Assembly (NCBI RefSeq): GCF_003287285.1
Contig: NZ_QMIG01000001.1
Span: forward strand, 434,001-498,000
Length of the DNA: 64,000 bases
From: Phytoactinopolyspora halophila
GTDB taxonomy: Bacteria; Actinomycetota; Actinomycetes; Jiangellales; Jiangellaceae
Direction of reading: 5' to 3'
Shown: positions 1 through 64,000 of the stretch, one piece after another
How the letters are laid out: each line of letters opens with the position of its first letter
Numbering within the stretch: the first letter of the stretch is position 1
The notes under the pieces: model-generated
What the model was told of the DNA's origin: nothing
Seen by the model: only the letters and a program-made list of their open reading frames with translations
Database searches by the model: none
Made by a program: the position numbers and the translations under genes

Positions 1-550
1 CCGCCACTGGCACCTTGGCCGCCTGGACACCGAGAAGTTCCGCCACGGACAGCTGCAAGCCGCGGGCGACGACGTCCAGAAGGGCAGCCTCGAGGCCGGC
101 GAGCGTTCCGCGCAGCGGGCGGGGATCATCGATCCGGCCCGCGCGACGGGCGACCTGGCGCGCCCATCCCCGAACGGTCTTGCGTATCGATCTGGCGCGC
201 CCGGGCTGCGGCGCGTAGGTCGACGCCACGCCCTCGAACTCGACCATCAGCTCACGCACCGCTGTCAGCGCAGACGACGGGTCGGCCAGCGGCAACGGCC
301 GACCTTCGAGCATCTGTGCACATGCCAGCAGGAATTCCCAGGAGATCCTGCCACGATCACCGGTCTCGGCGCCCCGCGGCTGCGCTTCCCCGAGGCCCAC
401 GACCTGTTCCCCGTCCGGCCCGGTGCCTTCCAGCTTGACCAGGAAGTTCCCCTTTGACACTGACTTCGACTTCCCGGGGCTTTCCTGGGTTGTTCGGTAC
501 GCGACGGCGTGAGCGCGGGCTATCGTCAACGTCTGCCCGGATTGATCCAT
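1..550 (-). CDS. Enolase-superfamily protein, N-terminal part (partial)
   Basis: The frame runs off the left edge; 183 codons are visible from ATG at 550, with a GAGAGG ribosome site about 8 nt upstream. The start of the protein (NFLVKLEG, then VGLGEAQPRG and TGDRG) resembles the capping domain of muconate-lactonizing and dipeptide-epimerase enzymes. The last visible residues (LEAALLDVVARGLQLSVAELLG) match the start of their barrel domain. The metal ligands and catalytic lysines lie outside the window, so the reaction cannot be assigned. It points the same way as the racemase and ATP-grasp genes behind it, so a role in handling D- or epimerised amino acids or sugar acids for the glycan locus is plausible but inferred. 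Confidence 0.6.
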   Translation of the reverse strand, partial: MDQSGQTLTIARAHAVAYRTTQESPGKSKSVSKGNFLVKLEGTGPDGEQVVGLGEAQPRGAETGDRGRISWEFLLACAQMLEGRPLPLADPSSALTAVRELMVEFEGVASTYAPQPGRARSIRKTVRGWARQVARRAGRIDDPRPLRGTLAGLEAALLDVVARGLQLSVAELLGVQAAKVPVA

Positions 551-721
551 GCCGTGCCTCTCGTCATGATCTCATCAATGTGGCCGCCGCCGGCCCCGAC
601 ACCAGGCGGCTGGCGTGCGCCTGGCCGATTGTAAAGGGCTGGCGGTGGTCAGGTCACGCGCGCCTGGTCGGCTCGCGTGCTCGCCCGCCGATCCGGCCGT
701 CCAGCTATCCGGGCGTAGCCC

Positions 722-1420
722 TCAACCACGGAGCCGCTTCACGCACGCGATGGCCAATGCGTCGGCCGCATCCCATGCATTGATCTCTACGCCCTCCGGA
801 GGAATGTCGAGCACGGCGGACACGTCCGTACAGCCATAGACGATGCCCTGGGCACCGCGGGCCACCAGTTCGCGGATCGCGTTGGTGAGGATGGCATGCG
901 CGCCGTCGAGCGATCCGGCCTTCACCGCCCGGATTCCGGCCATCACCGGATTGTCCGGGCCGAGATCGGTCAAGTCGATCGCGGTGCGCCCGCTCTGGCT
1001 CAGCACCTTCTGATAGATGCCGGAACGAACCGTCCCGTCGGTGGCCATCAGGCCGATGGTCGTGACGTCGGGCGCCTCCCGCTCGATCTGGGCGACCACG
1101 GCGTCGACGATGTGCACGACCGGCACCGTGGTGGCCGCTGCGAGATCATCGTACCAGTGGTGCGCGGTGTTACACGGGATCGCGAGGAGATCGCAGCCCG
1201 CCTCATCCAGGAACGCGATGCCACGGAACATCGCGGGCAGCGGGTCCTCTCCGTCGGCGAGGATCGCGTCGGAACGGTCGGGCGTGGCCGGGTCCGAGTA
1301 CACGATGGACGCGATATGGTCCTGGTCGCGCGTCGCGGGGGTATGCGCGGCCAGCTTGGCGAGAAAGTCGGCGGTGGCGGCGGGCCCCATCCCGCCCAGC
1401 ACACCGAGCAACGGCGACAT
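722..1420 (-). CDS. Aspartate/glutamate racemase family protein
   Basis: This 232-residue cytosolic protein belongs to the Asp/Glu/hydantoin racemase family. It has the glycine motif GVLGGMGP at the N-terminus and the two active-site cysteines, one in IPCNTAH (about residue 82) and one in YGCTD (about residue 195). Both are needed for two-base, cofactor-free racemisation, so it looks catalytically complete. Two ATG codons occur in tandem; I chose the second (1420) because GAGGA lies only 1-2 nt before the first. The family interconverts L- and D-Asp or L- and D-Glu. Its place between an enolase-superfamily gene and ATP-grasp/glycosyltransferase genes suggests it supplies a D-amino acid for a surface polymer (inference). 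Confidence 0.85.
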   Translation of the reverse strand: MSPLLGVLGGMGPAATADFLAKLAAHTPATRDQDHIASIVYSDPATPDRSDAILADGEDPLPAMFRGIAFLDEAGCDLLAIPCNTAHHWYDDLAAATTVPVVHIVDAVVAQIEREAPDVTTIGLMATDGTVRSGIYQKVLSQSGRTAIDLTDLGPDNPVMAGIRAVKAGSLDGAHAILTNAIRELVARGAQGIVYGCTDVSAVLDIPPEGVEINAWDAADALAIACVKRLRG

Positions 1421-1533
1421 CATTCCTCGAAGGTTACCTCACTCCGCCACTAGCCGTTGATCATGGGAGATTGCCTCTGATTTGCCCGATTAGCAGTGGT
1501 TTGACACTGCCCGCCTGCGCCGGAAAGCGCCGA

Positions 1534-2730
1534 TCAGATGGGTTCGTCGATGTCGACCGGCGGCGGCTCGACCGCGAGGTCGGTCGTGACCCCCCGTTCG
1601 GCGTAGTACGCCCGGGCCCGGGGATCGGTGAACAACGGCTGGTGTGCCTGCAACACGTTCGTCCCGGTGTTGATGTTCGCCTCCAGGACCACGGGACCCT
1701 CCGGGGTGATGACAATGTCCCAGCCGATGTACTCCATGAAGGACAGCACCCGAGCCGAGTGCAGGACGAGGTCACGTACCTCCTGCCAATAGGGCACCTC
1801 CATGCCGGTGATCGGGGCGCCGGAGTCCGGGTGCGCGTCGAACCACTCGACGGTGCCGGTGTTCGGCAGTCTCGTCGCCTTGCCAAGCTGGCCGGTGTCG
1901 ATGTCGATACGCGCGCTCAAACCGCCACGGCTCCAGTTGTCCGCCGGCGCCGACCGTCCGGTCCCGATCCGCTGGACGGCTGCCGCGATGAACGGCCGGT
2001 GCTCGTCGTTCACGTCCAGCATCGTCAACACGCGGAGGGTGTTGACCGAATCCGGGAACAGCGCGGCCTGCTTGGGATGTTGTTCCAATCCCTCCTCGAC
2101 AATGAGCGGGCGGCTCTGCGCGTAAAAGACACCGACCGTGCCGTCCAGGTCGGACTCTTGACCGTTCACCGCCCACCGGTCCTCGCCGATCCGTTTGACC
2201 GCGAAGATGTTCTTGCCCTCCGCACCGGACAGGACCTTGAAGAAGACTTGCTGTTCGGGCGCCAGCCGGGTCAGGTACGCCGGCAACTCCACCCGTTCTT
2301 CGTGCGGGAACCGGTGCACGGCTCCCCGCCAGTACACGCCCAGCAGGGTGGCCGAGCGGATGTCCATGGTGCCGAGCAGCAGGTGGGTGGTGAGCTTGTT
2401 GTTGATCACGTCCTGTAGCCGCTCGTGCACCATGCGCTTCGTGCGGTACACGCGTTGCAGGTCCGAGATGTACTGGGCCGGATCGTTGCGCGGCAGGTCG
2501 TACAGGATCGCGCTGCGCGAGAGGAATCCCTTGAACCACCACCGGGGCCGGCGCAGCCGCAGCGGGGCATCCCACTCCCGCTCCTTCTTGATCAGCTTAC
2601 GGATCGCAGTCCAGCGCAATCGCGCATTGCGGAAGCGCTGGCGGGTGCGCTTGGGCAACTTGCGCACCCGCCGCGCCGCCACTCGCGCCCTGCCTCGACC
2701 CCAGACAGTTACCTCACGAACTCTGCCCAT
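1534..2730 (-). CDS. Sugar-transfer-associated ATP-grasp protein
   Basis: The 398-residue protein begins with a very basic stretch (about residues 1-50, rich in Arg/Lys). An ATP-grasp fold follows. Diagnostic pieces are NTLRVLTMLD, NWSRGGLSARID and the C-terminal metal/ATP segment IGWDIVITPEGPVVLEANINTG, all typical of the sugar-transfer-associated ATP-grasp group (Pfam family of that name, from memory). Such enzymes form acyl-phosphate intermediates and ligate a carboxylate to an amine; the substrates of this group are poorly known. The start at 2730 has GAGGTAAG upstream and lies 24 bp after the preceding glycosyltransferase gene, so the two are probably co-transcribed. Activity on a uronic acid or amino acid of the local glycan is inference. 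Confidence 0.8.
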   Translation of the reverse strand: MGRVREVTVWGRGRARVAARRVRKLPKRTRQRFRNARLRWTAIRKLIKKEREWDAPLRLRRPRWWFKGFLSRSAILYDLPRNDPAQYISDLQRVYRTKRMVHERLQDVINNKLTTHLLLGTMDIRSATLLGVYWRGAVHRFPHEERVELPAYLTRLAPEQQVFFKVLSGAEGKNIFAVKRIGEDRWAVNGQESDLDGTVGVFYAQSRPLIVEEGLEQHPKQAALFPDSVNTLRVLTMLDVNDEHRPFIAAAVQRIGTGRSAPADNWSRGGLSARIDIDTGQLGKATRLPNTGTVEWFDAHPDSGAPITGMEVPYWQEVRDLVLHSARVLSFMEYIGWDIVITPEGPVVLEANINTGTNVLQAHQPLFTDPRARAYYAERGVTTDLAVEPPPVDIDEPI

Positions 2731-2754
2731 CAGGCTTACCTCTACCCTTTTCGA

Positions 2755-5097
2755 TCATGCACGCCGACGCGTGCGGGCCGCCTCGATGAGATCGAGCACG
2801 GCGGATGGTTCCCCCGTATCATCGGCAGCGCCCGCAGGATCGATCGTACGGTCTACGAACGCCACCATCGTCGGATGGATCACCTGGGACGTCTCGGTCA
2901 CGCGCCGGCGCAGGTACTGTGACCAGCCGTCGCCGTGGGCCGTATCCCACTGCTGCCGCGCGACCATGGTCTCCAGGGTGATCCCGAATCCGACTGCCTC
3001 ATCCACCCATTCCGGCGGGGCCAGCACCGCCGGGCGGAACCCGGCGGTGATCTGCGCACGCTCGGCCAGCGCCCGCAGCGTCGGCTCGGCGTCCACATCC
3101 GTGCTGGTGACCACGAGCAACGCGATTGGCAGCCGGTCCGGTGTCGGATGCGTGATCGGAGCTCGCACCGGCAGACTCAGCTCCGCCTTGCTGGCTTCGA
3201 GCAACAGCACGCCCGACGCCGGCGCGAGACGTTCCAGCAGCCGGAGCCGTGCCTGGCGCAGGCCACTCATCCTCCGGCGAGCCCACATCCGTACTCGCGC
3301 CGGAGCCTTGCGGCGCAGCCGCGCCATCGCGCTCGGCCCAGAGCGGGTCGTCGGCGACGCGCTCACCGGCTGGCGCGCCACGGTCCAGCCGTCGGGCAAC
3401 GGCCACTGCGGGACGTTCGCCTCGTCGCCTGCCACGGGCCCCATGGTGGCTGGCATGGGTGGTGCGATCTCGCGCTGCACCCGCAGCGCCTCGATGCCGG
3501 ACCCGCGGGCCGCATCGAGCGCCACCCGCACGTCCTGCGCACTGCCATCGACCAGCACCATCCGGCCCGGGCGGTGCGCGGCGAGCAGGCCCGAGATTCG
3601 GTGAGCGACGTATTGGCGGCGCTCGCCGGCGGACATCTCCGCCAGCACCCAGGGGAACGTCTCGACGGCGACCTCGCCCCCTCTGGTCTCGCGGCGAGCC
3701 TTGCGTTCCATTCGCGAGCGAACCGAGCCGCGGCCCGGCACCGTTGCCGCCTGCTCGCCCAGCTGCGATGCCCGCCAGGCCGGCACGACGACGGCGCACG
3801 TGACGCCCTCCGCCGTCACGTGTTCGACGACGCGATCCAGCAACGGGGCGTCCGTCGTGTCCCAACGCAGGTCAACGACCAATGTCGGTTGCTGCTGCTC
3901 CGGGTCACCCGAGCGCGGGGCCCCCGCACGTTTGTCAGGACGCCCGGACCGGGACTGCCATGGCGTCCGGCGCGACCCCCTGCCCGTTCCCGGAACGGGA
4001 ATCCTCGATGTGCCGCCCGTGGCCGGTGCACCGGACGGCTCACCGATCAGCGTCGCGATACGTTCGGCATGCGTCTCGTAGCTGAACCGTTTCTGCGCCA
4101 GCTCGACCCCCGCCTGCGACCGAGCGGCGAACCCCTCCCAGTCGGCGTACAACTCGTCGACGTGCCGGCGAACGTCCTGCGGCGTGCCGTACAGGCACGC
4201 GTCCCCGAACAGCGGCTCCAGGTAGCGCGGGCCGACGACGACGGCTCCCGCCGCCAGCGCTTCCAGCACCACCCGGCCGAAAGCCTCAATCAGACCCGGG
4301 TGGTGAAAGTAGACGAAGAAGTCGATCGTGGCGAGGAAGTCCCGGGCGGGGATCGAGTTGAACGGGAGATCGACCCAGTTCGGCGGGATCCGGTCGAGGA
4401 TCTCGGCTGGTGCCTGCGTGCCCCCCAGGATTCGCACCCGATACCTGGGATCTGCCGGGTAGGCGGCCAGGATGTCGGCCTTCGTGTTCGGCCACTTGCT
4501 CCAGTGCCCACGGCTGTGCCGGCCGATCACTGGACGGTCCGCGACGAAACACGGGCGATCCACCCGCCAATTGGTGACGTCGATGACGTTTTCCCAATCC
4601 CACGGGAGGATCGGGATCGTCCCCGCATGGTGGCCCAGCGACTCGCGCACACGGGGTCCGATCGGCGCCCACGTGGCCTCCTTGCCAGCCATGCGTTCGA
4701 TCTGGCGATGCACGTGCCGCACGTCGTAGTAGGGCATCACTCCGCGATCGTCACTGGCGACCTGGTTCACCGCCAGCACGACATGATCGACGTCCAGCTG
4801 CGGAAGGCCACGCGGCGGCTCGCTGAAGACGGTGGGATGCCGGGCGAGAAGCAATCCGGCCTCGACACGGTCGGCTCCGAGAACCAGCTCGGCCTTGCCC
4901 TCATCGAGGATCGTGCGAAGCTTCGGCGCGAACGGGCGCGGCTTGCCGAGCACGGGCGACGGCAGATGTAACAGACCGGTCCGGTACCCGGCCCTGTGCT
5001 GTGCCTCGATCTCTTCGACCACACTCGACGTGTTGCCGCCGGGAAACCGGCAGTCGGTGGCCATCAAGACGTCGAACCTCGTCGTTCTACTGGTCAT
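2755..5097 (-). CDS. Large protein with GT4-type glycosyltransferase domain
   Basis: This 780-residue protein has an N-terminal half (about 1-350) that reads as a GT-B glycosyltransferase. It starts DVLMATDCRFPGGNTSS, and the C-terminal Rossmann half contains HPGLIEAFGRVVLEALAAG, whose EX7E pattern is the nucleotide-sugar site of GT4 enzymes. After a low-complexity basic linker (about 355-400) comes a further ~380-residue region (TLVVDLRWDT onward) that I do not recognise; it may be a second GT-like or accessory domain. No signal peptide or membrane helix is evident, so it should act at the inner face of the membrane. It sits between the ATP-grasp gene and a small unknown gene, all on the same strand. 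Confidence 0.75.
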   Translation of the reverse strand: MTSRTTRFDVLMATDCRFPGGNTSSVVEEIEAQHRAGYRTGLLHLPSPVLGKPRPFAPKLRTILDEGKAELVLGADRVEAGLLLARHPTVFSEPPRGLPQLDVDHVVLAVNQVASDDRGVMPYYDVRHVHRQIERMAGKEATWAPIGPRVRESLGHHAGTIPILPWDWENVIDVTNWRVDRPCFVADRPVIGRHSRGHWSKWPNTKADILAAYPADPRYRVRILGGTQAPAEILDRIPPNWVDLPFNSIPARDFLATIDFFVYFHHPGLIEAFGRVVLEALAAGAVVVGPRYLEPLFGDACLYGTPQDVRRHVDELYADWEGFAARSQAGVELAQKRFSYETHAERIATLIGEPSGAPATGGTSRIPVPGTGRGSRRTPWQSRSGRPDKRAGAPRSGDPEQQQPTLVVDLRWDTTDAPLLDRVVEHVTAEGVTCAVVVPAWRASQLGEQAATVPGRGSVRSRMERKARRETRGGEVAVETFPWVLAEMSAGERRQYVAHRISGLLAAHRPGRMVLVDGSAQDVRVALDAARGSGIEALRVQREIAPPMPATMGPVAGDEANVPQWPLPDGWTVARQPVSASPTTRSGPSAMARLRRKAPARVRMWARRRMSGLRQARLRLLERLAPASGVLLLEASKAELSLPVRAPITHPTPDRLPIALLVVTSTDVDAEPTLRALAERAQITAGFRPAVLAPPEWVDEAVGFGITLETMVARQQWDTAHGDGWSQYLRRRVTETSQVIHPTMVAFVDRTIDPAGAADDTGEPSAVLDLIEAARTRRRA

Positions 5098-5108
5098 CGA
5101 ACCTTCCG

Positions 5109-5648
5109 CTACTCAGCGTTGATGTGTGAACGTGACCGTCCCCGCTCCGGGCTCCTCGCCCGACGGCGTATCCCTTCATATACCGTCCGCAGCGGCCTGA
5201 GCCAGCCAGGTCTCCTGTCCCGGCGCGGATGTCGCCGGGCGTCCCGCTCCGCTGCCGCTCGCACCGGCCCGATCCAGGCGCGAGCGCGAGCGGCCTCGAT
5301 CGAGTCCACGGTGTGGACGCGTTCCTGGCCGTACCGGTGCCGGGCTTCCTCGACGACCTCTGGCCGATCGCTGGCGACGTAGCGGCACACGGCCGCGATC
5401 GGCGCGTCGAGATCGTCGATCTCGCCCGCCAGCAATACCGTCGGCGCCCCCGCGACCTCGCATTCGGTCAGTACATCAACGACCGCACCGCTCAGTTGGC
5501 CCGGACCACCGGCCGCTCGCCCCGGCACCAGCACGACCCGCTCGGGTCGCAACCACCGGCGAGGCACGGTTCCGCGCCGCTCGTACCGTCGCAGCGCGTC
5601 GTCCAGGACGAACCACTTCACCAGAGGATGCGGCAGGTAATACGCCAT
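5109..5648 (-). CDS. Hypothetical protein of the glycan locus
   Basis: I do not recognise this 179-residue protein. It opens with an aromatic/basic stretch (MAYYLPHPLVKWFVLDDALRR), has a Rossmann-like middle (VVDVLTECEVAGAPTVLLAG) and ends in a strongly Arg-rich tail. Its stop lies 11 bp before the start of the large glycosyltransferase gene and it is 47 bp downstream of the asparagine-synthase-like gene, so it is probably part of the same operon. The ribosome site is weak. The central part vaguely resembles the second half of the large glycosyltransferase protein (VTAEGVTCAVVV...), so it may be a detached domain of that kind; this is only an impression. Confidence 0.55.
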   Translation of the reverse strand: MAYYLPHPLVKWFVLDDALRRYERRGTVPRRWLRPERVVLVPGRAAGGPGQLSGAVVDVLTECEVAGAPTVLLAGEIDDLDAPIAAVCRYVASDRPEVVEEARHRYGQERVHTVDSIEAARARAWIGPVRAAAERDARRHPRRDRRPGWLRPLRTVYEGIRRRARSPERGRSRSHINAE

Positions 5649-5695
5649 AATGCTTCAGTCTGCAAGATGCACCGGCATCTCGCCGCCCGGGGCGG

Positions 5696-7354
5696 TCATG
5701 CCCGGCCGAGAAGGCCGTCGACGTTGACGTCGCCGAGCACGTGAGCATACCTGCGCAACCACAGGGCGAGAGTCGCCAGGCTCCGGATGAGATGCTGCGA
5801 ACGGGTGTTGTCGAGATGCCGCATCCAGGTGTCGAGATCCGCGTCGACCAGTTCTCGAGCCAGCAGCTGCCGGACCGGTTCCGTCAGCAGCAGCTCCCGG
5901 AAATGCGCGGCCGCTTCGGGTGAGGACACGCGTCGCTGATGGCGACGGATCCGGGGGGTTTGCTCCGCCGCCGTCGGGAGTTCCACCAGCTCGGGTGTCC
6001 ATGGCCGCAGCAACTCCGGGTACAGCTGCCCTTCAGCATGCTGCGCCGGCGGGATGGCCAGCGCCGCACGAACGACGGCATCGCTGACGAACGGGGTCGC
6101 GACGGGCGCCGCTGCGGACACGAGCCCGTACGGCGCGAGGCTGATACCGGGCAGCGTCCGCGTCAGATAGGCGGTGAACGTGCTGGCGAATGGGTGGTCG
6201 ACGAGTGGTTTGGCGATGCTGTCGAAGCTCTCCCGCGTGCGGTGCCGGATCTCGTGCACCACCCGCGGGTCCAGGATCTGCTCGGCTCCGTGCAGATATC
6301 GGGCCATCCGCCCGAATCGCTGATCCAGAACCGGCACGTCGGACTCGTCATCAGGGAACGCTCCCCCGACGAAGAGGCCTCCTCCGAGCCCGTCCATGAC
6401 AGCCGCGGACGTACCCACCAGCCTGCGTGCCAGCGGGACGAGCCACACGTGGAACGAGGTCTGGTAATCCACTGAGCGGACGAAATGATCCAAGTCCTGA
6501 CCGAACTGATCGCGCCGCGGATGGACGAGTTTGTGTTCGATCCCCAACGTCTCGGCAACCTTGGCGGCTACCAGTTCCTCCAGGACGGTTCCGGTGTCCG
6601 ACGACGTGGTCCAGGCGGTCACCGGAACCGTCGTGACGCGTGCGCCGAGCGCCGCCAGGACGCGGGAATCCCAACCGCCGCTGAGCAACGTGGACACCTC
6701 GCCCAGCGCGCCCAGCTGACCGACCGCCTCCGCCAGGGCGTCGCGCACCGGGTCCACACCGGCGTTCCCACTGATCTCGACATCGAGCCACGGCCATCCT
6801 TCCGATGTGATCGTGGTGGCGCCGCTGCCGTCCATCGTGATCCTCTCCCACGGAAGCAAGCGCCGGATTCCGTCGACGGTGGTCCGGCCCTCCAGCGGGC
6901 CACCGGCAGCGAGGATGTGCGCCCACGCATCCCAGTCCGGCCGGACGGTGCGGGTACGCGTCCGGATCAAGGGATCGGCGCGGGAACAGAAATGCACACC
7001 GTCGCCGGGCGCACCGTCCAATTCGACGTAGACCGGCACGGCGCCCGAGATGCCGCCGTGCAACCGCGCCTGTAAACCGTCGACGACCAGGGAGAACGCG
7101 TCGTGCCGGGCCGCGACGTCGAAGCCGTCTTGTGGCAGGTTCTGCGGGAGCGGTGTCGGGGACCACGACACCGCCGTCCGGGGCGATGACACCCACCGCA
7201 CCGCACCGGCATCCGCCCGCAACGCCCCGGCCGGCTGATCGATGAGCGAGCGAATACCCCCCAGGAGGTTGGACATGACGTCGACACGCTGGTTGCTCTC
7301 GGCACCCATGCGTCCACACATGCCGAACGTCCGCCTAGACCGCTCACTGCTCAT
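5696..7354 (-). CDS. Asparagine-synthase-like ATP-dependent amidotransferase
   Basis: The 552-residue protein carries the PP-loop ATP pyrophosphatase signature LLSGGWDSRVLAAL (around residues 223-236) of asparagine synthetases, and further conserved segments (AVMDGLGGGLFVGG, APYGLVSAAAPVATPF). The N-terminal part is glutaminase-shaped, but no Cys follows the start Met, so glutamine-dependent ammonia release is unlikely or needs a partner. ATG at 7354 is preferred over the upstream GTG at 7375 because AGGATGGGG precedes it. In polysaccharide loci, asparagine-synthase homologues amidate uronic acids (WbpS type). Two uronate-forming dehydrogenases lie nearby, so this role fits, but it is inferred. 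It is the first gene of a leftward run that diverges from the tandem ATP-grasp gene. Confidence 0.8.
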   Translation of the reverse strand: MSSERSRRTFGMCGRMGAESNQRVDVMSNLLGGIRSLIDQPAGALRADAGAVRWVSSPRTAVSWSPTPLPQNLPQDGFDVAARHDAFSLVVDGLQARLHGGISGAVPVYVELDGAPGDGVHFCSRADPLIRTRTRTVRPDWDAWAHILAAGGPLEGRTTVDGIRRLLPWERITMDGSGATTITSEGWPWLDVEISGNAGVDPVRDALAEAVGQLGALGEVSTLLSGGWDSRVLAALGARVTTVPVTAWTTSSDTGTVLEELVAAKVAETLGIEHKLVHPRRDQFGQDLDHFVRSVDYQTSFHVWLVPLARRLVGTSAAVMDGLGGGLFVGGAFPDDESDVPVLDQRFGRMARYLHGAEQILDPRVVHEIRHRTRESFDSIAKPLVDHPFASTFTAYLTRTLPGISLAPYGLVSAAAPVATPFVSDAVVRAALAIPPAQHAEGQLYPELLRPWTPELVELPTAAEQTPRIRRHQRRVSSPEAAAHFRELLLTEPVRQLLARELVDADLDTWMRHLDNTRSQHLIRSLATLALWLRRYAHVLGDVNVDGLLGRA

Positions 7355-7589
7355 GACCCCATCCTGCCCCTTCACCCACCGCGCCGCCCGACAGGTCCTG
7401 CGATCCGCCCGGGCGCCCGGAGGTCATGCTCGGCGTGTCGTCGACGCAGCGTCGTCTGCCGGACCGGGAGAAGGCACGGGTCCGGCAATGAGGAGAAAAG
7501 TGGACAAACCGTCATGAAGCTGACAATCCAGCTCATGGACATGGCACTCATGTGTATCGATTCGATAAACACGAGTACAGTCGGTCTTC

Positions 7590-7607
7590 AGACGCCCGCA
7601 GGCGTCT
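7590..7607. promoter_or_regulatory. Small inverted repeat in divergent promoter region
   Basis: AGACGCC and GGCGTCT form a perfect 7-bp hairpin with a 4-nt loop. It sits 30 bp upstream of the tandem ATP-grasp start (7637) in the 282-bp gap shared with the leftward asparagine-synthase-like gene. A TACAGT box at 7575-7580 could be a -10 element for the rightward gene. Whether the repeat is an operator or an mRNA hairpin cannot be told. Confidence 0.35.
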
Positions 7608-7636
7608 ATCGTCCCTTCCGATCCCAGACGGTCAGC

Positions 7637-10081
7637 ATGAGTGACACCACCCAAGACTCCGTTCCACCCTCCACATCCGAACCGCCCGCCACACCCGATC
7701 CCTCCAACCGCGCGAGTCAACCTGGCCAGGCCGGTGACGTAGACCAGCCCGGCCATGCTGGCGTGCCTCCCGCACAGGACGGGCTCGGCGCCGGTGTCTC
7801 CGGGGTGGAAGCGCGCATCAGCCAGGCTCTCGACCAGCTCCGGAATCTCGACCGCCAATTCCCCGAACTCCGGCACAAGGTCGCGAAACGTGCGCTGGAT
7901 GCCGCTCTCATCTCCGACGCGGCCAGACGTCGCGGGCTCGACGTCGTCCGGCTGACCCAACAGACTCAGATCATCCGGAACGGCTCACATGCCGTCGGCT
8001 TCTACCAGAACATGGCCTCGCCCCTGACGGCGCTCGACCGCTTGCTCACCCATGACAAGCTCCTCACCAAGCAGGTCCTCGCCCAGCACGGGATCCCCGT
8101 GGCACGCGGCCAGATCGCCAGCACCATGGACACGGCCAGCGCGGCGTTCCAGCAGATCGGCCCGCCCGTCGCCGTCAAGCCGATCACCGGGAGCGGGGGC
8201 AAGGGCGTCACCGTCGACGTCTGGGACGAGGCCGAACTGAGGGCGGCGGCCGACGAAGCCTTCACATACAACCACCGATTGCTGGTCGAGGAGATGGTCG
8301 CCGGCATCGATCTGCGCATCATGACCATCGCCGGGCGCGCCGTGGCCGCCATGCTCCGCGTACCGGCCAACGTCGTCGGCGACGGCACGTCCAGCATCCG
8401 CGAACTGATCGAGCAGAAGAACCAGATCCGCGCCGGCAATGCCTATCTCCGGCATTGCCCGATCACCATCACGTCGTTCACCGAACATCACCTCGAACTT
8501 CGCGGGCTGACACCGGACAGCGTTCCGGAAGCGGGACGGCGGGTGTATCTGCACTACAAGGCGAACCTCTCTTCCGGTGGCGACAGCTACGAGATCGTCG
8601 ACGTCGTCCATCCCCGAATCTTGCGGCTCGCCGAGCAGGCAGCCGCACGGGTATCCAGTGCCTACCACGCCGGGGTCGACATCCTCCTCGAACGATTCGA
8701 CCTGCCGCCGGAGGCGCAGCGATGCATCGTGTGCGAGCTGAATCTCAACAACGAGATGCCCATCCACATCTTCCCCCTCTACGGCACGCCGACCGCCACG
8801 GACGACGAGACCATCGAGGGGTACTTCTTCCGGGCACGTACCGAAATCGAACGCGGGCCGCACCGCATCGCTGCTGAGGATCTGGCCACCGGCGCCGGTA
8901 ACGGTAGCGGTGATGGAAGCGACGAGGAGACGACGGCATCTGCGGCACTGCCAGCACCGGCGGCGCGTCCCACACCAGACGAGCTTCCCACGCCAGGCGA
9001 GTTCGCGGCCCCCGTGACGTTCGCGGCTCGATCGGAGGCAACCGCCGGCTCCGGCCGATCCCCCCGCTCTCCCCGCGGCATCGACCAGCATCACCTGCGC
9101 ACGGCGCTGGCACGGGAGGGTTTCGAGCAGGTCGAATACCGTGGCCGGCTCGTCCACGCGGTCCGCGACGGCGCACCGGTAGTGTTCGAGCGCAGCGGGC
9201 GGACCATGTTCGCCTCCGCGGTAGCGCGCACACCGGCCGCGCTGCAGCAGCTGTTGCGCGCTGCCACGCTGCCTGCCGTCGGCCGGCACCGCTTTCACCG
9301 CTCCGGCCTCGACGATGCCCGCGCGGTGATGCAGGAGGCTCCCGGTGCATGGCGGCTGCGCCCGCAGCCGGCCGCCGAGGGCACAGGCTCCGTGCGGGTC
9401 GAGGACGTGGCCGCCCTCGAGCACGCGTGGTCCCGGATGCCTGACGACGGGACGCACGCCATCCTGGAAGAAGCTCCGACCGGCACGTCGTGCACCGTCT
9501 TGATGGTCGACGGCGAACCCAGCGCCACGTCGTTCGCCAGCCCGCCCGGGGTGGTCGGCGACGGCAGCACACCGCTGGGCACGTTGATCGAGAACAAGCG
9601 CGCCGTTCGAGCGCACCACCCGTACTTGCGCCATTTCCCGGTGAAGGAGTCGTTGCTCACCGAACGCTCGCTGGCCCGGCGCCGGCGGCACCGGGACGAC
9701 GTGCCGGCCCACGGCGAGGTCGTACACCTGGCACTGACCCCGCTGATGTCGTACGGCGCCGACACGATCGGCCTCGCCGGCTGTCCGTACCCGGCACTCG
9801 CCGAGCTGTCCGCGCGCCTTTCCGGGGTCCTCGGGCAGCTCCCGATCATGAGCGTCACGTTCGCCTACGTGCCCCGCCCCGGTGGACATACCTGGGCCGT
9901 CTGGAGTCTCGACCCCGATCCGGTCGTCGCCCACTTCGCGCTCCCCGGACATCGGCAGGCCGGCACTCCGAACGGATCAGCTGGCTCGGACGGCGGGCCG
10001 GCCGGCTCGATCGATTCGGTCTACACGGACGTCGCCACGGCACTGGCGAAGAGTTCGCACTATGTCTTGAGCTCGACATGA
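7637..10081 (+). CDS. Tandem ATP-grasp ligase, cyanophycin-synthetase-like
   Basis: This protein of 814 residues has two ATP-grasp modules. The first (about residues 60-370) shows VAVKPITGSGGKGVTV, VVGDGTSSIRELIEQKN and the metal-binding end CELNLNNEMPIHIFP. The second (about 500-790) repeats the plan with VVGDGSTPLGTLIENK and LRHFPVKE but has a less clear glycine loop and no obvious C-terminal acidic metal site, so it may be weakly active or structural. GDGxSxxxELIExxN is typical of cyanophycin synthetase and GshAB-type ligases. A Pro/Ser/Thr-rich N-terminus and a Gly/Thr/Pro-rich linker (about 400-480) flank the modules. ATG at 7637 is the first start that drops an unlikely hydrophobic leader. 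It probably ligates an amino acid to a carboxylate; the substrate is unknown. Confidence 0.75.
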   Translation: MSDTTQDSVPPSTSEPPATPDPSNRASQPGQAGDVDQPGHAGVPPAQDGLGAGVSGVEARISQALDQLRNLDRQFPELRHKVAKRALDAALISDAARRRGLDVVRLTQQTQIIRNGSHAVGFYQNMASPLTALDRLLTHDKLLTKQVLAQHGIPVARGQIASTMDTASAAFQQIGPPVAVKPITGSGGKGVTVDVWDEAELRAAADEAFTYNHRLLVEEMVAGIDLRIMTIAGRAVAAMLRVPANVVGDGTSSIRELIEQKNQIRAGNAYLRHCPITITSFTEHHLELRGLTPDSVPEAGRRVYLHYKANLSSGGDSYEIVDVVHPRILRLAEQAAARVSSAYHAGVDILLERFDLPPEAQRCIVCELNLNNEMPIHIFPLYGTPTATDDETIEGYFFRARTEIERGPHRIAAEDLATGAGNGSGDGSDEETTASAALPAPAARPTPDELPTPGEFAAPVTFAARSEATAGSGRSPRSPRGIDQHHLRTALAREGFEQVEYRGRLVHAVRDGAPVVFERSGRTMFASAVARTPAALQQLLRAATLPAVGRHRFHRSGLDDARAVMQEAPGAWRLRPQPAAEGTGSVRVEDVAALEHAWSRMPDDGTHAILEEAPTGTSCTVLMVDGEPSATSFASPPGVVGDGSTPLGTLIENKRAVRAHHPYLRHFPVKESLLTERSLARRRRHRDDVPAHGEVVHLALTPLMSYGADTIGLAGCPYPALAELSARLSGVLGQLPIMSVTFAYVPRPGGHTWAVWSLDPDPVVAHFALPGHRQAGTPNGSAGSDGGPAGSIDSVYTDVATALAKSSHYVLSST

Positions 10082-10166
10082 GGGACCGGATCGCGGGATC
10101 GTGCACGCAGTCAGGCATAGTGGACCGCGATGTGAGCGCTGGGCGCTCGAACTCGAGGAGGCATGC

Positions 10167-11429
10167 ATGACCGCAGATCTCGCGGTGATCGGCCTGGGCT
10201 ACGTCGGCCTGCCGCTCGCCCACGAGGCGAGTCATTCCGGGCTCACGGTCCGCGGATTCGACGTCTCGCAGGTGGTGGTCGACGAGCTGAACGCCGGCCG
10301 TTCACATATCGACGATCTCAGCGACGACGATGTTGCGGCGATGCTCGCAGCCGGGTTCGAGGCGACCGCCGACCCCAGCGTGCTCGAATCCGCCGACACC
10401 ATCATCATTTGCGTCCCGACGCCGCTGTCCGACGAGGGCGGGCCAGATCTCGAAGCCGTGACGGCCGCATGCCACACGATCGCGGCGCGACTGCAGCGCG
10501 ACACGCTCGTGATCCTCGAATCCACCACCTACCCGGGCACCACCGACGAGGTCGTCGGTCCCATCCTGGAGCGCAGTGGACTCGTCGCCGGAGAGGATTT
10601 TCACCTCGCCTTCTCCCCAGAGCGCATCGATCCCGGCAACAGCGTCTTCGGCATGCGCAACACGCCTAAGGTGGTCGGAGGGCACACGGCGGCCTGCACC
10701 AGCAGGGCAGCCAAGTTCTACCGGCGGTTCGTCGACACTGTGGTCGAGGCCCGCGGCACCCGGGAAGCCGAGACCGCGAAGTTGCTGGAGAACACCTATC
10801 GCCACGTCAACATCGCGTTGATGAACGAGATGGCGCGGTTCTGTCACGAACTGGACATCGACCTCTGGGATGTCATCCGCCTCGCCAAGAGCAAACCATT
10901 CGGATTCCAGGCTTTCTACCCTGGTCCGGGCGTCGGCGGGCACTGCATCCCCATCGATCCCAACTATCTGAGCCACAACGTCCGCGCCCGGCTGGGGTAT
11001 CCGTTCCGGTTCGTGGAGCTGGCCCAGGAGATCAACGCGACGATGCCCGGCTACGTTGCCCAGCGAATCCAGAACAACCTCAACCGCCAGCGCAAGGCAG
11101 TCCACGGTTCCACGGTGTTACTGCTGGGCATCACCTACAAGCAAGACATCGCCGATCAACGCGAGTCTCCTGCCGTACCCGTGGCGAAACGGCTGATGGC
11201 CCTCGGCGCCAACGTGATCTTTCACGATCCCCATGTGTCGATATGGGAGGTCGATGACGTCGTCCTGCAATGCACGCCCGACCTCGACGCCGCCTTGACC
11301 AGTTCCGATGTCACCGTGATCCTTCAAGGGCACCGCGGATACGACGGCGAGATGATCGCCAAGAAGGCCACCAACGTCTTCGACACCCGCGGCATCACGC
11401 CGAACTCCGGTACGGTAGAGCACCTCTAA
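10167..11429 (+). CDS. UDP-N-acetylmannosamine/UDP-GlcNAc-type 6-dehydrogenase
   Basis: This 420-residue enzyme oxidises C6 of a UDP-HexNAc twice with NAD+, giving a uronic acid donor. Features include the NAD loop VIGLGYVGLP (about residues 6-15), FSPERIDPGN, the lysine helix KLLENTYRHVNIALMNE, the catalytic cysteine in GPGVGGHCIPIDPNY (about residue 263) and GITYKQDIADQRESP. FSPERIDPGN and GGHCIPIDP are typical of the WecC/WbpA branch rather than UDP-glucose dehydrogenase. The start at 10167 has GAGGAGG 6 nt upstream. With the UDP-glucose dehydrogenase further right, the locus should provide two uronic acids. Confidence 0.88.
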   Translation: MTADLAVIGLGYVGLPLAHEASHSGLTVRGFDVSQVVVDELNAGRSHIDDLSDDDVAAMLAAGFEATADPSVLESADTIIICVPTPLSDEGGPDLEAVTAACHTIAARLQRDTLVILESTTYPGTTDEVVGPILERSGLVAGEDFHLAFSPERIDPGNSVFGMRNTPKVVGGHTAACTSRAAKFYRRFVDTVVEARGTREAETAKLLENTYRHVNIALMNEMARFCHELDIDLWDVIRLAKSKPFGFQAFYPGPGVGGHCIPIDPNYLSHNVRARLGYPFRFVELAQEINATMPGYVAQRIQNNLNRQRKAVHGSTVLLLGITYKQDIADQRESPAVPVAKRLMALGANVIFHDPHVSIWEVDDVVLQCTPDLDAALTSSDVTVILQGHRGYDGEMIAKKATNVFDTRGITPNSGTVEHL

Positions 11430-11437
11430 AAACCCAA

Positions 11438-11488
11438 ATGATCGTGAACACCTACGGAGCCATGCACACCAGACGTGTTCATGATCAT
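11438..11488. repeat. Palindromic repeat, family 2 copy 1
   Basis: ATGATCGTGAACAC (11438-11451) and GTGTTCATGATCAT (11475-11488) pair as 14-bp arms with one mismatch around a 23-nt loop. It lies between the UDP-HexNAc dehydrogenase and the next glycosyltransferase. A closely related hairpin recurs at 50702-50755. Confidence 0.7.
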
Positions 11489-11517
11489 CGAAGTTGGACG
11501 CCGGAGATGATAGTGAC

Positions 11518-12621
11518 ATGGATGTCCTCGTCCTGACGGTTGTGCACGATCCGGAGGACACGCGGATCCGGCACAAGCAGATCGCAGCCCTGCGTGACGC
11601 CGGGCACGCGGTCACGTACGCCGCACCCTTCAGCGCCTACGGCCGCGCTCTCCCGGACGACCTCGAGGCGGTCGATCTTCCCCGGGCCCGGGGAAGACGG
11701 CGGCTCAAGGCGTTCCGGGCATCCCGGCAGCTGATGCGTCAACGTGCGCAAGAATTCGACATCATCCTCATGCACGACCCCGAGCTCGTGCTCGCCGCGA
11801 AGAAAGTGCGGCATCCGGGACTCGTGTGGGACGTCCACGAGGACACCGCCGCCGCAGTCCGGATCAAGCCGTGGTTGCCACGCGTCGCGCGCACTCTCGC
11901 CGTCCGGCTCATCCGGCGAATCGAGCGCCTGGCCGAACGCCGGATGACGTTGCTGCTCGCCGAGGACGGCTACACCGTACGCTTCCAAGGCTCGCACCCG
12001 GTCATCCGCAACGGCGCTGTCGAACCGACCGAGATCGACGCCGAAACCGACAATCGCGTCGTGTACCTCGGCCGGATCACCAACGCGCGCGGAGCGGCCG
12101 AGATGATCGAGCTGGGCAAGCGGCTGACTCCCGAGATCGAAATACATCTCATCGGACATGCCGATCCGGACTGCGACGACGACGTCATGGCCGCACACCG
12201 TGCTGGGCACATCCACTGGCACGGCTACGTACCCAACGATCAGGCGCTCACCCATCTCTCGGGGGCGCTGGCGGGCCTCAGCCTGCTGCACAACCAGCCG
12301 AATTACGCGTACTCGCGGCCCACGAAGGTTCTCGAGTACATGGCCTACGGCCTGCCCGTGGTGACGACCCCGAACCCCGCCTCGGTGGAGCTGGTCGACG
12401 GGCACGGCTGCGGCATCGTAGTCCCGTTCGGCGATGTCGACGCGGCTGAAGCCGCGCTGCGCGGCATCAACGACGACCGCACTCGTCGCGATCAGATGGC
12501 CGACGCCGGTCGCAAGGCGGTCAACGAGTATTACAGCTGGAACGCCGACGCCGACCTGTTCCTGCGCACACTTCAGGGCGTCGCCGAGCACAACCTCCAC
12601 ACACGTTTTCCCGGGCCATGA
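11518..12621 (+). CDS. GT4 family glycosyltransferase
   Basis: The 367-residue protein is a GT-B glycosyltransferase. The N-terminal half begins VLVLTVVHDPEDTRIRHKQIAAL, which is common in polysaccharide GT4 enzymes. The C-terminal half has VVYLGRITNARGAAEMIEL and the donor-site segment YSRPTKVLEYMAYGLPVVTT (about residues 270-290), where the usual EX7E is reduced to a single Glu. No membrane helix is evident. The start at 11518 follows GGAGATGA by about 10 nt. It lies downstream of the uronate dehydrogenase and is closed by a hairpin at its stop codon. Which sugar it transfers is unknown. Confidence 0.82.
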   Translation: MDVLVLTVVHDPEDTRIRHKQIAALRDAGHAVTYAAPFSAYGRALPDDLEAVDLPRARGRRRLKAFRASRQLMRQRAQEFDIILMHDPELVLAAKKVRHPGLVWDVHEDTAAAVRIKPWLPRVARTLAVRLIRRIERLAERRMTLLLAEDGYTVRFQGSHPVIRNGAVEPTEIDAETDNRVVYLGRITNARGAAEMIELGKRLTPEIEIHLIGHADPDCDDDVMAAHRAGHIHWHGYVPNDQALTHLSGALAGLSLLHNQPNYAYSRPTKVLEYMAYGLPVVTTPNPASVELVDGHGCGIVVPFGDVDAAEAALRGINDDRTRRDQMADAGRKAVNEYYSWNADADLFLRTLQGVAEHNLHTRFPGP

Positions 12622-12654
12622 CACGTCTGTAGACGTAGTACGGCCCGAGAAAAC
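12605..12654 (+). terminator. Hairpin terminator after glycosyltransferase gene
   Basis: GTTTTCCCGGGCC (12605-12617) pairs with GGCCCGAGAAAAC (12642-12654), leaving one A/C mismatch. The left arm overlaps the last codons of the glycosyltransferase gene. There is no U-run beyond the stem, which is common for high-GC actinobacteria. It separates this gene from the acetoacetyl-CoA synthetase gene. Confidence 0.55.
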
Positions 12655-12729
12655 CTCATACGGCAGCCACCTTGATCGTCGACCAGCGGCGAGCCCTGTG
12701 ACGTCCCGGGCATCAACTAGATTGGGGTC

Positions 12730-14715
12730 ATGGCCGAACCCGAAGTCGTGTGGACGCCAGATCCCCACGTGGCTGGTGCGAGCCAGCTCGCGCGATTCCG
12801 GACATGGTTGCGCTCGCGCGGCGTGGTCGACGCCGACGACTACGACACGCTGTGGCGCTGGTCTGTCGACGATCCCGCATCGTTCTGGGCATCTCTGGCC
12901 CAGTATTACGACGTCGCGTTTCACGAGCAGCCGTCGACGGCGCTAGCCGACAGCCGCATGCCGGGTGCCCGCTGGTTTCCCGGTGCCACGCTGAACTACG
13001 CCGAGCACGCCCTCCGGCCCGGCGAGGGCAAGAGCGACAACGATCTCGCGGTCATCTTCCGCCGCGAGGACGGCCTCGAACACGGGCTCACGTACGGCGA
13101 GCTGCGTACGCAGGTAGCCGGGGCGCGCTCGGCCCTGCGCGATCTCGGCGTCGGCCGCGGCGACCGCGTCGTCGCGCTCGTCCCCAACTCACCCGAGACG
13201 CTGATCGCGTTTCTCGCCACGGCGAGCTTGGGAGCGATCTGGTCGTCTTGCTCCCCGGACTTCGGCCTGCGCGCCGTCGTCGACCGGTTTTCCCAGCTCG
13301 AACCCGCCGTACTGATCACGATCGACGGCTATGTCTACAACGGCCGGGCGTATGACATCTCGGGAACGGTCGCCCAGCTTCAGGCCGAGCTGCCCACCCT
13401 GCGCACCACCGTCGTCGTTCCCTATCTCGCCGGGTCCAGCCTGCCTGGCTCCCCCACGTCCGTCTCGGACGGTGCGGATATCGAGTGGAACGACCTGCTG
13501 AGGCGTGGTCACGGGGCTGCCCTGGAGTTCGAACCGGTGTCCTTCGACCATCCCCTCTGGGTGCTCTACTCGTCTGGCACCACCGGACTACCCAAGGGCA
13601 TCGTGCACGGCCACGGCGGCATCACGTTGGAGCACCTCAAGGCCATGGGGTTGCATTTCGACGCCGGGCCCGGCGACAGGTTCTTCTGGTTCACCACCAC
13701 CGGCTGGATGATGTGGAACTTCCTGGTCTCCGGCCTCCTGGTCGGCGCCACCGTCGTGCTGTACGACGGCAGCCCGGCCCATCCGGGTATGCACGCGCTG
13801 TGGCAGTTCGCTGCCGACGAGGACATCACGGTGTTCGGCACATCAGCGCCGTTCATCCAGGCATGCCTGAAAGACGATCTGCAGCTGTCGCAGCACGACC
13901 TCTCCGCGCTGCGGATTGTCGGATCGACGGGCGCGCCACTGTCGGCCGACGGATTCCGGTGGCTCACCCAGAACCTGGGGCCGTCCGTACAGATCGCGAG
14001 CTTTTCCGGCGGCACCGACCTGTGCACCGGCTTCATCGGCCCGGCGCCCGACGTCCCGGTCTGGCTCGGCGAGCTGTCCCGCCCGGCGCTGGGCGCCGCC
14101 GTGGCCGCCTTCGACGAGAACGGCGAGCCCGTCGTCGACGACGTCGGAGAGCTGGTCCTCACCCAGCCGATGCCGTCGATGCCGGTGTCGTTCTGGAACG
14201 ATCCCGACGGTTCCCGGTTACGCGAGGCCTATTTCGATGTCTATCCGGGCGTGTGGCGGCACGGCGATTGGGTGACCGTGACACACCGGGGGTCGGCCAT
14301 CATTCATGGCCGCAGCGACTCGACGCTCAACCGGGGCGGTATTCGCATGGGAACCGCCGAGTTCTACCGGGTGGTCGAATCCCATCCTGGCGTGCTCGAT
14401 TCGCTCGTCATCGACACATCCGGCACGGCTGGCGAGGACGGCGAACTGTGGTGCTTCCTCGTACTCGCCGACGCGGCGACGCTGGAGGAGGTCGAGGCCG
14501 AGCTACGCACCGAGCTGCGCCGCCAGCTATCGCCCCGGCACGTGCCGGACCGGTTCGTTGCCGTGAGTGACGTGCCACGAACGTTGAACGGCAAGAAGTG
14601 CGAGGTCCCAGTCAAGAAGATCCTGACCGGACGCGATCCGGAACGTGCGGTCAGCCGGGACGCTCTGCAGAATCCCGGCGCCCTCGATTCCTTCATCGCG
14701 CTGGGCTCTGCATGA
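12730..14715 (+). CDS. aacS: Acetoacetate-CoA ligase
   Basis: The 661-residue protein belongs to the acyl/aryl-CoA synthetase superfamily and has the length and motifs of acetoacetyl-CoA synthetase. It should activate acetoacetate with ATP and CoA through an acyl-AMP. Visible motifs are the P-loop YSSGTTGLPKGIVHGHGG (about residues 280-297), FFWFTTTGWMMWNF, ASFSGGTDLCTGF, and near the C-terminus LNGKKCEVPVKK with the catalytic lysine that is commonly acylated for control. The ATG at 12730 follows TTGGGGTC. The gene is bounded by a hairpin upstream and a convergent coiled-coil gene downstream, so it appears monocistronic and not part of glycan synthesis. Confidence 0.9.
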   Translation: MAEPEVVWTPDPHVAGASQLARFRTWLRSRGVVDADDYDTLWRWSVDDPASFWASLAQYYDVAFHEQPSTALADSRMPGARWFPGATLNYAEHALRPGEGKSDNDLAVIFRREDGLEHGLTYGELRTQVAGARSALRDLGVGRGDRVVALVPNSPETLIAFLATASLGAIWSSCSPDFGLRAVVDRFSQLEPAVLITIDGYVYNGRAYDISGTVAQLQAELPTLRTTVVVPYLAGSSLPGSPTSVSDGADIEWNDLLRRGHGAALEFEPVSFDHPLWVLYSSGTTGLPKGIVHGHGGITLEHLKAMGLHFDAGPGDRFFWFTTTGWMMWNFLVSGLLVGATVVLYDGSPAHPGMHALWQFAADEDITVFGTSAPFIQACLKDDLQLSQHDLSALRIVGSTGAPLSADGFRWLTQNLGPSVQIASFSGGTDLCTGFIGPAPDVPVWLGELSRPALGAAVAAFDENGEPVVDDVGELVLTQPMPSMPVSFWNDPDGSRLREAYFDVYPGVWRHGDWVTVTHRGSAIIHGRSDSTLNRGGIRMGTAEFYRVVESHPGVLDSLVIDTSGTAGEDGELWCFLVLADAATLEEVEAELRTELRRQLSPRHVPDRFVAVSDVPRTLNGKKCEVPVKKILTGRDPERAVSRDALQNPGALDSFIALGSA

Positions 14716-14743
14716 ACCGTCCCGCGACATCCAGGTTCCGCGT

Positions 14744-15112
14744 CTAGCTCTCCTTACCGACGCCGACCAGCGTCGCCACTCGCCGCTTGGCGCCCGCCAA
14801 GCGCTTGGCGAAGCGATAGGAGCGGCTGCTGAGAATGCGCTGCAGCCGGCCCTCCACCCTGGCGAGCCTGGCCTCTGACGCAGCCAGCCGGGCTTGCATG
14901 TCTTCTAGCTCCGCACGCATCCGTCCCACCTCATTCGCGGCGCCCTCGACGCGATTCGCACCTTGCCGGGGGACCGGAGCCTGCGACTCAGGAGCATCTG
15001 TACGTGTCTCTCCGTCGCACCGTTGCCGTTTGGGCACCCCTGACTCCGGTTCAGGCATCAGGCTATGGTCACTGTCACCTTGACGCACGAGCGCGACAAT
15101 ACGCAAGATCAT
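14744..15112 (-). CDS. Small coiled-coil protein of the glycan locus
   Basis: The protein of about 122 residues has a charged, low-complexity N-terminus. A predicted coiled coil follows (MRAELEDMQARLAASEARLARVEGRL), then SSRSYRFAKRLAGAKRRVATL. A coiled coil followed by SRSYR/SRSWR and a basic helix is often seen at the ends of glycosyltransferases and glycan-locus proteins, where it may contact the membrane. Neither start candidate (15112 or 15058) has a good ribosome site. The gene is convergent with the acetoacetyl-CoA synthetase gene and 150 bp upstream of the exporter ATPase on the same strand. It could be a remnant of a larger glycosyltransferase; function unknown. Confidence 0.55.
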   Translation of the reverse strand: MILRIVALVRQGDSDHSLMPEPESGVPKRQRCDGETRTDAPESQAPVPRQGANRVEGAANEVGRMRAELEDMQARLAASEARLARVEGRLQRILSSRSYRFAKRLAGAKRRVATLVGVGKES

Positions 15113-15262
15113 CACAAATTGTGAACGGTTTGGTCACACTCTGAGACGCACCATGAGCCCTGGCTCGAGCTCGGCACGAATCATCGGCCATCTCCGGCCG
15201 GCCACCGTCTCGAAAATCCCGGCCGACCTGGCCAATCGTCGATCCTCGCCAGCCGATCACGG

Positions 15263-16081
15263 CTACATGTCTTCGAGCGAAAAGGCGTCTTCACCAACTT
15301 CGAGAAACTTCGAGTACGCCGCGATCACCTCGGAGGGCTCACCGTGCATCATGACCTGACCCTTGTTCAGCCAGATGCATTCGTTACATAGCTTCTTGAC
15401 GCTACGCATGGAATGACTGACCAGGAACATCGTTCCGGCGTTCTCCGCGACCTCGCGCATCTTGCGCGCGGCCTTCTGCTTGAATTTCGCGTCCCCGGTC
15501 GACAGCGCCTCGTCGATGAGCAGGATGTCCGGGTTCAGATGCACGGCGACGGAGAACGCTAGCCGGCTGTACATGCCGGAAGAGTACGTCTTCATCGGCA
15601 TGTCGATGAACTCACCCAGCTCGGCGAACTCCGTGATCTCGTCGTAGCGTTCTTCCAGCTCCTTGCGGGTCATTCCGGCGGCCAGCCCGCCCAGAATGAC
15701 GTTCTCCCGACCGGAAAGCTTGCGGTTGAAACCCACGCCGAGAGCGAGCAAGGTGCTAACCCTGCCGTGCACCTCGATCCGTCCCTTGCTGGGAGGCAAG
15801 ATGCCGGCGATCGCCCGCATGAGCGTGGATTTGCCCGCGCCGTTGGCCCCGATGATTCCGATGCTGGTGCCGTGCTCCACCTCGAACGAGATGTCACGCA
15901 GCGCCTCGACCTCGTGGACCTCGCGCTTTCCCCGCCCCATGCGGCGCAAGGCGGACTTGAACGTCGGCACCTTTTCGAACGTCGTCCGGTAGGAAATGGA
16001 AACGTCCTGGACACGCACTGCCGGATCGGCAGTCTGCGTCGTGGCAGTGCTCACTTCGGTGGCCTCAGAGACGGACGGCAA
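15263..16081 (-). CDS. Polysaccharide ABC exporter, ATP-binding subunit (TagH-like)
   Basis: This 272-residue ATPase has Walker A GANGAGKST, the signature YSSGMYSRLAFS, Walker B DILLIDEALSTGD and the switch histidine in LVSHSM. The segments FKSALRR, GRVSTLLALGVGFN and SGRENVILGG mark it as the O-antigen/teichoic-acid exporter subfamily. It lacks the extra C-terminal carbohydrate-binding domain found in some members, so export is probably not gated by recognition of a chain-end cap. It should energise flipping of a lipid-linked glycan across the membrane with the permease encoded just upstream, whose gene it overlaps by 17 bp. Confidence 0.92.
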   Translation of the reverse strand: MPSVSEATEVSTATTQTADPAVRVQDVSISYRTTFEKVPTFKSALRRMGRGKREVHEVEALRDISFEVEHGTSIGIIGANGAGKSTLMRAIAGILPPSKGRIEVHGRVSTLLALGVGFNRKLSGRENVILGGLAAGMTRKELEERYDEITEFAELGEFIDMPMKTYSSGMYSRLAFSVAVHLNPDILLIDEALSTGDAKFKQKAARKMREVAENAGTMFLVSHSMRSVKKLCNECIWLNKGQVMMHGEPSEVIAAYSKFLEVGEDAFSLEDM

Positions 16082-16952
16082 ATTCGCGCTCCCTTGACAT
16101 GAAGAACAACGTGCCGAGGATCAAGATCACGATCGACCAGATTCCTCCAGCGATCCACCACGCCAGCGGAGGGATCTCGCCGTGCACCAGCAGGCTGCTC
16201 CATCCCCCCAGCATGGAGTACAGCGGATTGAGATGCATGATCCAGTGGGGGATTCCCAGGTTGTCGAGGTGCGCCAGCGGCATGTCTGGATACCACAGGA
16301 TCGGCGACAGGTACAGCCACGCCCGCATCATGTACTGCAGGAAGTTCCCGATGTCACGGAAGTAGACCTGCATCGCGGCGAAGATCATCGCCGTGCCGGA
16401 CGCGAACAGGATCAACATCAGGAAGAACACCGGGGCGAACACCGCCTGCCAGTGCAGCGGGCGCCCGAAACTCAGCATCAGGACAAAGAAGATCACCAGC
16501 GTCGGCAGGAACTTGAAGAAGGCCGTGCGGACCTCGGCCAGCGGAAGCAGCAGCCGCGGGAACGACATGTTCAGCAACAGCTTGCCCCCGCCGACGACGC
16601 TGGACGCGCCCTGCCGCACACATCCGGCGTGGAAGTAGTACGCGAACAGCGCGGAGCACAGATACACGAAGCGCTCCACGTTCTCCTCGAACGGATCGCC
16701 CGCCCCTCGGATGATCATCACGAGCAGGAAGTAGACGCACGCCAGCAGCAGCGGGTTCAGGACCAGCCAGATCTGGCCGAAGAACGTGTTCACGTTGTCC
16801 GCGCGGATGCTGGCGCGTGACATCTCGACCGCGAACGGCCGGCGCTGCCACAACGCCTTGAAGTACGCCCGCAACCTCGGTAGGCCGTTGCGGTGCGGCT
16901 CGTAGACGTGCACCGACGAGGTGAAGTCCTCATCGAGCCGAGTCGCGTTCAT
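16065..16952 (-). CDS. Polysaccharide ABC exporter, permease subunit (TagG-like)
   Basis: The 295-residue ABC-2-type permease contains about six hydrophobic helices, including IWLVNPLLLACVYFLLVMII-like and LPTLVIFFVLMLSFG segments, and the family element FRDIGNFLQYMMRAWLYLSPILW. It should form the channel for lipid-linked polysaccharide export with the overlapping ATPase. I chose ATG at 16952 because the sequence from VHVYEPHRNGLP onward matches related permeases, although AGGGAG abuts the start codon. A longer frame back to 17102 is open but low-complexity. Neighbours (UppP-like protein, ExoA-like GT2, LCP proteins) support a surface-glycan role. Confidence 0.9.
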   Translation of the reverse strand: MNATRLDEDFTSSVHVYEPHRNGLPRLRAYFKALWQRRPFAVEMSRASIRADNVNTFFGQIWLVLNPLLLACVYFLLVMIIRGAGDPFEENVERFVYLCSALFAYYFHAGCVRQGASSVVGGGKLLLNMSFPRLLLPLAEVRTAFFKFLPTLVIFFVLMLSFGRPLHWQAVFAPVFFLMLILFASGTAMIFAAMQVYFRDIGNFLQYMMRAWLYLSPILWYPDMPLAHLDNLGIPHWIMHLNPLYSMLGGWSSLLVHGEIPPLAWWIAGGIWSIVILILGTLFFMSREREFAVRL

Positions 16953-17162
16953 CTCCCTGTATGCCCCTTCGCCTCGAGGCGGCCATCCGGCGCCACTCCG
17001 GCCCTTGCCGGTGTCGCCGCCGTCACCGTCGTTCTCGAATAGCTGTCGTTTCCGAGTCTGGACAAGCGTAGACGACCGGGCACCCGTGTCGCCCACACGC
17101 ATGCGCCGATCTCGGCCACCGTCCGCACGCCGTCGAGAGTCCGCACCATCGAGTACCCAACG

Positions 17163-18074
17163 CTAGAGATGAACCGGCTGCACGACCAAGATGGCGATGG
17201 CCAGCGCAACCACGTACACGGAGAAGAAACGGAATCGGGCCTGGTAGAGCAACTTCAACACGGCGAGCAGAGCGCCGGCGCCCACGATCGCCGCGACGAC
17301 GAAGCCCACGGCGTAGGCAGAGAAACCGATGGCCAATGTCACATCCGGCTCACCGAGCACGTCAAGGGCCTGCACCGCGACCGCTGACAAGATCGTCGGG
17401 ATGGCAATGAAGAAACTGTACTCCGCCGCCAGCTTGCGGTGCAGTCCCAGCAGCAACGCCATCGCGATGGTCAACCCGCTTCGGCTCAGGCCCGGCAGCA
17501 GCGCCGCCGCCTGGGCAACGCCGATCCCGACAGCGACCCAGACCGTGAGATGGCGCGCATCGCGCCACTGCGGGCCGGTCGTGTCCGTCCACCACAGGAT
17601 TGCCCCGGTGATGAACAGCGCCCCGGCGATCGCCGCCGGATTGGCGAACTGTTCCGTGCCGACGGCCCGGACGATGAGCCCCAGAACGCCGGTCACGGCA
17701 ACGGTGACGACTCCCAGCCAGGCCATGCGCAAATAGTGCAGTTCGCCGAGCTTGCGGCGGCGGCCGTCGTCGTGCTGCACACCCCGACGATGCGCACCGC
17801 GTGGCGGCCGGGCGAGGGCGTAGCGCACGTCGCCGAGGATGCCGGCGATCAGCCTGCCCAGGCTCCCCCGCATCACCAGGATGATCGACACCAGCGTGCC
17901 GACGTGCACGACGATGTCGAACAGGATCATCTCCGGCGAATCCGGCTCGGGCATGCCCGAACCCCGGTCGAGTAGCCAGTGCTGGGTGAGTGCCAGGTGA
18001 CTGGTCGAGCTCACCGGGATGAACATGAACAGGCCCTGGACGATTCCGAGCAGGCCCGCTTCCAAGAGCGTCAT
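17163..18074 (-). CDS. UppP/BacA-like undecaprenyl-diphosphatase homologue, altered active site
   Basis: The 303-residue polytopic protein aligns with UppP: IVQGLFMFIPVSSTSHL near the N-terminus and LLPGLSRSGLTIAMALLLGL in the second half carry the Ser, His and Arg of the active site. Canonical enzymes have (E/Q)xxxE before the PVSSTxH segment. Here Gln13 is present but position 17 is Met instead of the catalytic Glu. A charged insertion (GAHRRGVQHDDGRRRK) sits in a cytosolic loop. The ATG overlaps the stop of the preceding GT2 gene (ATGA), so the two are coupled. It may act on a different polyprenyl carrier or not be a phosphatase at all. Confidence 0.8.
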   Translation of the reverse strand: MTLLEAGLLGIVQGLFMFIPVSSTSHLALTQHWLLDRGSGMPEPDSPEMILFDIVVHVGTLVSIILVMRGSLGRLIAGILGDVRYALARPPRGAHRRGVQHDDGRRRKLGELHYLRMAWLGVVTVAVTGVLGLIVRAVGTEQFANPAAIAGALFITGAILWWTDTTGPQWRDARHLTVWVAVGIGVAQAAALLPGLSRSGLTIAMALLLGLHRKLAAEYSFFIAIPTILSAVAVQALDVLGEPDVTLAIGFSAYAVGFVVAAIVGAGALLAVLKLLYQARFRFFSVYVVALAIAILVVQPVHL

Positions 18075-19195
18075 GGGCGACCACTCCGGGTGTGCATGCG
18101 CGGACCCATGAGGAAGCCTGCCCCCCAGCTGAGGTGGATCGTGGCGAGAACGGCCGGAAGCCACGCCCGGGCACGGCCGGGCAGCCTGCGGCCCACCACC
18201 AATCCCGCGGCCACCACGCCAGCCACGTAGCCGGCCGGCAAAATCCATCCCAGGGCGAGCCAGCTCCACGCACCGAGAAGTGCGGCAACACCCGCGGCGG
18301 TGCCGCTAGCCACGGCAACCGCCAACACGGGCGGCGCCAGGTAGCGCGCAGTGGCCGTATCGGGGTACTTGCGCACCACCTCGCGCCTCCACTGTCCGGT
18401 GCGCAGGAACTGGCGCGCGAGGGCGCGAAGGCTGGAACGCGGCCGGTAGCTCACCTTCAGATCGGGTGTGAACCACACCTGCTCGCCCGCGGCCCGGATC
18501 CGGTAGTTGAGCTCCCAGTCCTGCGCGCGGATGAAGTGTTCGTCGTACCCGCCAAGCCGGTCGAGCACATCACGCCGGAACGCGCCAAGGTAGACGGTGT
18601 CCGCCGGACCGGGCGGCCCGCCGACATGGAAACGTCCCCCGCCGAGACCGAGCTTGGAACAGTACGCGAAGGCGACGGCACGCTCGAAACCGGTCGTCCC
18701 TTCGGCATGCATGATGCCCCCGACGTTGGCCGCTCCGGTCTCCTCGAGCACCTCGACGGAGCGCCGCACGTAGCCGTCGCTGAGAATGCCGTGGCCGTCA
18801 ACCCGCACGACGATGCCGTGGCGGGCGGCGGAGATGGCCATGTTGAGACCCGCCGGTGTCGTGCCTCCCGGATTCTCCACCAGGCGTACGCGGGTGTCCT
18901 CGGCCGCGAGACGCCGCGCGATCTCGGCTGTCCGATCGTCGGACGGCCCGACCGCCACCACCAGTTCGAGTTCGCCCGGATACTCCTGAGCGAGTACGCC
19001 AGCCACGGCCTCGGCCAGGTGCCGCTCCTCGTTGCGCACCGGCATGATCACCGACACGCCCGGCCACTCGGATGTGGGCTCGCTGCCTCCGGTCACGCTC
19101 GCGTCCAGGTCCGGGTCCTGGGCGAGCGCGTGCGTATCGGAAGGCAGCTCGTGCCGAAGGGAATCGTCCATGTCCGCGAGCAGATTACCTGCCAC
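18071..19195 (-). CDS. GT2 family glycosyltransferase (ExoA-like)
   Basis: The 374-residue protein has a GT-A domain: VSVIMPVRNEERHLAEAV, the metal motif VRVDGHG in place of DxD, a glycine-rich FHVGGPPGPADTVYLGAFRR, and the acceptor-site RAQDWELNYRIR (ED/QDWE motif). Hydrophobic segments at the C-terminus (about 270-350) suggest membrane anchoring. The arrangement resembles succinoglycan ExoA. Two starts are possible, GTG 19195 (GGGCGG upstream) or ATG 19171; the N-terminal 45 residues are low-complexity either way. Its stop overlaps the UppP-like gene. It probably adds a sugar to a lipid-linked intermediate; the linkage is unknown. Confidence 0.85.
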   Translation of the reverse strand: MAGNLLADMDDSLRHELPSDTHALAQDPDLDASVTGGSEPTSEWPGVSVIMPVRNEERHLAEAVAGVLAQEYPGELELVVAVGPSDDRTAEIARRLAAEDTRVRLVENPGGTTPAGLNMAISAARHGIVVRVDGHGILSDGYVRRSVEVLEETGAANVGGIMHAEGTTGFERAVAFAYCSKLGLGGGRFHVGGPPGPADTVYLGAFRRDVLDRLGGYDEHFIRAQDWELNYRIRAAGEQVWFTPDLKVSYRPRSSLRALARQFLRTGQWRREVVRKYPDTATARYLAPPVLAVAVASGTAAGVAALLGAWSWLALGWILPAGYVAGVVAAGLVVGRRLPGRARAWLPAVLATIHLSWGAGFLMGPRMHTRSGRP

Positions 19196-19310
19196 GGTAT
19201 TCCGCCCGTCGACGGGCCTCCCGGATCGATCTTCACACGGGTGATCGGTGCGCCGCTCCGCGAGGTTGTCCCGAGGCGAGACCTGCCCGGGGCGCCACGA
19301 GCATCACCGA

Positions 19311-20891
19311 TCAGCCGAACGAGCATGCCGAGGAGATTCCCACCGGCTCGCCGTTCTCCATCGCCTGGCCAGGATCGTGGTTCTCGCCACCGTCATCGGA
19401 CTCATCCGCTGCTCCTTCAGCCGGCGATTCCTCGCCGTCACCTTCGCCATCCGCGTCGGTGTCACCGGACGTCTCGGCGGCCTCGCTGGATTCCGGGCCG
19501 TCCGGGGGTTCGCCACCGGCGACGTCCCGGTTGCCATGCAACAGCTCGGAGGTCTCCTCGGCGATGAGGTCGAAGTCCGGGTCCGCGGGAACGATCAACG
19601 GAGGCACGAACTGCAACGACGCGACGTCGTGGTCCTTGGCTTCGAGCGCCAGGTCGACAAGGTTGCTCAGGTCTTCTCGGGGGATGTCGGTGGTGACCAT
19701 CTCGGCCGAGGCATCGGCAAGTTCGACAAAGTTCGTGAGCACCGTACGCGGATCCGCCTGGTCGAGGAACGCGCCGAGGACGCACATTTGCCGCGCCATA
19801 CGGTCGTAGTCGGACGTACTCTCGCGCGAGCGGGCGTACCACAGGGCATGGTATCCGTCCAGAGTCTGCACGCCGGGTTCGAGTACCCGCCCCTGCTCTC
19901 CGATCGGCAACTCTTCGTGCACGTCGATGGTCAGGCCGCCGAGGGCGTCGACGAGGTCACGGAAGCCCTGCAGGTCGATTGCCGCGTAGTAATGAATGTC
20001 GATGCCCAGGCTGCCTTGCACCGCCTGCTTGACCGCCGTGGCTCCCGGCGATGATCCGTCGAAGAGCTCCGGGTTCTCCGTCCCGTAGGTCCAGGTGGCA
20101 TTCAGAAGGTAATCGGAGCGATCACCCTCACCGGAGAATCCCCTCGGGAACTCCTCGGCGGCGGGGGTGCCGGAGGCGAAGCGCGCCTTCTCAAGGTTAC
20201 GGGGCAGGCTGATCAGAGCGGGTTCGCCGGTGAGAACGTCGACAGAGACCACATGGATGCTGTCCGGCCGGCCACCGTACCGGTTGTCGCCAGAATCCAT
20301 GCCCAGGAGCAGCATGTTCAGTCTGCCGTCACTGGCCGCCGCGACGTCTCCCGAGGGGAACATCCGCACCACGAGATCATGAGCCGCCTCGGCATATCGA
20401 GCCGCCACCACGAACGGCGTGGTCACGATGATCGCCAGACCTAGCGTGGCACCAACCATGATCAAGCGGTGCTTGCGGTTCAGCCCCGGTGGGTTGCCGA
20501 GCCGCCAGGCGTCGATGAGAATCGCGACCCACGCGAGAGCGAAGCCGAACGCGAGGATCTGGAACGACGTCAGCAGCCACGGATGTACCGCGAGCCTGGC
20601 CAGATCGTTCATCGAGATGCGCCACGTGACCAGCAGGCCGACGAACACCAGTCCGGCCCAGACCAACAAGGCGATCTTGCCGGTTTTTCGGTGGCCTCTC
20701 ATGAACTGCGCGCTGCCCGGCGCGACCACCGACATCGCCATCAATGTAAGCGAGCGCCGGAACCTCGTGGCCTCGGCACGCTGTTCTTTCTCAGCCGCGC
20801 GGCTCGCGCGCGAGCGTCCTGGAGCACGTTGTGCATGCGACCTGCCGTGCCGGTGGGACGCGCCCCCCGGTGGCCGTGCCGTCGGCGTCAT
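19311..20891 (-). CDS. LytR-CpsA-Psr (LCP) family protein with several membrane helices
   Basis: The 526-residue protein begins with a basic cytosolic region, then three to four membrane helices (about residues 55-170), then the extracytoplasmic LCP domain. Conserved pieces are NMLLLGMDSG, RPDSIHVVSVD, ALISLPRNLEKAR, YAAIDLQGFRDLVDALGG and the arginine cluster YARSRESTSDYDRMARQ. LCP proteins transfer glycans from the polyprenyl carrier to peptidoglycan. Multiple helices before the domain, rather than one, and a long acidic Glu/Asp/Ser C-terminal tail are unusual. The start is supported by GGGAGG about 8 nt upstream. It lies in the same orientation as the GT2, UppP-like and exporter genes. Confidence 0.9.
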   Translation of the reverse strand: MTPTARPPGGASHRHGRSHAQRAPGRSRASRAAEKEQRAEATRFRRSLTLMAMSVVAPGSAQFMRGHRKTGKIALLVWAGLVFVGLLVTWRISMNDLARLAVHPWLLTSFQILAFGFALAWVAILIDAWRLGNPPGLNRKHRLIMVGATLGLAIIVTTPFVVAARYAEAAHDLVVRMFPSGDVAAASDGRLNMLLLGMDSGDNRYGGRPDSIHVVSVDVLTGEPALISLPRNLEKARFASGTPAAEEFPRGFSGEGDRSDYLLNATWTYGTENPELFDGSSPGATAVKQAVQGSLGIDIHYYAAIDLQGFRDLVDALGGLTIDVHEELPIGEQGRVLEPGVQTLDGYHALWYARSRESTSDYDRMARQMCVLGAFLDQADPRTVLTNFVELADASAEMVTTDIPREDLSNLVDLALEAKDHDVASLQFVPPLIVPADPDFDLIAEETSELLHGNRDVAGGEPPDGPESSEAAETSGDTDADGEGDGEESPAEGAADESDDGGENHDPGQAMENGEPVGISSACSFG

Positions 20892-21190
20892 CTCGCATCC
20901 TCCCATGGGAGCATGTCACGCCGACGCCCCCGTAGCGCCGACATGGCCAGTATCGAGCTGCGGGTCATCGTGCTGTCGACGACGCGCCGGACCGAACTGG
21001 CGTACCTGCTGTCACATCAGTCACACACTACGAGCCAGGCACCAGGCACGGGAAATACCTTTTACTCCGTGAGTGACTCCTTGCGAACTATAGCGTCACT
21101 GCAACGCCCGTCCTGCTCACACAGCACGGCGTGTCACTGCTAGCGTCACGTCTATCCCTATTTGCCAGCGGACGAGGTACGGTTCAGAAC
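20892..21190. promoter_or_regulatory. Divergent promoter region between two LCP genes
   Basis: About 300 bp without a convincing gene. On the minus strand a TATAGT box at about 21087-21092 could serve the leftward LCP gene. The 9-mer TAGCGTCAC occurs twice in direct orientation (21091-21099 and 21141-21149), 50 bp apart, and may be a shared regulator site. Confidence 0.3.
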
Positions 21191-22411
21191 GTGACCGAGC
21201 ACCACCCCGAGGGAAACGCAGGGCACGACGCGCCACACGCCGGCCCGCCCAAGGTGACGAGCTACACGTCGGGCAACGTCCCAGGTGTGTCCTATAAGGG
21301 CGGCTATGCTCACAGCCCCGACGACGAGGACGAGGGAGCAGAGCCCGTGCCCGCAGCATCTCCGCAACCGCCGCACGGTGGTACTCGCCAGATGGCGGCG
21401 GAGCGGCCGGCAACGCAGGCGCCACCTCGCGAGCGTGAACCGCGAGCGCGCCGAACCGAGAAGCGACCGAAGAAGCGCCGCTCCGGGCTCGCCCGATTCT
21501 TCCGTTTCTTACTGATCTTCGTGCTCATCATCGCCGTCGCGCTTGGCGGGCTCGTGTGGTGGATCTGGAGTCGCATCGACAAGGTCGAAGCCGTCCCGGA
21601 CGATCATGGCGCCGCGACATCCGACGGTCACGTATTCCTCCTCGTCGGCTCGGACCGCAGGGAGGACCTCGACGACGGTGGTGACGAGACCGGCACGAGT
21701 GGTGGCGATCGGGCCGACACGATCATGCTCGTCCACAATCCGTCCGACGGCCGCCCCGCACTCATCAGCGTCCCCCGGGATTCAACGGTCGACATTCCCG
21801 GTCACGGTTCGGGAAGGATCAACGCCGCCTTCTCCCAAGGGGGCCCGGCACTGCTCGTCGAAACCATCGAGGCGAACACCGAGGTCGCCATCGACGACTA
21901 CGTCCAGATCGGATTCGGCGGATTCTCCGACATCGTCGACGCGCTCGGTGGCGTCGAGATGTGTCTCGACGAAGCGATCCAGGACGAGAAGGCCAAGCTG
22001 GACCTTCCGGCCGGATGCCAGGAACTGGGTGGAGACGACGCCCTCGGCTACGCGCGCGCCCGGTACTTCGATCCACGCGCCGATCTCGGCCGGGTGGAGC
22101 GGCAACGGGAGCTGATCTCCGCCATCTCTGACAAGGCGTTCTCGCCGGGCACGCTGCTGAACCCGATCGAGTTCACGCGCACGGCACTCGCCGGAGGCGA
22201 CGCTCTGGTGATCGACGACGGCACGCAACCGTGGGACATGTTCACGTTCGTCCAAGCCATGGGAAGCATCTCTTCCGGCTCCGGCGACACGCTGACGGTG
22301 CCGCTGGGACGCGTCGGAAACACGGTCGACTGGGATCCGGAGGCAGCCGGCGAGTTGTGGAGTTCCCTGCAAGACGGGACCGAAGTTCCGCGCCATCTCC
22401 TTGAGGACTGA
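21191..22411 (+). CDS. LytR-CpsA-Psr (LCP) family wall-polymer transferase
   Basis: The 406-residue protein has a proline- and charge-rich cytosolic N-terminus (about 1-95), one membrane helix (LLIFVLIIAVALGGLVWWIW) and an LCP domain: FLLVGSDRRED, RADTIMLVHN, ALISVPRDSTVDIPG, GFGGFSDIVDALGGVEMCL and YARARYFDPRADLGRVERQ, which provide the Arg/Asp residues for pyrophosphate and metal binding. This is the usual architecture, unlike the multi-helix LCP protein transcribed divergently. GTG at 21191 is chosen over the upstream GTG at 21131 because the extra residues look non-coding. It probably attaches the local polymer to peptidoglycan. Confidence 0.9.
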   Translation: MTEHHPEGNAGHDAPHAGPPKVTSYTSGNVPGVSYKGGYAHSPDDEDEGAEPVPAASPQPPHGGTRQMAAERPATQAPPREREPRARRTEKRPKKRRSGLARFFRFLLIFVLIIAVALGGLVWWIWSRIDKVEAVPDDHGAATSDGHVFLLVGSDRREDLDDGGDETGTSGGDRADTIMLVHNPSDGRPALISVPRDSTVDIPGHGSGRINAAFSQGGPALLVETIEANTEVAIDDYVQIGFGGFSDIVDALGGVEMCLDEAIQDEKAKLDLPAGCQELGGDDALGYARARYFDPRADLGRVERQRELISAISDKAFSPGTLLNPIEFTRTALAGGDALVIDDGTQPWDMFTFVQAMGSISSGSGDTLTVPLGRVGNTVDWDPEAAGELWSSLQDGTEVPRHLLED

Positions 22412-22435
22412 CCGCGAGCGCGAAGCGCGCCCGCG
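22412..22435. terminator. GC-rich bidirectional hairpin
   Basis: The 26-bp gap between the convergent LCP and UDP-glucose dehydrogenase genes holds a GC-rich stem (GCGAGCGCGAAGCGCGCCCGC) with a GAA loop. It could end transcription from both sides. No U-run is present. Confidence 0.4.
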
Positions 22436-22437
22436 AT

Positions 22438-23748
22438 TCAGCGGCGACCGAGACCACGGTAGGTCCATCCGGCCGCGCGCCAGGCGTTGCCGTCCAGGCA
22501 GTTGCGGCCATCGACGACGACGCGGGCCGCCACGACGTCTCCCAGTTCGGCAGGGTCGAGCTCGCGAAACTCGGGCCACTCAGTCAGCAACAAGACGACG
22601 TGCGCGCCCGTGCACGCGTCCACCACAGAATCCGCATACTCCAACGTCGGGTAGATGACGCGGGCCTTCTCCATCGCCTGCGGGTCGAACACGGCGACAT
22701 CGGCGCCCTGCAAGTGCAGCTGACCGGCGATCGTCAATGCCGGAGAGTCCCGCACGTCGTCCGAGTGTGGCTTGAACGCCGCGCCGAGCACCGCAACCCT
22801 CCGCCCGATCATGGAGCCGCCGGCGAGACGCTGCGCCAGCTCCACCACCCGCTCGCGCTGGCGCAGGTTGATCGCATCGACCTCACCCAGCAACGTCAGC
22901 GCATCGGCAACGCCCAGCTCGCCCGCCCGCGCCATGAAGGCACGCAGATCCTTGGGAAGACATCCGCCGCCGAACCCGACACCGGCGTTGAGGAATTTGC
23001 GGCCGATCCGGTCGTCGTACCCGAGGGCGTCGGCGAGGCTGGTGATGTCGGCGCCGCTCACCTCGGCCACCTCGGCGATCGCGTTGATGAATGAGATCTT
23101 CGTCGCCAGGAAGGCGTTCGCCGACACCTTGACCAGTTCGGATGTGGCGAGATCGGTGACGACGACGGGGGTTCCGCCAGCGATTGCCGTCCCGTAGAGC
23201 TCCCGCAGAATCTTTTCCGCACGCTCCGAGTTCACTCCGAAGACGAGACGGTCCGGGCGTAGCGTGTCCTCGATGGCCCGGCCCTCGCGCAAGAATTCCG
23301 GATTCCACGCGAGCTCCGCGTCGGCCCCCGCCGGTGCACGCCTGGCGAGCTTGTCGCTGAGCTGGTGCGCCGTCCCGACGGGAACGGTGGATTTGCCCAC
23401 CACCAAGCTCGGCCGGTCCAGAAGAGGTGCCAGACTATCGATGGCGGCATGGATGTCGGTCAGGTCTGCCCCGAGACCGTCGGACAGCTGCGGTGTACCG
23501 ACGCAGACGAAATGAACATCGGCACCGGCGGCATCCTCGACATCGGACGAGAACCGCAGCGATCCGGACCGGAGATGCCGCATCAGCAATTCGTCCAAGC
23601 CCGGCTCGAAGATGGGGGCAGAGCCAGCCGAAAGCGCGGCAATCTTGTCCGCATCCGGGTCGATACCTACCACCGAATAGCCGAGCTCGGCCATACCCGC
23701 TGCGTGCACGCTACCGAGATAGCCGGTGCCGATCACCGATACACGCAT
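22438..23748 (-). CDS. ugd: UDP-glucose 6-dehydrogenase
   Basis: The 436-residue enzyme oxidises UDP-glucose to UDP-glucuronate with two NAD+. It shows the NAD loop VIGTGYLGSVHA, GKSTVPVGT, WNPEFLREG, the lysine of LVKVSANAFLATKISFINAI, and the catalytic cysteine in GVGFGGGCLPKDLRAF (about residue 260), all typical of the UDP-glucose/GDP-mannose dehydrogenase group. ATG at 23748 starts the NAD domain cleanly; GGAGGG lies about 12 nt upstream and abuts an alternative ATG at 23760. With the UDP-HexNAc dehydrogenase at 10 kb it provides a second uronic acid. It converges on an LCP gene and a hairpin separates it from the acylphosphatase gene. Confidence 0.92.
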   Translation of the reverse strand: MRVSVIGTGYLGSVHAAGMAELGYSVVGIDPDADKIAALSAGSAPIFEPGLDELLMRHLRSGSLRFSSDVEDAAGADVHFVCVGTPQLSDGLGADLTDIHAAIDSLAPLLDRPSLVVGKSTVPVGTAHQLSDKLARRAPAGADAELAWNPEFLREGRAIEDTLRPDRLVFGVNSERAEKILRELYGTAIAGGTPVVVTDLATSELVKVSANAFLATKISFINAIAEVAEVSGADITSLADALGYDDRIGRKFLNAGVGFGGGCLPKDLRAFMARAGELGVADALTLLGEVDAINLRQRERVVELAQRLAGGSMIGRRVAVLGAAFKPHSDDVRDSPALTIAGQLHLQGADVAVFDPQAMEKARVIYPTLEYADSVVDACTGAHVVLLLTEWPEFRELDPAELGDVVAARVVVDGRNCLDGNAWRAAGWTYRGLGRR

Positions 23749-23779
23749 GCGCAGTACCATCCCTCCGTCGTGCCGTCAC

Positions 23780-23822
23780 GTGAGCTGGCGCACCTCACAT
23801 GAGTTGGCGCACGCCAGCTCAC
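23780..23822 (-). terminator. Hairpin between acylphosphatase and ugd genes
   Basis: GTGAGCTGGCG (23780-23790) pairs perfectly with CGCCAGCTCAC (23812-23822). The loop holds a near copy of the left arm (TGAGTTGGCGCAC), so two alternative stems are possible. It lies after the leftward acylphosphatase gene and before the ugd start, where it could act as terminator or attenuator. Confidence 0.5.
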
Positions 23823-23877
23823 GAGATGACCTTAACGCCCGGTGAAGCGGCGAGTTCCTCGCGACACGTCGAGCTGA

Positions 23878-24156
23878 TCAGCTGATCCGGAAGCCGTCGT
23901 TGCCCTCGACCGGCTCCTCGGTGACGTCCACCCGCTCCACCTTCGCTGCCGGAGGCCCCTCGTGCGCCCACGCCACCATCGCTTCGACGCCCTCGGGTGG
24001 GCCCTCGAACACCGCCTCCACACTGCCGTCAGGCACGTTACGCACCCAGCCACTGACCTGGTTCCGGGCGGCTTCCCGGCGGCACGTGTCGCGAAAGAAC
24101 ACGCCCTGTACGCGGCCGTGAGCCACCACCCGCCGACGGATGACCGAAGCACTCAT
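23878..24156 (-). CDS. acyP: Acylphosphatase
   Basis: A complete small acylphosphatase of 92 residues: RRVVAHGRVQGVFFRDTCRREA carries the phosphate-binding loop and catalytic Arg, and VSGWVRNVPDGSVEAVFEGPPEGV contains the catalytic Asn (both motifs canonical). It hydrolyses acyl-phosphates such as acetyl-, carbamoyl- or 1,3-bisphosphoglyceryl phosphate in the cytosol. The start at 24156 has AGGAGG at good spacing. Only 4 bp separate it from the protease-like gene upstream, so the two form an operon. The pairing has no obvious functional link. Confidence 0.93.
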   Translation of the reverse strand: MSASVIRRRVVAHGRVQGVFFRDTCRREAARNQVSGWVRNVPDGSVEAVFEGPPEGVEAMVAWAHEGPPAAKVERVDVTEEPVEGNDGFRIS

Positions 24157-24160
24157 GCCC

Positions 24161-25210
24161 CTATCCTCCTGATGCCGCCTCCGGCACACCACCACCCTGC
24201 GAGCCGCTCGCCAGCCGCACCCCGAGCTCGTCGAGCACCGCTCCGAAGGGATTGCAGTAGGTGAGCCCGGTGCCCGCCGGGCCGCCACGCTCACTTCCGG
24301 CGAACAGCAGCCCCACCGCTTCCTGGCGATCCTCCCGGTAGACCACGGAGCCACTGTCCCCGCCCGAGGAGAACGCGCCGTCGGCGCCGCCAGACACCTC
24401 GATCTGGCCGTGGAATTCCACCGGGCCGCCGGGAAACTCGACAACCAGGCCGTCGACCTCGAATGCGCTGACATCTCCCCGGGTGATCCCCGTCGTCCGG
24501 CCCACCTTGGCCACTTCGATCCCCTCGTGCACGTCGCTCCACCCCGCGAGAACGCCGATGGGATGGGCGACATCGGTCTCGATGGCGCCGTCCAGCCGCG
24601 CGGTGGCCGCGTCGACCAGGTTGCTGGCGTCCCGCTGAAGCGTCACCATCCGATCAAGGACGCCGATCCGATCTCCCGGATCCACGCCACCGTCTGCTGG
24701 GCCGGGCTGGAGGACGGCGTCGCCTGGTATGCCCCGATCAGAATCGGCGAGAACGTGGTTGTTCGACAGGACGTGCAGCCGGCCGTCGCGGTCGGAGCCA
24801 CCGTCGCTGCCCGGATCGCCGCCGTTCCCGGTGCCATCGCTCTCCCAGCCACCCCCGCCGTCGTCGGGAATGACGAAGGCTCCGATGGTGCCCGCCGTGA
24901 CCTCGCCATGGGCGACCGACAGGCCGGGACGCACCGGGCGTACGCGCTTTTGCAGATCGGCTGGATTCCAGGAGAGCGGGCTGATCATGCCCACCTCGCG
25001 GAGGTCGGACTCCTCCGGCGCGGGGGCACCCATTCGTGCCAGCACCCGGCGTATCCGATCCACATCACCGGAACAGCGCACCGCGAGCCCATACCCGCCC
25101 TCGGGAAGTGGCCAGATGCCTGCGGCGACGACTCCGGGTTCAGCGACGATTTCCGCTCGGACTTCGCGCAATAGCGCGTTCTTGAACTGGCGGGCCGCCT
25201 CGATGTGCAT
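24161..25210 (-). CDS. Trypsin-like serine protease domain protein, no signal peptide
   Basis: This protein of 349 residues has an N-terminal ~100-residue domain (MHIEAARQFKNALLREVRAEI...) and a chymotrypsin-fold domain. The catalytic His is in LHVLSNNHVLADS, the Ser in FSSGGDSGSVVY, and the Asp is probably in VDAATARLDG. A Gly/Asp-rich loop lies between about 125 and 150. There is no export signal, so it should be cytosolic, unlike most S1 proteases. Related actinobacterial proteins have unknown roles. The ATG at 25210 is the most natural start; the annotated frame is open further upstream, into the divergently transcribed GNAT gene. It is followed 4 bp later by the acylphosphatase gene. Confidence 0.75.
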   Translation of the reverse strand: MHIEAARQFKNALLREVRAEIVAEPGVVAAGIWPLPEGGYGLAVRCSGDVDRIRRVLARMGAPAPEESDLREVGMISPLSWNPADLQKRVRPVRPGLSVAHGEVTAGTIGAFVIPDDGGGGWESDGTGNGGDPGSDGGSDRDGRLHVLSNNHVLADSDRGIPGDAVLQPGPADGGVDPGDRIGVLDRMVTLQRDASNLVDAATARLDGAIETDVAHPIGVLAGWSDVHEGIEVAKVGRTTGITRGDVSAFEVDGLVVEFPGGPVEFHGQIEVSGGADGAFSSGGDSGSVVYREDRQEAVGLLFAGSERGGPAGTGLTYCNPFGAVLDELGVRLASGSQGGGVPEAASGG

Positions 25211-25230
25211 GTGATCAGCGTACGTTGCTC

Positions 25231-25236
25231 TAAGAT
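25231..25236 (+). promoter_or_regulatory. -10 box of a probable leaderless promoter (GNAT gene)
   Basis: TAAGAT lies 7 nt before the GTG at 25244, the spacing seen when actinobacterial transcripts begin at the start codon. No ribosome site is present, which agrees with leaderless translation. Confidence 0.5.
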
Positions 25237-25243
25237 CAATCAC

Positions 25244-25849
25244 GTGCAACATGCGACGGCAGGAGATCTTCCCGCGATCCGCTCGATCCTCGCGCGCGCC
25301 TACACGTCCGATCCCCTCATGCGATGGATCTTCCCCGACGACGAGCACCGGCTGGAGTCCACTGCCGCGTGGCTGGGTGTGCTGGCCGAGCGATACTTCG
25401 CCACCGGCAGCATCACGACAGACGGGGCACCGACCCCACACGCCGTCGCCGTGTGGCAACTGCCCGGAGGGTCGGCACCGCCCGACGGGAGCCTGCCGAC
25501 CGCCGGCGGTCTACTCGCAGCCCTCATCGGGACGGAACGTGCGGGAGCCGTCGGCAACGGCCTGCGCGCGATCCAATCGGTCACGCCGAGCCATCCATTC
25601 GCCTATCTGCAATTCCTCGCCGTGCATCCGGACTGGCAGCGCCGCGGGCACGGAACGGCCCTGTTACGCGCTGGCCTCGATGAGGCGCGCCGACGCGGAC
25701 TACCCGTCCAGCTGGAGACGACCAATCCCGAGAACGTGCCCTTCTACCGGGCACACGGGTTCGAGGTCACCAGCACCCTCGACCTCCCGCCCGACGGCCC
25801 CACATTGTGGGCGATGTCTCACTATCCTGGCGATACTACCAACCAGTAA
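25244..25849 (+). CDS. GNAT family N-acetyltransferase
   Basis: The 201-residue protein has the GNAT core. The acetyl-CoA loop is in FLAVHPDWQRRGHGTALLRAGL (about residues 125-145; R/QxxGxG/A), and it is followed by LETTNPENVPFYRAHGFEVTSTLDLPPDGPTLWAM, the usual C-terminal strand and Tyr general acid. The N-terminus (ATAGDLPAIRSILARAYTSDPLMRWIFPDD) fits the subgroup annotated as small-molecule or antibiotic acetyltransferases. GTG at 25244 is directly preceded by a TAAGAT box, so it is probably leaderless. It diverges from the protease gene and ends 9 bp before the acyl-CoA dehydrogenase gene, so both may be one transcript. Substrate unknown. Confidence 0.85.
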   Translation: MQHATAGDLPAIRSILARAYTSDPLMRWIFPDDEHRLESTAAWLGVLAERYFATGSITTDGAPTPHAVAVWQLPGGSAPPDGSLPTAGGLLAALIGTERAGAVGNGLRAIQSVTPSHPFAYLQFLAVHPDWQRRGHGTALLRAGLDEARRRGLPVQLETTNPENVPFYRAHGFEVTSTLDLPPDGPTLWAMSHYPGDTTNQ

Positions 25850-25858
25850 CATGTGGTC

Positions 25859-27022
25859 ATGAGCGCCGACTTCGATCTCTACCAGCTCTCCGAGGAGCAC
25901 GAGGCCATCCGGGACGCGGTCCGCGACGTCTGCACCAAGGAAGTCGCGCCGCACGCCGCCGATGTCGACGAATCGGCGCGCTTTCCCCGGGAGGCCTATG
26001 ACGCGCTGCGGGCCACCGACTTCCACGCGCCGCATATCCCGGAGAAATACGGCGGCGCCGGCGCCGACGCCCTGGCGACCTGCATCGTCGTCGAGGAAAT
26101 CGCCCGCGCCTGCGCGTCCAGCTCGCTCATACCGGCGGTGAACAAGCTCGGCACCATGCCGCTACTGCTTGCCGGATCGGACGAGCTCCAGGAACGCTAC
26201 CTCCGGCCCGTCGCCCGCGGCGACGCCATGTTCTCCTACGGGCTCTCCGAACGCGAGGCCGGCTCGGACACGGCATCGATGAAGACCCGGGCGGTACGAG
26301 ACGGCGACGGCTGGGTGTTGTCCGGCCAGAAGTCCTGGATCACCAACGCCGGTGTCTCCACGCACTACACCGTGATGGCTGTCACCGACCCCGACGCCGG
26401 CACGGGAGGTGTCAGTGCGTTCGTCGTCGAGGAGGGAGACGAGGGATTCTCGGTCGGCGCCCTGGAACGCAAGCTCGGCATCAAGGGCTCGCCTACCCGC
26501 GAGCTGCTTTTCGACAACTGCCGCATCCCGGCTGACCGGTTGGTCGGCGACGAAGGACACGGGTTGCGGATCGCACTGCGGACGCTGGACCACACGCGTA
26601 TCACGATCGGCGCGCAGGCGGTGGGGATCGCCGACGGCGCGCTGGCCGCCGCCACCGCCTATGTGCAGGAACGGCAGCAATTCGGCAGGCCGGTATCGGA
26701 CTTTCAAGGGGTGCAGTTCATGCTGGCCGACATGGCCATGAAGGTCGAGGCCGCCCGCCACATGGTGTATCGAGCGGCGGCTGCCAGCGAACGCGACGAA
26801 TCACGGCTGTCTTTCCTGGGCGCCGCCGCCAAGTGTTTCGCCTCCGATGTCGCCATGGAAGTCACCACGAACGCCGTGCAGCTCTTCGGCGGTTACGGCT
26901 ACACCCGGGACTATCCCGTCGAGCGCATGATGCGCGATGCGAAGATCACCCAGATCTACGAGGGCACCAACCAGATCCAGCGCCTGGTGATGGCCCGCCA
27001 ACTGCTGAAGAGCTACGCATAG
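25859..27022 (+). CDS. Acyl-CoA dehydrogenase, 3' end rebuilt by an integrative element
   Basis: The 387-residue flavoprotein has all acyl-CoA dehydrogenase landmarks: [19 protein letters not shown] (FAD/substrate loop), [62 protein letters not shown] with the catalytic Glu in YEGTNQIQ. It should dehydrogenate a short- or branched-chain acyl-CoA. The last ~27 codons matter: 26943-26985 is repeated exactly at 32284-32326, and the two copies then diverge by synonymous changes ([10 protein letters not shown] in both). This is what insertion of an element into the 3' end of a gene leaves behind. There is no ribosome site before ATG 25859. Confidence 0.92.
26943..26985 (+). repeat. attL-like 43-bp direct repeat
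   Basis: This 43-bp stretch inside the acyl-CoA dehydrogenase gene, starting AGATCACCCAGATC and ending CCAGCGCCT, is identical to 32284-32326 in the same orientation, 5.34 kb away. It is interpreted as the left attachment site of a decayed integrative element. Confidence 0.75.
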
Positions 27023-27129
27023 GCAGATCAGAGGCAGTTGCGGTCGTCATGACCGCGGATGCCGTCGGGAACGCCGTCACCGTCATCACGCACCCTGCTC
27101 CGTGGGATTTGAACGCCGGGACCGCACGC

Positions 27130-27371
27130 GGCTTGAACATCCTGGCATCGATCGCCTTGCGTGCCCGCTCGTGACTCGACCTCTGCATGTGCGCGTAGAC
27201 CCGCAACGTGCGCAGGTCAGGAGAGCAGTGCCCGGCCGAAGCAGCCGACGAGGACACCGACGTCTTGCTCTGCATCAAACACCTACACCGAGCGTATGCG
27301 CTGGTCACGGCACGGTTGAAGCTCGCCCGTACGGCCACAAGGGCCTGACGAGCCAGACGATAACTGCCACC
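27130..27371 (-). pseudogene. Tyrosine recombinase (integrase) remnant
   Basis: Reading leftward, the frame gives ALVAVRASFNRAVT, then AGHCSPDLRTLRVYAHMQR and SSHERARKAIDARMF. The last part matches the end of actinobacterial tyrosine integrases (LGHSSPDLTxRVYAHM..., with the catalytic His and Tyr). The first resembles the core-binding domain. The Arg and first His box between them are missing, so the gene is deleted and broken. It lies about 100 bp inside the attL-like repeat, oriented toward it, which is where integrases of such elements normally sit. Boundaries are approximate. Confidence 0.6.
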
Positions 27372-27388
27372 AGAAAGGGAACAGCAAT

Positions 27389-28111
27389 ATGACCAGCACC
27401 ATCACACCGGCGGCGAATCACGTCGCTTACATCGCCGGGCACGGCCCGTTCGGCTGCGGCATCGATCTGCGGCGCAGAGCTTACGATCTGCCGGAAGAGT
27501 GTTCAGCCCACGGCGTGGAGACCGTGACCATCTACGACATCGATGATCGGCCGTGCGTCTGCTCGTGCTCTACCGATATCCGCCCGACCATAGCCGATCT
27601 GTGCCGAGAAAGCATCAACTCTTCGCTCTGCTCGGACTGCCACGACCTGCTCCTTGAGTACCGAACCAACGTGGTCCATCGCGATCACTGGCGCGTTCTG
27701 GCCGAGCCCGAGAGAGGCGGGCCCGGCTACACACAGAGAGAGGATCTCGCACCATGTGGGAGCGACACTCTCAAGAGCACGTTTGACGGCAAGGCCGTTG
27801 ACGTCACCAGAGTCACCAGCAGCCCCGAGGAGCGCCTCGAGATAATCGAGATCGTGTCGACGGCGGTCCAAGCTCAACCTCAGTCTGGACCGCTCGGCGC
27901 CTGTCCTGCACGCCTACCGATCAGGAATCGTCGACCACCCGTTCAGGTGCGAGAGACCGAAGCCGAGCACGCATGGGGTCAGTGGATCAAGAGCCTCTAC
28001 AATGCGGTCACCGAGACGAACATCGACGCGGACTTCGTCGTCGAGCCGCCCGGGGAACTGACGCTCCGAGGCGCAGTTCATGTTGCCGTAGTGGACGATC
28101 TACCATTCTGA
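27389..28111 (+). CDS. Hypothetical protein of the integrative element
   Basis: I do not recognise this 240-residue protein. It contains clustered cysteines (RPCVCSCSTD and SSLCSDCHDLL, about residues 51-90) that could bind a metal, and a charged C-terminal half with EHAWGQWIKSLYN. The start has GAAAGGGA upstream. It lies just inside the left end of the element, where regulators or small accessory proteins are common. GC content and codon use look somewhat lower than in the housekeeping genes. No function is assigned. Confidence 0.5.
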   Translation: MTSTITPAANHVAYIAGHGPFGCGIDLRRRAYDLPEECSAHGVETVTIYDIDDRPCVCSCSTDIRPTIADLCRESINSSLCSDCHDLLLEYRTNVVHRDHWRVLAEPERGGPGYTQREDLAPCGSDTLKSTFDGKAVDVTRVTSSPEERLEIIEIVSTAVQAQPQSGPLGACPARLPIRNRRPPVQVRETEAEHAWGQWIKSLYNAVTETNIDADFVVEPPGELTLRGAVHVAVVDDLPF

Positions 28112-28217
28112 ACTCCACGATTCCCCTGCCGAGCACGGAACGGCCGGGGCATCGTCGTGCTACACGCGTGCTTCGTGCATGATGGACTTGGCTGATCAAG
28201 GAGGCTAACCTTCACCG

Positions 28218-28982
28218 GTGGCCGACGTCTACATGTATGCCGATGAGACGGGCAACCTCGACTATGAGGGCGGCTCCGACAAGCAAGGTGCCAGTACATA
28301 TTTCGGCTTCGGTACGGCGGTGTTCCATGGAGAGCACGGCGAAGAGCTGTGGCAGGGCCAACAATTGAGGGCAGACCTCGCCCATCACGGACTCCAGTTG
28401 CCGCGAGGGTTTCATGCCGTAAATGACACCACACGGACGCGCAACCAGATGTTCGGCCTTATCAAGAATCAAGCGCCACGGTTCGACATGACCTTCTTGT
28501 GCAAGTCGAACGCCTACTCAAGCGTCAGGCGCCAGGGTGAGATGTACCTGTACAAGATGGCCTGGTTCCTGCACTTTAAGGAGATAGCCACGCAGGTCGC
28601 TGCGCGAGACGACACGCTCTACGCGATCGTGAGTTCGCTGGGAACCAACGCCAGAGCGACAGCAGCGAAGACGGCGATCGAAGATGTGTGTGGCCAGGTG
28701 AATCGCGAGATCGTGCTCTGCGTGTGGGACTGTTCGACTGCATGGGGACTTCAGGTCGCCGACTATGGACTGTGGGCTGCCCAACGCGTCCTCGAAGGCA
28801 AGAGGTGTACCTGGTATGAGCCGTGCGTAAGACCCACGCTCAAATCCTTCTTTACCCCATGGGGCCAGTCTTCGGCGCAAATGTGCCGGCTATCCCCGAA
28901 GGGAAGAGACCCCCTGGGTCTCTTGTCACCGGCACTTCTAGTACACCGCATAAATAGATCAAGGGCAAGAGCGGCACGGTAA
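28218..28982 (+). CDS. DUF3800 domain protein
   Basis: The 254-residue protein starts DVYMYADETGNLDYEG, the acidic opening motif of DUF3800, and contains LQVADYGLWAAQRVLEGK, the conserved C-terminal ADYxxWA helix. DUF3800 proteins have an RNase H-like fold and are common in mobile and defence-associated regions, but their activity is unproven. GTG at 28218 has AGGAGG about 13 nt upstream. The last ~35 residues (from about SSAQMCRLSP) are encoded by a nested hairpin and look atypical, so the original C-terminus may have been shorter. It may be a free-standing gene of the element. Confidence 0.7.
   Translation: MADVYMYADETGNLDYEGGSDKQGASTYFGFGTAVFHGEHGEELWQGQQLRADLAHHGLQLPRGFHAVNDTTRTRNQMFGLIKNQAPRFDMTFLCKSNAYSSVRRQGEMYLYKMAWFLHFKEIATQVAARDDTLYAIVSSLGTNARATAAKTAIEDVCGQVNREIVLCVWDCSTAWGLQVADYGLWAAQRVLEGKRCTWYEPCVRPTLKSFFTPWGQSSAQMCRLSPKGRDPLGLLSPALLVHRINRSRARAAR
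28883..28935 (+). terminator. Nested hairpins inside the 3' end of the DUF3800 gene
   Basis: AAGAGACCC (28904-28912) and GGGTCTCTT (28916-28924) form a perfect 9-bp stem with a 3-nt loop. GTGCCGG (28883-28889) and CCGGCAC (28929-28935) enclose it. The structure lies within the annotated coding sequence, which suggests the true stop was once upstream. Confidence 0.5.
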
Positions 28983-28995
28983 CGATAATTCACCT

Positions 28996-29024
28996 ATATC
29001 CCTACTGAAAAAGTAGGATATTTC
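28996..29024 (+). terminator. Rho-independent-like terminator after DUF3800 gene
   Basis: ATATCCCTACT pairs with AGTAGGATAT (one bulge) around a GAAAA loop and is followed by TTTCTT. This is an AT-rich stem with a short U-run, unusual for this genome and consistent with imported DNA. Confidence 0.55.
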
Positions 29025-29589
29025 TTGTGCGTGTTGCCCAGCAGACGCGGTCCCACCAGGTCTCGACAACCTGTGTCCAGCCTCGCTCCTCGCGCAGCGC
29101 CACAAGCCAATCGTCGCGGCGCACCCCAGCGCGCCCAGGTCTTGCGCATCTGTTCCTCCCTGAACATGTTGACCACGTCAGACAGAGGGAGGGCGGTCAC
29201 ATGCCCGAGCATGAAGGCCACCGCCGCGGTAGCCGGGAGTGGCGTACCGTTCCGTTGCCGTCGAACTGAGACTCGGAGATCCGCCCCACCAACCTGGCGC
29301 GTGACGGGTAGCGCTGTACGTGGATCGAGGGTGCGCGTGACGGTGGATGGCCCCTTGACGAGCAGGGCCCCGGCCGGAGAACACCCCTACCGAGTAGATG
29401 ACCCCCTGCGCTGCGTGGCCCACGCCGCCGATGTGGACAATGCTGGCCCGGCCGGAGACCACAGACCGGAGACATTGCGGACGCTGCGTGCGGGCGGTTC
29501 TCACGATCTCGGTCGGGGCGCGTCGCGTCGTAGCAGGTCATAGCCGCATGGCCCCTCCCTCTCGGGTGCACGGCGCATCGATGTGACGT
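29025..29589. other. 565-bp stretch without a confident gene
   Basis: Open frames exist on both strands (for example leftward from about 29398 to 28994, containing FMLGHVTAL and VVNMFREEQMRKTW). None has a convincing start, ribosome site or recognisable family. I read it as degraded coding DNA of the element. Confidence 0.4.
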
Positions 29590-30912
29590 CTACGCGAGTA
29601 TTGAGATACGCCCACCCCGGTAGCGACCAGCTGGCCGGAGGCGATACCGGCCAGCCGTTCGTGTGGCTCCGCGCGTGCCCCAGGTGGCGGTCCGTGTGTG
29701 TCCGAGCAGGGTACGGAACAGGGCTTTGATCATCGCCGGGCGCAACACGAGGAGATGTACGCATAGCAGCACTGGCGTTCCGACAGCCCAGTTCACCAGC
29801 CGTTCGCGCACCGGCATATGTGGGCGACCCACGAGATATTTGATGTTGACGAGCCACAGGATGGACAGCCAGTAGGCGAGTACTTGGCCGGCGAAGCCGA
29901 GGCCGAGGAGCGGTGACACGATGAGCGTCCAGATCAGCGTCGCCGGAACGATAATGTACAGGACTGTCAGGTAACTGGTCCACAGCATAGCGATCAACGG
30001 AAGGTGGGCGATCTCCCAGAAGAAGTACCGCCAGTGTGAGGTCGACCAGCGTACCCGCTGGCGGAACAGCTTCTTGATCTTGTCTGGCATGTCGGTGTGA
30101 ACGACGGCGTCGGCCACCGAGACCACCTTGCCGCGCAGCATCGCGTAGTGAGTAAGCCGTCGGTCGTCTCCGGCCATCCAGGTTGAGCTGGTGTAGTCGT
30201 CGAGGTTGTTGAGTACGACGTCGGCCCGGTACATCGATAGCGCACCGGAGCATGTGGTCAGGCTTCCCAGGCGGGATCGTGCGGCGCGGTAGGTGAGGCA
30301 GATCGAGGCGATTTCCAGATCGATGATTCGCGGCAGCCACGTCGACCGGTTGCGGGTAAGCGGCAGTCCGGTGGCGGCTTGCACGTCCCCGTCAGACATT
30401 GCCTGGAGCAAGCGTTGGACGGCGAATCGGTCGACCGTGCAGTCGGAGTCGACGGTGAGTACGAAGTCGACCGCGGTGGCGTTGCGGAGTGCGTGGGCCT
30501 GGGCTCGGCGCTTGCCGGCGTTTAGCTGCCGGTACCAGAACACCCGGGGATGCTCGAAGCTGGGAATGGGTTCGTCGGAGCCGTCGTCGACGACGTGGAT
30601 CTCGTCGGGTGGGCGTGTACTGGCGAGCAATGAGCGGATGGTCCCGTGCAGCGCGTCGGCATCCTCGTTGAACGCTGGGATGACGGCGACAACCTTCCCA
30701 GCGGCCATAGGACGAGTCGCGAAACGCCGGCTGGGAACTGCCACCGAGAACACGACCACGATCAAGACGAACGCCGGAAACACGGCGGTGAGGTCAAGAC
30801 TCTGCCCGAGATGGATCCGATGCGTGCCAGCCCACGTGGCAACGGCGAGCGCCGCGAGGACGCCCGCCGCTGCCATCGCGCGTTGGCTTCGATCAACCGC
30901 GTGCCGAGGCAC
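29590..30912 (-). CDS. Processive GT2 polysaccharide synthase (hyaluronan/chitin-synthase-like)
   Basis: The 440-residue membrane protein has two N-terminal helices (about 14-60), a GT-A domain and several C-terminal helices (about 280-400). Catalytic motifs are complete: VIPAFNEDADAL, HVVDDGSDE, VDSDCTVD, TWMAGDDRRLTHYAM and the product-binding QRVRW. Together they define processive beta-glycosyltransferases such as hyaluronan, chitin and NodC synthases. The final 40 residues are Arg/Gly-rich. GTG at 30912 has AGGAG 6 nt upstream and overlaps the small membrane-protein gene by 20 bp, so translation is coupled. Which polymer it makes is unknown. The gene is cargo of the decayed element. Confidence 0.88.
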   Translation of the reverse strand: MPRHAVDRSQRAMAAAGVLAALAVATWAGTHRIHLGQSLDLTAVFPAFVLIVVVFSVAVPSRRFATRPMAAGKVVAVIPAFNEDADALHGTIRSLLASTRPPDEIHVVDDGSDEPIPSFEHPRVFWYRQLNAGKRRAQAHALRNATAVDFVLTVDSDCTVDRFAVQRLLQAMSDGDVQAATGLPLTRNRSTWLPRIIDLEIASICLTYRAARSRLGSLTTCSGALSMYRADVVLNNLDDYTSSTWMAGDDRRLTHYAMLRGKVVSVADAVVHTDMPDKIKKLFRQRVRWSTSHWRYFFWEIAHLPLIAMLWTSYLTVLYIIVPATLIWTLIVSPLLGLGFAGQVLAYWLSILWLVNIKYLVGRPHMPVRERLVNWAVGTPVLLCVHLLVLRPAMIKALFRTLLGHTRTATWGTRGATRTAGRYRLRPAGRYRGGRISILA

Positions 30913-31057
30913 GACGGCTCCTCGTGGCCAGGCGGAACGTGAACAGCCCGGCGAGCATCGCCGACACCGCCAGTGTGATCACTGTCGGTAGGCCGATCGT
31001 ATGCCCGCCAAGCAGCAACGCGCCAGAACCTGTAGCAGCAAGGCCATCATCGTACAT
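30893..31057 (-). CDS. Small single-helix membrane protein
   Basis: A 54-residue protein: a short N-terminus (MYDDGLAATGSGALLLGG), one membrane helix (about residues 22-42, LPTVITLAVSAMLAGLFTF) and a basic tail (RLATRSRR). The layout, helix then positive residues, predicts an N-out orientation. The start at 31057 has AGAGGGG upstream. It overlaps the polysaccharide synthase gene by 20 bp, so it is probably a subunit or regulator of that synthase, by analogy with small accessory proteins of other synthases (inference). Confidence 0.6.
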   Translation of the reverse strand: MYDDGLAATGSGALLLGGHTIGLPTVITLAVSAMLAGLFTFRLATRSRRASARG

Positions 31058-31078
31058 AGTGGATCCCCTCTTTCTGAG

Positions 31079-31148
31079 CCCTTGGCGGCTCGGGCCGTGC
31101 CCCGCAAGCCCGCCGGGAGGTGCGGGACGCGACTCTGGTCGCCAAGGG
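31079..31148 (-). promoter_or_regulatory. Structured leader RNA candidate
   Basis: CCCTTGGCG (31079-31087) pairs perfectly with CGCCAAGGG (31140-31148). The 52 nt enclosed hold a second perfect stem, CCCGCA (31101-31106) with TGCGGG (31121-31126). It lies 22 nt upstream of the small membrane-protein start, in the transcript of the polysaccharide synthase operon. I could not match it to a known riboswitch class. Confidence 0.45.
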
Positions 31149-31165
31149 ACCGGATGCACCTTATG

Positions 31166-31189
31166 CGATTTTCGTCATGACGTAAATCG
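31166..31189. promoter_or_regulatory. 24-bp operator palindrome for the XRE regulator
   Basis: CGATTT and AAATCG flank a perfect core CGTCATGACG; only one symmetric pair breaks the 24-bp dyad. A further half-site CGTCATGA lies at 31188-31195. It sits between the leftward polysaccharide synthase operon and the rightward XRE gene, so the regulator could control both. Confidence 0.6.
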
Positions 31190-31235
31190 TCATGATCCTT
31201 TTGGTATTACAGAGTTTGTCGTCTTAGCTGGTCAC

Positions 31236-31493
31236 GTGGCTACACGAGACCGTCCGGAATATGACAGATTGCTTACCGCCATCCGCGACATACGCCACGA
31301 ACGCGGCCTGACCCAGCGAGAGGTAGCCAACCGTCTCGGCACGTACCAAGAATGGATAAATCGGTCTGAAACCGGCGAGCGGCGCCTCGACGCCGTCGAG
31401 CTGTACGACATCGCCCGTGCCCTTGACGTCGACCTCGCCGAGATCTTGCGCCGCGCCGGTCTCATCGGTCGCCACCGTCAACATCCCGGCTGA
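31236..31493 (+). CDS. XRE family helix-turn-helix regulator
   Basis: The 85-residue protein is essentially one Cro/C1-type HTH domain: LLTAIRDIRHERGLTQREVANRL (helices 1-2), then YQEWINRSETGERRLDAVELYDIARALDVDLAEIL. Such single-domain repressors usually control mobile-element genes and their own expression. GTG at 31236 is chosen because the frame upstream lacks coding character. A 24-bp palindrome lies 47 bp upstream. Its 3' end overlaps the convergent small gene by 32 bp. Confidence 0.85.
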   Translation: MATRDRPEYDRLLTAIRDIRHERGLTQREVANRLGTYQEWINRSETGERRLDAVELYDIARALDVDLAEILRRAGLIGRHRQHPG

Positions 31494-31680
31494 GTTCTTC
31501 GACCCGGCGCCGCAGATCCCGCAGCGCCGCCAGCGCCCCGTTTAGATGCTCGATCGCGTCGTCCAGCTCACCCACCACCGGACGCCACCGCTCGCTCACG
31601 TCATGCCGTTCCACAAACTCACCCCCGATTGCTGGAGTTTGCGCCAAACCCCGGACACAACCCCCATTTACGACCGGCAC
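31462..31680 (-). CDS. Small hypothetical coiled-coil protein
   Basis: A 72-residue frame from GTG 31680. Its second half (VVGELDDAIEHLNGALAALRDLRRRVEEL) predicts a coiled coil. It overlaps the DUF6907 gene upstream by 13 bp and the convergent XRE gene by 32 bp. A short protein next to an XRE regulator could modulate it, but there is no family match. Real gene status is moderately likely. Confidence 0.45.
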   Translation of the reverse strand: MPVVNGGCVRGLAQTPAIGGEFVERHDVSERWRPVVGELDDAIEHLNGALAALRDLRRRVEELSRDVDGGDR

Positions 31681-31922
31681 GGCCCTAGGTCCCGGTGGTC
31701 AGATACTTGTCGGATCGTGAGCTTACGGGCGGTGCGCTGACCGCCGGCAATGGCCCAGACGCACACCGTGTAGGCGGGACCGTCGGGTAGCTGAATCTCG
31801 CCGACCACGGCGCTGTGTGGGCCAGAATGGCCGGCCCATGGACACGCCCTAGCCGCGACCAGGTGCCCACCGTCCTCGTCTTCGGTCGGCGCCTGCGTGC
31901 ACCAGTCCGGGCACGGCCCCAT
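31668..31922 (-). CDS. DUF6907-like small protein
   Basis: The 84-residue protein has CPDWCTQ near the N-terminus followed by a His-containing segment (CPWAGHSGPHSAVVGEIQL) and ends KLTIRQVSDHRDL. CPxWCT...H is typical of the small actinobacterial DUF6907 proteins, which are frequent next to XRE regulators in mobile regions and whose function is unknown. The start is uncertain: ATG 31922 gives a compact protein, while ATG 32024 would add residues without coding character. A second family member lies at 36061-36375. Confidence 0.5.
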   Translation of the reverse strand: MGPCPDWCTQAPTEDEDGGHLVAARACPWAGHSGPHSAVVGEIQLPDGPAYTVCVWAIAGGQRTARKLTIRQVSDHRDLGPCRS

Positions 31923-31956
31923 GTACGGGTCCCGGTCGAGACGGTCCAGCCATGGG

Positions 31957-32166
31957 CTACTCTGCACCACCCTGCGGCGCGATGCGATCCCGCAGCACGT
32001 GCCCGAGCGCGATCCAGCCTTCATGATCAGTGGCCAGCGTGGGTCCGAAGTTGAGAGCCACCGACTGGCGCCCGGTGAGGACGTCGCGCTCGGGCTCGAT
32101 GACGACTTCGATGTGCTGGCGCTCGTCGAAGCAGACGGCGACGAGAGCCGCATGCTCTCTGCTCCG
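31957..32166 (-). pseudogene. Degraded small hypothetical gene
   Basis: The frame, bounded by stops, reads LVAVCFDERQHIEVVIEPERDVLTGRQ, VALNFGPTLATDHEGWIALGHVLRDRIAPQGGAE. It has clear coding character but no ATG/GTG at a sensible place; only an internal GTG exists. It looks like the body of a small regulator-associated protein that has lost its start. Confidence 0.4.
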
Positions 32167-32283
32167 TTACTGCTCCGTGAGACAGCCGACAAGGGCCATC
32201 AACCAACAACGACAGTAAACGGCTTATGTGCTGGTCAGAACGACATCTCGGAGAATCGGTGCAGGTGGCGATCGCCATTCCGT

Positions 32284-32326
32284 AGATCACCCAGATCTAC
32301 GAGGGCACCAACCAGATCCAGCGCCT
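32284..32326 (+). repeat. attR-like 43-bp direct repeat
   Basis: Identical to 26943-26985 over 43 bp, same orientation. An in-frame TAG (32283-32285) directly precedes the [12 protein letters not shown] reading frame, so this copy is a displaced gene end and not part of an intact gene. Confidence 0.75.
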
Positions 32327-32370
32327 CGTCATGGCGAGACAACTACTCAAGGGCAACGCCCGACCAGTTC
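32286..32370 (+). pseudogene. Displaced 3' end of acyl-CoA dehydrogenase gene
   Basis: The frame reads [29 protein letters not shown]. Protein identity to the intact gene's end continues about ten residues beyond the exact DNA repeat, through synonymous codons. It is probably the original chromosomal end of the gene, cut off when the element inserted and carried in a substitute end. Confidence 0.65.
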
Positions 32371-32463
32371 AGGAGCTCCGCATGTGCGGGAGGCCACGAT
32401 CGTCGTGGCACGGGGTGGACGGCGACGGGACAGCCAAGAGCGGCCAGATCACGCTGCGCTCGA

Positions 32464-33408
32464 TCATGTGCCCAGGGGAATGTTGTCGAGGACGCCGAGA
32501 GCATCGGGCACCAGGACGTCGAGAGAGTAGTAGGCACTGATCAGGTAGTGGATGACGCCGTGGTGGTCGATACCCATGAACCGCACGTTCAGGCTGGGCT
32601 CCCATTCATCAGGCAGTCCGGTCTGATGCAGACCGATGACCCCCTGATCTTCCTCACCGGTGCGAAGAACGATCACGGAGGTGCTGCGCCGCTCAGTGAT
32701 AGGAATCTTCGAGCACGGAAACACGGGCACGCCACGCCATGCCGGGACCCGGTCACCGTCGACGTCCACGAACTCCACGGTGAGTCCGCGCCGGGTGCAT
32801 TCCTGACCGAGCGCGACGATCGCCTTCGGATGCGCCAACAGCATGTGGGGGTTGCGGCGCCGGCCGAGAAGCTCGTCCAGATCGTCGAGGAGGGTAGTGC
32901 CGTCATGGGCGGCCAGACGATGTTCTGGGGTGGCAACGTGAAGCAGCCCGATGTCGCCGTTGTTGACCATCTCGTATTCCTGACGTTCTCGTAGCGCCTG
33001 GATGATCAGCAAGATCTGCTGCTCGATCTGGTTGTACGGGCCGTTGTAGAGATCGGCGATCCGCGAGGGAACACGCAGGATGGTCTGCGCCGCGTGCAGA
33101 TCGTGCTCGGGCGGATCGGGATCGTAGTCGACGAACGCGGCGGGCGTCGGCGCGCCGTCGAGTTGCCCGGCCACGATGTCGATGTCGATCTCGCGACCAT
33201 CGGGGGCGGTGACAGTCTGATTGCGGCGGTAGGTGCCACCGGTGGCCTCGACCCAGGGCAAGCGTCGCAACAGCCATCGCGATGTGATGCTGGGCATGTA
33301 CGGCGCGGACTTGGTGGTGGTGGCCAGCGTCCGGGCCGCGTCCGGGCTCAGGCCGCTCGGGGCGTGGCCATCACCAGTAACGGCGTCCGTAGAGAGCAGA
33401 TCGGTCAC
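32464..33408 (-). CDS. Family 2 encapsulin shell protein (2A-like, no cNMP-binding insertion)
   Basis: The 314-residue protein shows the HK97-fold Family 2 encapsulin (SrpI-like) signatures: ITSRWLLRRLPWVEATGGTYRRN, SRIADLYNGPYNQIEQQ, RERQEYEMVNNGDIGLL (about 140-157), VLRTGEEDQGVIGLHQTGL and NVRFMGIDHHGVIHYLISAYYSLDVLVPDALGVLDN. It should assemble into a protein nanocompartment. Its length matches Family 2A shells; the inserted cyclic-nucleotide-binding domain of Family 2B is absent. GTG at 33408, with AAGGAGGG upstream, overlaps the terpene cyclase stop by 3 bp (GTGA), so shell and cyclase are translationally coupled. The N-terminal ~20 residues form a flexible Gly/Ser arm. The cyclase is the obvious cargo. 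Confidence 0.9.
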   Translation of the reverse strand: MTDLLSTDAVTGDGHAPSGLSPDAARTLATTTKSAPYMPSITSRWLLRRLPWVEATGGTYRRNQTVTAPDGREIDIDIVAGQLDGAPTPAAFVDYDPDPPEHDLHAAQTILRVPSRIADLYNGPYNQIEQQILLIIQALRERQEYEMVNNGDIGLLHVATPEHRLAAHDGTTLLDDLDELLGRRRNPHMLLAHPKAIVALGQECTRRGLTVEFVDVDGDRVPAWRGVPVFPCSKIPITERRSTSVIVLRTGEEDQGVIGLHQTGLPDEWEPSLNVRFMGIDHHGVIHYLISAYYSLDVLVPDALGVLDNIPLGT

Positions 33409-35660
33409 GACGACCCTCCTTCGGTGTGGGCGGTAGCGAGGCGGTGCCCGCCTCCGGGCGGGCGAACGTGGGCGGCGGCGGTGCCGAGGCCAGCCGGCCG
33501 ACTCAACCGCTGGCGGCGCAGGTGCCCGCCGCGAGCGTGGACGGCATCGGGCCAATATCGGTTACAGGTGACGTGCCAATGATGGATACCCGTCATCCAG
33601 TTCTGCAGGTCCGTCACCAGTTGGGCGAGCCCATCCCGCGCCTCGGAATCGAGGTGGAGCCGGTGGACCAGGGCGGGAAGATCGTGGTTCACGATGTGCC
33701 GGAACTGACGCAGCCGGGCCCGCATGAGCTCTGCGGTAGCTTCCATAGCCCGAGGGGTGTCGCAGTCGAGGAACCGCTGGATCACCAGCACCCCGTTGAG
33801 CGTCTCGCCTTCCACGTGGAGCTCCTTGTCATAGGAGCAGAGGTCGTTCAGCAGACAGGCATAGTCCTGCGCGGCTATTTCCAGCTCCCGGACGACGCCG
33901 CTGTGATACACGTCGTCCGGGATGCGCGTTCCGAGGTCGATCCGGGACAGGGTCATCGTCATGTCAGCCCCGAAGGTGAGGCGGCGCATTTCCATGTAGT
34001 CGACAGGGTCCGGAACCTGTCCCGTGCTGTTGTGCATGAACTCCCACAGGTGGCTGTCCAGCCAGCGCACCACGGCCTGGCGGAAACGTTGCCGATCGGG
34101 CGTGGGCATGTCGACGATGGCGCGGGCCCAGGTGTCGGCCAGGCCGCGTTCCGCCGGGTTGGTGCACGCCGGGACCTGACCGCCATCCAGCGGCATGAAC
34201 TGGTACAGCCGATCGAGAAACGCCCGAGCTGCGGGCTCGTCTCGGGGATGGCGGAACATCGACGGAAAGCCATCGTCGATCCACGTGGGCCAGATCAGCC
34301 ATTCGGTGGACAGCTCCAACTGCTCCGCGGACGCGGATGGATGCATCGCCGCCGCGCAGAGCGCGAAATCGAAGCCGCGCAGCGCATCCTCGGTCCAGAT
34401 GTCGCTGCCGGCGACACCCGGCACCGGATCCAGCAAGCCCAGCCGCCGTGCCCAGCTCAGGGACGCGTCACGAGCATGATCCAGGTGAGGGTTGGTGTGC
34501 AGCGCGAAGGGCAACGGCGGCAACGATGGCATAGCCCCATATACACGCGCGGTCCGTCCAGGGCGCCGACGTGGGTGGGGTGCTGTCGGCGGAGGGAGCA
34601 GCCGCGCGGCAGCCGTGCCGTATCCGGCATGGACGCCGATCGCCGCTTGTGGCGGCGGCAGGTGACGGGTCGCGGCATTCATGTAGCGCGACGAGCGACG
34701 ATGCCATTCGTGGCCTCCTGATTGCCAGTCCCGCAACGCCTGGACATACCGGTGAACACGCTCCCGCTCGGCAGGCAGCAATTCGTCATGCTGCCGCATC
34801 AACGCGGGCAGCTCCGAGGCGACAGTCTGCTCGAACAGCTGCATGCGCGAGGTGAGCAGATCGTTGACGAGATCGGCCGCCTGTTGTGGATCACAGTCGA
34901 AGAACTGCTGGGTGACCCACACGCAATTGTTTAACTCGCCTTCTTGGTCGAGTTCACGCTGATAAGAAAACAGATCGTTGCGCAGGTGCACGCCGTCAGC
35001 GAAGGTGTCGGTGATCACGCGCAGCGGACGCGACGCGGCGAGCGCGGGTGGCAGTTCGGCGTTCGCAGCGTGTTCGGCCAGCGCGGCTGACCAGGGGGCG
35101 CCACCGACCTTGCGGCGCAGCTCGATGTACTCCAGTGGGTTCGGAGTACGCTGCTGCGCTCGATTGGCCAGTTCGGTCAGGGATTCGTCCAACAACTCCC
35201 GGGTGGTCTGCGCGAACCGTTCCCGCCACCGTCGTGACGTGCCGGGAACGGTTCGAGTCCACAGATCTGCCAGACCACGCTCGACACTGGTGTGCGCCAC
35301 AGCAGCCGGCCGGCCATCCAGGGGCATGAACGCGGACAGCCGCGCCAGATGGTCAGCCGCACCCGCCATGTCGCCCGTGTGCTTGAACGCGGCCAGGAAA
35401 TAGTCATCGAAGTAGAACACCCACACGTACCAATCCGTGACCAGTTCGAGTTCCGGACCGCTCGCGTCGGGATGGGCATACGCGCACAGCAGCGGGTAAT
35501 CGTGCGAGTCGAGATCGTGCTGAGTCCAGATGGCCCCGGGACTTCCAATCATGCCCATGTCGTGCGCCCATTCGATGCTGTGCTGCCGCGCTGCAGCCAG
35601 ATGCGGATTTAGCCGAGCGATGTAGGGCATGTGGAATTCCGGCAGCGAATATGGTGGCAT
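33405..35660 (-). CDS. Two-domain terpene cyclase (geosmin-synthase-like), putative encapsulin cargo
   Basis: The 751-residue protein has two class I terpene cyclase domains, like germacradienol/geosmin synthase. Domain 1 carries FDDYFL (Asp85-86) and the Mg triad NDLFSYQRE (228-236). Domain 2 carries IDDGFP (462-463) and NDLCSYDKE (605-613). The opening MPPYSLPEFHMPYIARLNPHL matches geosmin synthase, but metal motifs differ from the usual DDHFLE and DDYYP, so the product may differ. A Pro/Arg-rich linker (330-378) and the C-terminal tail (714-751) each contain AGxGTAAA (345-352 and 723-730), a candidate shell-targeting repeat. ATG 35660 is chosen: GGGAGA lies about 9 nt upstream and upstream codons lack homology. 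The stop overlaps the encapsulin start. Confidence 0.9.
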   Translation of the reverse strand: MPPYSLPEFHMPYIARLNPHLAAARQHSIEWAHDMGMIGSPGAIWTQHDLDSHDYPLLCAYAHPDASGPELELVTDWYVWVFYFDDYFLAAFKHTGDMAGAADHLARLSAFMPLDGRPAAVAHTSVERGLADLWTRTVPGTSRRWRERFAQTTRELLDESLTELANRAQQRTPNPLEYIELRRKVGGAPWSAALAEHAANAELPPALAASRPLRVITDTFADGVHLRNDLFSYQRELDQEGELNNCVWVTQQFFDCDPQQAADLVNDLLTSRMQLFEQTVASELPALMRQHDELLPAERERVHRYVQALRDWQSGGHEWHRRSSRYMNAATRHLPPPQAAIGVHAGYGTAAARLLPPPTAPHPRRRPGRTARVYGAMPSLPPLPFALHTNPHLDHARDASLSWARRLGLLDPVPGVAGSDIWTEDALRGFDFALCAAAMHPSASAEQLELSTEWLIWPTWIDDGFPSMFRHPRDEPAARAFLDRLYQFMPLDGGQVPACTNPAERGLADTWARAIVDMPTPDRQRFRQAVVRWLDSHLWEFMHNSTGQVPDPVDYMEMRRLTFGADMTMTLSRIDLGTRIPDDVYHSGVVRELEIAAQDYACLLNDLCSYDKELHVEGETLNGVLVIQRFLDCDTPRAMEATAELMRARLRQFRHIVNHDLPALVHRLHLDSEARDGLAQLVTDLQNWMTGIHHWHVTCNRYWPDAVHARGGHLRRQRLSRPAGLGTAAAHVRPPGGGHRLATAHTEGGSS

Positions 35661-36060
35661 ACTGCACACTCTCCCTGATGAACGGTGCACGATCTCGACG
35701 GTTATCGACATCAGAGGTGGATACCGCACCGTGTTACGAAAATGTGCTTCCTGGCCATGCCGGCCTGGCAGGAACGCAGGTCACAAGGGAAGTTATTTGC
35801 TATCTTTCCGCAGTCACGAATTCAGTATCGACCAGATTATCCATTTGGCGCGGGTAACGATGCGCCCTATTTCTGCATACGACACCCTGCTGGCGAGAAT
35901 TCATGGAACTCCTCAAATGAACCGCACATTCACCGATGGCCTGCACGTGCTCACGGCGCATCAACAATCTTACCGATCATCCGCACCTGACAAATCATGC
36001 GACGGGGAGCCCGTTTTCACCTGACACGCATCAGGACGCAAGTCAGACGACCGTCAATGG
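35661..36060. other. 400-bp upstream region of the cyclase-encapsulin operon
   Basis: No convincing gene. The stretch is more AT-rich than its surroundings, with several AT-rich patches (around 35790-35850 and 35930-36000). It should contain the promoter of the leftward cyclase-encapsulin operon, but I could not fix a -35/-10 pair or an operator. Confidence 0.4.
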
Positions 36061-36375
36061 CTACGGCCGTCTAGGCCTGACGTGCTGTGATCTGGTGTAC
36101 TGAAGATGCGCGTCGACCAACAGGCTGATCAGTGTCTTGACAGCTGGCCAGGTCAACGTCGTCGCACTATGGGGCCGGTGACCCCGGTACCCCACCGCGA
36201 GGACCAGTTGCGGATCCCGTTCGCCTGGCGCGGCGGTGAGATAGACCGAGATAACCATCTCGCCGGACTCGACGTCGCCGATGGCGCGGACGTGTCGGTG
36301 GCCAGCATGGTGATTCTGTGTACACCAGCGAGGACAGCCTGAGTACTCCTCGACAGTGTCGATGTCTCCGGTCAC
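36061..36375 (-). CDS. DUF6907 small protein
   Basis: The 104-residue protein has CPRWCTQNHHAGHRHVRAIGDV near the N-terminus and VYLTAAPGERDPQLVLAV, then a helical end LTWPAVKTLISLLVDAHLQYT. CPxWCTxxH and the order of segments match DUF6907, a small actinobacterial family of unknown function that often sits beside HTH regulators. The Cys/His cluster could bind zinc. GTG at 36375 is preceded by GAGAGG. It lies 400 bp upstream of the terpene cyclase on the same strand. Confidence 0.65.
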   Translation of the reverse strand: MTGDIDTVEEYSGCPRWCTQNHHAGHRHVRAIGDVESGEMVISVYLTAAPGERDPQLVLAVGYRGHRPHSATTLTWPAVKTLISLLVDAHLQYTRSQHVRPRRP

Positions 36376-36523
36376 AACGCACTGCCTCTCATGATGATCG
36401 TGGCCACTGTGTAGCGGTGGTCTGACGCACGACTCTCACCTCCGCAGCAGGTGAGCCGACGGGCCCTGCCAGGCCATGATTGCCGGACAGGGCCCTTTCA
36501 TCTGCCGTCAACCGTATGGGGCA

Positions 36524-36546
36524 AACGTCTAAGACGTCTAGAACGT
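36524..36546 (+). promoter_or_regulatory. Putative GntR operator
   Basis: AACGTCTAAGACGTCTAG followed by AACGT holds overlapping dyads (CGTCTAAGACG and AGACGTCT). It lies about 47 bp before the GntR start. Small GntR repressors of actinobacterial elements are commonly autoregulated through such sites; assignment is inferred from position. Confidence 0.45.
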
Positions 36547-36592
36547 AGCCCAAGTCCGCTACGGGCTGTATGTCCTCCTACGGTGAACGATC

Positions 36593-36838
36593 ATGATCAA
36601 CCCGTGGGACGCGACCCCGACGTATCTGCAGCTCGCCGCTGCCCTGCGTGCGCGCATCGAGTCCGGCGAGTACGGGCCCGGCGATCAGCTACCCAGCGAG
36701 TCCCAACTCGTCGGAGAGACCGGCCTGGCGCGCGAGACCGTACGCCGGGCGATCCGGGTACTACGCGAGGAGGGCCTGGTGATCACCTTGCCCGCCCGTG
36801 GCACATACGTACCCCCACAAGATCGGGAGGCTACGTGA
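36593..36838 (+). CDS. Single-domain GntR family regulator
   Basis: The 81-residue protein is only the GntR winged helix: TPTYLQLAAALRARIESGEYGPGDQLPSESQLVGETGLARETVRRAIRVLREEGLVITLPARGTYV. It lacks any C-terminal effector domain. Such truncated GntR proteins are typical of actinobacterial mobile regions. The start has no clear ribosome site. A nested palindrome upstream is a candidate operator. It ends 20 bp before the convergent unknown gene. Confidence 0.82.
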   Translation: MINPWDATPTYLQLAAALRARIESGEYGPGDQLPSESQLVGETGLARETVRRAIRVLREEGLVITLPARGTYVPPQDREAT

Positions 36839-36858
36839 TGCGCGGCCCACGGCGGCCT

Positions 36859-37821
36859 TCACGAAAGGGGCACGTTTCCCCTCCTCACCTCACAGTCCTC
36901 GCCGGCTCCAACAACGCACTGGTGGTCGGCCAACGTGGCGAACGACTGACAGTAGCGCTCCCCCGACCGCACCGCTGCTCCCAGCGCGGCGCATCGAGAT
37001 TCGACCGACTCCGGGAACGTGCCGTCCTCGTCCGGGCCACGCACGAGACGTTGAGCCACGAGCTCGTCGACCACGATCGGCCGCATGGCGAACACGAGCC
37101 CCGGATCACCTGGCACGTCGATCAGGTGCCCATACACCAGATCACCCTCGCTCCGGCCCACGAGCTCGCTCAGATGCCTGGCCACATACTCGCTCCCATC
37201 TGAGCGATCGCGTAGCCGCAGCTCGATACCGTCAACGCCCACGAGCTCGCACACCCTGCCCGGTGTTTCCGCCCATGTGCGGCCGTCGCCACTACGCTTG
37301 GCCAGAATGGGCGCACATTGGATCAGGAAGACCTCGATCATGAGCTCGTCGAATAACATGTAGCTCGCCGCCGCGGTAGGAATGGCCGATGTGCCAGCCA
37401 CCCATCCGAGAGACTCGTGCCAGCACGCTCCGGTAACGCCCCCGGCAGCCGCCGCGATTTCGCGTTGCACCCGCGCCACCAACGGAATCGGCAGGCCGAG
37501 GATCCAGCGGCGAGCGGCTCCCATGGTGAACCGGGCCCAATGCCACGGCTCTGCTTGATCGCCGAGCTCGATCATCGCGATCAGATCGCCCTCCCATGGA
37601 TCGACCGCGGGTCCCGACACCTCCTGAAGGCAGCGCAAGGCATGGCGCAGATCGCCACATTGCTCGGCGACCACGGCTTCCGACAGCAGAAGGTGGTCTC
37701 GCTCGGTGATTGCGGGTTCGGGCTCGCCAGGCGGACTCGCCACGCCCTGGCGCGTCTGGCGTGCATGTGCGGATCGCCGCTGCGCGCGACGTTTGCGGGA
37801 AAGGGAATTGGATTTCGACAT
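36859..37821 (-). CDS. Hypothetical protein
   Basis: I do not recognise this protein of about 320 residues. A Lys/Arg-rich N-terminus (SKSNSLSRKRRAQRR) is followed by a helical region (ERDHLLLSEAVVAEQCGDLRHALRCLQEV) that resembles a TPR-like or SEC-C-associated start, then WEGDLIAMIELGDQAEPWHWARFTMGAARRW. The second half has strand-rich sequence (RVCELVGVDGIELRLRD) that could be a small beta-barrel. ATG 37821 is taken; an upstream ATG at 37845 is possible. The DNA just upstream of the gene is AT-rich. No function is proposed. Confidence 0.6.
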   Translation of the reverse strand: MSKSNSLSRKRRAQRRSAHARQTRQGVASPPGEPEPAITERDHLLLSEAVVAEQCGDLRHALRCLQEVSGPAVDPWEGDLIAMIELGDQAEPWHWARFTMGAARRWILGLPIPLVARVQREIAAAAGGVTGACWHESLGWVAGTSAIPTAAASYMLFDELMIEVFLIQCAPILAKRSGDGRTWAETPGRVCELVGVDGIELRLRDRSDGSEYVARHLSELVGRSEGDLVYGHLIDVPGDPGLVFAMRPIVVDELVAQRLVRGPDEDGTFPESVESRCAALGAAVRSGERYCQSFATLADHQCVVGAGEDCEVRRGNVPLS

Positions 37822-37950
37822 GCACAGGATATTGCTATTAAACACCGGAAAACTGAAGCAAGCAGAGGCAAATTGTGGATAACCGATGTATCGTCACGAG
37901 CGGATGTGGACAGCCCCGTTCGGTCGCGCACCCCTCCGGCCCGCCTACTG

Positions 37951-39195
37951 CTATCGCCCGCTCGCTGCACGCTGGAGCAGGAGAGCACGCTCACGTTCGT
38001 TCTTCGTCAGCGATGCGGCGCGTTCGAACTCGCGCCGGGCCTCGTCGTAGCGTTCCATCCTGGCCAGCAGATCTCCGCGGACGCTCGGCAACAGGTGGTA
38101 CTCCTTCAGGGCCGGATCCGCCTGCAAATCGTCGACGATCTCGAGCCCTGCCTCCGGGCCGAACGCCATCCCCAGCGCCACCGCACGGTTGAGTTCCACC
38201 ACCGGCGACGGTGCGGCTTGCGACAGTGCCGCGTAGAGCGCGGCAATGCGTACCCAATCGGTCTCTTCCGGAACGAGAGCGCGCACGTGGCATGCCGCGA
38301 TGGCCGCTTGCAGGGTATACGGGCCACGCTCGCCGCTCAGGTTCTCGGCTCGCTCCAGAGCCGACAGACCTCGCTGAACGAGAAGGTGATCCCATCGCGA
38401 GCGATCCTGATCGAGAAGGCGGATGGGCTCTCCCGACGGTCCGGTCCGGGCGCGCAGCCGCGACGCCTGCATTTCCATCAACGCCAGGAGCCCGTGCGCC
38501 TCGGGTTCGGCAGGGACGAGAGCGGTGAGGATCCGGCCCAGCCGCAACGCCTCCTCGCACAGCTCCGGGCGGATCCACTCCGCACCCGAGGTTGCGGAAT
38601 AGCCCTCGTTGAAGATCAGGTAGATGACCTCGAACACCGACGACAGGCGAGCTGCGCGGCCCTCCTCAGGCGGGAGCTCGAACTGCACCTTCTCGGCCCT
38701 GAGCCTGCGCTTCGCCCGGACGATACGCTGCGCCACGGTCGCTTCCCGAACGAGATAGGAACGCGCGATCTCCGCCGTCGTCAGCCCTCCGATCAGGCGC
38801 AGCGTCAGCGCCACGCGTGCCTCGGGCGCCAGGACGGGGTGGCAGGCGATGAAGATCAACCGGAGGACGTCGTCATCGATGTCATTGTCCACTGCCGACA
38901 CGAGCTCCTCGTCCGTGGTGGCTTGCTGGGCCTCGAGCTCGCGACCCAGCTCACCCACCTTCGTCTCGTGGCGTTCTCGGCGCCGAAAGTGATCGATCGC
39001 GCGACGCTTGCCCGTGGTGATGAGCCACGCACCCGGGTTGTCCGGAACTCCCGTCGTCGGCCACTGTTCCAACGCGGCCACCAGCGCGTCGTGCGCGAGG
39101 TCCTCGGCCAGGCCAACGTCGCGCACCATCCGCGCCAGCGTGGCGATCACCTTCGCCGATTCGATCCGCCAGATCGCCTCGACAGTCCGCTGCAT
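37951..39195 (-). CDS. ECF42-type RNA polymerase sigma factor with C-terminal extension
   Basis: The 414-residue protein has sigma2 (AEDLAHDALVAALEQWPTTGVPDNPGAWLITTGKRRAIDHFRRRER) and sigma4 (LTLRLIGGLTTAEIARSYLVREATVAQRIVRAKRRLR) regions. A ~220-residue helical extension follows (VIYLIFNEGYSATSG, PEAHGLLALMEMQASRLRAR, LYAALSQAAPSPVVELNRAVALG). This is the ECF42 plan, where the extension replaces a separate anti-sigma factor and a DGPF protein gene is linked. ATG at 39195 has GGAG 7 nt upstream; the frame is open to 39258. A DGPF gene lies 118 bp upstream on the same strand, as expected for the group. Confidence 0.9.
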   Translation of the reverse strand: MQRTVEAIWRIESAKVIATLARMVRDVGLAEDLAHDALVAALEQWPTTGVPDNPGAWLITTGKRRAIDHFRRRERHETKVGELGRELEAQQATTDEELVSAVDNDIDDDVLRLIFIACHPVLAPEARVALTLRLIGGLTTAEIARSYLVREATVAQRIVRAKRRLRAEKVQFELPPEEGRAARLSSVFEVIYLIFNEGYSATSGAEWIRPELCEEALRLGRILTALVPAEPEAHGLLALMEMQASRLRARTGPSGEPIRLLDQDRSRWDHLLVQRGLSALERAENLSGERGPYTLQAAIAACHVRALVPEETDWVRIAALYAALSQAAPSPVVELNRAVALGMAFGPEAGLEIVDDLQADPALKEYHLLPSVRGDLLARMERYDEARREFERAASLTKNERERALLLQRAASGR

Positions 39196-39313
39196 GTCCG
39201 ACTCCGGCACGAGCCCATCAGAGCAGGTTCGGCGACGGGCCACAAGGGAAACATCCACGGCGAGGACCGCGGCAGCCGCGCTATTCGGGTGACCGCGCGG
39301 CTGCCTGCACCGG

Positions 39314-39748
39314 TCACTCGGTCGCCGTCTCCGACCCCCGCATGTCGATACGTTCCAGCTGTTCCCGGATCTCCGGTGTCACGAGATCGTCGAAGTCCGC
39401 TGCCTCCGCGACGGGACGGATCTCCACGACGCCGTCCTCGGCGTCCGGGTTGGGACAACGCTTCACCCATTCGATGGCCTCGTCCATCGACGCGACCTGC
39501 CACAGCCAGAACCCCGCCACCAGCTCCTTCGTTTCGGAGAACGGCCCGTCGACCACGGTGCGCCGGGTGCCGGAGAATTCCACCCGGGCCCCTTCGGAGC
39601 TGGGTTGCAGGCCATTGGCCGCGAGCAGCACGCCCGCCTTCTCCAGCTCCTCGTTGTACTTCGCCATCGCTGCCATCAGTTCTTCGCTGGGCTGCGAGGT
39701 TCCTGCCTCGTACCCCTCGTTGGCCTTCACCATCACCAGAACGCGCAT
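39314..39748 (-). CDS. YCII-related DGPF protein (ECF42 partner)
   Basis: The 144-residue protein is a YCII-like ferredoxin-fold protein. It has the family name motif in TVVDGPFSETKELVAGFWLWQVASMDEAIEWVKRCP and the start MRVLVMVKANEGYEAG. DGPF proteins are the conserved genetic partners of ECF42 sigma factors and are typical targets of their promoters; their biochemical role is unknown. GAGGAGACAGCG precedes the ATG. It lies upstream of the sigma factor gene on the same strand. Confidence 0.9.
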   Translation of the reverse strand: MRVLVMVKANEGYEAGTSQPSEELMAAMAKYNEELEKAGVLLAANGLQPSSEGARVEFSGTRRTVVDGPFSETKELVAGFWLWQVASMDEAIEWVKRCPNPDAEDGVVEIRPVAEAADFDDLVTPEIREQLERIDMRGSETATE

Positions 39749-39825
39749 CGCTGTCTCCTCATCGATATATAGGTGCCTTCACCAGTTCCAGAATCGCCAC
39801 CACCGTGATCGCGTGGTCGGCGAGC

Positions 39826-40572
39826 TCAATCCATCATCGCCCCGGCTGACATGTTGACCGCCGTCGCCGTCAACGAACGGGCCCGATCCGACGCGACGAA
39901 GGCGGCGACGTTTCCCACGTCCTCCAGCGTCGCCCGTTCGCCGAGCAGCGCCGGCGGCAGGCCGGCGACGATCTGGTCCCGGTTGGGGAAGTCTTCGGGA
40001 ATGGTCTCGGGTATGCCCGCCGACTTCAGGGTGACGACGCGGATGCCATACGGACCAAGATCGCACGCCCACTGCCGGCGCAGGCTTTCGATCGCATCAA
40101 GGGCGACCACGAACCCTCCCAAACCCGGCATCGTCGTCGCGCCAGCGCCTCCGAAGGCGAGAACCACGCCGGAGCGTTGTCTCATCATGTGCCGGGAAGC
40201 GGCTTTCGTGGTCAGGAAGTGCGTCCGAACCGCCGTGGTGACGGGTTGGAGAAAGTCCGCGACGGAGATCTCCGGCAACGGCTGCTGGACGTCTCCGAGC
40301 CCGATGACATTGACCGAGATATCAACATGCCCGGCCTGTGCGGCGATGGCGTCGACGTAGGCGTTGACCGCCTCTTCGTCGGTGACGTCGACGGTCCCGA
40401 CGTCGGCCATGCCGCCTTTCGCCCGTATCCCGTCGGCCAGCGGCTCGAGCTTGTCCCGAGTCCGTCCACCCAGGTAGACACTGGCTCCTTCACGAGCAAA
40501 GGCCCGCGCGATAGCCCCGCCGATTGCCCCGGCCGCGCCGTAGATCACGGCGACTTTTCCTTCTAGCACCAT
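39826..40572 (-). CDS. SDR-fold protein lacking catalytic Tyr and Lys
   Basis: The 248-residue Rossmann protein has the short-chain dehydrogenase cofactor motif (VAVIYGAAGAIGGAIARAF), then DVTDEEAVNAYV and VNVIGLG in place of NNAG. Where active SDRs have YxxxK, it reads GGFVVALDAIESLRRQWACDLGPYGIRVV, so both Tyr and Lys are absent. It therefore probably binds a nucleotide without classic oxidoreductase chemistry or uses other residues. Start options are 40572 (chosen) and 40599; neither has a strong ribosome site. Its relation to the sigma factor genes downstream is unclear. Confidence 0.85.
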   Translation of the reverse strand: MVLEGKVAVIYGAAGAIGGAIARAFAREGASVYLGGRTRDKLEPLADGIRAKGGMADVGTVDVTDEEAVNAYVDAIAAQAGHVDISVNVIGLGDVQQPLPEISVADFLQPVTTAVRTHFLTTKAASRHMMRQRSGVVLAFGGAGATTMPGLGGFVVALDAIESLRRQWACDLGPYGIRVVTLKSAGIPETIPEDFPNRDQIVAGLPPALLGERATLEDVGNVAAFVASDRARSLTATAVNMSAGAMMD

Positions 40573-40760
40573 GCCGAGCCGTCCCTTCTGTGTTGTCATG
40601 CGGCTTCGTCAAGACGTCGACCGGACGGCACGCATTTCGACAGTGACGGCACGAAAATGAAGTGACATGCGTCACACCAACACGACGGAAGGTCAGCCAG
40701 GCCAAAGCACGGTTCACGGCACCACCATCGACCGCGCGGGCACTCGAGGCGCCCGAAACG

Positions 40761-41093
40761 CTAGCAGCAGACCTCGAGATACGCCTGTAGTTCGGCCAGC
40801 GCCCGGCGGATTCCGTCCCGGTCACCCCGATACCGGATCACCTTGCCGTCCCGCCGAGCGGTCACCATTCCCCCGCGGCGCATGAGCGCCAGCTGTTCCG
40901 AGGCGGTGGACTGTCCCAGCCCGGCACGCTCGGCCACTTCGCCGACCGACAGCTCCGCCCCCTGGAAGAACAGCATCATGATGCGCTGCCGGGTCGGGCT
41001 GGCCAGGGCCTTGAGGAAATCGTGGGTGTCCGAGCTGAGTTCGACCGGGACTTCGCCTGCGCCATCGGCCTCAACCGCGACCGCCTCTGCCAT
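40761..41093 (-). CDS. ArsR family regulator with C-terminal Cys-Cys
   Basis: The 110-residue protein is a winged-helix ArsR/SmtB repressor: FLKALASPTRQRIMMLFFQGAELSVGEVAERAGLGQSTASEQLALMRRGGMVTARRDGKVIRYRG. The classical ELCVCDL metal site is replaced by ELSVGEV, but the protein ends LQAYLEVCC, and a C-terminal Cys pair can sense As(III) in some ArsR types. ATG at 41093 has GAGGAGG at good spacing. It diverges from a flavoprotein/MFS pair, with a perfect 14-bp palindrome between. A thiol, metalloid or redox sensor is likely (inference). Confidence 0.85.
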   Translation of the reverse strand: MAEAVAVEADGAGEVPVELSSDTHDFLKALASPTRQRIMMLFFQGAELSVGEVAERAGLGQSTASEQLALMRRGGMVTARRDGKVIRYRGDRDGIRRALAELQAYLEVCC

Positions 41094-41140
41094 GTCATCG
41101 ACCTCCTCTCGACCACTGTAGGGCGAGTAGTTCACTTTGA

Positions 41141-41154
41141 CATTTCGCGAAATG
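41141..41154. promoter_or_regulatory. ArsR operator palindrome
   Basis: CATTTCGCGAAATG is a perfect 14-bp palindrome located between the ArsR start (41093) and the flavoprotein start (41171). It overlaps a TTGACA at 41138-41143 that could be the -35 box of the rightward promoter, the usual repressor arrangement. Confidence 0.7.
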
Positions 41155-41170
41155 ACGATATGTTGCGTTC

Positions 41171-42277
41171 ATGGCTTCTCCCACCACACCCGTGATCATC
41201 ATCGGCGGCGGACAGTCGGGCCTTGCCGCCGCCAAGGCCGCACTCGACGCCGGACTTCGCCCCCTGATCCTGGAGGCCGGCGAGCGACCCGTCGGTTCGT
41301 GGCCGCACTACTACGACAGCCTCACGCTGTTCTCCCCCGTCGAGTACAACGCGCTCTCCGGCGTCCCGTTCCCGGGAACGCCGGACACCTATCCCCACCG
41401 CGACGACGTGGTCACCTACCTGGCCCGCTACGCCGCGAACCTGGACGTCGAGATCCGCACCAGAACCCGGGTGACCGGTGTCGACACTGACGGCGAGGGC
41501 TTCGTCGTCCACACGGACGACGGACAGGAACTCGGCGCCGCCGGGGTCGTGGCCGCCAGCGGGTCCTTCACCAACCCGATCATGCCCGAACTCCCGGGAC
41601 AGTCCGGCTTCACCGGGACGATCCTGCACGCCGCGCAGTACCGCCATCCCGCACCATTCGCCGGCCAGCGCGTCGTCGTCGTGGGTGCGGGCAACTCAGC
41701 CGTGCAGATCGGCGACGAGCTGGCACGGGTCACGCCGACGACGCTCGCCAGCCGCGCCCCCGTGCATTTCGTCGACCAGCGCCGGCTCGGCAAGGACATC
41801 CACCACTGGCTGCACACGACCGGCCTCGACTTCCTGCCGCCCGCGTGGCTGGCCCACATGTTCGGCCACACTCCGGTCATCGACACCGGCAACTACCGCG
41901 AGGCCGTCGAATCGGGCCTGCTCCCCCGCCGGCCGATGTTCACCGCATTCGACGGCGATCACGTGGTATGGGCAGACGGCACGCGCGAGCACGTCGACGC
42001 GGTGATCTTCGCCACCGGGTACCGGCCCGATGTCGCCTATCTCCAGCAGCTGGGTGCGCTGCACACCGACGGAACGCCACAACACGTCGGCGGCATGTCG
42101 ACCACGCATCCCGGCCTCGTCTACGTGGGCCTGGAGTTTCAACGTTCCTTCTCGTCGAATACGCTGCGGGGAGTACATCGGGACGCGGAGCATGTCATGC
42201 GACCACTGGCTGCACACATCACCAAAGCCGCGGCCGGCATCAACCCCCAGCCCGCGATCAGCCGTACGGCGTCCTGA
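41171..42277 (+). CDS. Flavin-dependent monooxygenase-like protein (ArsO-like)
   Basis: The 368-residue flavoprotein has an FAD loop (VIIIGGGQSGLAAAKAALDAG, about 8-28), a second dinucleotide loop (VVVVGAGNSAVQIGDELA, about 172-190) and VIFATGYRPDVAYL near the C-terminus. This is the plan of single-component flavin-containing monooxygenases and of the ArsO proteins of arsenic operons. It probably oxidises a small substrate with NADPH and O2. It lies directly after the ArsR operator and its stop is 2 bp before the MFS start, so the two form one operon. ArsO itself is of uncertain function, so the arsenic link is a hypothesis. Confidence 0.85.
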   Translation: MASPTTPVIIIGGGQSGLAAAKAALDAGLRPLILEAGERPVGSWPHYYDSLTLFSPVEYNALSGVPFPGTPDTYPHRDDVVTYLARYAANLDVEIRTRTRVTGVDTDGEGFVVHTDDGQELGAAGVVAASGSFTNPIMPELPGQSGFTGTILHAAQYRHPAPFAGQRVVVVGAGNSAVQIGDELARVTPTTLASRAPVHFVDQRRLGKDIHHWLHTTGLDFLPPAWLAHMFGHTPVIDTGNYREAVESGLLPRRPMFTAFDGDHVVWADGTREHVDAVIFATGYRPDVAYLQQLGALHTDGTPQHVGGMSTTHPGLVYVGLEFQRSFSSNTLRGVHRDAEHVMRPLAAHITKAAAGINPQPAISRTAS

Positions 42278-42279
42278 TC

Positions 42280-43566
42280 GTGACAGCATCCCAGTACCCC
42301 ACCGGCGCCGCACCGCGGGGCATCCTCGACCGGGCAGGGCGGCACCGCGTCCTGCTCACGTTGTGCGTCACCGAGACGGTCAGCTACGGCGTGCTCTACT
42401 ACGCGTTTCCCGTGCTGCTGACCGACATCGGCGCGGAAACGGGATGGTCGAGGACGTCGCTCACGGCGGCCTTCTCCGTCGGCTTGCTGCTTGCCGCGGT
42501 CCTCGGAATTCCGGCCGGGAGGTGGCTGGATCGGCACGGGCCGCGCGCGCTCATGACGGCGGGCTCGGCCCTCGCCGCGCCCTCTGTCGTGCTCGTCGCG
42601 CTCGCACCGAACGTCCCCGTCTTCACCGCGGGGTGGATCCTGGCCGGGGTCAGCATGGCCGGGGTGTTGTATCCGCCCGCTTTCACCGCAATTGCGCGCT
42701 GGTACGGCGCGGAACGCGTCAAGGCACTGACCCTCCTCACCCTCGCTGCCGGGCTGGCAAGCACGATCTTCGCCCCGTTGACCGCGTTCCTGTTGGAGCA
42801 CCTCGGCTGGCAGGACGCGTACATCGCACTGGCCGCGATCCTGGCCGGCATCACGGTGCCCGGACATTGGTGGGGCCTTCGCGGCCCGTGGCCCGCGCGC
42901 GAGGCGAGCACTCACCCGGTAACGACGGCCCGGTCAGCGGAGCACGAGGACACCCGTCTACGACCCACGGACCCGGCCCGCATCGCGCGCAGCGTGCCGT
43001 TCGTCATGCTGGTGATCGCCATCGCGCTGGGGTCGCTCACCGCCTTCGCCGTGGTGATCAACCTGGTGCCGATGCTCGTCGAGCGCGGCATCGACACCGG
43101 AACCGCATCCCTGGCTCTCGGCCTCGGCGGTCTCGGCCAGGTAGCCGGGCGTCTCGGCTATCCCCTCCTGACCCGGCGCACCGGCGTGCGCGCGCGCACG
43201 ATGCTGATCCTGCTGGCCGTCGCGCTGACAACGATCCTCCTCGGGGTCCTGACCGCCGTGGTGGCACTGATCGCAGCGTCGATCGTCGCTGGAATGGCCC
43301 GCGGCTTGATACCGCTGCTCCAAGCCACGGCCGTGGCCGACCGCTGGGGAACGGCACACTATGGCCGGCTGACCGGGATTCTCTCCGCCCCGATCACCGT
43401 CACCATGGCACTGGCGCCGTGGTCGGGATCGGTCACGGCCGACATCGTGGGCGACTATTCCACCGCGTTCCTCGTGCTGGCCGCCCTGGGACTCATCAGC
43501 GCGGCTGTGGCTCTGCTCAGCGTGCCACGGGGTGCACCGGAATCCGAACACCGAACCAGTGGATGA
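42280..43566 (+). CDS. MFS transporter
   Basis: The 428-residue protein has twelve hydrophobic segments and MFS loop signatures: AGRWLDRHGPRALMTAG between helices 2 and 3 (GxLaDrxG type) and GRLGYPLLTRRTGVRAR in the second half. The N-terminal SYGVLYYAFPVLLTDIGAETGWSRTSLTAAFSVGLL resembles the monocarboxylate/oxalate-type MFS group. GTG at 42280 follows the flavoprotein stop by 2 bp, so translation is coupled and an efflux role for the oxidised product is likely (inference). No substrate can be named. Confidence 0.88.
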   Translation: MTASQYPTGAAPRGILDRAGRHRVLLTLCVTETVSYGVLYYAFPVLLTDIGAETGWSRTSLTAAFSVGLLLAAVLGIPAGRWLDRHGPRALMTAGSALAAPSVVLVALAPNVPVFTAGWILAGVSMAGVLYPPAFTAIARWYGAERVKALTLLTLAAGLASTIFAPLTAFLLEHLGWQDAYIALAAILAGITVPGHWWGLRGPWPAREASTHPVTTARSAEHEDTRLRPTDPARIARSVPFVMLVIAIALGSLTAFAVVINLVPMLVERGIDTGTASLALGLGGLGQVAGRLGYPLLTRRTGVRARTMLILLAVALTTILLGVLTAVVALIAASIVAGMARGLIPLLQATAVADRWGTAHYGRLTGILSAPITVTMALAPWSGSVTADIVGDYSTAFLVLAALGLISAAVALLSVPRGAPESEHRTSG

Positions 43567-43605
43567 GCCGGCAACCGGCCGAAACGTCACAGCACGCGGG
43601 GGCGT

Positions 43606-43647
43606 CGTCGCTAGCTCGCGGGCACACCGTCGCTAGCTCGCGGGCAC
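43606..43647. repeat. 22-bp tandem duplication at the IclR gene end
   Basis: CGTCGCTAGCTCGCGGGCAC occurs at 43606-43625 and again at 43628-43647. The right copy contains the end of the leftward IclR gene including its stop codon. It is a recent small duplication, probably neutral. Confidence 0.6.
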
Positions 43648-44409
43648 GCCACCGACCCGGCGGGTCAGCTCCTCGCTCGCACGCGTGATGCGGGCGGCGA
43701 GCCGGGGCCATCGCGCCTGCCCCACCGCCTCCTGCCGGAACGTCACGGCGACAGCGGCCACCGGGTAGCCGGTGTGATCGTGTGCGGAGACTCCGATCGA
43801 GGCGAGCCCCGGCGTCACCTCGCCCTGCTCGGTGGCATACCCGCGGCTTCGGGCATCGGCGAGCACCGAGCGCAGCGCCGACAGGCTGCGTGGACCGACC
43901 CCGTGCCGATCGGCAAACGCCGAAGGGTCTGGGAACAGGGCACGTACCTGCGCGGACGCCAGGTCGGCCAGGATGGCCCGGCCGCTGGCGGTCAGGTGGG
44001 CAGGCAGCCGCACACCCACCTCTGTGACCAGCGGCGGGCTTCCCGGTGCCCGCTCCTCAAGGAGATAGAGCACTTCCCGGCCGTGCAGGACGGCCAGATG
44101 ACCTCCGTGCCCGACATCGTCGACCAGACGGGCGAGCACGGGGCGCGCCAGCCGGGCGAGCGGCTCCTGCCGGGAGTAGGCCGTACCCAGCTCGAAAACC
44201 CCGATGCCCAGGCCATAACGACGTTCCTCCGGCAGATGCATCACCAGCCCGTCCCGTTCGAGCTCGGCGAGCAGGTGATAAACGGAGGACCGGGGCAGGT
44301 CCAGCTCCGCCGCCAGCGCGGCCGCCGGCATCGGGCCACCGTGCCGGGCGAGCTGGCGCAGGATCCGTACCCCATTCCGGAGCGCCGGCACCCGGCTGCT
44401 CTCACCCAT
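43633..44409 (-). CDS. IclR family regulator of the hut genes
   Basis: The 258-residue protein has an N-terminal winged helix (LRNGVRILRQLARHGGPMPAAALAAELDLPRSSVYHLLAELERDGLVMHLPEERRYGLG) and the IclR effector domain (LVTEVGVRLPAHLTASGRAILADL, GYATEQGEVTPGLASIGVSAHDHTGYPVAAVAVTF). GAGGAGAGGGGG precedes ATG 44409. It diverges from hutH across 316 bp that hold two palindromes. IclR-type regulators commonly control histidine utilisation in actinobacteria, with urocanate a likely effector (inference). Confidence 0.9.
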   Translation of the reverse strand: MGESSRVPALRNGVRILRQLARHGGPMPAAALAAELDLPRSSVYHLLAELERDGLVMHLPEERRYGLGIGVFELGTAYSRQEPLARLARPVLARLVDDVGHGGHLAVLHGREVLYLLEERAPGSPPLVTEVGVRLPAHLTASGRAILADLASAQVRALFPDPSAFADRHGVGPRSLSALRSVLADARSRGYATEQGEVTPGLASIGVSAHDHTGYPVAAVAVTFRQEAVGQARWPRLAARITRASEELTRRVGGVPAS

Positions 44410-44543
44410 CGGCCCCCTCTCCTCGCGCTCCCGGCGACCCGGCTGCTGGACGGTCCGGCTGCTAGACGGTCCGGTTCCCGGGCGACCCGGCTCCCGACGT
44501 CCAGCCGGCGAGCCGACGAATCCGACCGGCGAGCCGGCGCCAT

Positions 44544-44563
44544 GTGTCTGGTATCTCAGACAC
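44544..44563. promoter_or_regulatory. Palindrome 1 in iclR-hutH intergenic region
   Basis: GTGTCTG (44544-44550) and CAGACAC (44557-44563) form a perfect dyad with a 6-bp spacer. It lies midway between the divergent IclR and hutH genes and is a good candidate IclR operator. Confidence 0.6.
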
Positions 44564-44649
44564 TATCTCGCGTATCCGTATTTCACCGCCGGCAGTTGTG
44601 CGCTGCAATGGCTGATAGATGCACCGGGTACCGCAGTCCCGTTCACGCC

Positions 44650-44668
44650 GTGATCGTGTGTCGATCAC
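44650..44668. promoter_or_regulatory. Palindrome 2 in iclR-hutH intergenic region
   Basis: GTGATCG (44650-44656) and CGATCAC (44662-44668) form a second perfect dyad, spacer 5 bp, 57 bp upstream of hutH. Its sequence differs from palindrome 1, so a second regulator or a different promoter element may bind here. Confidence 0.5.
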
Positions 44669-44725
44669 AGGAGCATCCGGCGCCCACGATCGACGACAGA
44701 TGATCTCACGTAGCTGGAGTAACCG

Positions 44726-46339
44726 ATGATCGTTTCGGACCAGGACACGCATGTCGCCGTCGGCACCGGACCCCTCGATGCCGATGCCGTCGTCGCGATT
44801 GCCCGGCACGACGCCCGGGTGTCCCTCACCACCGAGGCGTGGGAGGCGATCGCGGCCAGCCGTGCCATCATCGCCGAACTCGCCAGTGACGACGCCGCCC
44901 ACTACGGCGTGTCCACCGGTTTCGGGGCCCTCGCCACCCGTCACATCCCGCCCGAACGACGCAGCGCTCTCCAGCTGTCCCTGATCAGGTCGCACGCCGC
45001 CGGATCCGGTCCGGAGGTGGAGCGGGAGGTGACCCGCGCGCTGATGGCGTTGCGTCTCTCGACCCTCGCCACCGGGCACACCGGGGTGCGGCCGGAGACC
45101 GCGCAAGCCCTCGCGGACCTGCTCAACCATGGGTTGACGCCGGTGGTTCACGAGTACGGCTCACTCGGCTGTTCCGGCGATCTGGCCCCACTCGCCCATT
45201 GTGCGCTCGCCCTTCTTGGCGAGGGGTCAGTGCGAGACGCGGCCGGTCAGCTCCTCCCCGCCGGTGACGCGCTGGCCGCGGCCGGGCTGCAACCCGTGAC
45301 CCTCGCCGAGAAGGAAGGCCTGGCCCTGGTCAACGGCACCGAGGGGATGCTCGGCCAGTTGATCCTCGCTATCCACGACCTCGAAATCCTGCTGACCCAC
45401 GCCGACATCGCGGCGGCCATGAGCGTCGACGCGCTGCTCGGTACCGACGCCGCGTTCGCGACCGATCTCATCGCCATGCGCCCGCACCGCGGCCAGGCCG
45501 ACTCTGCTGCCAACCTGCGCACCCTGCTCGCCAGCTCGGAGATCATGGCCAGCCACCGCACACCAGAATGCACGCGCGTCCAGGACGCGTACTCGCTGCG
45601 GTGCTCACCTCAGGTGCACGGCGCCGCCCGCGACACGGTGCGGCACGCGCGCGACGTTGCCGAGCGTGAGCTGTCGGCACCGATCGACAATCCGGTGATC
45701 ACGCCTGACGGCCGGGTCGAGTCCAACGGGAATTTCCACGGTGCACCCCTGAGCTACGTCCTGGACTTCCTGGCCATCGCCGTGGCCGACGTCGCCAGCC
45801 TCTCCGAGCGCCGCACCGACCGGATGCTCGACGCCACGCGCAACCACGGCCTGCCGGCGTTCCTCGCCGACGATCCCGGCGTCGACTCCGGGCACATGAT
45901 CGCCCAGTACACCTCGGCCGGAATCGTCTCCGAGTTGAAGCGGCTGGCGGCTCCGGCATCGGTGGACTCCATCCCGTCGTCGGCGATGCAGGAAGACCAC
46001 GTGTCCATGGGGTGGGCCGCCGCACGCAAGCTGCGCCGCGCCGTCGACGGTTTGACTCGCGTCCTCGGCATCGAACTGCTGACCGCCGCCCGCGCGCTTC
46101 AGTTGCGCGCCCCGCTGAGGCCATCCGCCCCGATCGCGGCCGCCTGCTCGGCCATCCGGGGGGATGGTCACGCCAGTTCGACATCCGACGACGAGTCGGC
46201 ACCCGCCCACAACAGACCAGCGGTTTCCGAACCCGGACCGGATCGGTTCCTCACTCCCGAGATCGACACCGTCGTCGCTCAGATCCGGGCCGGAACGCTG
46301 CTCGAAGCTGTCCAATCCACCGTCGACACGGTGTACTAG
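44726..46339 (+). CDS. hutH: Histidine ammonia-lyase
   Basis: The 537-residue enzyme converts histidine to urocanate and ammonia. The MIO-forming triad is Cys149-Ser150-Gly151 in [16 protein letters not shown] (CSG instead of the commoner ASG, also known in other actinobacterial HutH). Other landmarks are [46 protein letters not shown] and [11 protein letters not shown] Ser/Asp/Pro-rich insertion (about residues 478-503) precedes the conserved [11 protein letters not shown] end and is unusual. TGGAG precedes ATG 44726. It is the first gene of the hut run and is divergent from IclR. Confidence 0.96.
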
Positions 46340-46374
46340 GGCCAACGAGTCCCGCACGGCACGAGGAGCCCACG

Positions 46375-48039
46375 ATGACCACTTCCGGCGCTCGAACCGT
46401 TCGCGCTCCGCGCGGCACCACGCTCACTGCCCGCAGCTGGCAGGCCGAAGCGCCGCTGCGGATGCTCATGAACAATCTCGATCCCGACGTCGCCGAACGG
46501 CCCGATGAACTGATCGTCTACGGCGGCACCGGCAAGGCCGCCCGGGATTGGGCCAGCTACGACGCGATCATCCGCGAGCTGAGTACCCTCGGCGACGACG
46601 AGACACTCCTGGTGCAGTCGGGCAAGCCCGTCGGTGTGCTGCGGACGCACGAGTGGGCGCCACGCGTGCTCATCGCCAATTCCAATCTCGTGGGCGACTG
46701 GGCTACCTGGCCGGAGTTCCGCCGGCTGGAGCAGCTCGGTCTGACCATGTACGGGCAGATGACGGCGGGGTCGTGGATATACATCGGCACCCAGGGAATC
46801 GTGCAGGGCACCTATGAGACATTCGCCGCTGTCGCGGCCCAGCGGTTCGGCGGGGATCTGGCCGGAACGCTCACCGTCACCGGCGGGTGCGGTGGCATGG
46901 GCGGAGCGCAACCCCTGGCCGTCACGCTGAACGGTGGTGTGTGCCTGATCGTCGAGGTGGACGAGGCCCGGCTGGCCCGCCGCATGCGGCAGCGCTATCT
47001 CGACACCTACACCGACGACCTCGACGACGCGATCCGCCAGGCCGAGGACGCCAAGCGCGACCGCCGGGCGGTGTCCATCGGGCTGGTCGGCAACTGCGCC
47101 ACGGTCCTGCCGGAGTTGTTGCGCCGCGACGTCGCCGTCGACATCGTGACCGACCAGACGTCGGCGCACGATCCGCTCGCCTACCTGCCCGAGGGCATCC
47201 CGGTGGAAGAGTGGCACGAGCACGCCGCCGCGCAGCCCACGGAGTTCGTTGCCCGGGCACGCGCCTCGATGGCGAGACACGTCGAGGCGATGGTCGGCTT
47301 TCTCGATGCGGGCACGGAGGTGTTCGACTACGGCAATTCCATCCGCGACGAGGCTCGCCAGGGCGGGTTCGAGCGGGCCTTCGCCTTCCCCGGTTTCGTT
47401 CCGGCCTACATCCGGCCCCTGTTCTGCGCGGGCAAGGGCCCGTTCCGCTGGGTGGCGCTCTCCGGCGATCCGCGTGACATCGCGGCCACCGACGAGGCCG
47501 TGCTGGAGCTGTTCGACGACGATCACCTGCGCCGGTGGATTCGCGCGGCGCAGGATCGCATCGCGTTTCAGGGGTTGCCCGCCCGGATCTGCTGGCTCGG
47601 ACACGGCGAGCGGCACTTGGCAGGTATGCGGTTCAACGAGATGGTCGCCGACGGACGCATCTCGGCACCCGTGGTCATCGGGCGAGATCACCTCGACGGC
47701 GGCTCGGTGGCATCACCGTATCGGGAGACCGAGGGCATGGCCGACGGCTCGGACGCGATCGCCGACTGGCCACTGCTGAATGCACTGGTCAACACGGCGT
47801 CAGGCGCGTCATGGGTGTCCATTCACCACGGTGGAGGGGTGGGCATCGGCCGATCCATCCACGCCGGACAGGTCAGCGTCGCCGATGGCTCCGAGCTGGC
47901 CGCGGCCAAGCTGGAGCGGGTACTCACCAACGATCCCGCCACGGCTGTCCTGCGCCACGTCGACGCCGGGTACAAGGGCGCCGCCGAGGCCGCGAGCGAG
48001 CGCGGACTTGCCGCTCCCATGATCGTCAACGATCGGTGA
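46375..48039 (+). CDS. hutU: Urocanate hydratase
   Basis: The 554-residue enzyme hydrates urocanate to imidazolonepropionate using tightly bound NAD+ as electrophile. It has the strongly conserved [19 protein letters not shown]-like segment, [30 protein letters not shown], the active-site [20 protein letters not shown] with Cys near residue 408, and [22 protein letters not shown] 46375 has GAGGAG upstream and lies 35 bp after hutH. An apparently longer open frame upstream is non-coding overlap with hutH. Confidence 0.96.
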
Positions 48040-48046
48040 CACCACG

Positions 48047-49303
48047 ATGGACGCAATCGTCGATGGAAGGGCGATGCACGAGTTCGACCGGATGTGGGCC
48101 GAGCTCGCACCCATCGGCCGCCGGGCCGACGGCGGGTACCGGAGATTCGCGTGGACACCCGAGGACGCCGAGCTGCGCGAATGGTTCGCTGCCGAAGCGG
48201 CCCGGCGCGCACTCGATATCACTGTCGACCGCGCCGGGAACCAGTGGGCATGGTGGGGCGATCCAGATGCCGGCACTCCGGGCGTGGTCACGGGCAGCCA
48301 TCTCGATTCGGTACCCGGGGGCGGCGCGTATGACGGCCCTCTCGGTGTCGTGTCCGCATTTCTGGCGATCGATCTCCTGCGCGAGCAGGGCAGGAAACCA
48401 CGGCGCCCGATCGGTGTAGTGAATTTCGCCGACGAGGAGGGCGCCCGGTTCGGCGTCGCCTGTGCCGGGTCACGGCTGCTCACCGGCCAGCTCGAACCGG
48501 CACGGGCGCTGGCGCTCGCCGACGACGACGGCGTGTCCATGGCCGAGGCGATGCGGCGTGCGGGCTTCCCTGCGGATCACGTGGGCACCGATCCCGAGGC
48601 ATTGCGGCGCGTCGCCACCTTCGTCGAGCTGCACGTCGAGCAAGGGCGTGGGCTCGCCGATCTCGGCGCTCGGGTCGGGGTGGCAAGCATGATCTGGCCA
48701 CACGGTCGCTGGCGGATCACCCTGTCCGGCCGCGCCAACCACGCGGGAACCACCCCGCTGGCCGAGCGCTGCGACCCGATGCTCGATCTCGCCACGCTGA
48801 TTACCGAGGTCCGGGAAAGTGCGGGTCGGCATGGCGCCCTTGCCACCATCGGCAAGGTGCATGTCGAACCCAACGGTGTGAACGCGATACCGGCACGCGT
48901 GACAGCGTGGCTGGACTGCCGGGCAGCGGAGCAGGTAGCAGTAGAGGAGGTCGTGAACGACGTGGAGCTCGGGTTTGAGACCCGCATCAAGGCTGGCCTC
49001 AAGGGTGGCGTCGAGGCTGGCGTGGAACGTGAATCGTGGACACCGGCAACGGTCTTCGACACCGATCTTGCCGCACGGCTCGGCGTCGTCGTCGGCGGGC
49101 AGGACGGGCCGGCCGCGCCGCTGCTCGGCACCGGCGCCGGACACGACGCGGGCGTACTGAGCACGGCCGGCGTGCCCACGGCGATGCTGTTCGTGCGCAA
49201 CCCCACCGGGGTGTCACACGCTCCTGACGAGCTGGCCGAGCGCGACGACTGTCTCGCCGGTGTCAGTGCCCTGGCACGATGCCTCGCGGAGCTGACGGCA
49301 TGA
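48047..49303 (+). CDS. M20 amidohydrolase (allantoate amidohydrolase-like) in hut operon
   Basis: The 418-residue protein is an M20-family Zn amidohydrolase of the allantoate/N-carbamoyl-amino-acid type. Metal and catalytic residues are in VVTGSHLDSVPGGGAYDGPLG, VNFADEEGARFG, FVELHVEQGRGL, TGAGHDAGVL and GVSHAPDE. It lies 7 bp after hutU and its stop overlaps the hutF start (ATGA). In this HutF-type pathway a step from N-formylglutamate to glutamate is needed, and no hutG is seen here; this enzyme is the natural candidate (inference). An internal imperfect repeat (AGLKGGVEAGVERE) lies about residue 325-340. Confidence 0.88.
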   Translation: MDAIVDGRAMHEFDRMWAELAPIGRRADGGYRRFAWTPEDAELREWFAAEAARRALDITVDRAGNQWAWWGDPDAGTPGVVTGSHLDSVPGGGAYDGPLGVVSAFLAIDLLREQGRKPRRPIGVVNFADEEGARFGVACAGSRLLTGQLEPARALALADDDGVSMAEAMRRAGFPADHVGTDPEALRRVATFVELHVEQGRGLADLGARVGVASMIWPHGRWRITLSGRANHAGTTPLAERCDPMLDLATLITEVRESAGRHGALATIGKVHVEPNGVNAIPARVTAWLDCRAAEQVAVEEVVNDVELGFETRIKAGLKGGVEAGVERESWTPATVFDTDLAARLGVVVGGQDGPAAPLLGTGAGHDAGVLSTAGVPTAMLFVRNPTGVSHAPDELAERDDCLAGVSALARCLAELTA

Positions 49304-50703
49304 GCGAACGATCACCGCGATCCTTCTGGGCCGAGCATGCGTGGGTCGATCCCTCGGTACCCGCCGCTGCCCACCCGTCGGCGCCCGGTACCGGCGAGCT
49401 TCCCACCCTGCGTCACGGGGTGCGGATCGTCGTCACCGATGGATACATCACGGCCGTCACCACCGGTGTCGATCCCGCCCCGGACGACGTTCGCCTGCCA
49501 GGCGTCACGTTTCCCGGCTTCGCCAACGCACACTCCCATGCCTTCCATCGTGCGCTGCGCGGGCGCACGCACGGCGACGGAGGTACGTTCTGGACCTGGC
49601 GCAACGCCATGTACGCGCTGGCGGAACGGTTGACACCGGACACCTACTACGCGCTGGCCCGGGCGGTATACGCCGAGATGGCGCTGGCCGGCTTCACCGC
49701 AGTCGGCGAGTTCCACTACCTGCACCACGCTCCGGACGGCGCCTCCTACGCCAATCCCAACGCGATGGGCTCGGCGCTGGCTCATGCTGCCGCCGACGCC
49801 GGAATCCGGCTCACTCTCCTCGACACCTGTTACCTGCGAGGCGGTTTCGACACCTCGCTGGAGGGGCCGCAGCGCCGGTTCGGGGACGGCAGCGTGGATC
49901 GATGGATCGCACGTGTCGAGGATCTACGCCCTGCTGTCATCGCCGGCGATCCCAGCGCCGTCGTCGGCGCTGCCGTGCATTCCGTGCGCACCGTGTCCGA
50001 GCCCGACATCCGTGCCGTGGCCGGATGGGCACGATCGGCGAACGTACCCTTGCACGTCCACGTCTCCGAGCAGGTCCAGGAGAACGAGTCCTGCCTGGCC
50101 GCGTATGGGCGCACGCCAGCTCGGGTACTGGCCGACGCGGGGGCGCTCGGTCCCGGCACAACGGCCGTTCATGCCACCCATCTGGACAGCGACGACATAC
50201 GTCTGCTGGGAGAATCCGGCACGGCCGGGTGCGCCTGCCCGACAACGGAGCAGGATCTGGCCGACGGCATCGGGCCGATGCGCGAGTTGTCCACGGCGGG
50301 GAGCCCGATCTGTCTCGGCAGCGACCAGCACGTCGTCGTCGATCCGCTCGCGGAGGCGCGCCTGCTGGAGATGCACGAACGGCTGGCGAGCGGGCGGCGC
50401 GGAAACTTCTCTCCGGCCGAGCTCGTCGGCGCACTAACCCGTGATGGGTACGCCGCACTCGGGCGGTCCCAGGATGGGAGTATCGCTCCCGGGCGCGCGG
50501 CGGACGTGGTGACGATCGACGCCAATTCGGTGCGGGGTGTCGGATCGCAGCCGGAGCAGCTCGTGTTCTCGGCGGCGGGGGTGGACGTACGATCAGTGAT
50601 CGTCGGGGGTGAAACGATCGTCGACCGAGGAATTCACCGATTGGGTGACGTCACCGACCTGCTCCGCGAGAGCATCGAAGCCGTCTGGAACACCCCCTTC
50701 TGA
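49300..50703 (+). CDS. hutF: Formimidoylglutamate deiminase
   Basis: The 467-residue amidohydrolase should deiminate N-formimino-L-glutamate to N-formylglutamate and ammonia. It has the metal ligands in FPGFANAHSHAFHRALRGRTH, HVHVSEQVQENESC, AVHATHLDSDD and CLGSDQHVVVDPLAEARLLEMHERLA, typical of HutF (SDxH...ExR). ATG at 49300 overlaps the preceding stop, so it is translationally coupled to the M20 gene. Residues FHYLHH and GRTHGDGG fit the family. Length is normal. Confidence 0.93.
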   Translation: MSERSPRSFWAEHAWVDPSVPAAAHPSAPGTGELPTLRHGVRIVVTDGYITAVTTGVDPAPDDVRLPGVTFPGFANAHSHAFHRALRGRTHGDGGTFWTWRNAMYALAERLTPDTYYALARAVYAEMALAGFTAVGEFHYLHHAPDGASYANPNAMGSALAHAAADAGIRLTLLDTCYLRGGFDTSLEGPQRRFGDGSVDRWIARVEDLRPAVIAGDPSAVVGAAVHSVRTVSEPDIRAVAGWARSANVPLHVHVSEQVQENESCLAAYGRTPARVLADAGALGPGTTAVHATHLDSDDIRLLGESGTAGCACPTTEQDLADGIGPMRELSTAGSPICLGSDQHVVVDPLAEARLLEMHERLASGRRGNFSPAELVGALTRDGYAALGRSQDGSIAPGRAADVVTIDANSVRGVGSQPEQLVFSAAGVDVRSVIVGGETIVDRGIHRLGDVTDLLRESIEAVWNTPF

Positions 50704-50755
50704 TGATCATGAACACTATCGTGCGTCAGAAGGCAGCTTAGTGTTCATGATCATC
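50702..50755. repeat. Palindromic repeat, family 2 copy 2
   Basis: GATGATCATGAACACTA (50702-50718) pairs perfectly with TAGTGTTCATGATCATC (50739-50755) around a 20-nt loop. It starts within the hutF stop codon and ends 17 bp before hutI. It resembles the hairpin at 11438-11488 and could attenuate or stabilise the hut transcript. Confidence 0.75.
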
Positions 50756-50772
50756 GGGAGAGAGGAGGAAGC

Positions 50773-51963
50773 GTGAGCACGACTCTCATCACCGGGATCA
50801 GCGAGCTCGTCACCATGGACCCTGCCCATGGCCCCGCACCCAGCGCTGCCACGCGCCCGCACCTGGGTGTCATCGAACGAGCCGCGATCGTGGTCGACAA
50901 CGATGCGGTGCTCTGGAGCGGCCCGCAGTCCACCGCACCCGACGCGGACGAGCACGTCGACCTGGGCGGCCGGGCCGTCATCCCCGGGTTCGTCGACTCG
51001 CACACCCACATCGTCTTCGCCGGTGATCGATCCCGCGAGTTCGAAGCCCGGATGGCCGGGGACCCCTACGACGGCGGCGGCATCGCGACGACGATGGCGG
51101 CCACCCGTGACGCGGACGAGCCGACGCTCGCCGCCAACGCACGTTCCCTCCTGACCGAGATGCACGAGCAGGGCACCACCACCGTGGAGATCAAGAGCGG
51201 CTATGGACTGAGCGTCGCTGACGAGGTCCGGATGCTCCGCGCCGCCGCCACGCTGACGCCCGAGACAACCTTCCTCGGCGCGCACGTCGTTCCTCCCGAA
51301 TACCGCGACGATCGCGCCGCGTACGTCGATCTGGTCAGCGGACCCATGCTCGACGCATGCGCGCCGTATGTCCGCTGGGCAGACGTGTTCTGTGAGCCGG
51401 GCGCACCCACCGCCTTCGACGCCGACGAGTCCCGCGCCGTGCTCACCGCAGCTGGCAAGGCCGGGCTCGGGCTGCGCGTCCATGCTGGTCAACTGGGCCC
51501 TGGCCCCGGCGTCGCACTCGGCGTGGAACTCGGAGCCGCCAGTGTCGATCACTGCACGCACCTCACCGACGCCGACATCACCATGCTCGCCGAGGCCGCT
51601 CCCGACGGACCGGTCGCGACGCTGCTTCCCGGTGTCGAATTTTCCACCCGATCCCCGTACCCGCAGGCGCGCCGGCTCCTCGATGCCGGCGTGCTCGTGG
51701 CGCTGGCCACCGACTGCAACCCGGGCTCCAGCTTCACCTCCTCCATGCCGTTCTGCATCGCGCTCGCCGTGCGGGATATGGGAATGACCGCCGCCGAGGC
51801 GCTCTGGGCAGCCACCGAAGGCGGTGCCCGCGCGCTGCGCCGGACCGATGTCGGCAACCTGCGTCCGGGATCCCGGCCGCATCTGTGCGTTCTCGACGCG
51901 CCGTCGTACCGGCACCTGCCCTACCGTCCCGGCGTGCCGATCGCCTCCACGCTCGAACTGTGA
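50773..51963 (+). CDS. hutI: Imidazolonepropionase
   Basis: The 396-residue amidohydrolase opens imidazolonepropionate to N-formimino-L-glutamate. Landmarks: [28 protein letters not shown] with the HxH metal site, [45 protein letters not shown] and [19 protein letters not shown] with the last metal Asp. GTG at 50773 has GAGGAGGA upstream. It lies after hutF, from which a 17-bp-arm hairpin separates it. With HutH, HutU and HutF it completes degradation of histidine to N-formylglutamate. Confidence 0.95.
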
Positions 51964-52006
51964 GCGCAGCAGCGTCATAGGCATCGGCATTTCAGGCCTC
52001 GGGATT

Positions 52007-52672
52007 TCAGGCCTCGTGGTCACGGGCATCGGCCGGACGCAGGCGGCTACGATGACGTGCCACCCTGGCCCGGTTCGCGCAGCGCTCCGAGCAGTATCGG
52101 CGTGCACCGCCCCGGCCATCGCCGACGAAATACCGGCGGCAACCGCTGGCTTCGCACCGGCCCCAGGTGATCCGTCCGTGTTCCTGGAGACACATCGCCA
52201 GCGCCAGTGCGCTGCTGGCAAGCAGCCACGTCCCCCAACCCGCGTCGTCGGGATCGACGTGCAGATGCCACGGGCTACCGTCGTGCCGCGACAGGCGCGG
52301 GCGCGCCCCCACCTCGTCGAAGAGGTCGTTGAGTGCCTGCGCTGCACGATCGACCTCGCCGATGCACAACAGCGCCCGCAGCCGATCCAGCGAACGCAGC
52401 AGCTCAACCACATCCGAGCTTTCCAGCCGATCGAGCGTCTCGCCGTGCGCACGTAAGACGTCCACGAGGCGCCCGGCGAGCTCGTCGACATCCACGCCCT
52501 CGAACGTGCCGGGTTCGCCGTCCGCACGGGTCGCCGTGGTCGCGCCGACGCCGTCCGGCGCGCCGATCTCCGCGCCGATCTCACGGAGGTCCGGGACCAC
52601 GTTCGCCAGGGCTTCGAGCCGCTGCAAGGGCCGGATCGTATCCACCCCTCCCAGGTTACTGTAACGTGCCAT
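52007..52672 (-). CDS. CGNR zinc-finger regulator
   Basis: The 221-residue protein ends with the CGNR treble-clef zinc finger: GRCEASGCRRYFVGDGRGGARRYCSERCANRARVARHR, with four Cys ligands. The N-terminal part (about 60-170) contains the helical ABATE-type ligand domain. CGNR proteins act as stress- or ligand-responsive transcription factors in actinobacteria. The start codon at 52672 is only 3 bp from that of the divergent MFS gene, so the promoters overlap coding DNA or the transcripts are leaderless. GTG ten codons in is an alternative start. Confidence 0.85.
   Translation of the reverse strand: MARYSNLGGVDTIRPLQRLEALANVVPDLREIGAEIGAPDGVGATTATRADGEPGTFEGVDVDELAGRLVDVLRAHGETLDRLESSDVVELLRSLDRLRALLCIGEVDRAAQALNDLFDEVGARPRLSRHDGSPWHLHVDPDDAGWGTWLLASSALALAMCLQEHGRITWGRCEASGCRRYFVGDGRGGARRYCSERCANRARVARHRSRLRPADARDHEA
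52662..52667 (+). promoter_or_regulatory. -10 box for leaderless MFS transcript
   Basis: TAACGT sits 8 nt before the MFS start ATG (52676) and within a short dyad GTTACTGTAAC (52657-52667 approx.), which could be bound by the divergent CGNR regulator. No ribosome site is present. Confidence 0.4.
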
Positions 52673-52675
52673 TTA

Positions 52676-53905
52676 ATGAACCCATTACATCGGACTTCTC
52701 GAGGCCTGCGCTGTCCCCTGCCGGTCTCCTACCTCGGCACCGCTTTGCTGAGCCGGACCGCGACCGAAGGCGCTCCCGTCGTGCTCGTGTTACTCGTTCT
52801 AGAGCGAACCGGCGACGCGTGGCTCGGCGGGTTCGTGGTCGCGGCAATGACCTTGCCGCACGTCGTCACAGGTCCACTCACCGGGCACCTCCGGGACCAT
52901 CTCGGCCGGCCCGTTGCCGTCACCGCCACAGCGATCACGATCACGGCCGCGGCCATCGCCACCCTCGCCGCCGTCATCGGCCACGTGCCCTGGCCCGTCG
53001 TCACTGTTACCGCGCTGCTGGCCGGGGCCGCCGTCCCGCTGCTTCTCGGTGGCCTCTCCAGCATGGTCGGTGGCCTCGCCCCACCCGAACACCAGCGCGC
53101 CGCGCACGCTCTCGACTCCGCGACCTACAACGTGGCAGGCGTCAGCGGCCCAGCACTCGGGGCGGGCATCACGGCATACGCGTCCGCGGCCACAGGCGTG
53201 ATCTCCCTCGCTGTACTCGCGGCTATCGGAGCGCTGACGTGCACCGCCATCCCGCAGCCGGGGACTCGCCCATCGGCTTCCAGCCGCGGCAGCATGCTCG
53301 ATGGGTTCCGATTCCTCTGGGACGTCCGAGAGCTCCGGACCACGACGGCAGCGACGACGCTTGCCCACGGAGGGCTGGGCGGGCTGGACGTGATCGCTCC
53401 GCTGCTGGCCGTCCACCTGGGTGCGCAGGAAAGCGCGGGCGGGCTCTTCCTGTCCGCGTTCGCCGCAGGCGCGGGCGTCGGCTCGCTGGCCATGGCCCTT
53501 CGGTGGGCCAAACGAGTGCCACCGATTCCCGTGGTGCTCGGTAGCCTCCTCTTGATGGCTTCCGGCCTGGGGCTCGCAGCGCTCGCCACATCCGTCCCGG
53601 CCGCCACCGCGCTCTTCGCCCTCGCGGGATTCGCCGACGGGCCGCTGCTCGCGACGACACTGCACGTGCGCACGACAGCAAGCCCGCCGGAGGCTCGGAC
53701 CCAGGTGTTCATGGTGGGGGCGAGCCTGAAGCTCACCTTCGCCGCCGCGGGCTCGGCCATCTTCGGACTCGCCGCGGGCGCGGGCGGGCAGTCACTTGTC
53801 CTCGCTGTCGCGTTCGTCGTCGCCGCCTCCGCCCTTCCCTGCGTCGGGCGGCACCGGCATCCGCCGTCTCGTGGCCGCGATCAATCAGTCTCACGGCCAG
53901 CATGA
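52676..53905 (+). CDS. MFS transporter
   Basis: The 409-residue transporter has about ten to twelve hydrophobic segments. The loop GPLTGHLRDHLGRPVAVTA between helices 2 and 3 matches the MFS motif A region, and the MVGGLAPPEHQRAAHALDSATYNVAGVSGPALGA segment is typical of the EntS/MFS_3-like exporters. It starts 3 bp from the divergent CGNR gene, a common regulator-transporter pair, so drug or metabolite efflux under CGNR control is plausible (inference). The C-terminus (about 380-409) is charged and cytosolic. Confidence 0.85.
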   Translation: MNPLHRTSRGLRCPLPVSYLGTALLSRTATEGAPVVLVLLVLERTGDAWLGGFVVAAMTLPHVVTGPLTGHLRDHLGRPVAVTATAITITAAAIATLAAVIGHVPWPVVTVTALLAGAAVPLLLGGLSSMVGGLAPPEHQRAAHALDSATYNVAGVSGPALGAGITAYASAATGVISLAVLAAIGALTCTAIPQPGTRPSASSRGSMLDGFRFLWDVRELRTTTAATTLAHGGLGGLDVIAPLLAVHLGAQESAGGLFLSAFAAGAGVGSLAMALRWAKRVPPIPVVLGSLLLMASGLGLAALATSVPAATALFALAGFADGPLLATTLHVRTTASPPEARTQVFMVGASLKLTFAAAGSAIFGLAAGAGGQSLVLAVAFVVAASALPCVGRHRHPPSRGRDQSVSRPA

Positions 53906-53913
53906 AAACACGG

Positions 53914-54315
53914 TTACGACGGATCGACCGGCAGCGCGGCAAAGAGATCGACGCCGTTGCCGTCGGGATCGAGCACGGTGGCGTAGCGCTGGCCCCAGAA
54001 CGCGTCCCACGGCTCGTGCCGCCCCCGATAACCGGCGTCGACCAGCTCCTTGTACATGGCGTCGACATGCCCCGGGTCGTCGCATTCGAAGGCGAGGCCG
54101 ATCTGGCTCGCGCCGGGTTGTTCGTAGGCAGGGTCGAACGAGCGGATGGTTTCCACGGTGTCCCAGGCCAGCCGGATGCCGCCGCGCAACTCGACCTCGA
54201 CGTGCGGCTGTTCGTCGGCCTCGGCAGGGATATCGAGCCCCAGCCTGCGATAGAAGGTGAGTGAACGGCTCATGTCGGCGGTGACCAATTCGATGACCGT
54301 CATGCGTGGTGTCAT
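53914..54315 (-). CDS. VOC family (glyoxalase/bleomycin-resistance fold) protein
   Basis: The 133-residue protein has two beta-alpha-beta-beta-beta units: MTVIELVTADMSRSLTFYRRLGLDI and IGLAFECDDPGHVDAMYKELVDAGYRGRHEPWDAFWGQRYATVLDPDGNGVDLFA. The ending DPDGNxVDLF is diagnostic of the VOC superfamily. Whether the metal Glu/His set is complete is unclear, so it could be an enzyme or a binding protein. On the minus strand TATCGT lies 7 nt before ATG 54315, so it is probably leaderless. It converges with the MFS gene. Function unknown. Confidence 0.85.
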   Translation of the reverse strand: MTPRMTVIELVTADMSRSLTFYRRLGLDIPAEADEQPHVEVELRGGIRLAWDTVETIRSFDPAYEQPGASQIGLAFECDDPGHVDAMYKELVDAGYRGRHEPWDAFWGQRYATVLDPDGNGVDLFAALPVDPS

Positions 54316-54392
54316 GCCGGACACGATAGGGCCGGGCACCAGACCCCGTCTTGAACGAATCGGACATCGAGCCCGATGCACGAGGAGCACAT

Positions 54393-54458
54393 CTTGTTGG
54401 GTCTGTGGAACGTCCAGAGCCGGATTGTGGTCCCTGGCCGTTCCACAGACCCAACAAG
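54393..54458. repeat. Perfect hairpin repeat, family 1 copy A
   Basis: CTTGTTGGGTCTGTGGAACG (54393-54412) and its exact reverse complement (54439-54458) surround a 26-nt loop. The loop contains AGAGCCGGATT and CCTGG, which recur, inverted, in the hairpin at 61756-61823. It lies just after the end of the carbohydrate operon and may also end its transcription. Confidence 0.8.
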
Positions 54459-54474
54459 TCGACACAGAGACGTC

Positions 54475-56634
54475 TCACGGACTCGGCATGAGCCCTTCCC
54501 ATCTGACCGTCCACGATCCGTCGTCCGGAAAGCCGGGTGCATGCACGCCCGCGTGTATCCCGTCGACGCCATCCCATCCAGCCGCCATGAGGGCGATCGC
54601 GGCCAGCAACCCGCCATTCCCCGGCAGGTACAGCGGCAGCGACGGCGTCTGCCAGTTGTGCCCGTTGGGGAGGTACTCATTCTTCGCCACGTCCATGGCC
54701 AACGCCGACAACGCCAGCTCCGGCTGGCCCAGCCTGGTCGCACACATCGCGATGACCGGGTAATCCCACCCCCAGGTACTGGCCCAATCCCAGTCGCGCA
54801 GGACGTCCTCAAGCGTGGGCCGCATCACCGCAGGGTCGATCAATCGGGTCCGGGGGAGAAAACCCAGCCCGCACAGCATCGAGGGATGGTCCGTACGCAG
54901 GGTGTACGGCTCGACATCTATGGCCGAGTAGACACCAGCACGCTGGTGTGGACGTACGAGACCGCGCGCCACCTCGGCCCACCGGGCACGTCGATCCAGG
55001 CCGAGCCGATCGCGCCATCGCGCCGCCGTTTCCAGGCCCCATTGCCAATAGGCGAGCTCGAACGTCGGGTTGGACAGCCGCCCGCGCATCGAGGCGTAGG
55101 ACTCCTGCGCCGGGATCAACGGGGGCCCGAGCTCGAATCCACGCGATGTCTCTGCGGCAAAGCTCGCCATGAACTCCGCCGTCTCGAAGACGATCTCGGC
55201 GTATGCATCCAGAATGTCGCGCGACGGCTTCGCCCGGTACAGCAGTTCAGCCAGGTAAATGGGGTGCGGCTGCTGCCAGATCAGGAATGGACCGACCGGG
55301 CTCGGGCTTTCCCGCGCATCCGGACCCACCTGTTTCGGCCAGCGCACCCCGGCGTACCCCTGCCGTTCGGCCATTTCCCGGCCGGCCTTCATCGCCGTGC
55401 GGTACCACGCCATGCTCCGTTCGAGCAGTTCCGGGCGGCCCCAGAGCGCGAAGTGCGCGGCATGCCACCAGTGCATTTCCAGGTGGAATCGCCCATACCA
55501 GGAATTGCACACCAGTCCGGTCTCTTGCGGGGGCAACGAGCCGGAGCAGTTAATCGCGGTCAGGTACTGCGAGAGGACGATGCGGCGTTCGAGCTCGTGT
55601 GCTCGACCGTCGGAGCTCCCGGCAAGCTCCACCGCGCCGCCGGTCGACCAGAAGCGGGACCAGTGCTCGGCCGCTGCGGCAGCCACCTGATCGACAGGAG
55701 GCGGCAAGGACGGCGACCGGCCTTGCGCTCCCGGCACACCTGCGGGCGCATCGCTCGTCGTCGGCCCGGCCCGGGTGAAGGCGATCACCAGGTCGAGCCG
55801 ATCCGAGCCCGTCGACAGGCGGAGCTCGTGTTGCCCGAGGCGTTCCAGCGTGCCCTCGGGATGCGCTGTCACCGTGACGTCGTACCGGGCAGTGTCGAGG
55901 TGCCGGGCGATTCGCCACCCACCGTCCACGCGCTCGACCGTCGTCGTGTGGGCAGCTGGACGGGCCCAGTCCGCCGCGTCGTGCCACTGCTCCGACCCGT
56001 ACGGAAACGTCATCCGGACAGCCAGCCGTCCCGCCCGCAAAGCTGCCGACTCGATACGCACACCCAGCGAGTCCTCGGCAGGGTGGCAGACCGTCTGAAC
56101 CCGCACCACATCACCGTTCACGGTGAACGTACTGCGCAAGAGTCCGTGCCAGAGGTCCAGCTCCTGCCGAACACCCGTGAGGTCCGCCAGGCCGGCGGTC
56201 ACCGGAGTGCCCGCCGAGTCGAGGAACTCCAACCCGATACGGCCGAGATCGAGCCGATGCGGGTTGGCCCGGAGCCACCGTTCGGTCTCCGAGGCGGCGC
56301 GCTCGCCTTCGCCGCCGATCGTGCCGATCATGTCGACGTAGGGAACCCGCCCGGTCGGAGTGTCGTACTCGACCAGGACCTCGTCGAGCTGGTGCTGGTC
56401 ACCGCCGGGTGTGGAGTGCCACGCCCACTGTGCCTGGGTCCCCAGCAGGGTGCCGTCCGGTTCGCCACCGCGGCCAGCCACTCGATACCACTCGGGGAAG
56501 GTCTGCAAACCCGTGATGTCAGCGGTGAAGCACAGTTCGCCGTTGCCGACAGACAGCGGCGATCGTACGTCGGCACCCTGCAACACCACGTTGTGACGTC
56601 GGACGAGGGCGCGACGGTCGATGACCGCCCCCAT
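54475..56634 (-). CDS. Cytosolic six-hairpin glycosidase
   Basis: The 719-residue protein looks like an (alpha/alpha)6-barrel glycoside hydrolase. It has an N-terminal beta-sandwich region (about 1-290, PLSVGNGELCFTADITGLQTFP), then NSWYGRFHLEMHWWHAAHFALWGRPELLERSMAWYR, GYAGVRWPKQVG, FLIWQQPHPIYLAELLYR, DWDWASTWGWDYPVIAMCATRLG. These resemble the GH65/GH95 clan style, but I cannot assign the family. No signal peptide: ATG 56634 (GGGAGG about 11 nt upstream) starts a cytosolic protein. It lies 16 bp downstream of the permease gene and should cleave the imported oligosaccharide. Confidence 0.8.
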   Translation of the reverse strand: MGAVIDRRALVRRHNVVLQGADVRSPLSVGNGELCFTADITGLQTFPEWYRVAGRGGEPDGTLLGTQAQWAWHSTPGGDQHQLDEVLVEYDTPTGRVPYVDMIGTIGGEGERAASETERWLRANPHRLDLGRIGLEFLDSAGTPVTAGLADLTGVRQELDLWHGLLRSTFTVNGDVVRVQTVCHPAEDSLGVRIESAALRAGRLAVRMTFPYGSEQWHDAADWARPAAHTTTVERVDGGWRIARHLDTARYDVTVTAHPEGTLERLGQHELRLSTGSDRLDLVIAFTRAGPTTSDAPAGVPGAQGRSPSLPPPVDQVAAAAAEHWSRFWSTGGAVELAGSSDGRAHELERRIVLSQYLTAINCSGSLPPQETGLVCNSWYGRFHLEMHWWHAAHFALWGRPELLERSMAWYRTAMKAGREMAERQGYAGVRWPKQVGPDARESPSPVGPFLIWQQPHPIYLAELLYRAKPSRDILDAYAEIVFETAEFMASFAAETSRGFELGPPLIPAQESYASMRGRLSNPTFELAYWQWGLETAARWRDRLGLDRRARWAEVARGLVRPHQRAGVYSAIDVEPYTLRTDHPSMLCGLGFLPRTRLIDPAVMRPTLEDVLRDWDWASTWGWDYPVIAMCATRLGQPELALSALAMDVAKNEYLPNGHNWQTPSLPLYLPGNGGLLAAIALMAAGWDGVDGIHAGVHAPGFPDDGSWTVRWEGLMPSP

Positions 56635-56650
56635 GTTCCAGTACACCTCC

Positions 56651-57577
56651 CTACTTGATACCCGTCGTCGCGATGCCACGGACGAGGTATCGCTGCCCGG
56701 CGAGGAAGAACCCGAAGATGGGACCGAGTGCCACAACCGACATCGCGAACAGCGGCCCCCATGACGACTCACCCTGCGAGTCCATGAACGTCCGCAGTGC
56801 CACCGGAACCGTGTACATGTCCGGATCGGTCAGGAAGACCAACTGGCTGAAGAAATCGTTCCACACCCAGATAAACGTGAAGATCGCCGTGGTCGCCAAA
56901 GCGGGTGTGCACAATGGCATGATCACTCGCCAGAAGATGCGCCAGTGCCCGCACCCGTCAATGCGGGCGGCGTCATCCAGCTCGCGCGGCAGTCCACGGA
57001 TGAACTGGACCATCAGGAAGACGAAGAACGCATCGGTGGCCAGGAACTTCGGCACGATCAGCGGATAATACGTGTTGATCCAGTCCAGCTCCGAGAACAG
57101 GATGTACTGCGGAACGATCACCACATGGACCGGCAACATGATGGTGCCCAGCATGGCTGCGAACAGGACCTTCTTGAAGCGGAATTCCAGGCGGGCGAAC
57201 CCGTAGGCGGCCATGGAACACGTCAGCAGGTTGCCGAGCACCGAACCGGCAACGACGATCCCGGAGTTCAGCAGGTAGTGATGGAAGGGCTCGGCGAGCG
57301 CATTCCACCCTTCGGTGTAGTTCGTCATGTCGAGCGCGCTCGGAATGATCGACGGCTCCCGGAAGATCAATTCCGTTGGCTTGAATGAGCTCGACACCAT
57401 CCACAGCAGCGGATACAGCATCGCGAAGCCGAAGAGGATCAGCACGACATGCTTGCCGAATCGCCTCCGGGCATCACCCGGGCGCTTGGATGCCCCCGCC
57501 GTTCGGTCTCCTGGCTGCTCCGTGCCGTCAGCCGGCTCGGGCGCCGGGCTGGAAGATTTTTCGAGATCAGTCGCCAT
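56651..57577 (-). CDS. Carbohydrate ABC transporter permease (MalG type)
   Basis: The 308-residue permease has six membrane helices and the CUT1 EAA loop ELDDAARIDGCGHWRIFWRVIMPLCTPALAT that contacts the ATPase. The N-terminal 40 residues are hydrophilic. It overlaps the other permease gene by 11 bp. No ATPase gene is present in the cluster, so it probably uses a shared MsiK-like ATPase encoded elsewhere, as is usual in actinobacteria. Together with the lipoprotein it should import an oligosaccharide. Confidence 0.92.
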   Translation of the reverse strand: MATDLEKSSSPAPEPADGTEQPGDRTAGASKRPGDARRRFGKHVVLILFGFAMLYPLLWMVSSSFKPTELIFREPSIIPSALDMTNYTEGWNALAEPFHHYLLNSGIVVAGSVLGNLLTCSMAAYGFARLEFRFKKVLFAAMLGTIMLPVHVVIVPQYILFSELDWINTYYPLIVPKFLATDAFFVFLMVQFIRGLPRELDDAARIDGCGHWRIFWRVIMPLCTPALATTAIFTFIWVWNDFFSQLVFLTDPDMYTVPVALRTFMDSQGESSWGPLFAMSVVALGPIFGFFLAGQRYLVRGIATTGIK

Positions 57578-58547
57578 AGTGCACCCACCGCTTCGCTGCC
57601 CAGAAGTTCACAACGGTGAATCCCGCAATGAGCACCAGCAAGAACCATGCCAACGCGGAGGCGTAGCCCATCTCGAAGGACCCGAACCCGCGCTGATAGA
57701 CGTACAACGTGTAAAAGAGGGTGGCGTCCGACGGGCCACCGGTTCCACCGCTGATCACGAACGCCTGCGTGAAGGTCTGGAACGCGCCGATGAGCTGCAA
57801 GACGAGATTGAAGAAGATGATCGGGGTCAACAGCGGAATGGTGATCCGCCAGAACTTCGTGAATCCGCCCGCGCCGTCGACCTCGGCAGCTTCGTAATAC
57901 ATCGTGGGAATCTGCCGCAGGCCGGCCAGGAAGATCACCATCGGTGATCCGAATGTCCACACGTTCAACACGATGAGCGTGCCCAGCGCGTAGTCGGGGT
58001 GAGACACCCATGCCTCACCTTCGATGCCAACCATCGCGAGGACCTGGTTCAGCAGCCCTTCGGTGCCGAACACCTGACGCCACAGGATCGCGATCGCCAC
58101 GCTCGTGCCCAGCAGCGACGGCAGGTAGTAGACCGAACGATAGATCGCCAGACCACGGACGCCCCGGTCCAGGAAGAACGCCAGCGCCAACGCCAGCGCA
58201 AGCTGCAACGGCACCGAGACCAGTACGTACGTGACCGTCACCTGCAACGCGGCGTAGAAACGCTCGTCTTCGAACATCCGGCGGAAGTTGTCCAGCCCGA
58301 TCCACTCCGGCGGCTCCAGGAGGCTGTACCGGGTGAACGACAGATAGAGCGACGCGAGGATCGGGCCGATGGTGATGCCGACCAGCCCGATGAACCACGG
58401 TCCCAGGAAGATGAAGACGGCACGCCCTTCACGTTTGGCGAGGGAGCCGCGCTTGCGCCGGTGGCGGTCCACGAATCCGGCCGGGGAACCGCCACCGGCG
58501 ATGTCGCCCGTCTCGCTCTCCGACGGCCGCTGAGTCGTCTCAGACAT
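57567..58547 (-). CDS. Carbohydrate ABC transporter permease (MalF type)
   Basis: The 326-residue permease has about six helices and the EAA motif YYEAAEVDGAGGFTKFWRITIPLLTPIIFF. The start region is hydrophilic, and ATG 58547 is chosen (GGGACGG upstream). It overlaps its partner permease gene and lies 61 bp after the binding protein gene, giving the order binding protein, MalF-type, MalG-type, glycosidase. Substrate is unknown. Confidence 0.92.
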   Translation of the reverse strand: MSETTQRPSESETGDIAGGGSPAGFVDRHRRKRGSLAKREGRAVFIFLGPWFIGLVGITIGPILASLYLSFTRYSLLEPPEWIGLDNFRRMFEDERFYAALQVTVTYVLVSVPLQLALALALAFFLDRGVRGLAIYRSVYYLPSLLGTSVAIAILWRQVFGTEGLLNQVLAMVGIEGEAWVSHPDYALGTLIVLNVWTFGSPMVIFLAGLRQIPTMYYEAAEVDGAGGFTKFWRITIPLLTPIIFFNLVLQLIGAFQTFTQAFVISGGTGGPSDATLFYTLYVYQRGFGSFEMGYASALAWFLLVLIAGFTVVNFWAAKRWVHYGD

Positions 58548-58608
58548 TGCCGTCCCGCGATCCGCACGCATGTGCCTCACTCATGGCGTCAGACATGGCT
58601 AACCGCCC

Positions 58609-59925
58609 TCAGCCTTGGTCGATCTCTTCGGCCACGCGCTCCACGAACTGTGATGCCGCATCAGCCGTGCCGACCCGGCCGAAGAGCACCTCGTCGTTGA
58701 GCCGTTCGAGGATGAACGGGGTCTCGGTCGACCCGGTAGGGCCAATGATCAGCGCATCGCCGACCTCGGGAGTCACCTCCGCCACGAATTCCGATTGCAC
58801 CGTTGTGTCCTCGTCGAGTTTCGGCGTGATGGCCTCGAGCACTTCCGAGTTCGCCGGGATACCCCGGTCCGCCTTCGTGAACTCTGCGGCTTCCACGCTG
58901 TTGACCAGGAAGTCGACCAGCTGAGCGGCTTCCTCGGGGTGATCGGTGTTGGCACCGATCGCATAGACCTGGGACGCCTGCAACCACATCCCCGGAGCCT
59001 CGTTCGAGGTTTCACCCGGCGCTCGCAAAAGCTCCAGCGGCGCTCCGGACGCGCTCCGCAAGGCGTTGAGCTGGTTGCTCCAGTCGAGTTGCATTCCGGC
59101 CAGGCCCCGTCCCATGAGTGTCTGCTCGGGCGCCGCCTGTCCAGCGAGCTCGGCAGTGATCGATGCCGGGGGTGTGGCGCCGGATTCGCTCATGGCGGAG
59201 GTCATGTCCCACCAGTCCTGCACCGTCTCTTCACTGATGCCGACCTCGCCGTCTTCCGTGTACAGCGACTCGCCACGCTGCCGCGAGTACAGATCCAGGG
59301 CGTCCGATCCCGTCGGATCCACGGCTCCATACGTGTCATCCGGCGTGTTGTCGGAGATCTCCTGGGCGATCTCGACGAAATCGTCCCAGGTCCACGTATC
59401 ATCATCCGGCATCTCGACACCGGCTTCCTCGAACACCTCGGGGTTGGCCACGACGGCATACGTGTTGACACCCGTGGGGACGCCGTATTGGACGCCGCTG
59501 AAGAATCCGTTGCTCAGCGCGGCCTCGTCGATGTTGTCGAGCGAGAGGTGCTCTTCCACGGTCGAGAGGTCGAGCAGCGCTCCACGATCACCGTATTCGC
59601 GGGGATAGGCGCCACCCAGGGTGAAAACGTCTGGGGCGTCGTCCGCGGCGACACTGGTGGCCAGACGATCGAAGTACGAGTCGAAGTCCACGCTCTCCGG
59701 CTCGATGCCGATGTTCGGGTTCTCCTCGGTGAACACGTCGATGGCCTGTTGCGTGAGCTCGGCGCGTTCCTGGTTGCCCCACCATGCGAAGCGCAGGGTC
59801 ACGTCACCACCAGCTTCCGCGGAATCCGAATCGCCACCACACGCGGTGACCATGAGCAGCGTCGTCACCATCGCGCATCCGGCTGCCCGGCGCCCGAAAG
59901 CCCGCGCGTCATTGCAGCGCATCAT
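58609..59925 (-). CDS. Extracellular sugar-binding lipoprotein
   Basis: The 438-residue protein is a family 1 ABC solute-binding lipoprotein. The lipobox VTAC places the lipidated Cys at residue 29, followed by an acidic linker. The mature part has VTLRFAWWGNQERAELTQQAIDVFTEENPNI, FDRLATSVAADDAPDVFTLGG and NTYAVVANPEVFEEAGVEMPDDDTWTWDDFVEIAQE, typical of CUT1 oligosaccharide-binding proteins. GGAGGA precedes ATG 59925. It is the first gene of the leftward import operon and diverges from the GH5 gene. The sugar cannot be inferred. Confidence 0.93.
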   Translation of the reverse strand: MMRCNDARAFGRRAAGCAMVTTLLMVTACGGDSDSAEAGGDVTLRFAWWGNQERAELTQQAIDVFTEENPNIGIEPESVDFDSYFDRLATSVAADDAPDVFTLGGAYPREYGDRGALLDLSTVEEHLSLDNIDEAALSNGFFSGVQYGVPTGVNTYAVVANPEVFEEAGVEMPDDDTWTWDDFVEIAQEISDNTPDDTYGAVDPTGSDALDLYSRQRGESLYTEDGEVGISEETVQDWWDMTSAMSESGATPPASITAELAGQAAPEQTLMGRGLAGMQLDWSNQLNALRSASGAPLELLRAPGETSNEAPGMWLQASQVYAIGANTDHPEEAAQLVDFLVNSVEAAEFTKADRGIPANSEVLEAITPKLDEDTTVQSEFVAEVTPEVGDALIIGPTGSTETPFILERLNDEVLFGRVGTADAASQFVERVAEEIDQG

Positions 59926-60034
59926 GTCTTCCTCCTCGTCCTGCCTCGATGGCGTCAAACCATCTGGTCTACGGGGCCGCGCGGCTCGCTGTTCATGTCG
60001 TTCGCCGCGGCGGGCCAACGCCAGCCCCAAGGTC

Positions 60035-60254
60035 TTTGAACCGCTTTCACGGCACCCGCGACCCGTGAAAGACGTGACGCCCAGCTGCTGATCTGCACGA
60101 ATGGCTCGGCCACAGCGAACGACCTCCTCCACTAGCTCCGGGTGTGTTACCGGTTTCTCAAAATGGCACGAAATTTGAAACGGTACAAGACCTTGTGACA
60201 GGATCGTTTCACGAACAGCAGTTTTTTGCCAGACGATACGAGGAACCGGTTTCA
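60035..60254. promoter_or_regulatory. LacI-type operator cluster in divergent promoter
   Basis: The 428-bp gap between the binding protein and GH5 genes holds several CGNTTTCA-like half-sites: TTGAACCGCTTTCA (about 60036-60049), CCGGTTTCT (about 60150-60158), TTTGAAACGGTA (about 60174-60185) and AACCGGTTTCAA (about 60244-60255). CTTTCACGG (60044-60052) also pairs with CCGTGAAAG (60063-60071). These match LacI/GalR-family operators, so both transcripts are probably repressed by a LacI protein encoded elsewhere. Confidence 0.55.
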
Positions 60255-60353
60255 ACGATTCAATGTCGTGGGCTGCCGACCCCAGGCTCCCGACTCCAAC
60301 CACCCGCCATCTCCAACCCGCCCCACCGTCCCTACACATCACCGGAGCCCCAC

Positions 60354-61745
60354 GTGACTTCTCTCCCCTGGATCCACGTCGAAGAAGGCCGCCTCGCCGA
60401 CGACGCGGGACGGACAGTCGTGCTGCGCGGAGTCGGTCTCGGCGGCTGGATGAACATGGAGAACTTCATCACCGGATACCCGGGCACCGAGTCACAGGCC
60501 AGGGCTTCGATGCGAGCGAACCTCGGCGCCGAGGGCTACGAGCGGTTCTTCGCACGATTCATGCGGGATTTTTTCAACGACGACGATGCCCAGCTGGTGG
60601 CGTCGCTCGGCATGAACTGCGTGCGGGTCCCGTTCAACTACCGGCATTTCGAGGACGACGACCAGCCGTTCGTGCTCAAGGACGACGGGTTCGGCCTACT
60701 CGACCGCATCATCGAGATCTGCGCCCGGCACGGGATCTACACCATCCTCGATCTCCACGCTGCGCCCGGCTGCCAGAACCACCATTGGCACAGTGACAAC
60801 CCCACCCATGTCCCGCTCTTCTGGCAGCACCGGCACTTCCAGGACCGGGTGGTGCACCTCTGGGAAGCCCTGGCCGAGCGCTACCGCGACACCCCGGCCG
60901 TGGCCGGCTACAACCCGCTCAACGAGCCCGCCGACGAATCGGGCTCCGTCATCGGCCCGTTCTACGAGCGCCTCGAGAAGGCCATCCGAGCGGTGGACCC
61001 GAATCACGTTCTCTTTCTCGACGGCAACCGCTACTCCAGTGATTTCTCCACGTTCGAGGAGCCGTTCGACAACACGGTCTACACCGCCCACGACTATGCC
61101 TTGCCCGGCATCGCCCGGGTGAGCGAGTACCCGGGGATCACGAGGGGCGAGTATTTCGACCGTCACGTCGTGGAACAGACCTTCTTGCGCCGCACCGAGT
61201 TCATGCGGCGCACCGGGACACCGATCTGGATCGGCGAGTTCGGACCCATCTACACCGGTGATCCGGTACGCGACCAAGCGTGTTATGAGCTCCTGCGCGA
61301 CCAACTGGACATCTACCGCGCGCACGACGCCAGCTGGTCATTGTGGACCTACAAGGACATTGGCCGGCAGGGTCTGGCTCACGTCCCCGAGGACAGCCCT
61401 TACATCCGGCAGATCGCCCCGTCGCTGGAGCAGAAGACCAGGCTGGGCACCGACTCCTGGGGCGGCTCGGATGCGAACATCCGTCACGTCATGGAGCCAA
61501 TCGAGAAACTGATCGCCGACGAATTCCCGGACTTCCACCCGTATCCGTGGGGCCAGCGCCAGTGGATACCCCTGCTGATCCGCAACATCATGCTCGCCGA
61601 GCCCGCTGCGGAGTACTTCGGGCGCTGCTTTCAGGGGCTCAGCCCCGAACGAGCTGAGGAGCTGGCATCCTGTTTCGCGCTCTCCTCCTGCCATGTCCGC
61701 ACCGAACTGGCCGCGGTGCTACGTGATCACCTCATGAGTGGATGA
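60354..61745 (+). CDS. Cytosolic GH5 family glycosidase
   Basis: The 463-residue protein is a GH5-type (beta/alpha)8 glycosidase: VVLRGVGLGGWMNMENFITGYPG, FNYRHF, the acid/base in GYNPLNEPADESG (Glu191) and the nucleophile in IWIGEFGPIYTG (Glu295), with HAAPGCQNHHWH between. The sequence fits exo-glucanase/beta-glucosidase-like GH5 proteins of Streptomyces type. No signal peptide. GTG at 60354 has CGGAG upstream; an open frame back to 60144 is the intergenic region. It probably hydrolyses the glycan imported by the divergent ABC system. Confidence 0.9.
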   Translation: MTSLPWIHVEEGRLADDAGRTVVLRGVGLGGWMNMENFITGYPGTESQARASMRANLGAEGYERFFARFMRDFFNDDDAQLVASLGMNCVRVPFNYRHFEDDDQPFVLKDDGFGLLDRIIEICARHGIYTILDLHAAPGCQNHHWHSDNPTHVPLFWQHRHFQDRVVHLWEALAERYRDTPAVAGYNPLNEPADESGSVIGPFYERLEKAIRAVDPNHVLFLDGNRYSSDFSTFEEPFDNTVYTAHDYALPGIARVSEYPGITRGEYFDRHVVEQTFLRRTEFMRRTGTPIWIGEFGPIYTGDPVRDQACYELLRDQLDIYRAHDASWSLWTYKDIGRQGLAHVPEDSPYIRQIAPSLEQKTRLGTDSWGGSDANIRHVMEPIEKLIADEFPDFHPYPWGQRQWIPLLIRNIMLAEPAAEYFGRCFQGLSPERAEELASCFALSSCHVRTELAAVLRDHLMSG

Positions 61746-61755
61746 GCCGATGGGC

Positions 61756-61823
61756 ACTTGTTGGGTCTGCGGAACGTCCAGAAGGCAAAATCCGGCTCTA
61801 GACGTTCCGCAGACCCAACAAGT
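61756..61823. repeat. Perfect hairpin repeat, family 1 copy B
   Basis: ACTTGTTGGGTCTGCGGAAC plus GTC (61756-61778) pairs with its exact complement (61801-61823) around a 22-nt loop. It is the same element as 54393-54458 but inverted. It ends 8 bp before the methyltransferase start codon. Confidence 0.8.
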
Positions 61824-61831
61824 GGAGACAG

Positions 61832-62557
61832 GTGCTCGCCGGGCGCGCCGACAGCGGCGGCCTGTCCTGGAACTATGCTGACCTGGCCCGCGATGCCGTG
61901 CGCCGCGCCACGTCCGTGTTGGACATCGACACGGGTGGCGGCGAGATGCTGGCAGATCTGCTCACGGGGCACTCGGCGCCGCCGAACACGATCGCCACGG
62001 AGCCGTATCCGCCGAACGTGCCCCGAGCCCGACAACGGCTGGCAGGGCTACCGGTAGACGTCCGGCCGGGAACTGCCACGGCACTCCCCGTGGCCGACGA
62101 CGACATCGATCTCGTCCTGAACCGGCACGGGGGACTCAATGCGAGTGAGATCGTGCGCGTCCTCGCGCCGGGCGGTGTCCTTCTCACCCAGCAGGTCGGC
62201 AGCCGCAACGACATCGAGTTCAACGAGGCGCTCGGAGTATCGCCTGCCATCGACCTGGAGGCCCACACCCTTCGGTCCACCGTCGCCGCGTTCGAATCGG
62301 CCGGGTTCGTGGTCGACATCGCGTACGAGGAGTTTCCCGTCACCCGATACCGCGACGTCGGCGCGGTCGTGTACCAGCTACGCGCCGTCCCCTGGCAGGT
62401 GCCGGGATTCGACATCGACATGTTTGACGCGCGCCTGCGTGACATCGATACCCATATCCGCAGATCCGGAGGTTTCGCCGTCACGAGCCACCGGTTCCTG
62501 ATCCGGGCGCACAAGGCAACCGAGTATCAACAGGATGTGAACCGGACCATCGGATGA
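61832..62557 (+). CDS. Class I SAM-dependent methyltransferase-like protein
   Basis: The 241-residue protein has a Rossmann methyltransferase core: ATSVLDIDTGGGEMLADLL (SAM loop, usually VLDxGxGxG), TIATEPYPPNV (acidic end of strand 2) and VADDDIDLVLNRHGGLNASEIVRVLAPGGVLLTQQVG. The C-terminal half fits a substrate cap. GTG at 61832 is preceded by GGAGACAG, immediately after the hairpin repeat. It is followed 73 bp later by the APH-type kinase gene. Substrate unknown. Confidence 0.82.
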   Translation: MLAGRADSGGLSWNYADLARDAVRRATSVLDIDTGGGEMLADLLTGHSAPPNTIATEPYPPNVPRARQRLAGLPVDVRPGTATALPVADDDIDLVLNRHGGLNASEIVRVLAPGGVLLTQQVGSRNDIEFNEALGVSPAIDLEAHTLRSTVAAFESAGFVVDIAYEEFPVTRYRDVGAVVYQLRAVPWQVPGFDIDMFDARLRDIDTHIRRSGGFAVTSHRFLIRAHKATEYQQDVNRTIG

Positions 62558-62616
62558 CACTCGGAGCGCGCGCAGCCGATCGGGAAAATCGATGGTTTGG
62601 GTGCGGAGCACCTGCC

Positions 62617-62622
62617 TACGAT
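62617..62622 (+). promoter_or_regulatory. -10 box of leaderless APH gene
   Basis: TACGAT lies 7 nt before the GTG at 62630, with no ribosome site. The same arrangement occurs at other genes of the window (GNAT, VOC). Confidence 0.45.
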
Positions 62623-62629
62623 TCCCGCC

Positions 62630-63676
62630 GTGTCCGATCACGAACGTGTGCGCGCGTGGGTGCACGAAGATTTCGGCATCGAGCTGGAGAACCTCGACCT
62701 GGTAGGAGCGGGTGCCGACCTCGCCGCCCAGACGTGGTGTGGCAGCGCCCCCGACGGCGAGAAGTACGCGGTCAAGTGGAGCGGCGGCCGGACACCGACC
62801 GGTCTGCTGCTGTCGGCTCACCTCGCCCGATACGGCGTTTCCGGTGTCGCCGCACCAGTGCCGACCCTCGCGGAAGGGCTGTGGAGCAGCCGCGCCGGCC
62901 GCCGGCTGTCCGTGGTGCCGTGGGTATCCGACGTCGGGGCGCTGGACACCGAGATGACCGCAGCACACTGGGGATCGTACGGCGAGTTGCTGTCCGAGGT
63001 GCACCGTACGCCGGTGACCGATGCCGTCGCCGAGCTCCTGCCGCACGAGGACTACACCCACGACCGCTGGAGCACTGCCGTGCGCGGCCTGCACCGCCGG
63101 CTGAACACGCCCGACCACGAGGCGATGGAACCGCCAACCTCTGATGATCATCTCACGCATTCGCTAGCCGGTGCGTGGCACGATGCCGCAGACCTCATCA
63201 TGACGCTTCTCGACCACGCCGATCAGCTAGGCGAGACGCTCCGCGGCACGCCGGCACCCCGCGTCATCTGCCACGGCGACGCCCACCTGGGGAACGTTCT
63301 GATCGACCAGCACGCCGGCACGTGGCTCATCGACTGGGACGACGCCGTCATCGCGCCGGCAGAACGCGACCTCATGTTCGTCGTTGGCGGTGGAGTACTG
63401 CCGTTCGCGCCCGTAAGCGAGCACGAACGGTCGTGGTTTTTTGACGGCTACGGTGCTGCCGAGATCGACCCTGCTCGCCTGGCCTATTACCAGTGCACCC
63501 GCGCGCTCGAGGATCTCGCCGAGACCGCGGAGCAGACCATCGACGCGGAGCGATATACCGACGACGAACGCGCCGACGCCCTCGCCCTCTTCCACGGGGT
63601 GCTGGCTCCGACCGGCCTGGCGCGCTTCGCGCTCGCATCTCTGCACGAGCTCGGCCTGACAAGCACGACTATTTGA
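62630..63676 (+). CDS. Aminoglycoside phosphotransferase (APH) family kinase
   Basis: The 348-residue protein has the APH/choline-kinase fold: KYAVKWSGG (ATP Lys), the catalytic loop VICHGDAHLGNVLI and the metal segment WLIDWDDAVIAPAERDLMFV. APH-family members phosphorylate aminoglycosides but also many sugars and amino alcohols, so resistance cannot be claimed. GTG 62630 is preceded by a TACGAT box 7 nt away, pointing to a leaderless transcript. It lies 72 bp after the methyltransferase gene. Confidence 0.85.
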   Translation: MSDHERVRAWVHEDFGIELENLDLVGAGADLAAQTWCGSAPDGEKYAVKWSGGRTPTGLLLSAHLARYGVSGVAAPVPTLAEGLWSSRAGRRLSVVPWVSDVGALDTEMTAAHWGSYGELLSEVHRTPVTDAVAELLPHEDYTHDRWSTAVRGLHRRLNTPDHEAMEPPTSDDHLTHSLAGAWHDAADLIMTLLDHADQLGETLRGTPAPRVICHGDAHLGNVLIDQHAGTWLIDWDDAVIAPAERDLMFVVGGGVLPFAPVSEHERSWFFDGYGAAEIDPARLAYYQCTRALEDLAETAEQTIDAERYTDDERADALALFHGVLAPTGLARFALASLHELGLTSTTI

Positions 63677-63777
63677 TCACCACACCTCGCCGAGCGCTGC
63701 TCGTGACGTGCACCGCACCACCAAGCTCAGCGACACGACCAGGGTTCAGCGAGGTGGGCCGTCGATGAAGATGCTCA

Positions 63778-64000
63778 TCAGAAGGCGCCCAGGTCAGACG
63801 AGAACCAGCGTTCTGGACGCATGAAGATCACGACCTGGTCCCCGTGTTCGGACTTCGATATCTCCATGAAGGGACCTGCTTTCTCCTCCGGCAGATAGCG
63901 GTGGGCAAGCTCGGCCAGCAACGCGTCGGTCATGGGCACGGTCCGGGTGACCGGACCCTCGACGGATACGTAGCGCACCGTCGGTTCGACCCGCTGGACC
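63778..64000 (-). CDS. PPOX-type flavin/F420-binding protein, C-terminal part (partial)
   Basis: The frame continues past the right edge. The visible end reads VRYVSVEGPVTRTVPMTDALLAELAHRYLP, then VVIFMRPERWFSSDL. This matches the last strands of split-barrel pyridoxamine-phosphate-oxidase-like proteins (xYVEVRGxVT, RYL, xRxxPxR). Such proteins bind FMN, F420 or haem. GTG at 63978 is not the true start. Confidence 0.6.
   Translation of the reverse strand, partial: VQRVEPTVRYVSVEGPVTRTVPMTDALLAELAHRYLPEEKAGPFMEISKSEHGDQVVIFMRPERWFSSDLGAF

What the first reader, a model, noticed from the sequence alone, without database searches (positions are those of the whole stretch)
32464..35660. Two-domain terpene cyclase translationally fused in expression to a Family 2 encapsulin that lacks the cNMP-binding domain
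The cyclase stop and shell start share GTGA, and the two genes form an isolated operon, so the cyclase is the obvious cargo of the shell. From memory of published surveys, terpene-cyclase-loaded encapsulins are Family 2B, whose shell carries an inserted cyclic-nucleotide-binding domain and whose cargo is a single-domain 2-methylisoborneol-type cyclase. Here the shell has the short 2A form and the cargo is a tandem geosmin-synthase-like enzyme. This would be a terpene nanocompartment without nucleotide control and with two active sites.
Basis: partly seen in the sequence, partly recalled or inferred. Interest (0 to 1): 0.88.

Follow-up and report, generated by a model that had tools for sequence, protein, structure and literature searches.

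The report
Terpene-enzyme nanocompartment with stripped-down shell
A soil-type actinobacterium carries a two-gene operon for a geosmin-synthase-like enzyme and the protein shell that probably packages it; the shell belongs to the known terpene-compartment lineage but has lost the domain that normally sits over its pores, an unusual natural deletion that could help reveal what that domain does.

Summary
A 751-aa two-domain geosmin-synthase-like (GS-like) cyclase (35660..33405, minus) and a 314-aa encapsulin shell (33408..32464, minus) overlap by GTGA.

Two-domain GS-like cyclases are already published as Family 2B cargo, and shell-linked GS-like cyclases proved common here. The shell is not ordinary 2A: it fails NCBIfam's 2A cut-off (297 vs 380), its closest solved relatives are 2B shells, and its E-loop retains both 2B flanks with the cNMP-fold domain (CBD) cut out cleanly. 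"Without nucleotide control" is moot, because encapsulin CBDs are reported not to bind cyclic nucleotides; they sit over the two-fold pores.

New here: seven genomes of another actinobacterial family also carry CBD-less shells of 2B lineage, always as a second shell beside another shell gene (CBD-bearing in six, truncated at a contig end in one), and in six of seven with a GS-like cyclase. Cyclase trees indicate several independent losses. The window has the only lone CBD-less shell found; its genome holds no other.

Best reading: a self-assembling, CBD-free terpene-cyclase encapsulin. New variant of a known kind. Shell assembly, cargo loading and product are untested.

The parts
33405..35660 (-). 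two-domain geosmin-synthase-like terpene cyclase (751 aa), putative cargo
   Evidence: Pfam PF19086 twice; NCBIfam f2_encap_cargo3 986 bits, full length, below its cut-off of 1200; N-domain matches geosmin synthase 5dw7/5dz2 at E 1e-124
32464..33408 (-). Family 2 encapsulin shell protein without the CBD (314 aa, GTG start)
   Evidence: Pfam SrpI-like; f2b 423.5 bits vs f2a 297.5 bits, 2A cut-off 380; closest PDB relatives are 2B shells 9bhu/9bje/9bix
33405..33408 (-). GTGA stop/start overlap coupling cyclase and shell
   Evidence: sequence; same kind of overlap (GTGA or ATGA) in L169, L170, L172, L173
33415..33421 (-). AAGGAGG Shine-Dalgarno of the shell gene, inside the cyclase 3' end
   Evidence: sequence
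33163..33228 (-). shell E-loop: point where the CBD sits in 2B shells; junction DGR|EIDI between P0001 residues 73 and 74 (about 33193/33192)
   Evidence: alignment to 2B and 2A shells; N-arm-to-core distance 68 aa vs 216-226 in 2B and 67-71 in 2A
34602..34625 (-). GYGTAAAR, degenerate copy of the GPTGLGTSAAR motif in the disordered inter-domain linker
   Evidence: linker pLDDT <50 at 328-375; motif published in PMC8346489
33468..33491 (-). GLGTAAAH, second copy of the putative cargo-loading motif in the disordered C-terminal tail
   Evidence: tail pLDDT <50 at 715-751

Best explanation
The operon encodes a terpene-cyclase encapsulin of the Family 2B lineage. The cyclase is made first. Its GTGA stop re-initiates ribosomes on the shell gene, so cargo and shell are made together (overlap shown; coupling inferred). 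GLGTAAA-type motifs in the disordered linker and tail bind the inside of the shell (inferred from the published motif). The shell, which has lost the E-loop CBD, assembles alone, presumably as a T=1 particle; it carries the RRR form of diagnostic motif 1 seen in Sl-Enc2, the component shown to self-assemble. FPP reaches the cyclase through shell pores. In 2B shells the CBDs partly cover large two-fold pores, so losing them should leave these open, or they were narrowed by compensating changes near the E-loop. The product is probably a geosmin-like sesquiterpenoid, but the fast-evolving active sites make geosmin itself uncertain.
For: Shell family and closest 2B structures. E-loop keeps the 2B flanks T..DGR and EIDIDIVAG with only the CBD missing. 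At columns fixed differently in 2A and 2B the window has the 2B state in 6 of 8 and the 2A state in none. Tree nests it in core 2B, 98/99 support. Cyclase has DDxxx and NSE motifs in both domains and two GLGT-like motifs in disordered segments. CBD-less 2B-lineage shells beside GS-like cyclases in six further genomes, with the same kind of gene overlap where examined, and four of these CBD-less shells evolve under purifying selection, NG86 dN/dS about 0.24-0.33. Only one shell in the genome. RRR diagnostic motif and self-assembly of Sl-Enc2, CBDs over two-fold pores: PMC12407261.
Against: Nested placement rests on a long branch (1.18 vs median 0.18); AU tests do not reject the window lying outside CBD-bearing 2B (p 0.364 and 0.204). 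The shell departs from 21 of 111 near-invariant 2B positions, more than any CBD-bearing core 2B row, several of them conserved in 2A too; the cyclase departs from 25 of 214, also the most of any row. Altered constraint or decay is possible. The AlphaFold model of the shell is poor (pLDDT 57), so the fold and E-loop were not confirmed structurally. No relative of the shell exists in the other 21 genomes of the order. Nothing was shown experimentally.
Confidence: 0.72

Rival explanations
1. The window operon is the reduced remnant of a two-shell operon (Enc1-cyclase-Enc2 without CBD): Enc1 was lost, leaving the partner shell, which may be non-assembling or decaying.
For: All seven other CBD-less shells sit next to another shell gene, CBD-bearing in six and truncated at a contig end in G828; the window matches the 3' half of that operon in order and overlap; both window proteins depart most from conserved positions.
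Against: Both ORFs are intact, coding-like, with a strong SD and intact catalytic motifs. The window cyclase does not group with those of the two-shell CBD-less operons (AU p 0.0002). Single-shell GS-type operons with cyclase before shell also exist (L122).
Confidence: 0.2
2. The shell is an ancestral form that split off before the CBD was inserted into the 2B lineage, i.e. a link between 2A and 2B.
For: AU tests cannot exclude it from outside the CBD-bearing rows; it has more residues seen only in 2A (11) than control rows (1-3).
Against: Best tree nests it within 2B. Two deeper-branching 2B-type rows lie between 2A and core 2B, one of which (L121_4006) has the CBD-length E-loop. At 8 fixed 2A/2B differences it never has the 2A state. 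Other CBD-less shells show that the CBD is lost repeatedly.
Confidence: 0.06
3. The cyclase is not encapsulated; the two proteins share an operon but the shell holds another cargo or is a non-loaded capsid.
For: Canonical geosmin synthases of Streptomyces work without a linked shell and some carry similar GPGTSA/GLGT stretches, so the motif alone does not prove loading; the first motif is degenerate in the window.
Against: Direct translational overlap, GS-like/shell linkage across families and phyla, and published loading of terpene cyclases in 2B shells (cited in PMC12407261).
Confidence: 0.12

Closest known systems
Family 2B encapsulins with GS-like terpene cyclase cargo (PMC8346489)
   Same: shell sequence lineage, two-domain cyclase cargo, GLGT-type motifs, operon linkage
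   Different: no CBD in the E-loop; single shell; cyclase upstream of shell with a GTGA overlap; both proteins unusually divergent
Two-component Family 2B shells such as S. lydicus Enc1/Enc2 (PMC12407261; 9bje, 9bix)
   Same: HK97 core clearly homologous along its whole length, RRR-type diagnostic motif 1 as in Sl-Enc2
   Different: only one shell gene in the genome and no CBD
Enc1-GS cyclase-Enc2(no CBD) operons of the f17 family (loci L169, L170, L172, L173, L189; variant order in L171; L168 at a contig end), found here
   Same: CBD-less 2B-lineage shell, GTGA/ATGA coupling to a GS-like cyclase
   Different: they keep another shell gene in the operon; cyclases fall in other clades; longer E-loop linker remnants (NxxGE)
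Family 2A encapsulins (SrpI, MMP-I; 6x8m, 8t6r)
   Same: E-loop without inserted domain, similar length
   Different: about 40-45% identity, cysteine desulfurase cargo, clearly separate in the tree; window fails the NCBIfam 2A cut-off

Membership tests
Family 2 encapsulin | SrpI-like HK97 shell sequence | tested here: met
   PF19307 347.5 bits vs cut-off 22.8
Family 2 encapsulin | assembles into icosahedral particles | not testable with these tools
   needs expression and microscopy; AlphaFold model too poor to use
Family 2A | no cNMP-fold domain in the E-loop | tested here: met
   no PF00027; N-arm-to-core distance 68 aa
Family 2A | sequence placement with 2A shells / NCBIfam encap_f2a cut-off | tested here: not met
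   297.5 bits vs cut-off 380; outside the 2A clade
Family 2A | neighbouring cysteine desulfurase cargo | tested here: not met
   partner is a terpene cyclase; no desulfurase among the flanking genes scanned
Family 2B | cNMP-fold domain inserted in the E-loop | tested here: not met
Family 2B | sequence placement with 2B shells | tested here: met
   f2b 423.5 vs f2a 297.5 bits; the true 2A shell SrpI also passes the f2b cut-off, so the order of the two scores is what counts; tree support 98/99 but AU tests inconclusive
Family 2B | terpenoid enzyme cargo in the operon | tested here: met
   GS-like cyclase overlapping the shell gene
GS-like encapsulin cargo (NCBIfam f2_encap_cargo3) | two terpene synthase domains with metal-binding motifs | tested here: met
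   DDYFLA/NDLFSYQRE and DDGFPS/NDLCSYDKE
GS-like encapsulin cargo (NCBIfam f2_encap_cargo3) | curated score cut-off 1200 | tested here: not met
   986.5 bits over the full length: divergent relative
GS-like encapsulin cargo (NCBIfam f2_encap_cargo3) | GPTGLGTSAAR motif between domains and at the C-terminus | tested here: met
   GYGTAAAR (degenerate) and GLGTAAAH

The most novel reading that the evidence does not exclude
CBD-free shells are a distinct, recurrent working form of the 2B lineage: tied to GS-like cyclases, arisen independently several times, usually mixed with a CBD-bearing partner but here sufficient alone, giving a homomeric terpene compartment with uncovered two-fold pores. This would show that the CBD is dispensable for assembly and loading and would point to it as a pore cover.
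Probability: 0.5. Interest if true: 0.62.

Novelty: new variant of a known kind. Interest (0 to 1): 0.52.

Why it matters
The function of the CBD of 2B encapsulins, one of the most abundant encapsulin groups, is unknown. A natural lone CBD-less shell and seven CBD-less partner shells are nature's deletion experiments: they allow a test of whether the CBD controls assembly, pore access or cargo activity. They also break the rule that presence or absence of the CBD defines 2B versus 2A, so surveys that classify by domain alone will misfile such shells.

Tried and rejected
Considered and dropped: ordinary 2A shell (scores and tree); phage capsid (SrpI-like at E 1e-104; only a trace match to a phage MCP model); assembly or frameshift artefact (continuous ORF, precise in-frame junction, 566-kb contig). 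G300 looked CBD-less by ORF length but is a scaffold gap (Ns) inside the CBD; G763, G780 and G855 are shells cut by contig ends. The relatives in the whole-collection scan nearest to the window shell all carry the CBD. Grouping of the window shell with PT-type Streptomyces shells was not stable when more rows were added, so I draw nothing from it. The f2b score above its cut-off is not by itself evidence, because SrpI also passes. AlphaFold of the shell gave pLDDT 57 and was not used for fold searches. A single origin of all CBD-less shells is not rejected by the shell tree (AU p 0.469) but is by the cyclase tree for their operons (p 0.0002). The 2024 paper on encapsulated 2-MIB synthase was not held.

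Full report
OBSERVATION. The cyclase runs from ATG 35660 to TGA 33405 (751 aa). The shell starts at GTG 33408, 6 nt after AAGGAGG, and ends at 32464 (314 aa). Protein P0001, used in searches, has one extra leading residue. Both genes have the base composition by codon position of real genes.

WHAT THE SHELL IS. Pfam finds only the SrpI-like HK97 shell domain, E 4e-104, and no cNMP-binding domain. NCBIfam gives encap_f2b 423.5 bits (cut-off 400) and encap_f2a 297.5 bits (cut-off 380, not reached). A caution: the true 2A shell SrpI also passes the f2b cut-off, but with f2a far ahead (535 vs 430), so it is the order of scores that matters. The best solved relatives are the 2B shells 9bhu, 9bje and 9bix; they align in two pieces, roughly residues 18-73 and 74-313 of the window shell, with the CBD lying between. 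The E-loop retains both 2B flanks (T..DGR and EIDIDIVAG) and nothing between them. The distance from the N-arm motif to the core is 68 aa, as in 2A (67-71); it is 216-226 in the 2B shells measured, apart from one sequence interrupted by a run of undetermined bases, and no intermediates were seen in that set. At eight columns fixed differently in 2A and 2B, the window has the 2B residue in six and a third residue in two.

TREE. With the CBD columns left out, the shell falls inside the core 2B clade (support 98/99), on a long branch (1.18 vs median 0.18). AU tests do not reject placing it outside the CBD-bearing rows (p 0.364 and 0.204), so loss of the CBD is favoured but not proved by the tree. 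Two 2B-type rows branch below core 2B, and one of them, L121_4006, has the CBD-length E-loop, so loss is also the simpler story.

WHAT THE CYCLASE IS. Two terpene synthase domains; NCBIfam f2_encap_cargo3 ("family 2 encapsulin cargo terpene cyclase") matches over the full length at 986 bits, below its cut-off of 1200. The N-terminal domain matches germacradienol/geosmin synthase structures. Aspartate-rich and NSE motifs are present in both domains. AlphaFold predicts two confident helical domains and disordered stretches at 328-375 and 715-751, which hold GYGTAAAR and GLGTAAAH, counterparts of the GPTGLGTSAAR motif that PMC8346489 proposed as the cargo signal.

WHAT IS ALREADY KNOWN. PMC8346489 states that Family 2 cyclases fall into 2-MIBS-like (one domain) and GS-like (two domains), in 2B operons. 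My own searches found GS-like cyclases next to CBD-bearing 2B shells in many actinobacteria and in a cyanobacterium. So the tandem cargo is ordinary.

WHAT IS NEW. Searching 343 genomes of family f17 and 347 of its order, a largely overlapping set, turned up seven genomes with CBD-less shells that match the query in one piece (G940, G807, G933, G922, G828, G934, G878). They score f2b over f2a (six checked) and keep 2B linker remnants such as NxxGE. Each sits beside another shell gene; in six this is a CBD-bearing shell, and in G828 it is truncated by the contig end. In five the order is Enc1, GS-like cyclase, CBD-less Enc2; in G878 it is Enc1, CBD-less Enc2, cyclase; in G828 no cyclase is visible. 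Of five junctions examined, four are cyclase/Enc2 junctions with GTGA or ATGA overlaps, as in the window. Four of these CBD-less shells have NG86 dN/dS of about 0.24-0.33, so they are maintained. Their cyclases fall in different GS clades, and one clade of all of them with the window cyclase is rejected (AU p 0.0002); the shell tree needs five changes by parsimony, though one origin is not rejected there (p 0.469). The nearest reading is repeated CBD loss in GS-type operons. The papers I could read do not describe CBD-less 2B-lineage shells; PMC8049743 says only that the CBD is "predominantly" found in 2b.

WHY THE WINDOW STANDS OUT. It has one shell gene, CBD-less, in a nearly complete genome, whereas every other CBD-less shell found has a partner shell gene. 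It carries RRR at diagnostic motif 1, the form of S. lydicus Enc2, which assembles alone, while Enc1 does not (PMC12407261; alignment). Both proteins are unusually divergent: 21 of 111 near-invariant 2B positions changed in the shell (highest of CBD-bearing core rows: 11) and 25 of 214 in the cyclase (next highest 15). That can mean adaptation to life without the CBD, a changed product, or relaxed constraint; I cannot tell. No other genome of the order (21 checked) has a Family 2 shell, so the operon was gained by transfer or lost by its relatives.

MECHANISM. Shown: gene order, overlap, families, missing CBD, catalytic motifs. Inferred: translational coupling, self-assembly, loading through the GLGT motifs, substrate entry by open two-fold pores, sesquiterpenoid product.

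Noticed in passing
loci L168-L173, L189 (genomes G828, G940, G807, G878, G933, G922, G934): CBD-less 2B-lineage second shells beside another shell gene; six of the seven sit with a GS-like cyclase.
   Followed up: yes
cyclase tree; loci L052, L056, L059, L060, L062, L063, L065, L067, L068, L071-L073: Unlinked geosmin-synthase-like genes of Streptomyces-like genomes form a group nested among shell-linked GS-like cyclases (92/87 support), suggesting free geosmin synthase may descend from an encapsulin cargo.
   Followed up: partly
window 31671-32192 (-) and 36064-36375 (-): Two weak DUF6907 matches (E about 0.005, below cut-off) in the same orientation on either side of the operon; possible duplication or insertion scar.
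   Followed up: no
window 32286-32348 (+): Short remnant resembling the acyl-CoA dehydrogenase C-terminus ([21 protein letters not shown]), 18.9 bits, below the Pfam cut-off; suggests a rearranged region downstream of the shell.
   Followed up: partly
L121 (G567), 4006-5460 and 9252-10793: One contig carries two 2B-type shells of different kinds: one beside a GS-like cyclase, and a deep-branching one near an ORF cluster shared with cysteine desulfurase loci.
   Followed up: no
genome G000, contig C59 136182-136772 (locus L004): The genome's only other match to Terpene_syn_C_2, single-domain, about 25% identical to the window cyclase; the genome's only shell gene is in the window.
   Followed up: no
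NCBIfam models NF041163 and NF041162: The f2b cut-off of 400 is also passed by the genuine 2A shell SrpI (429.6 bits), so naming by f2b alone can mislead.
   Followed up: yes
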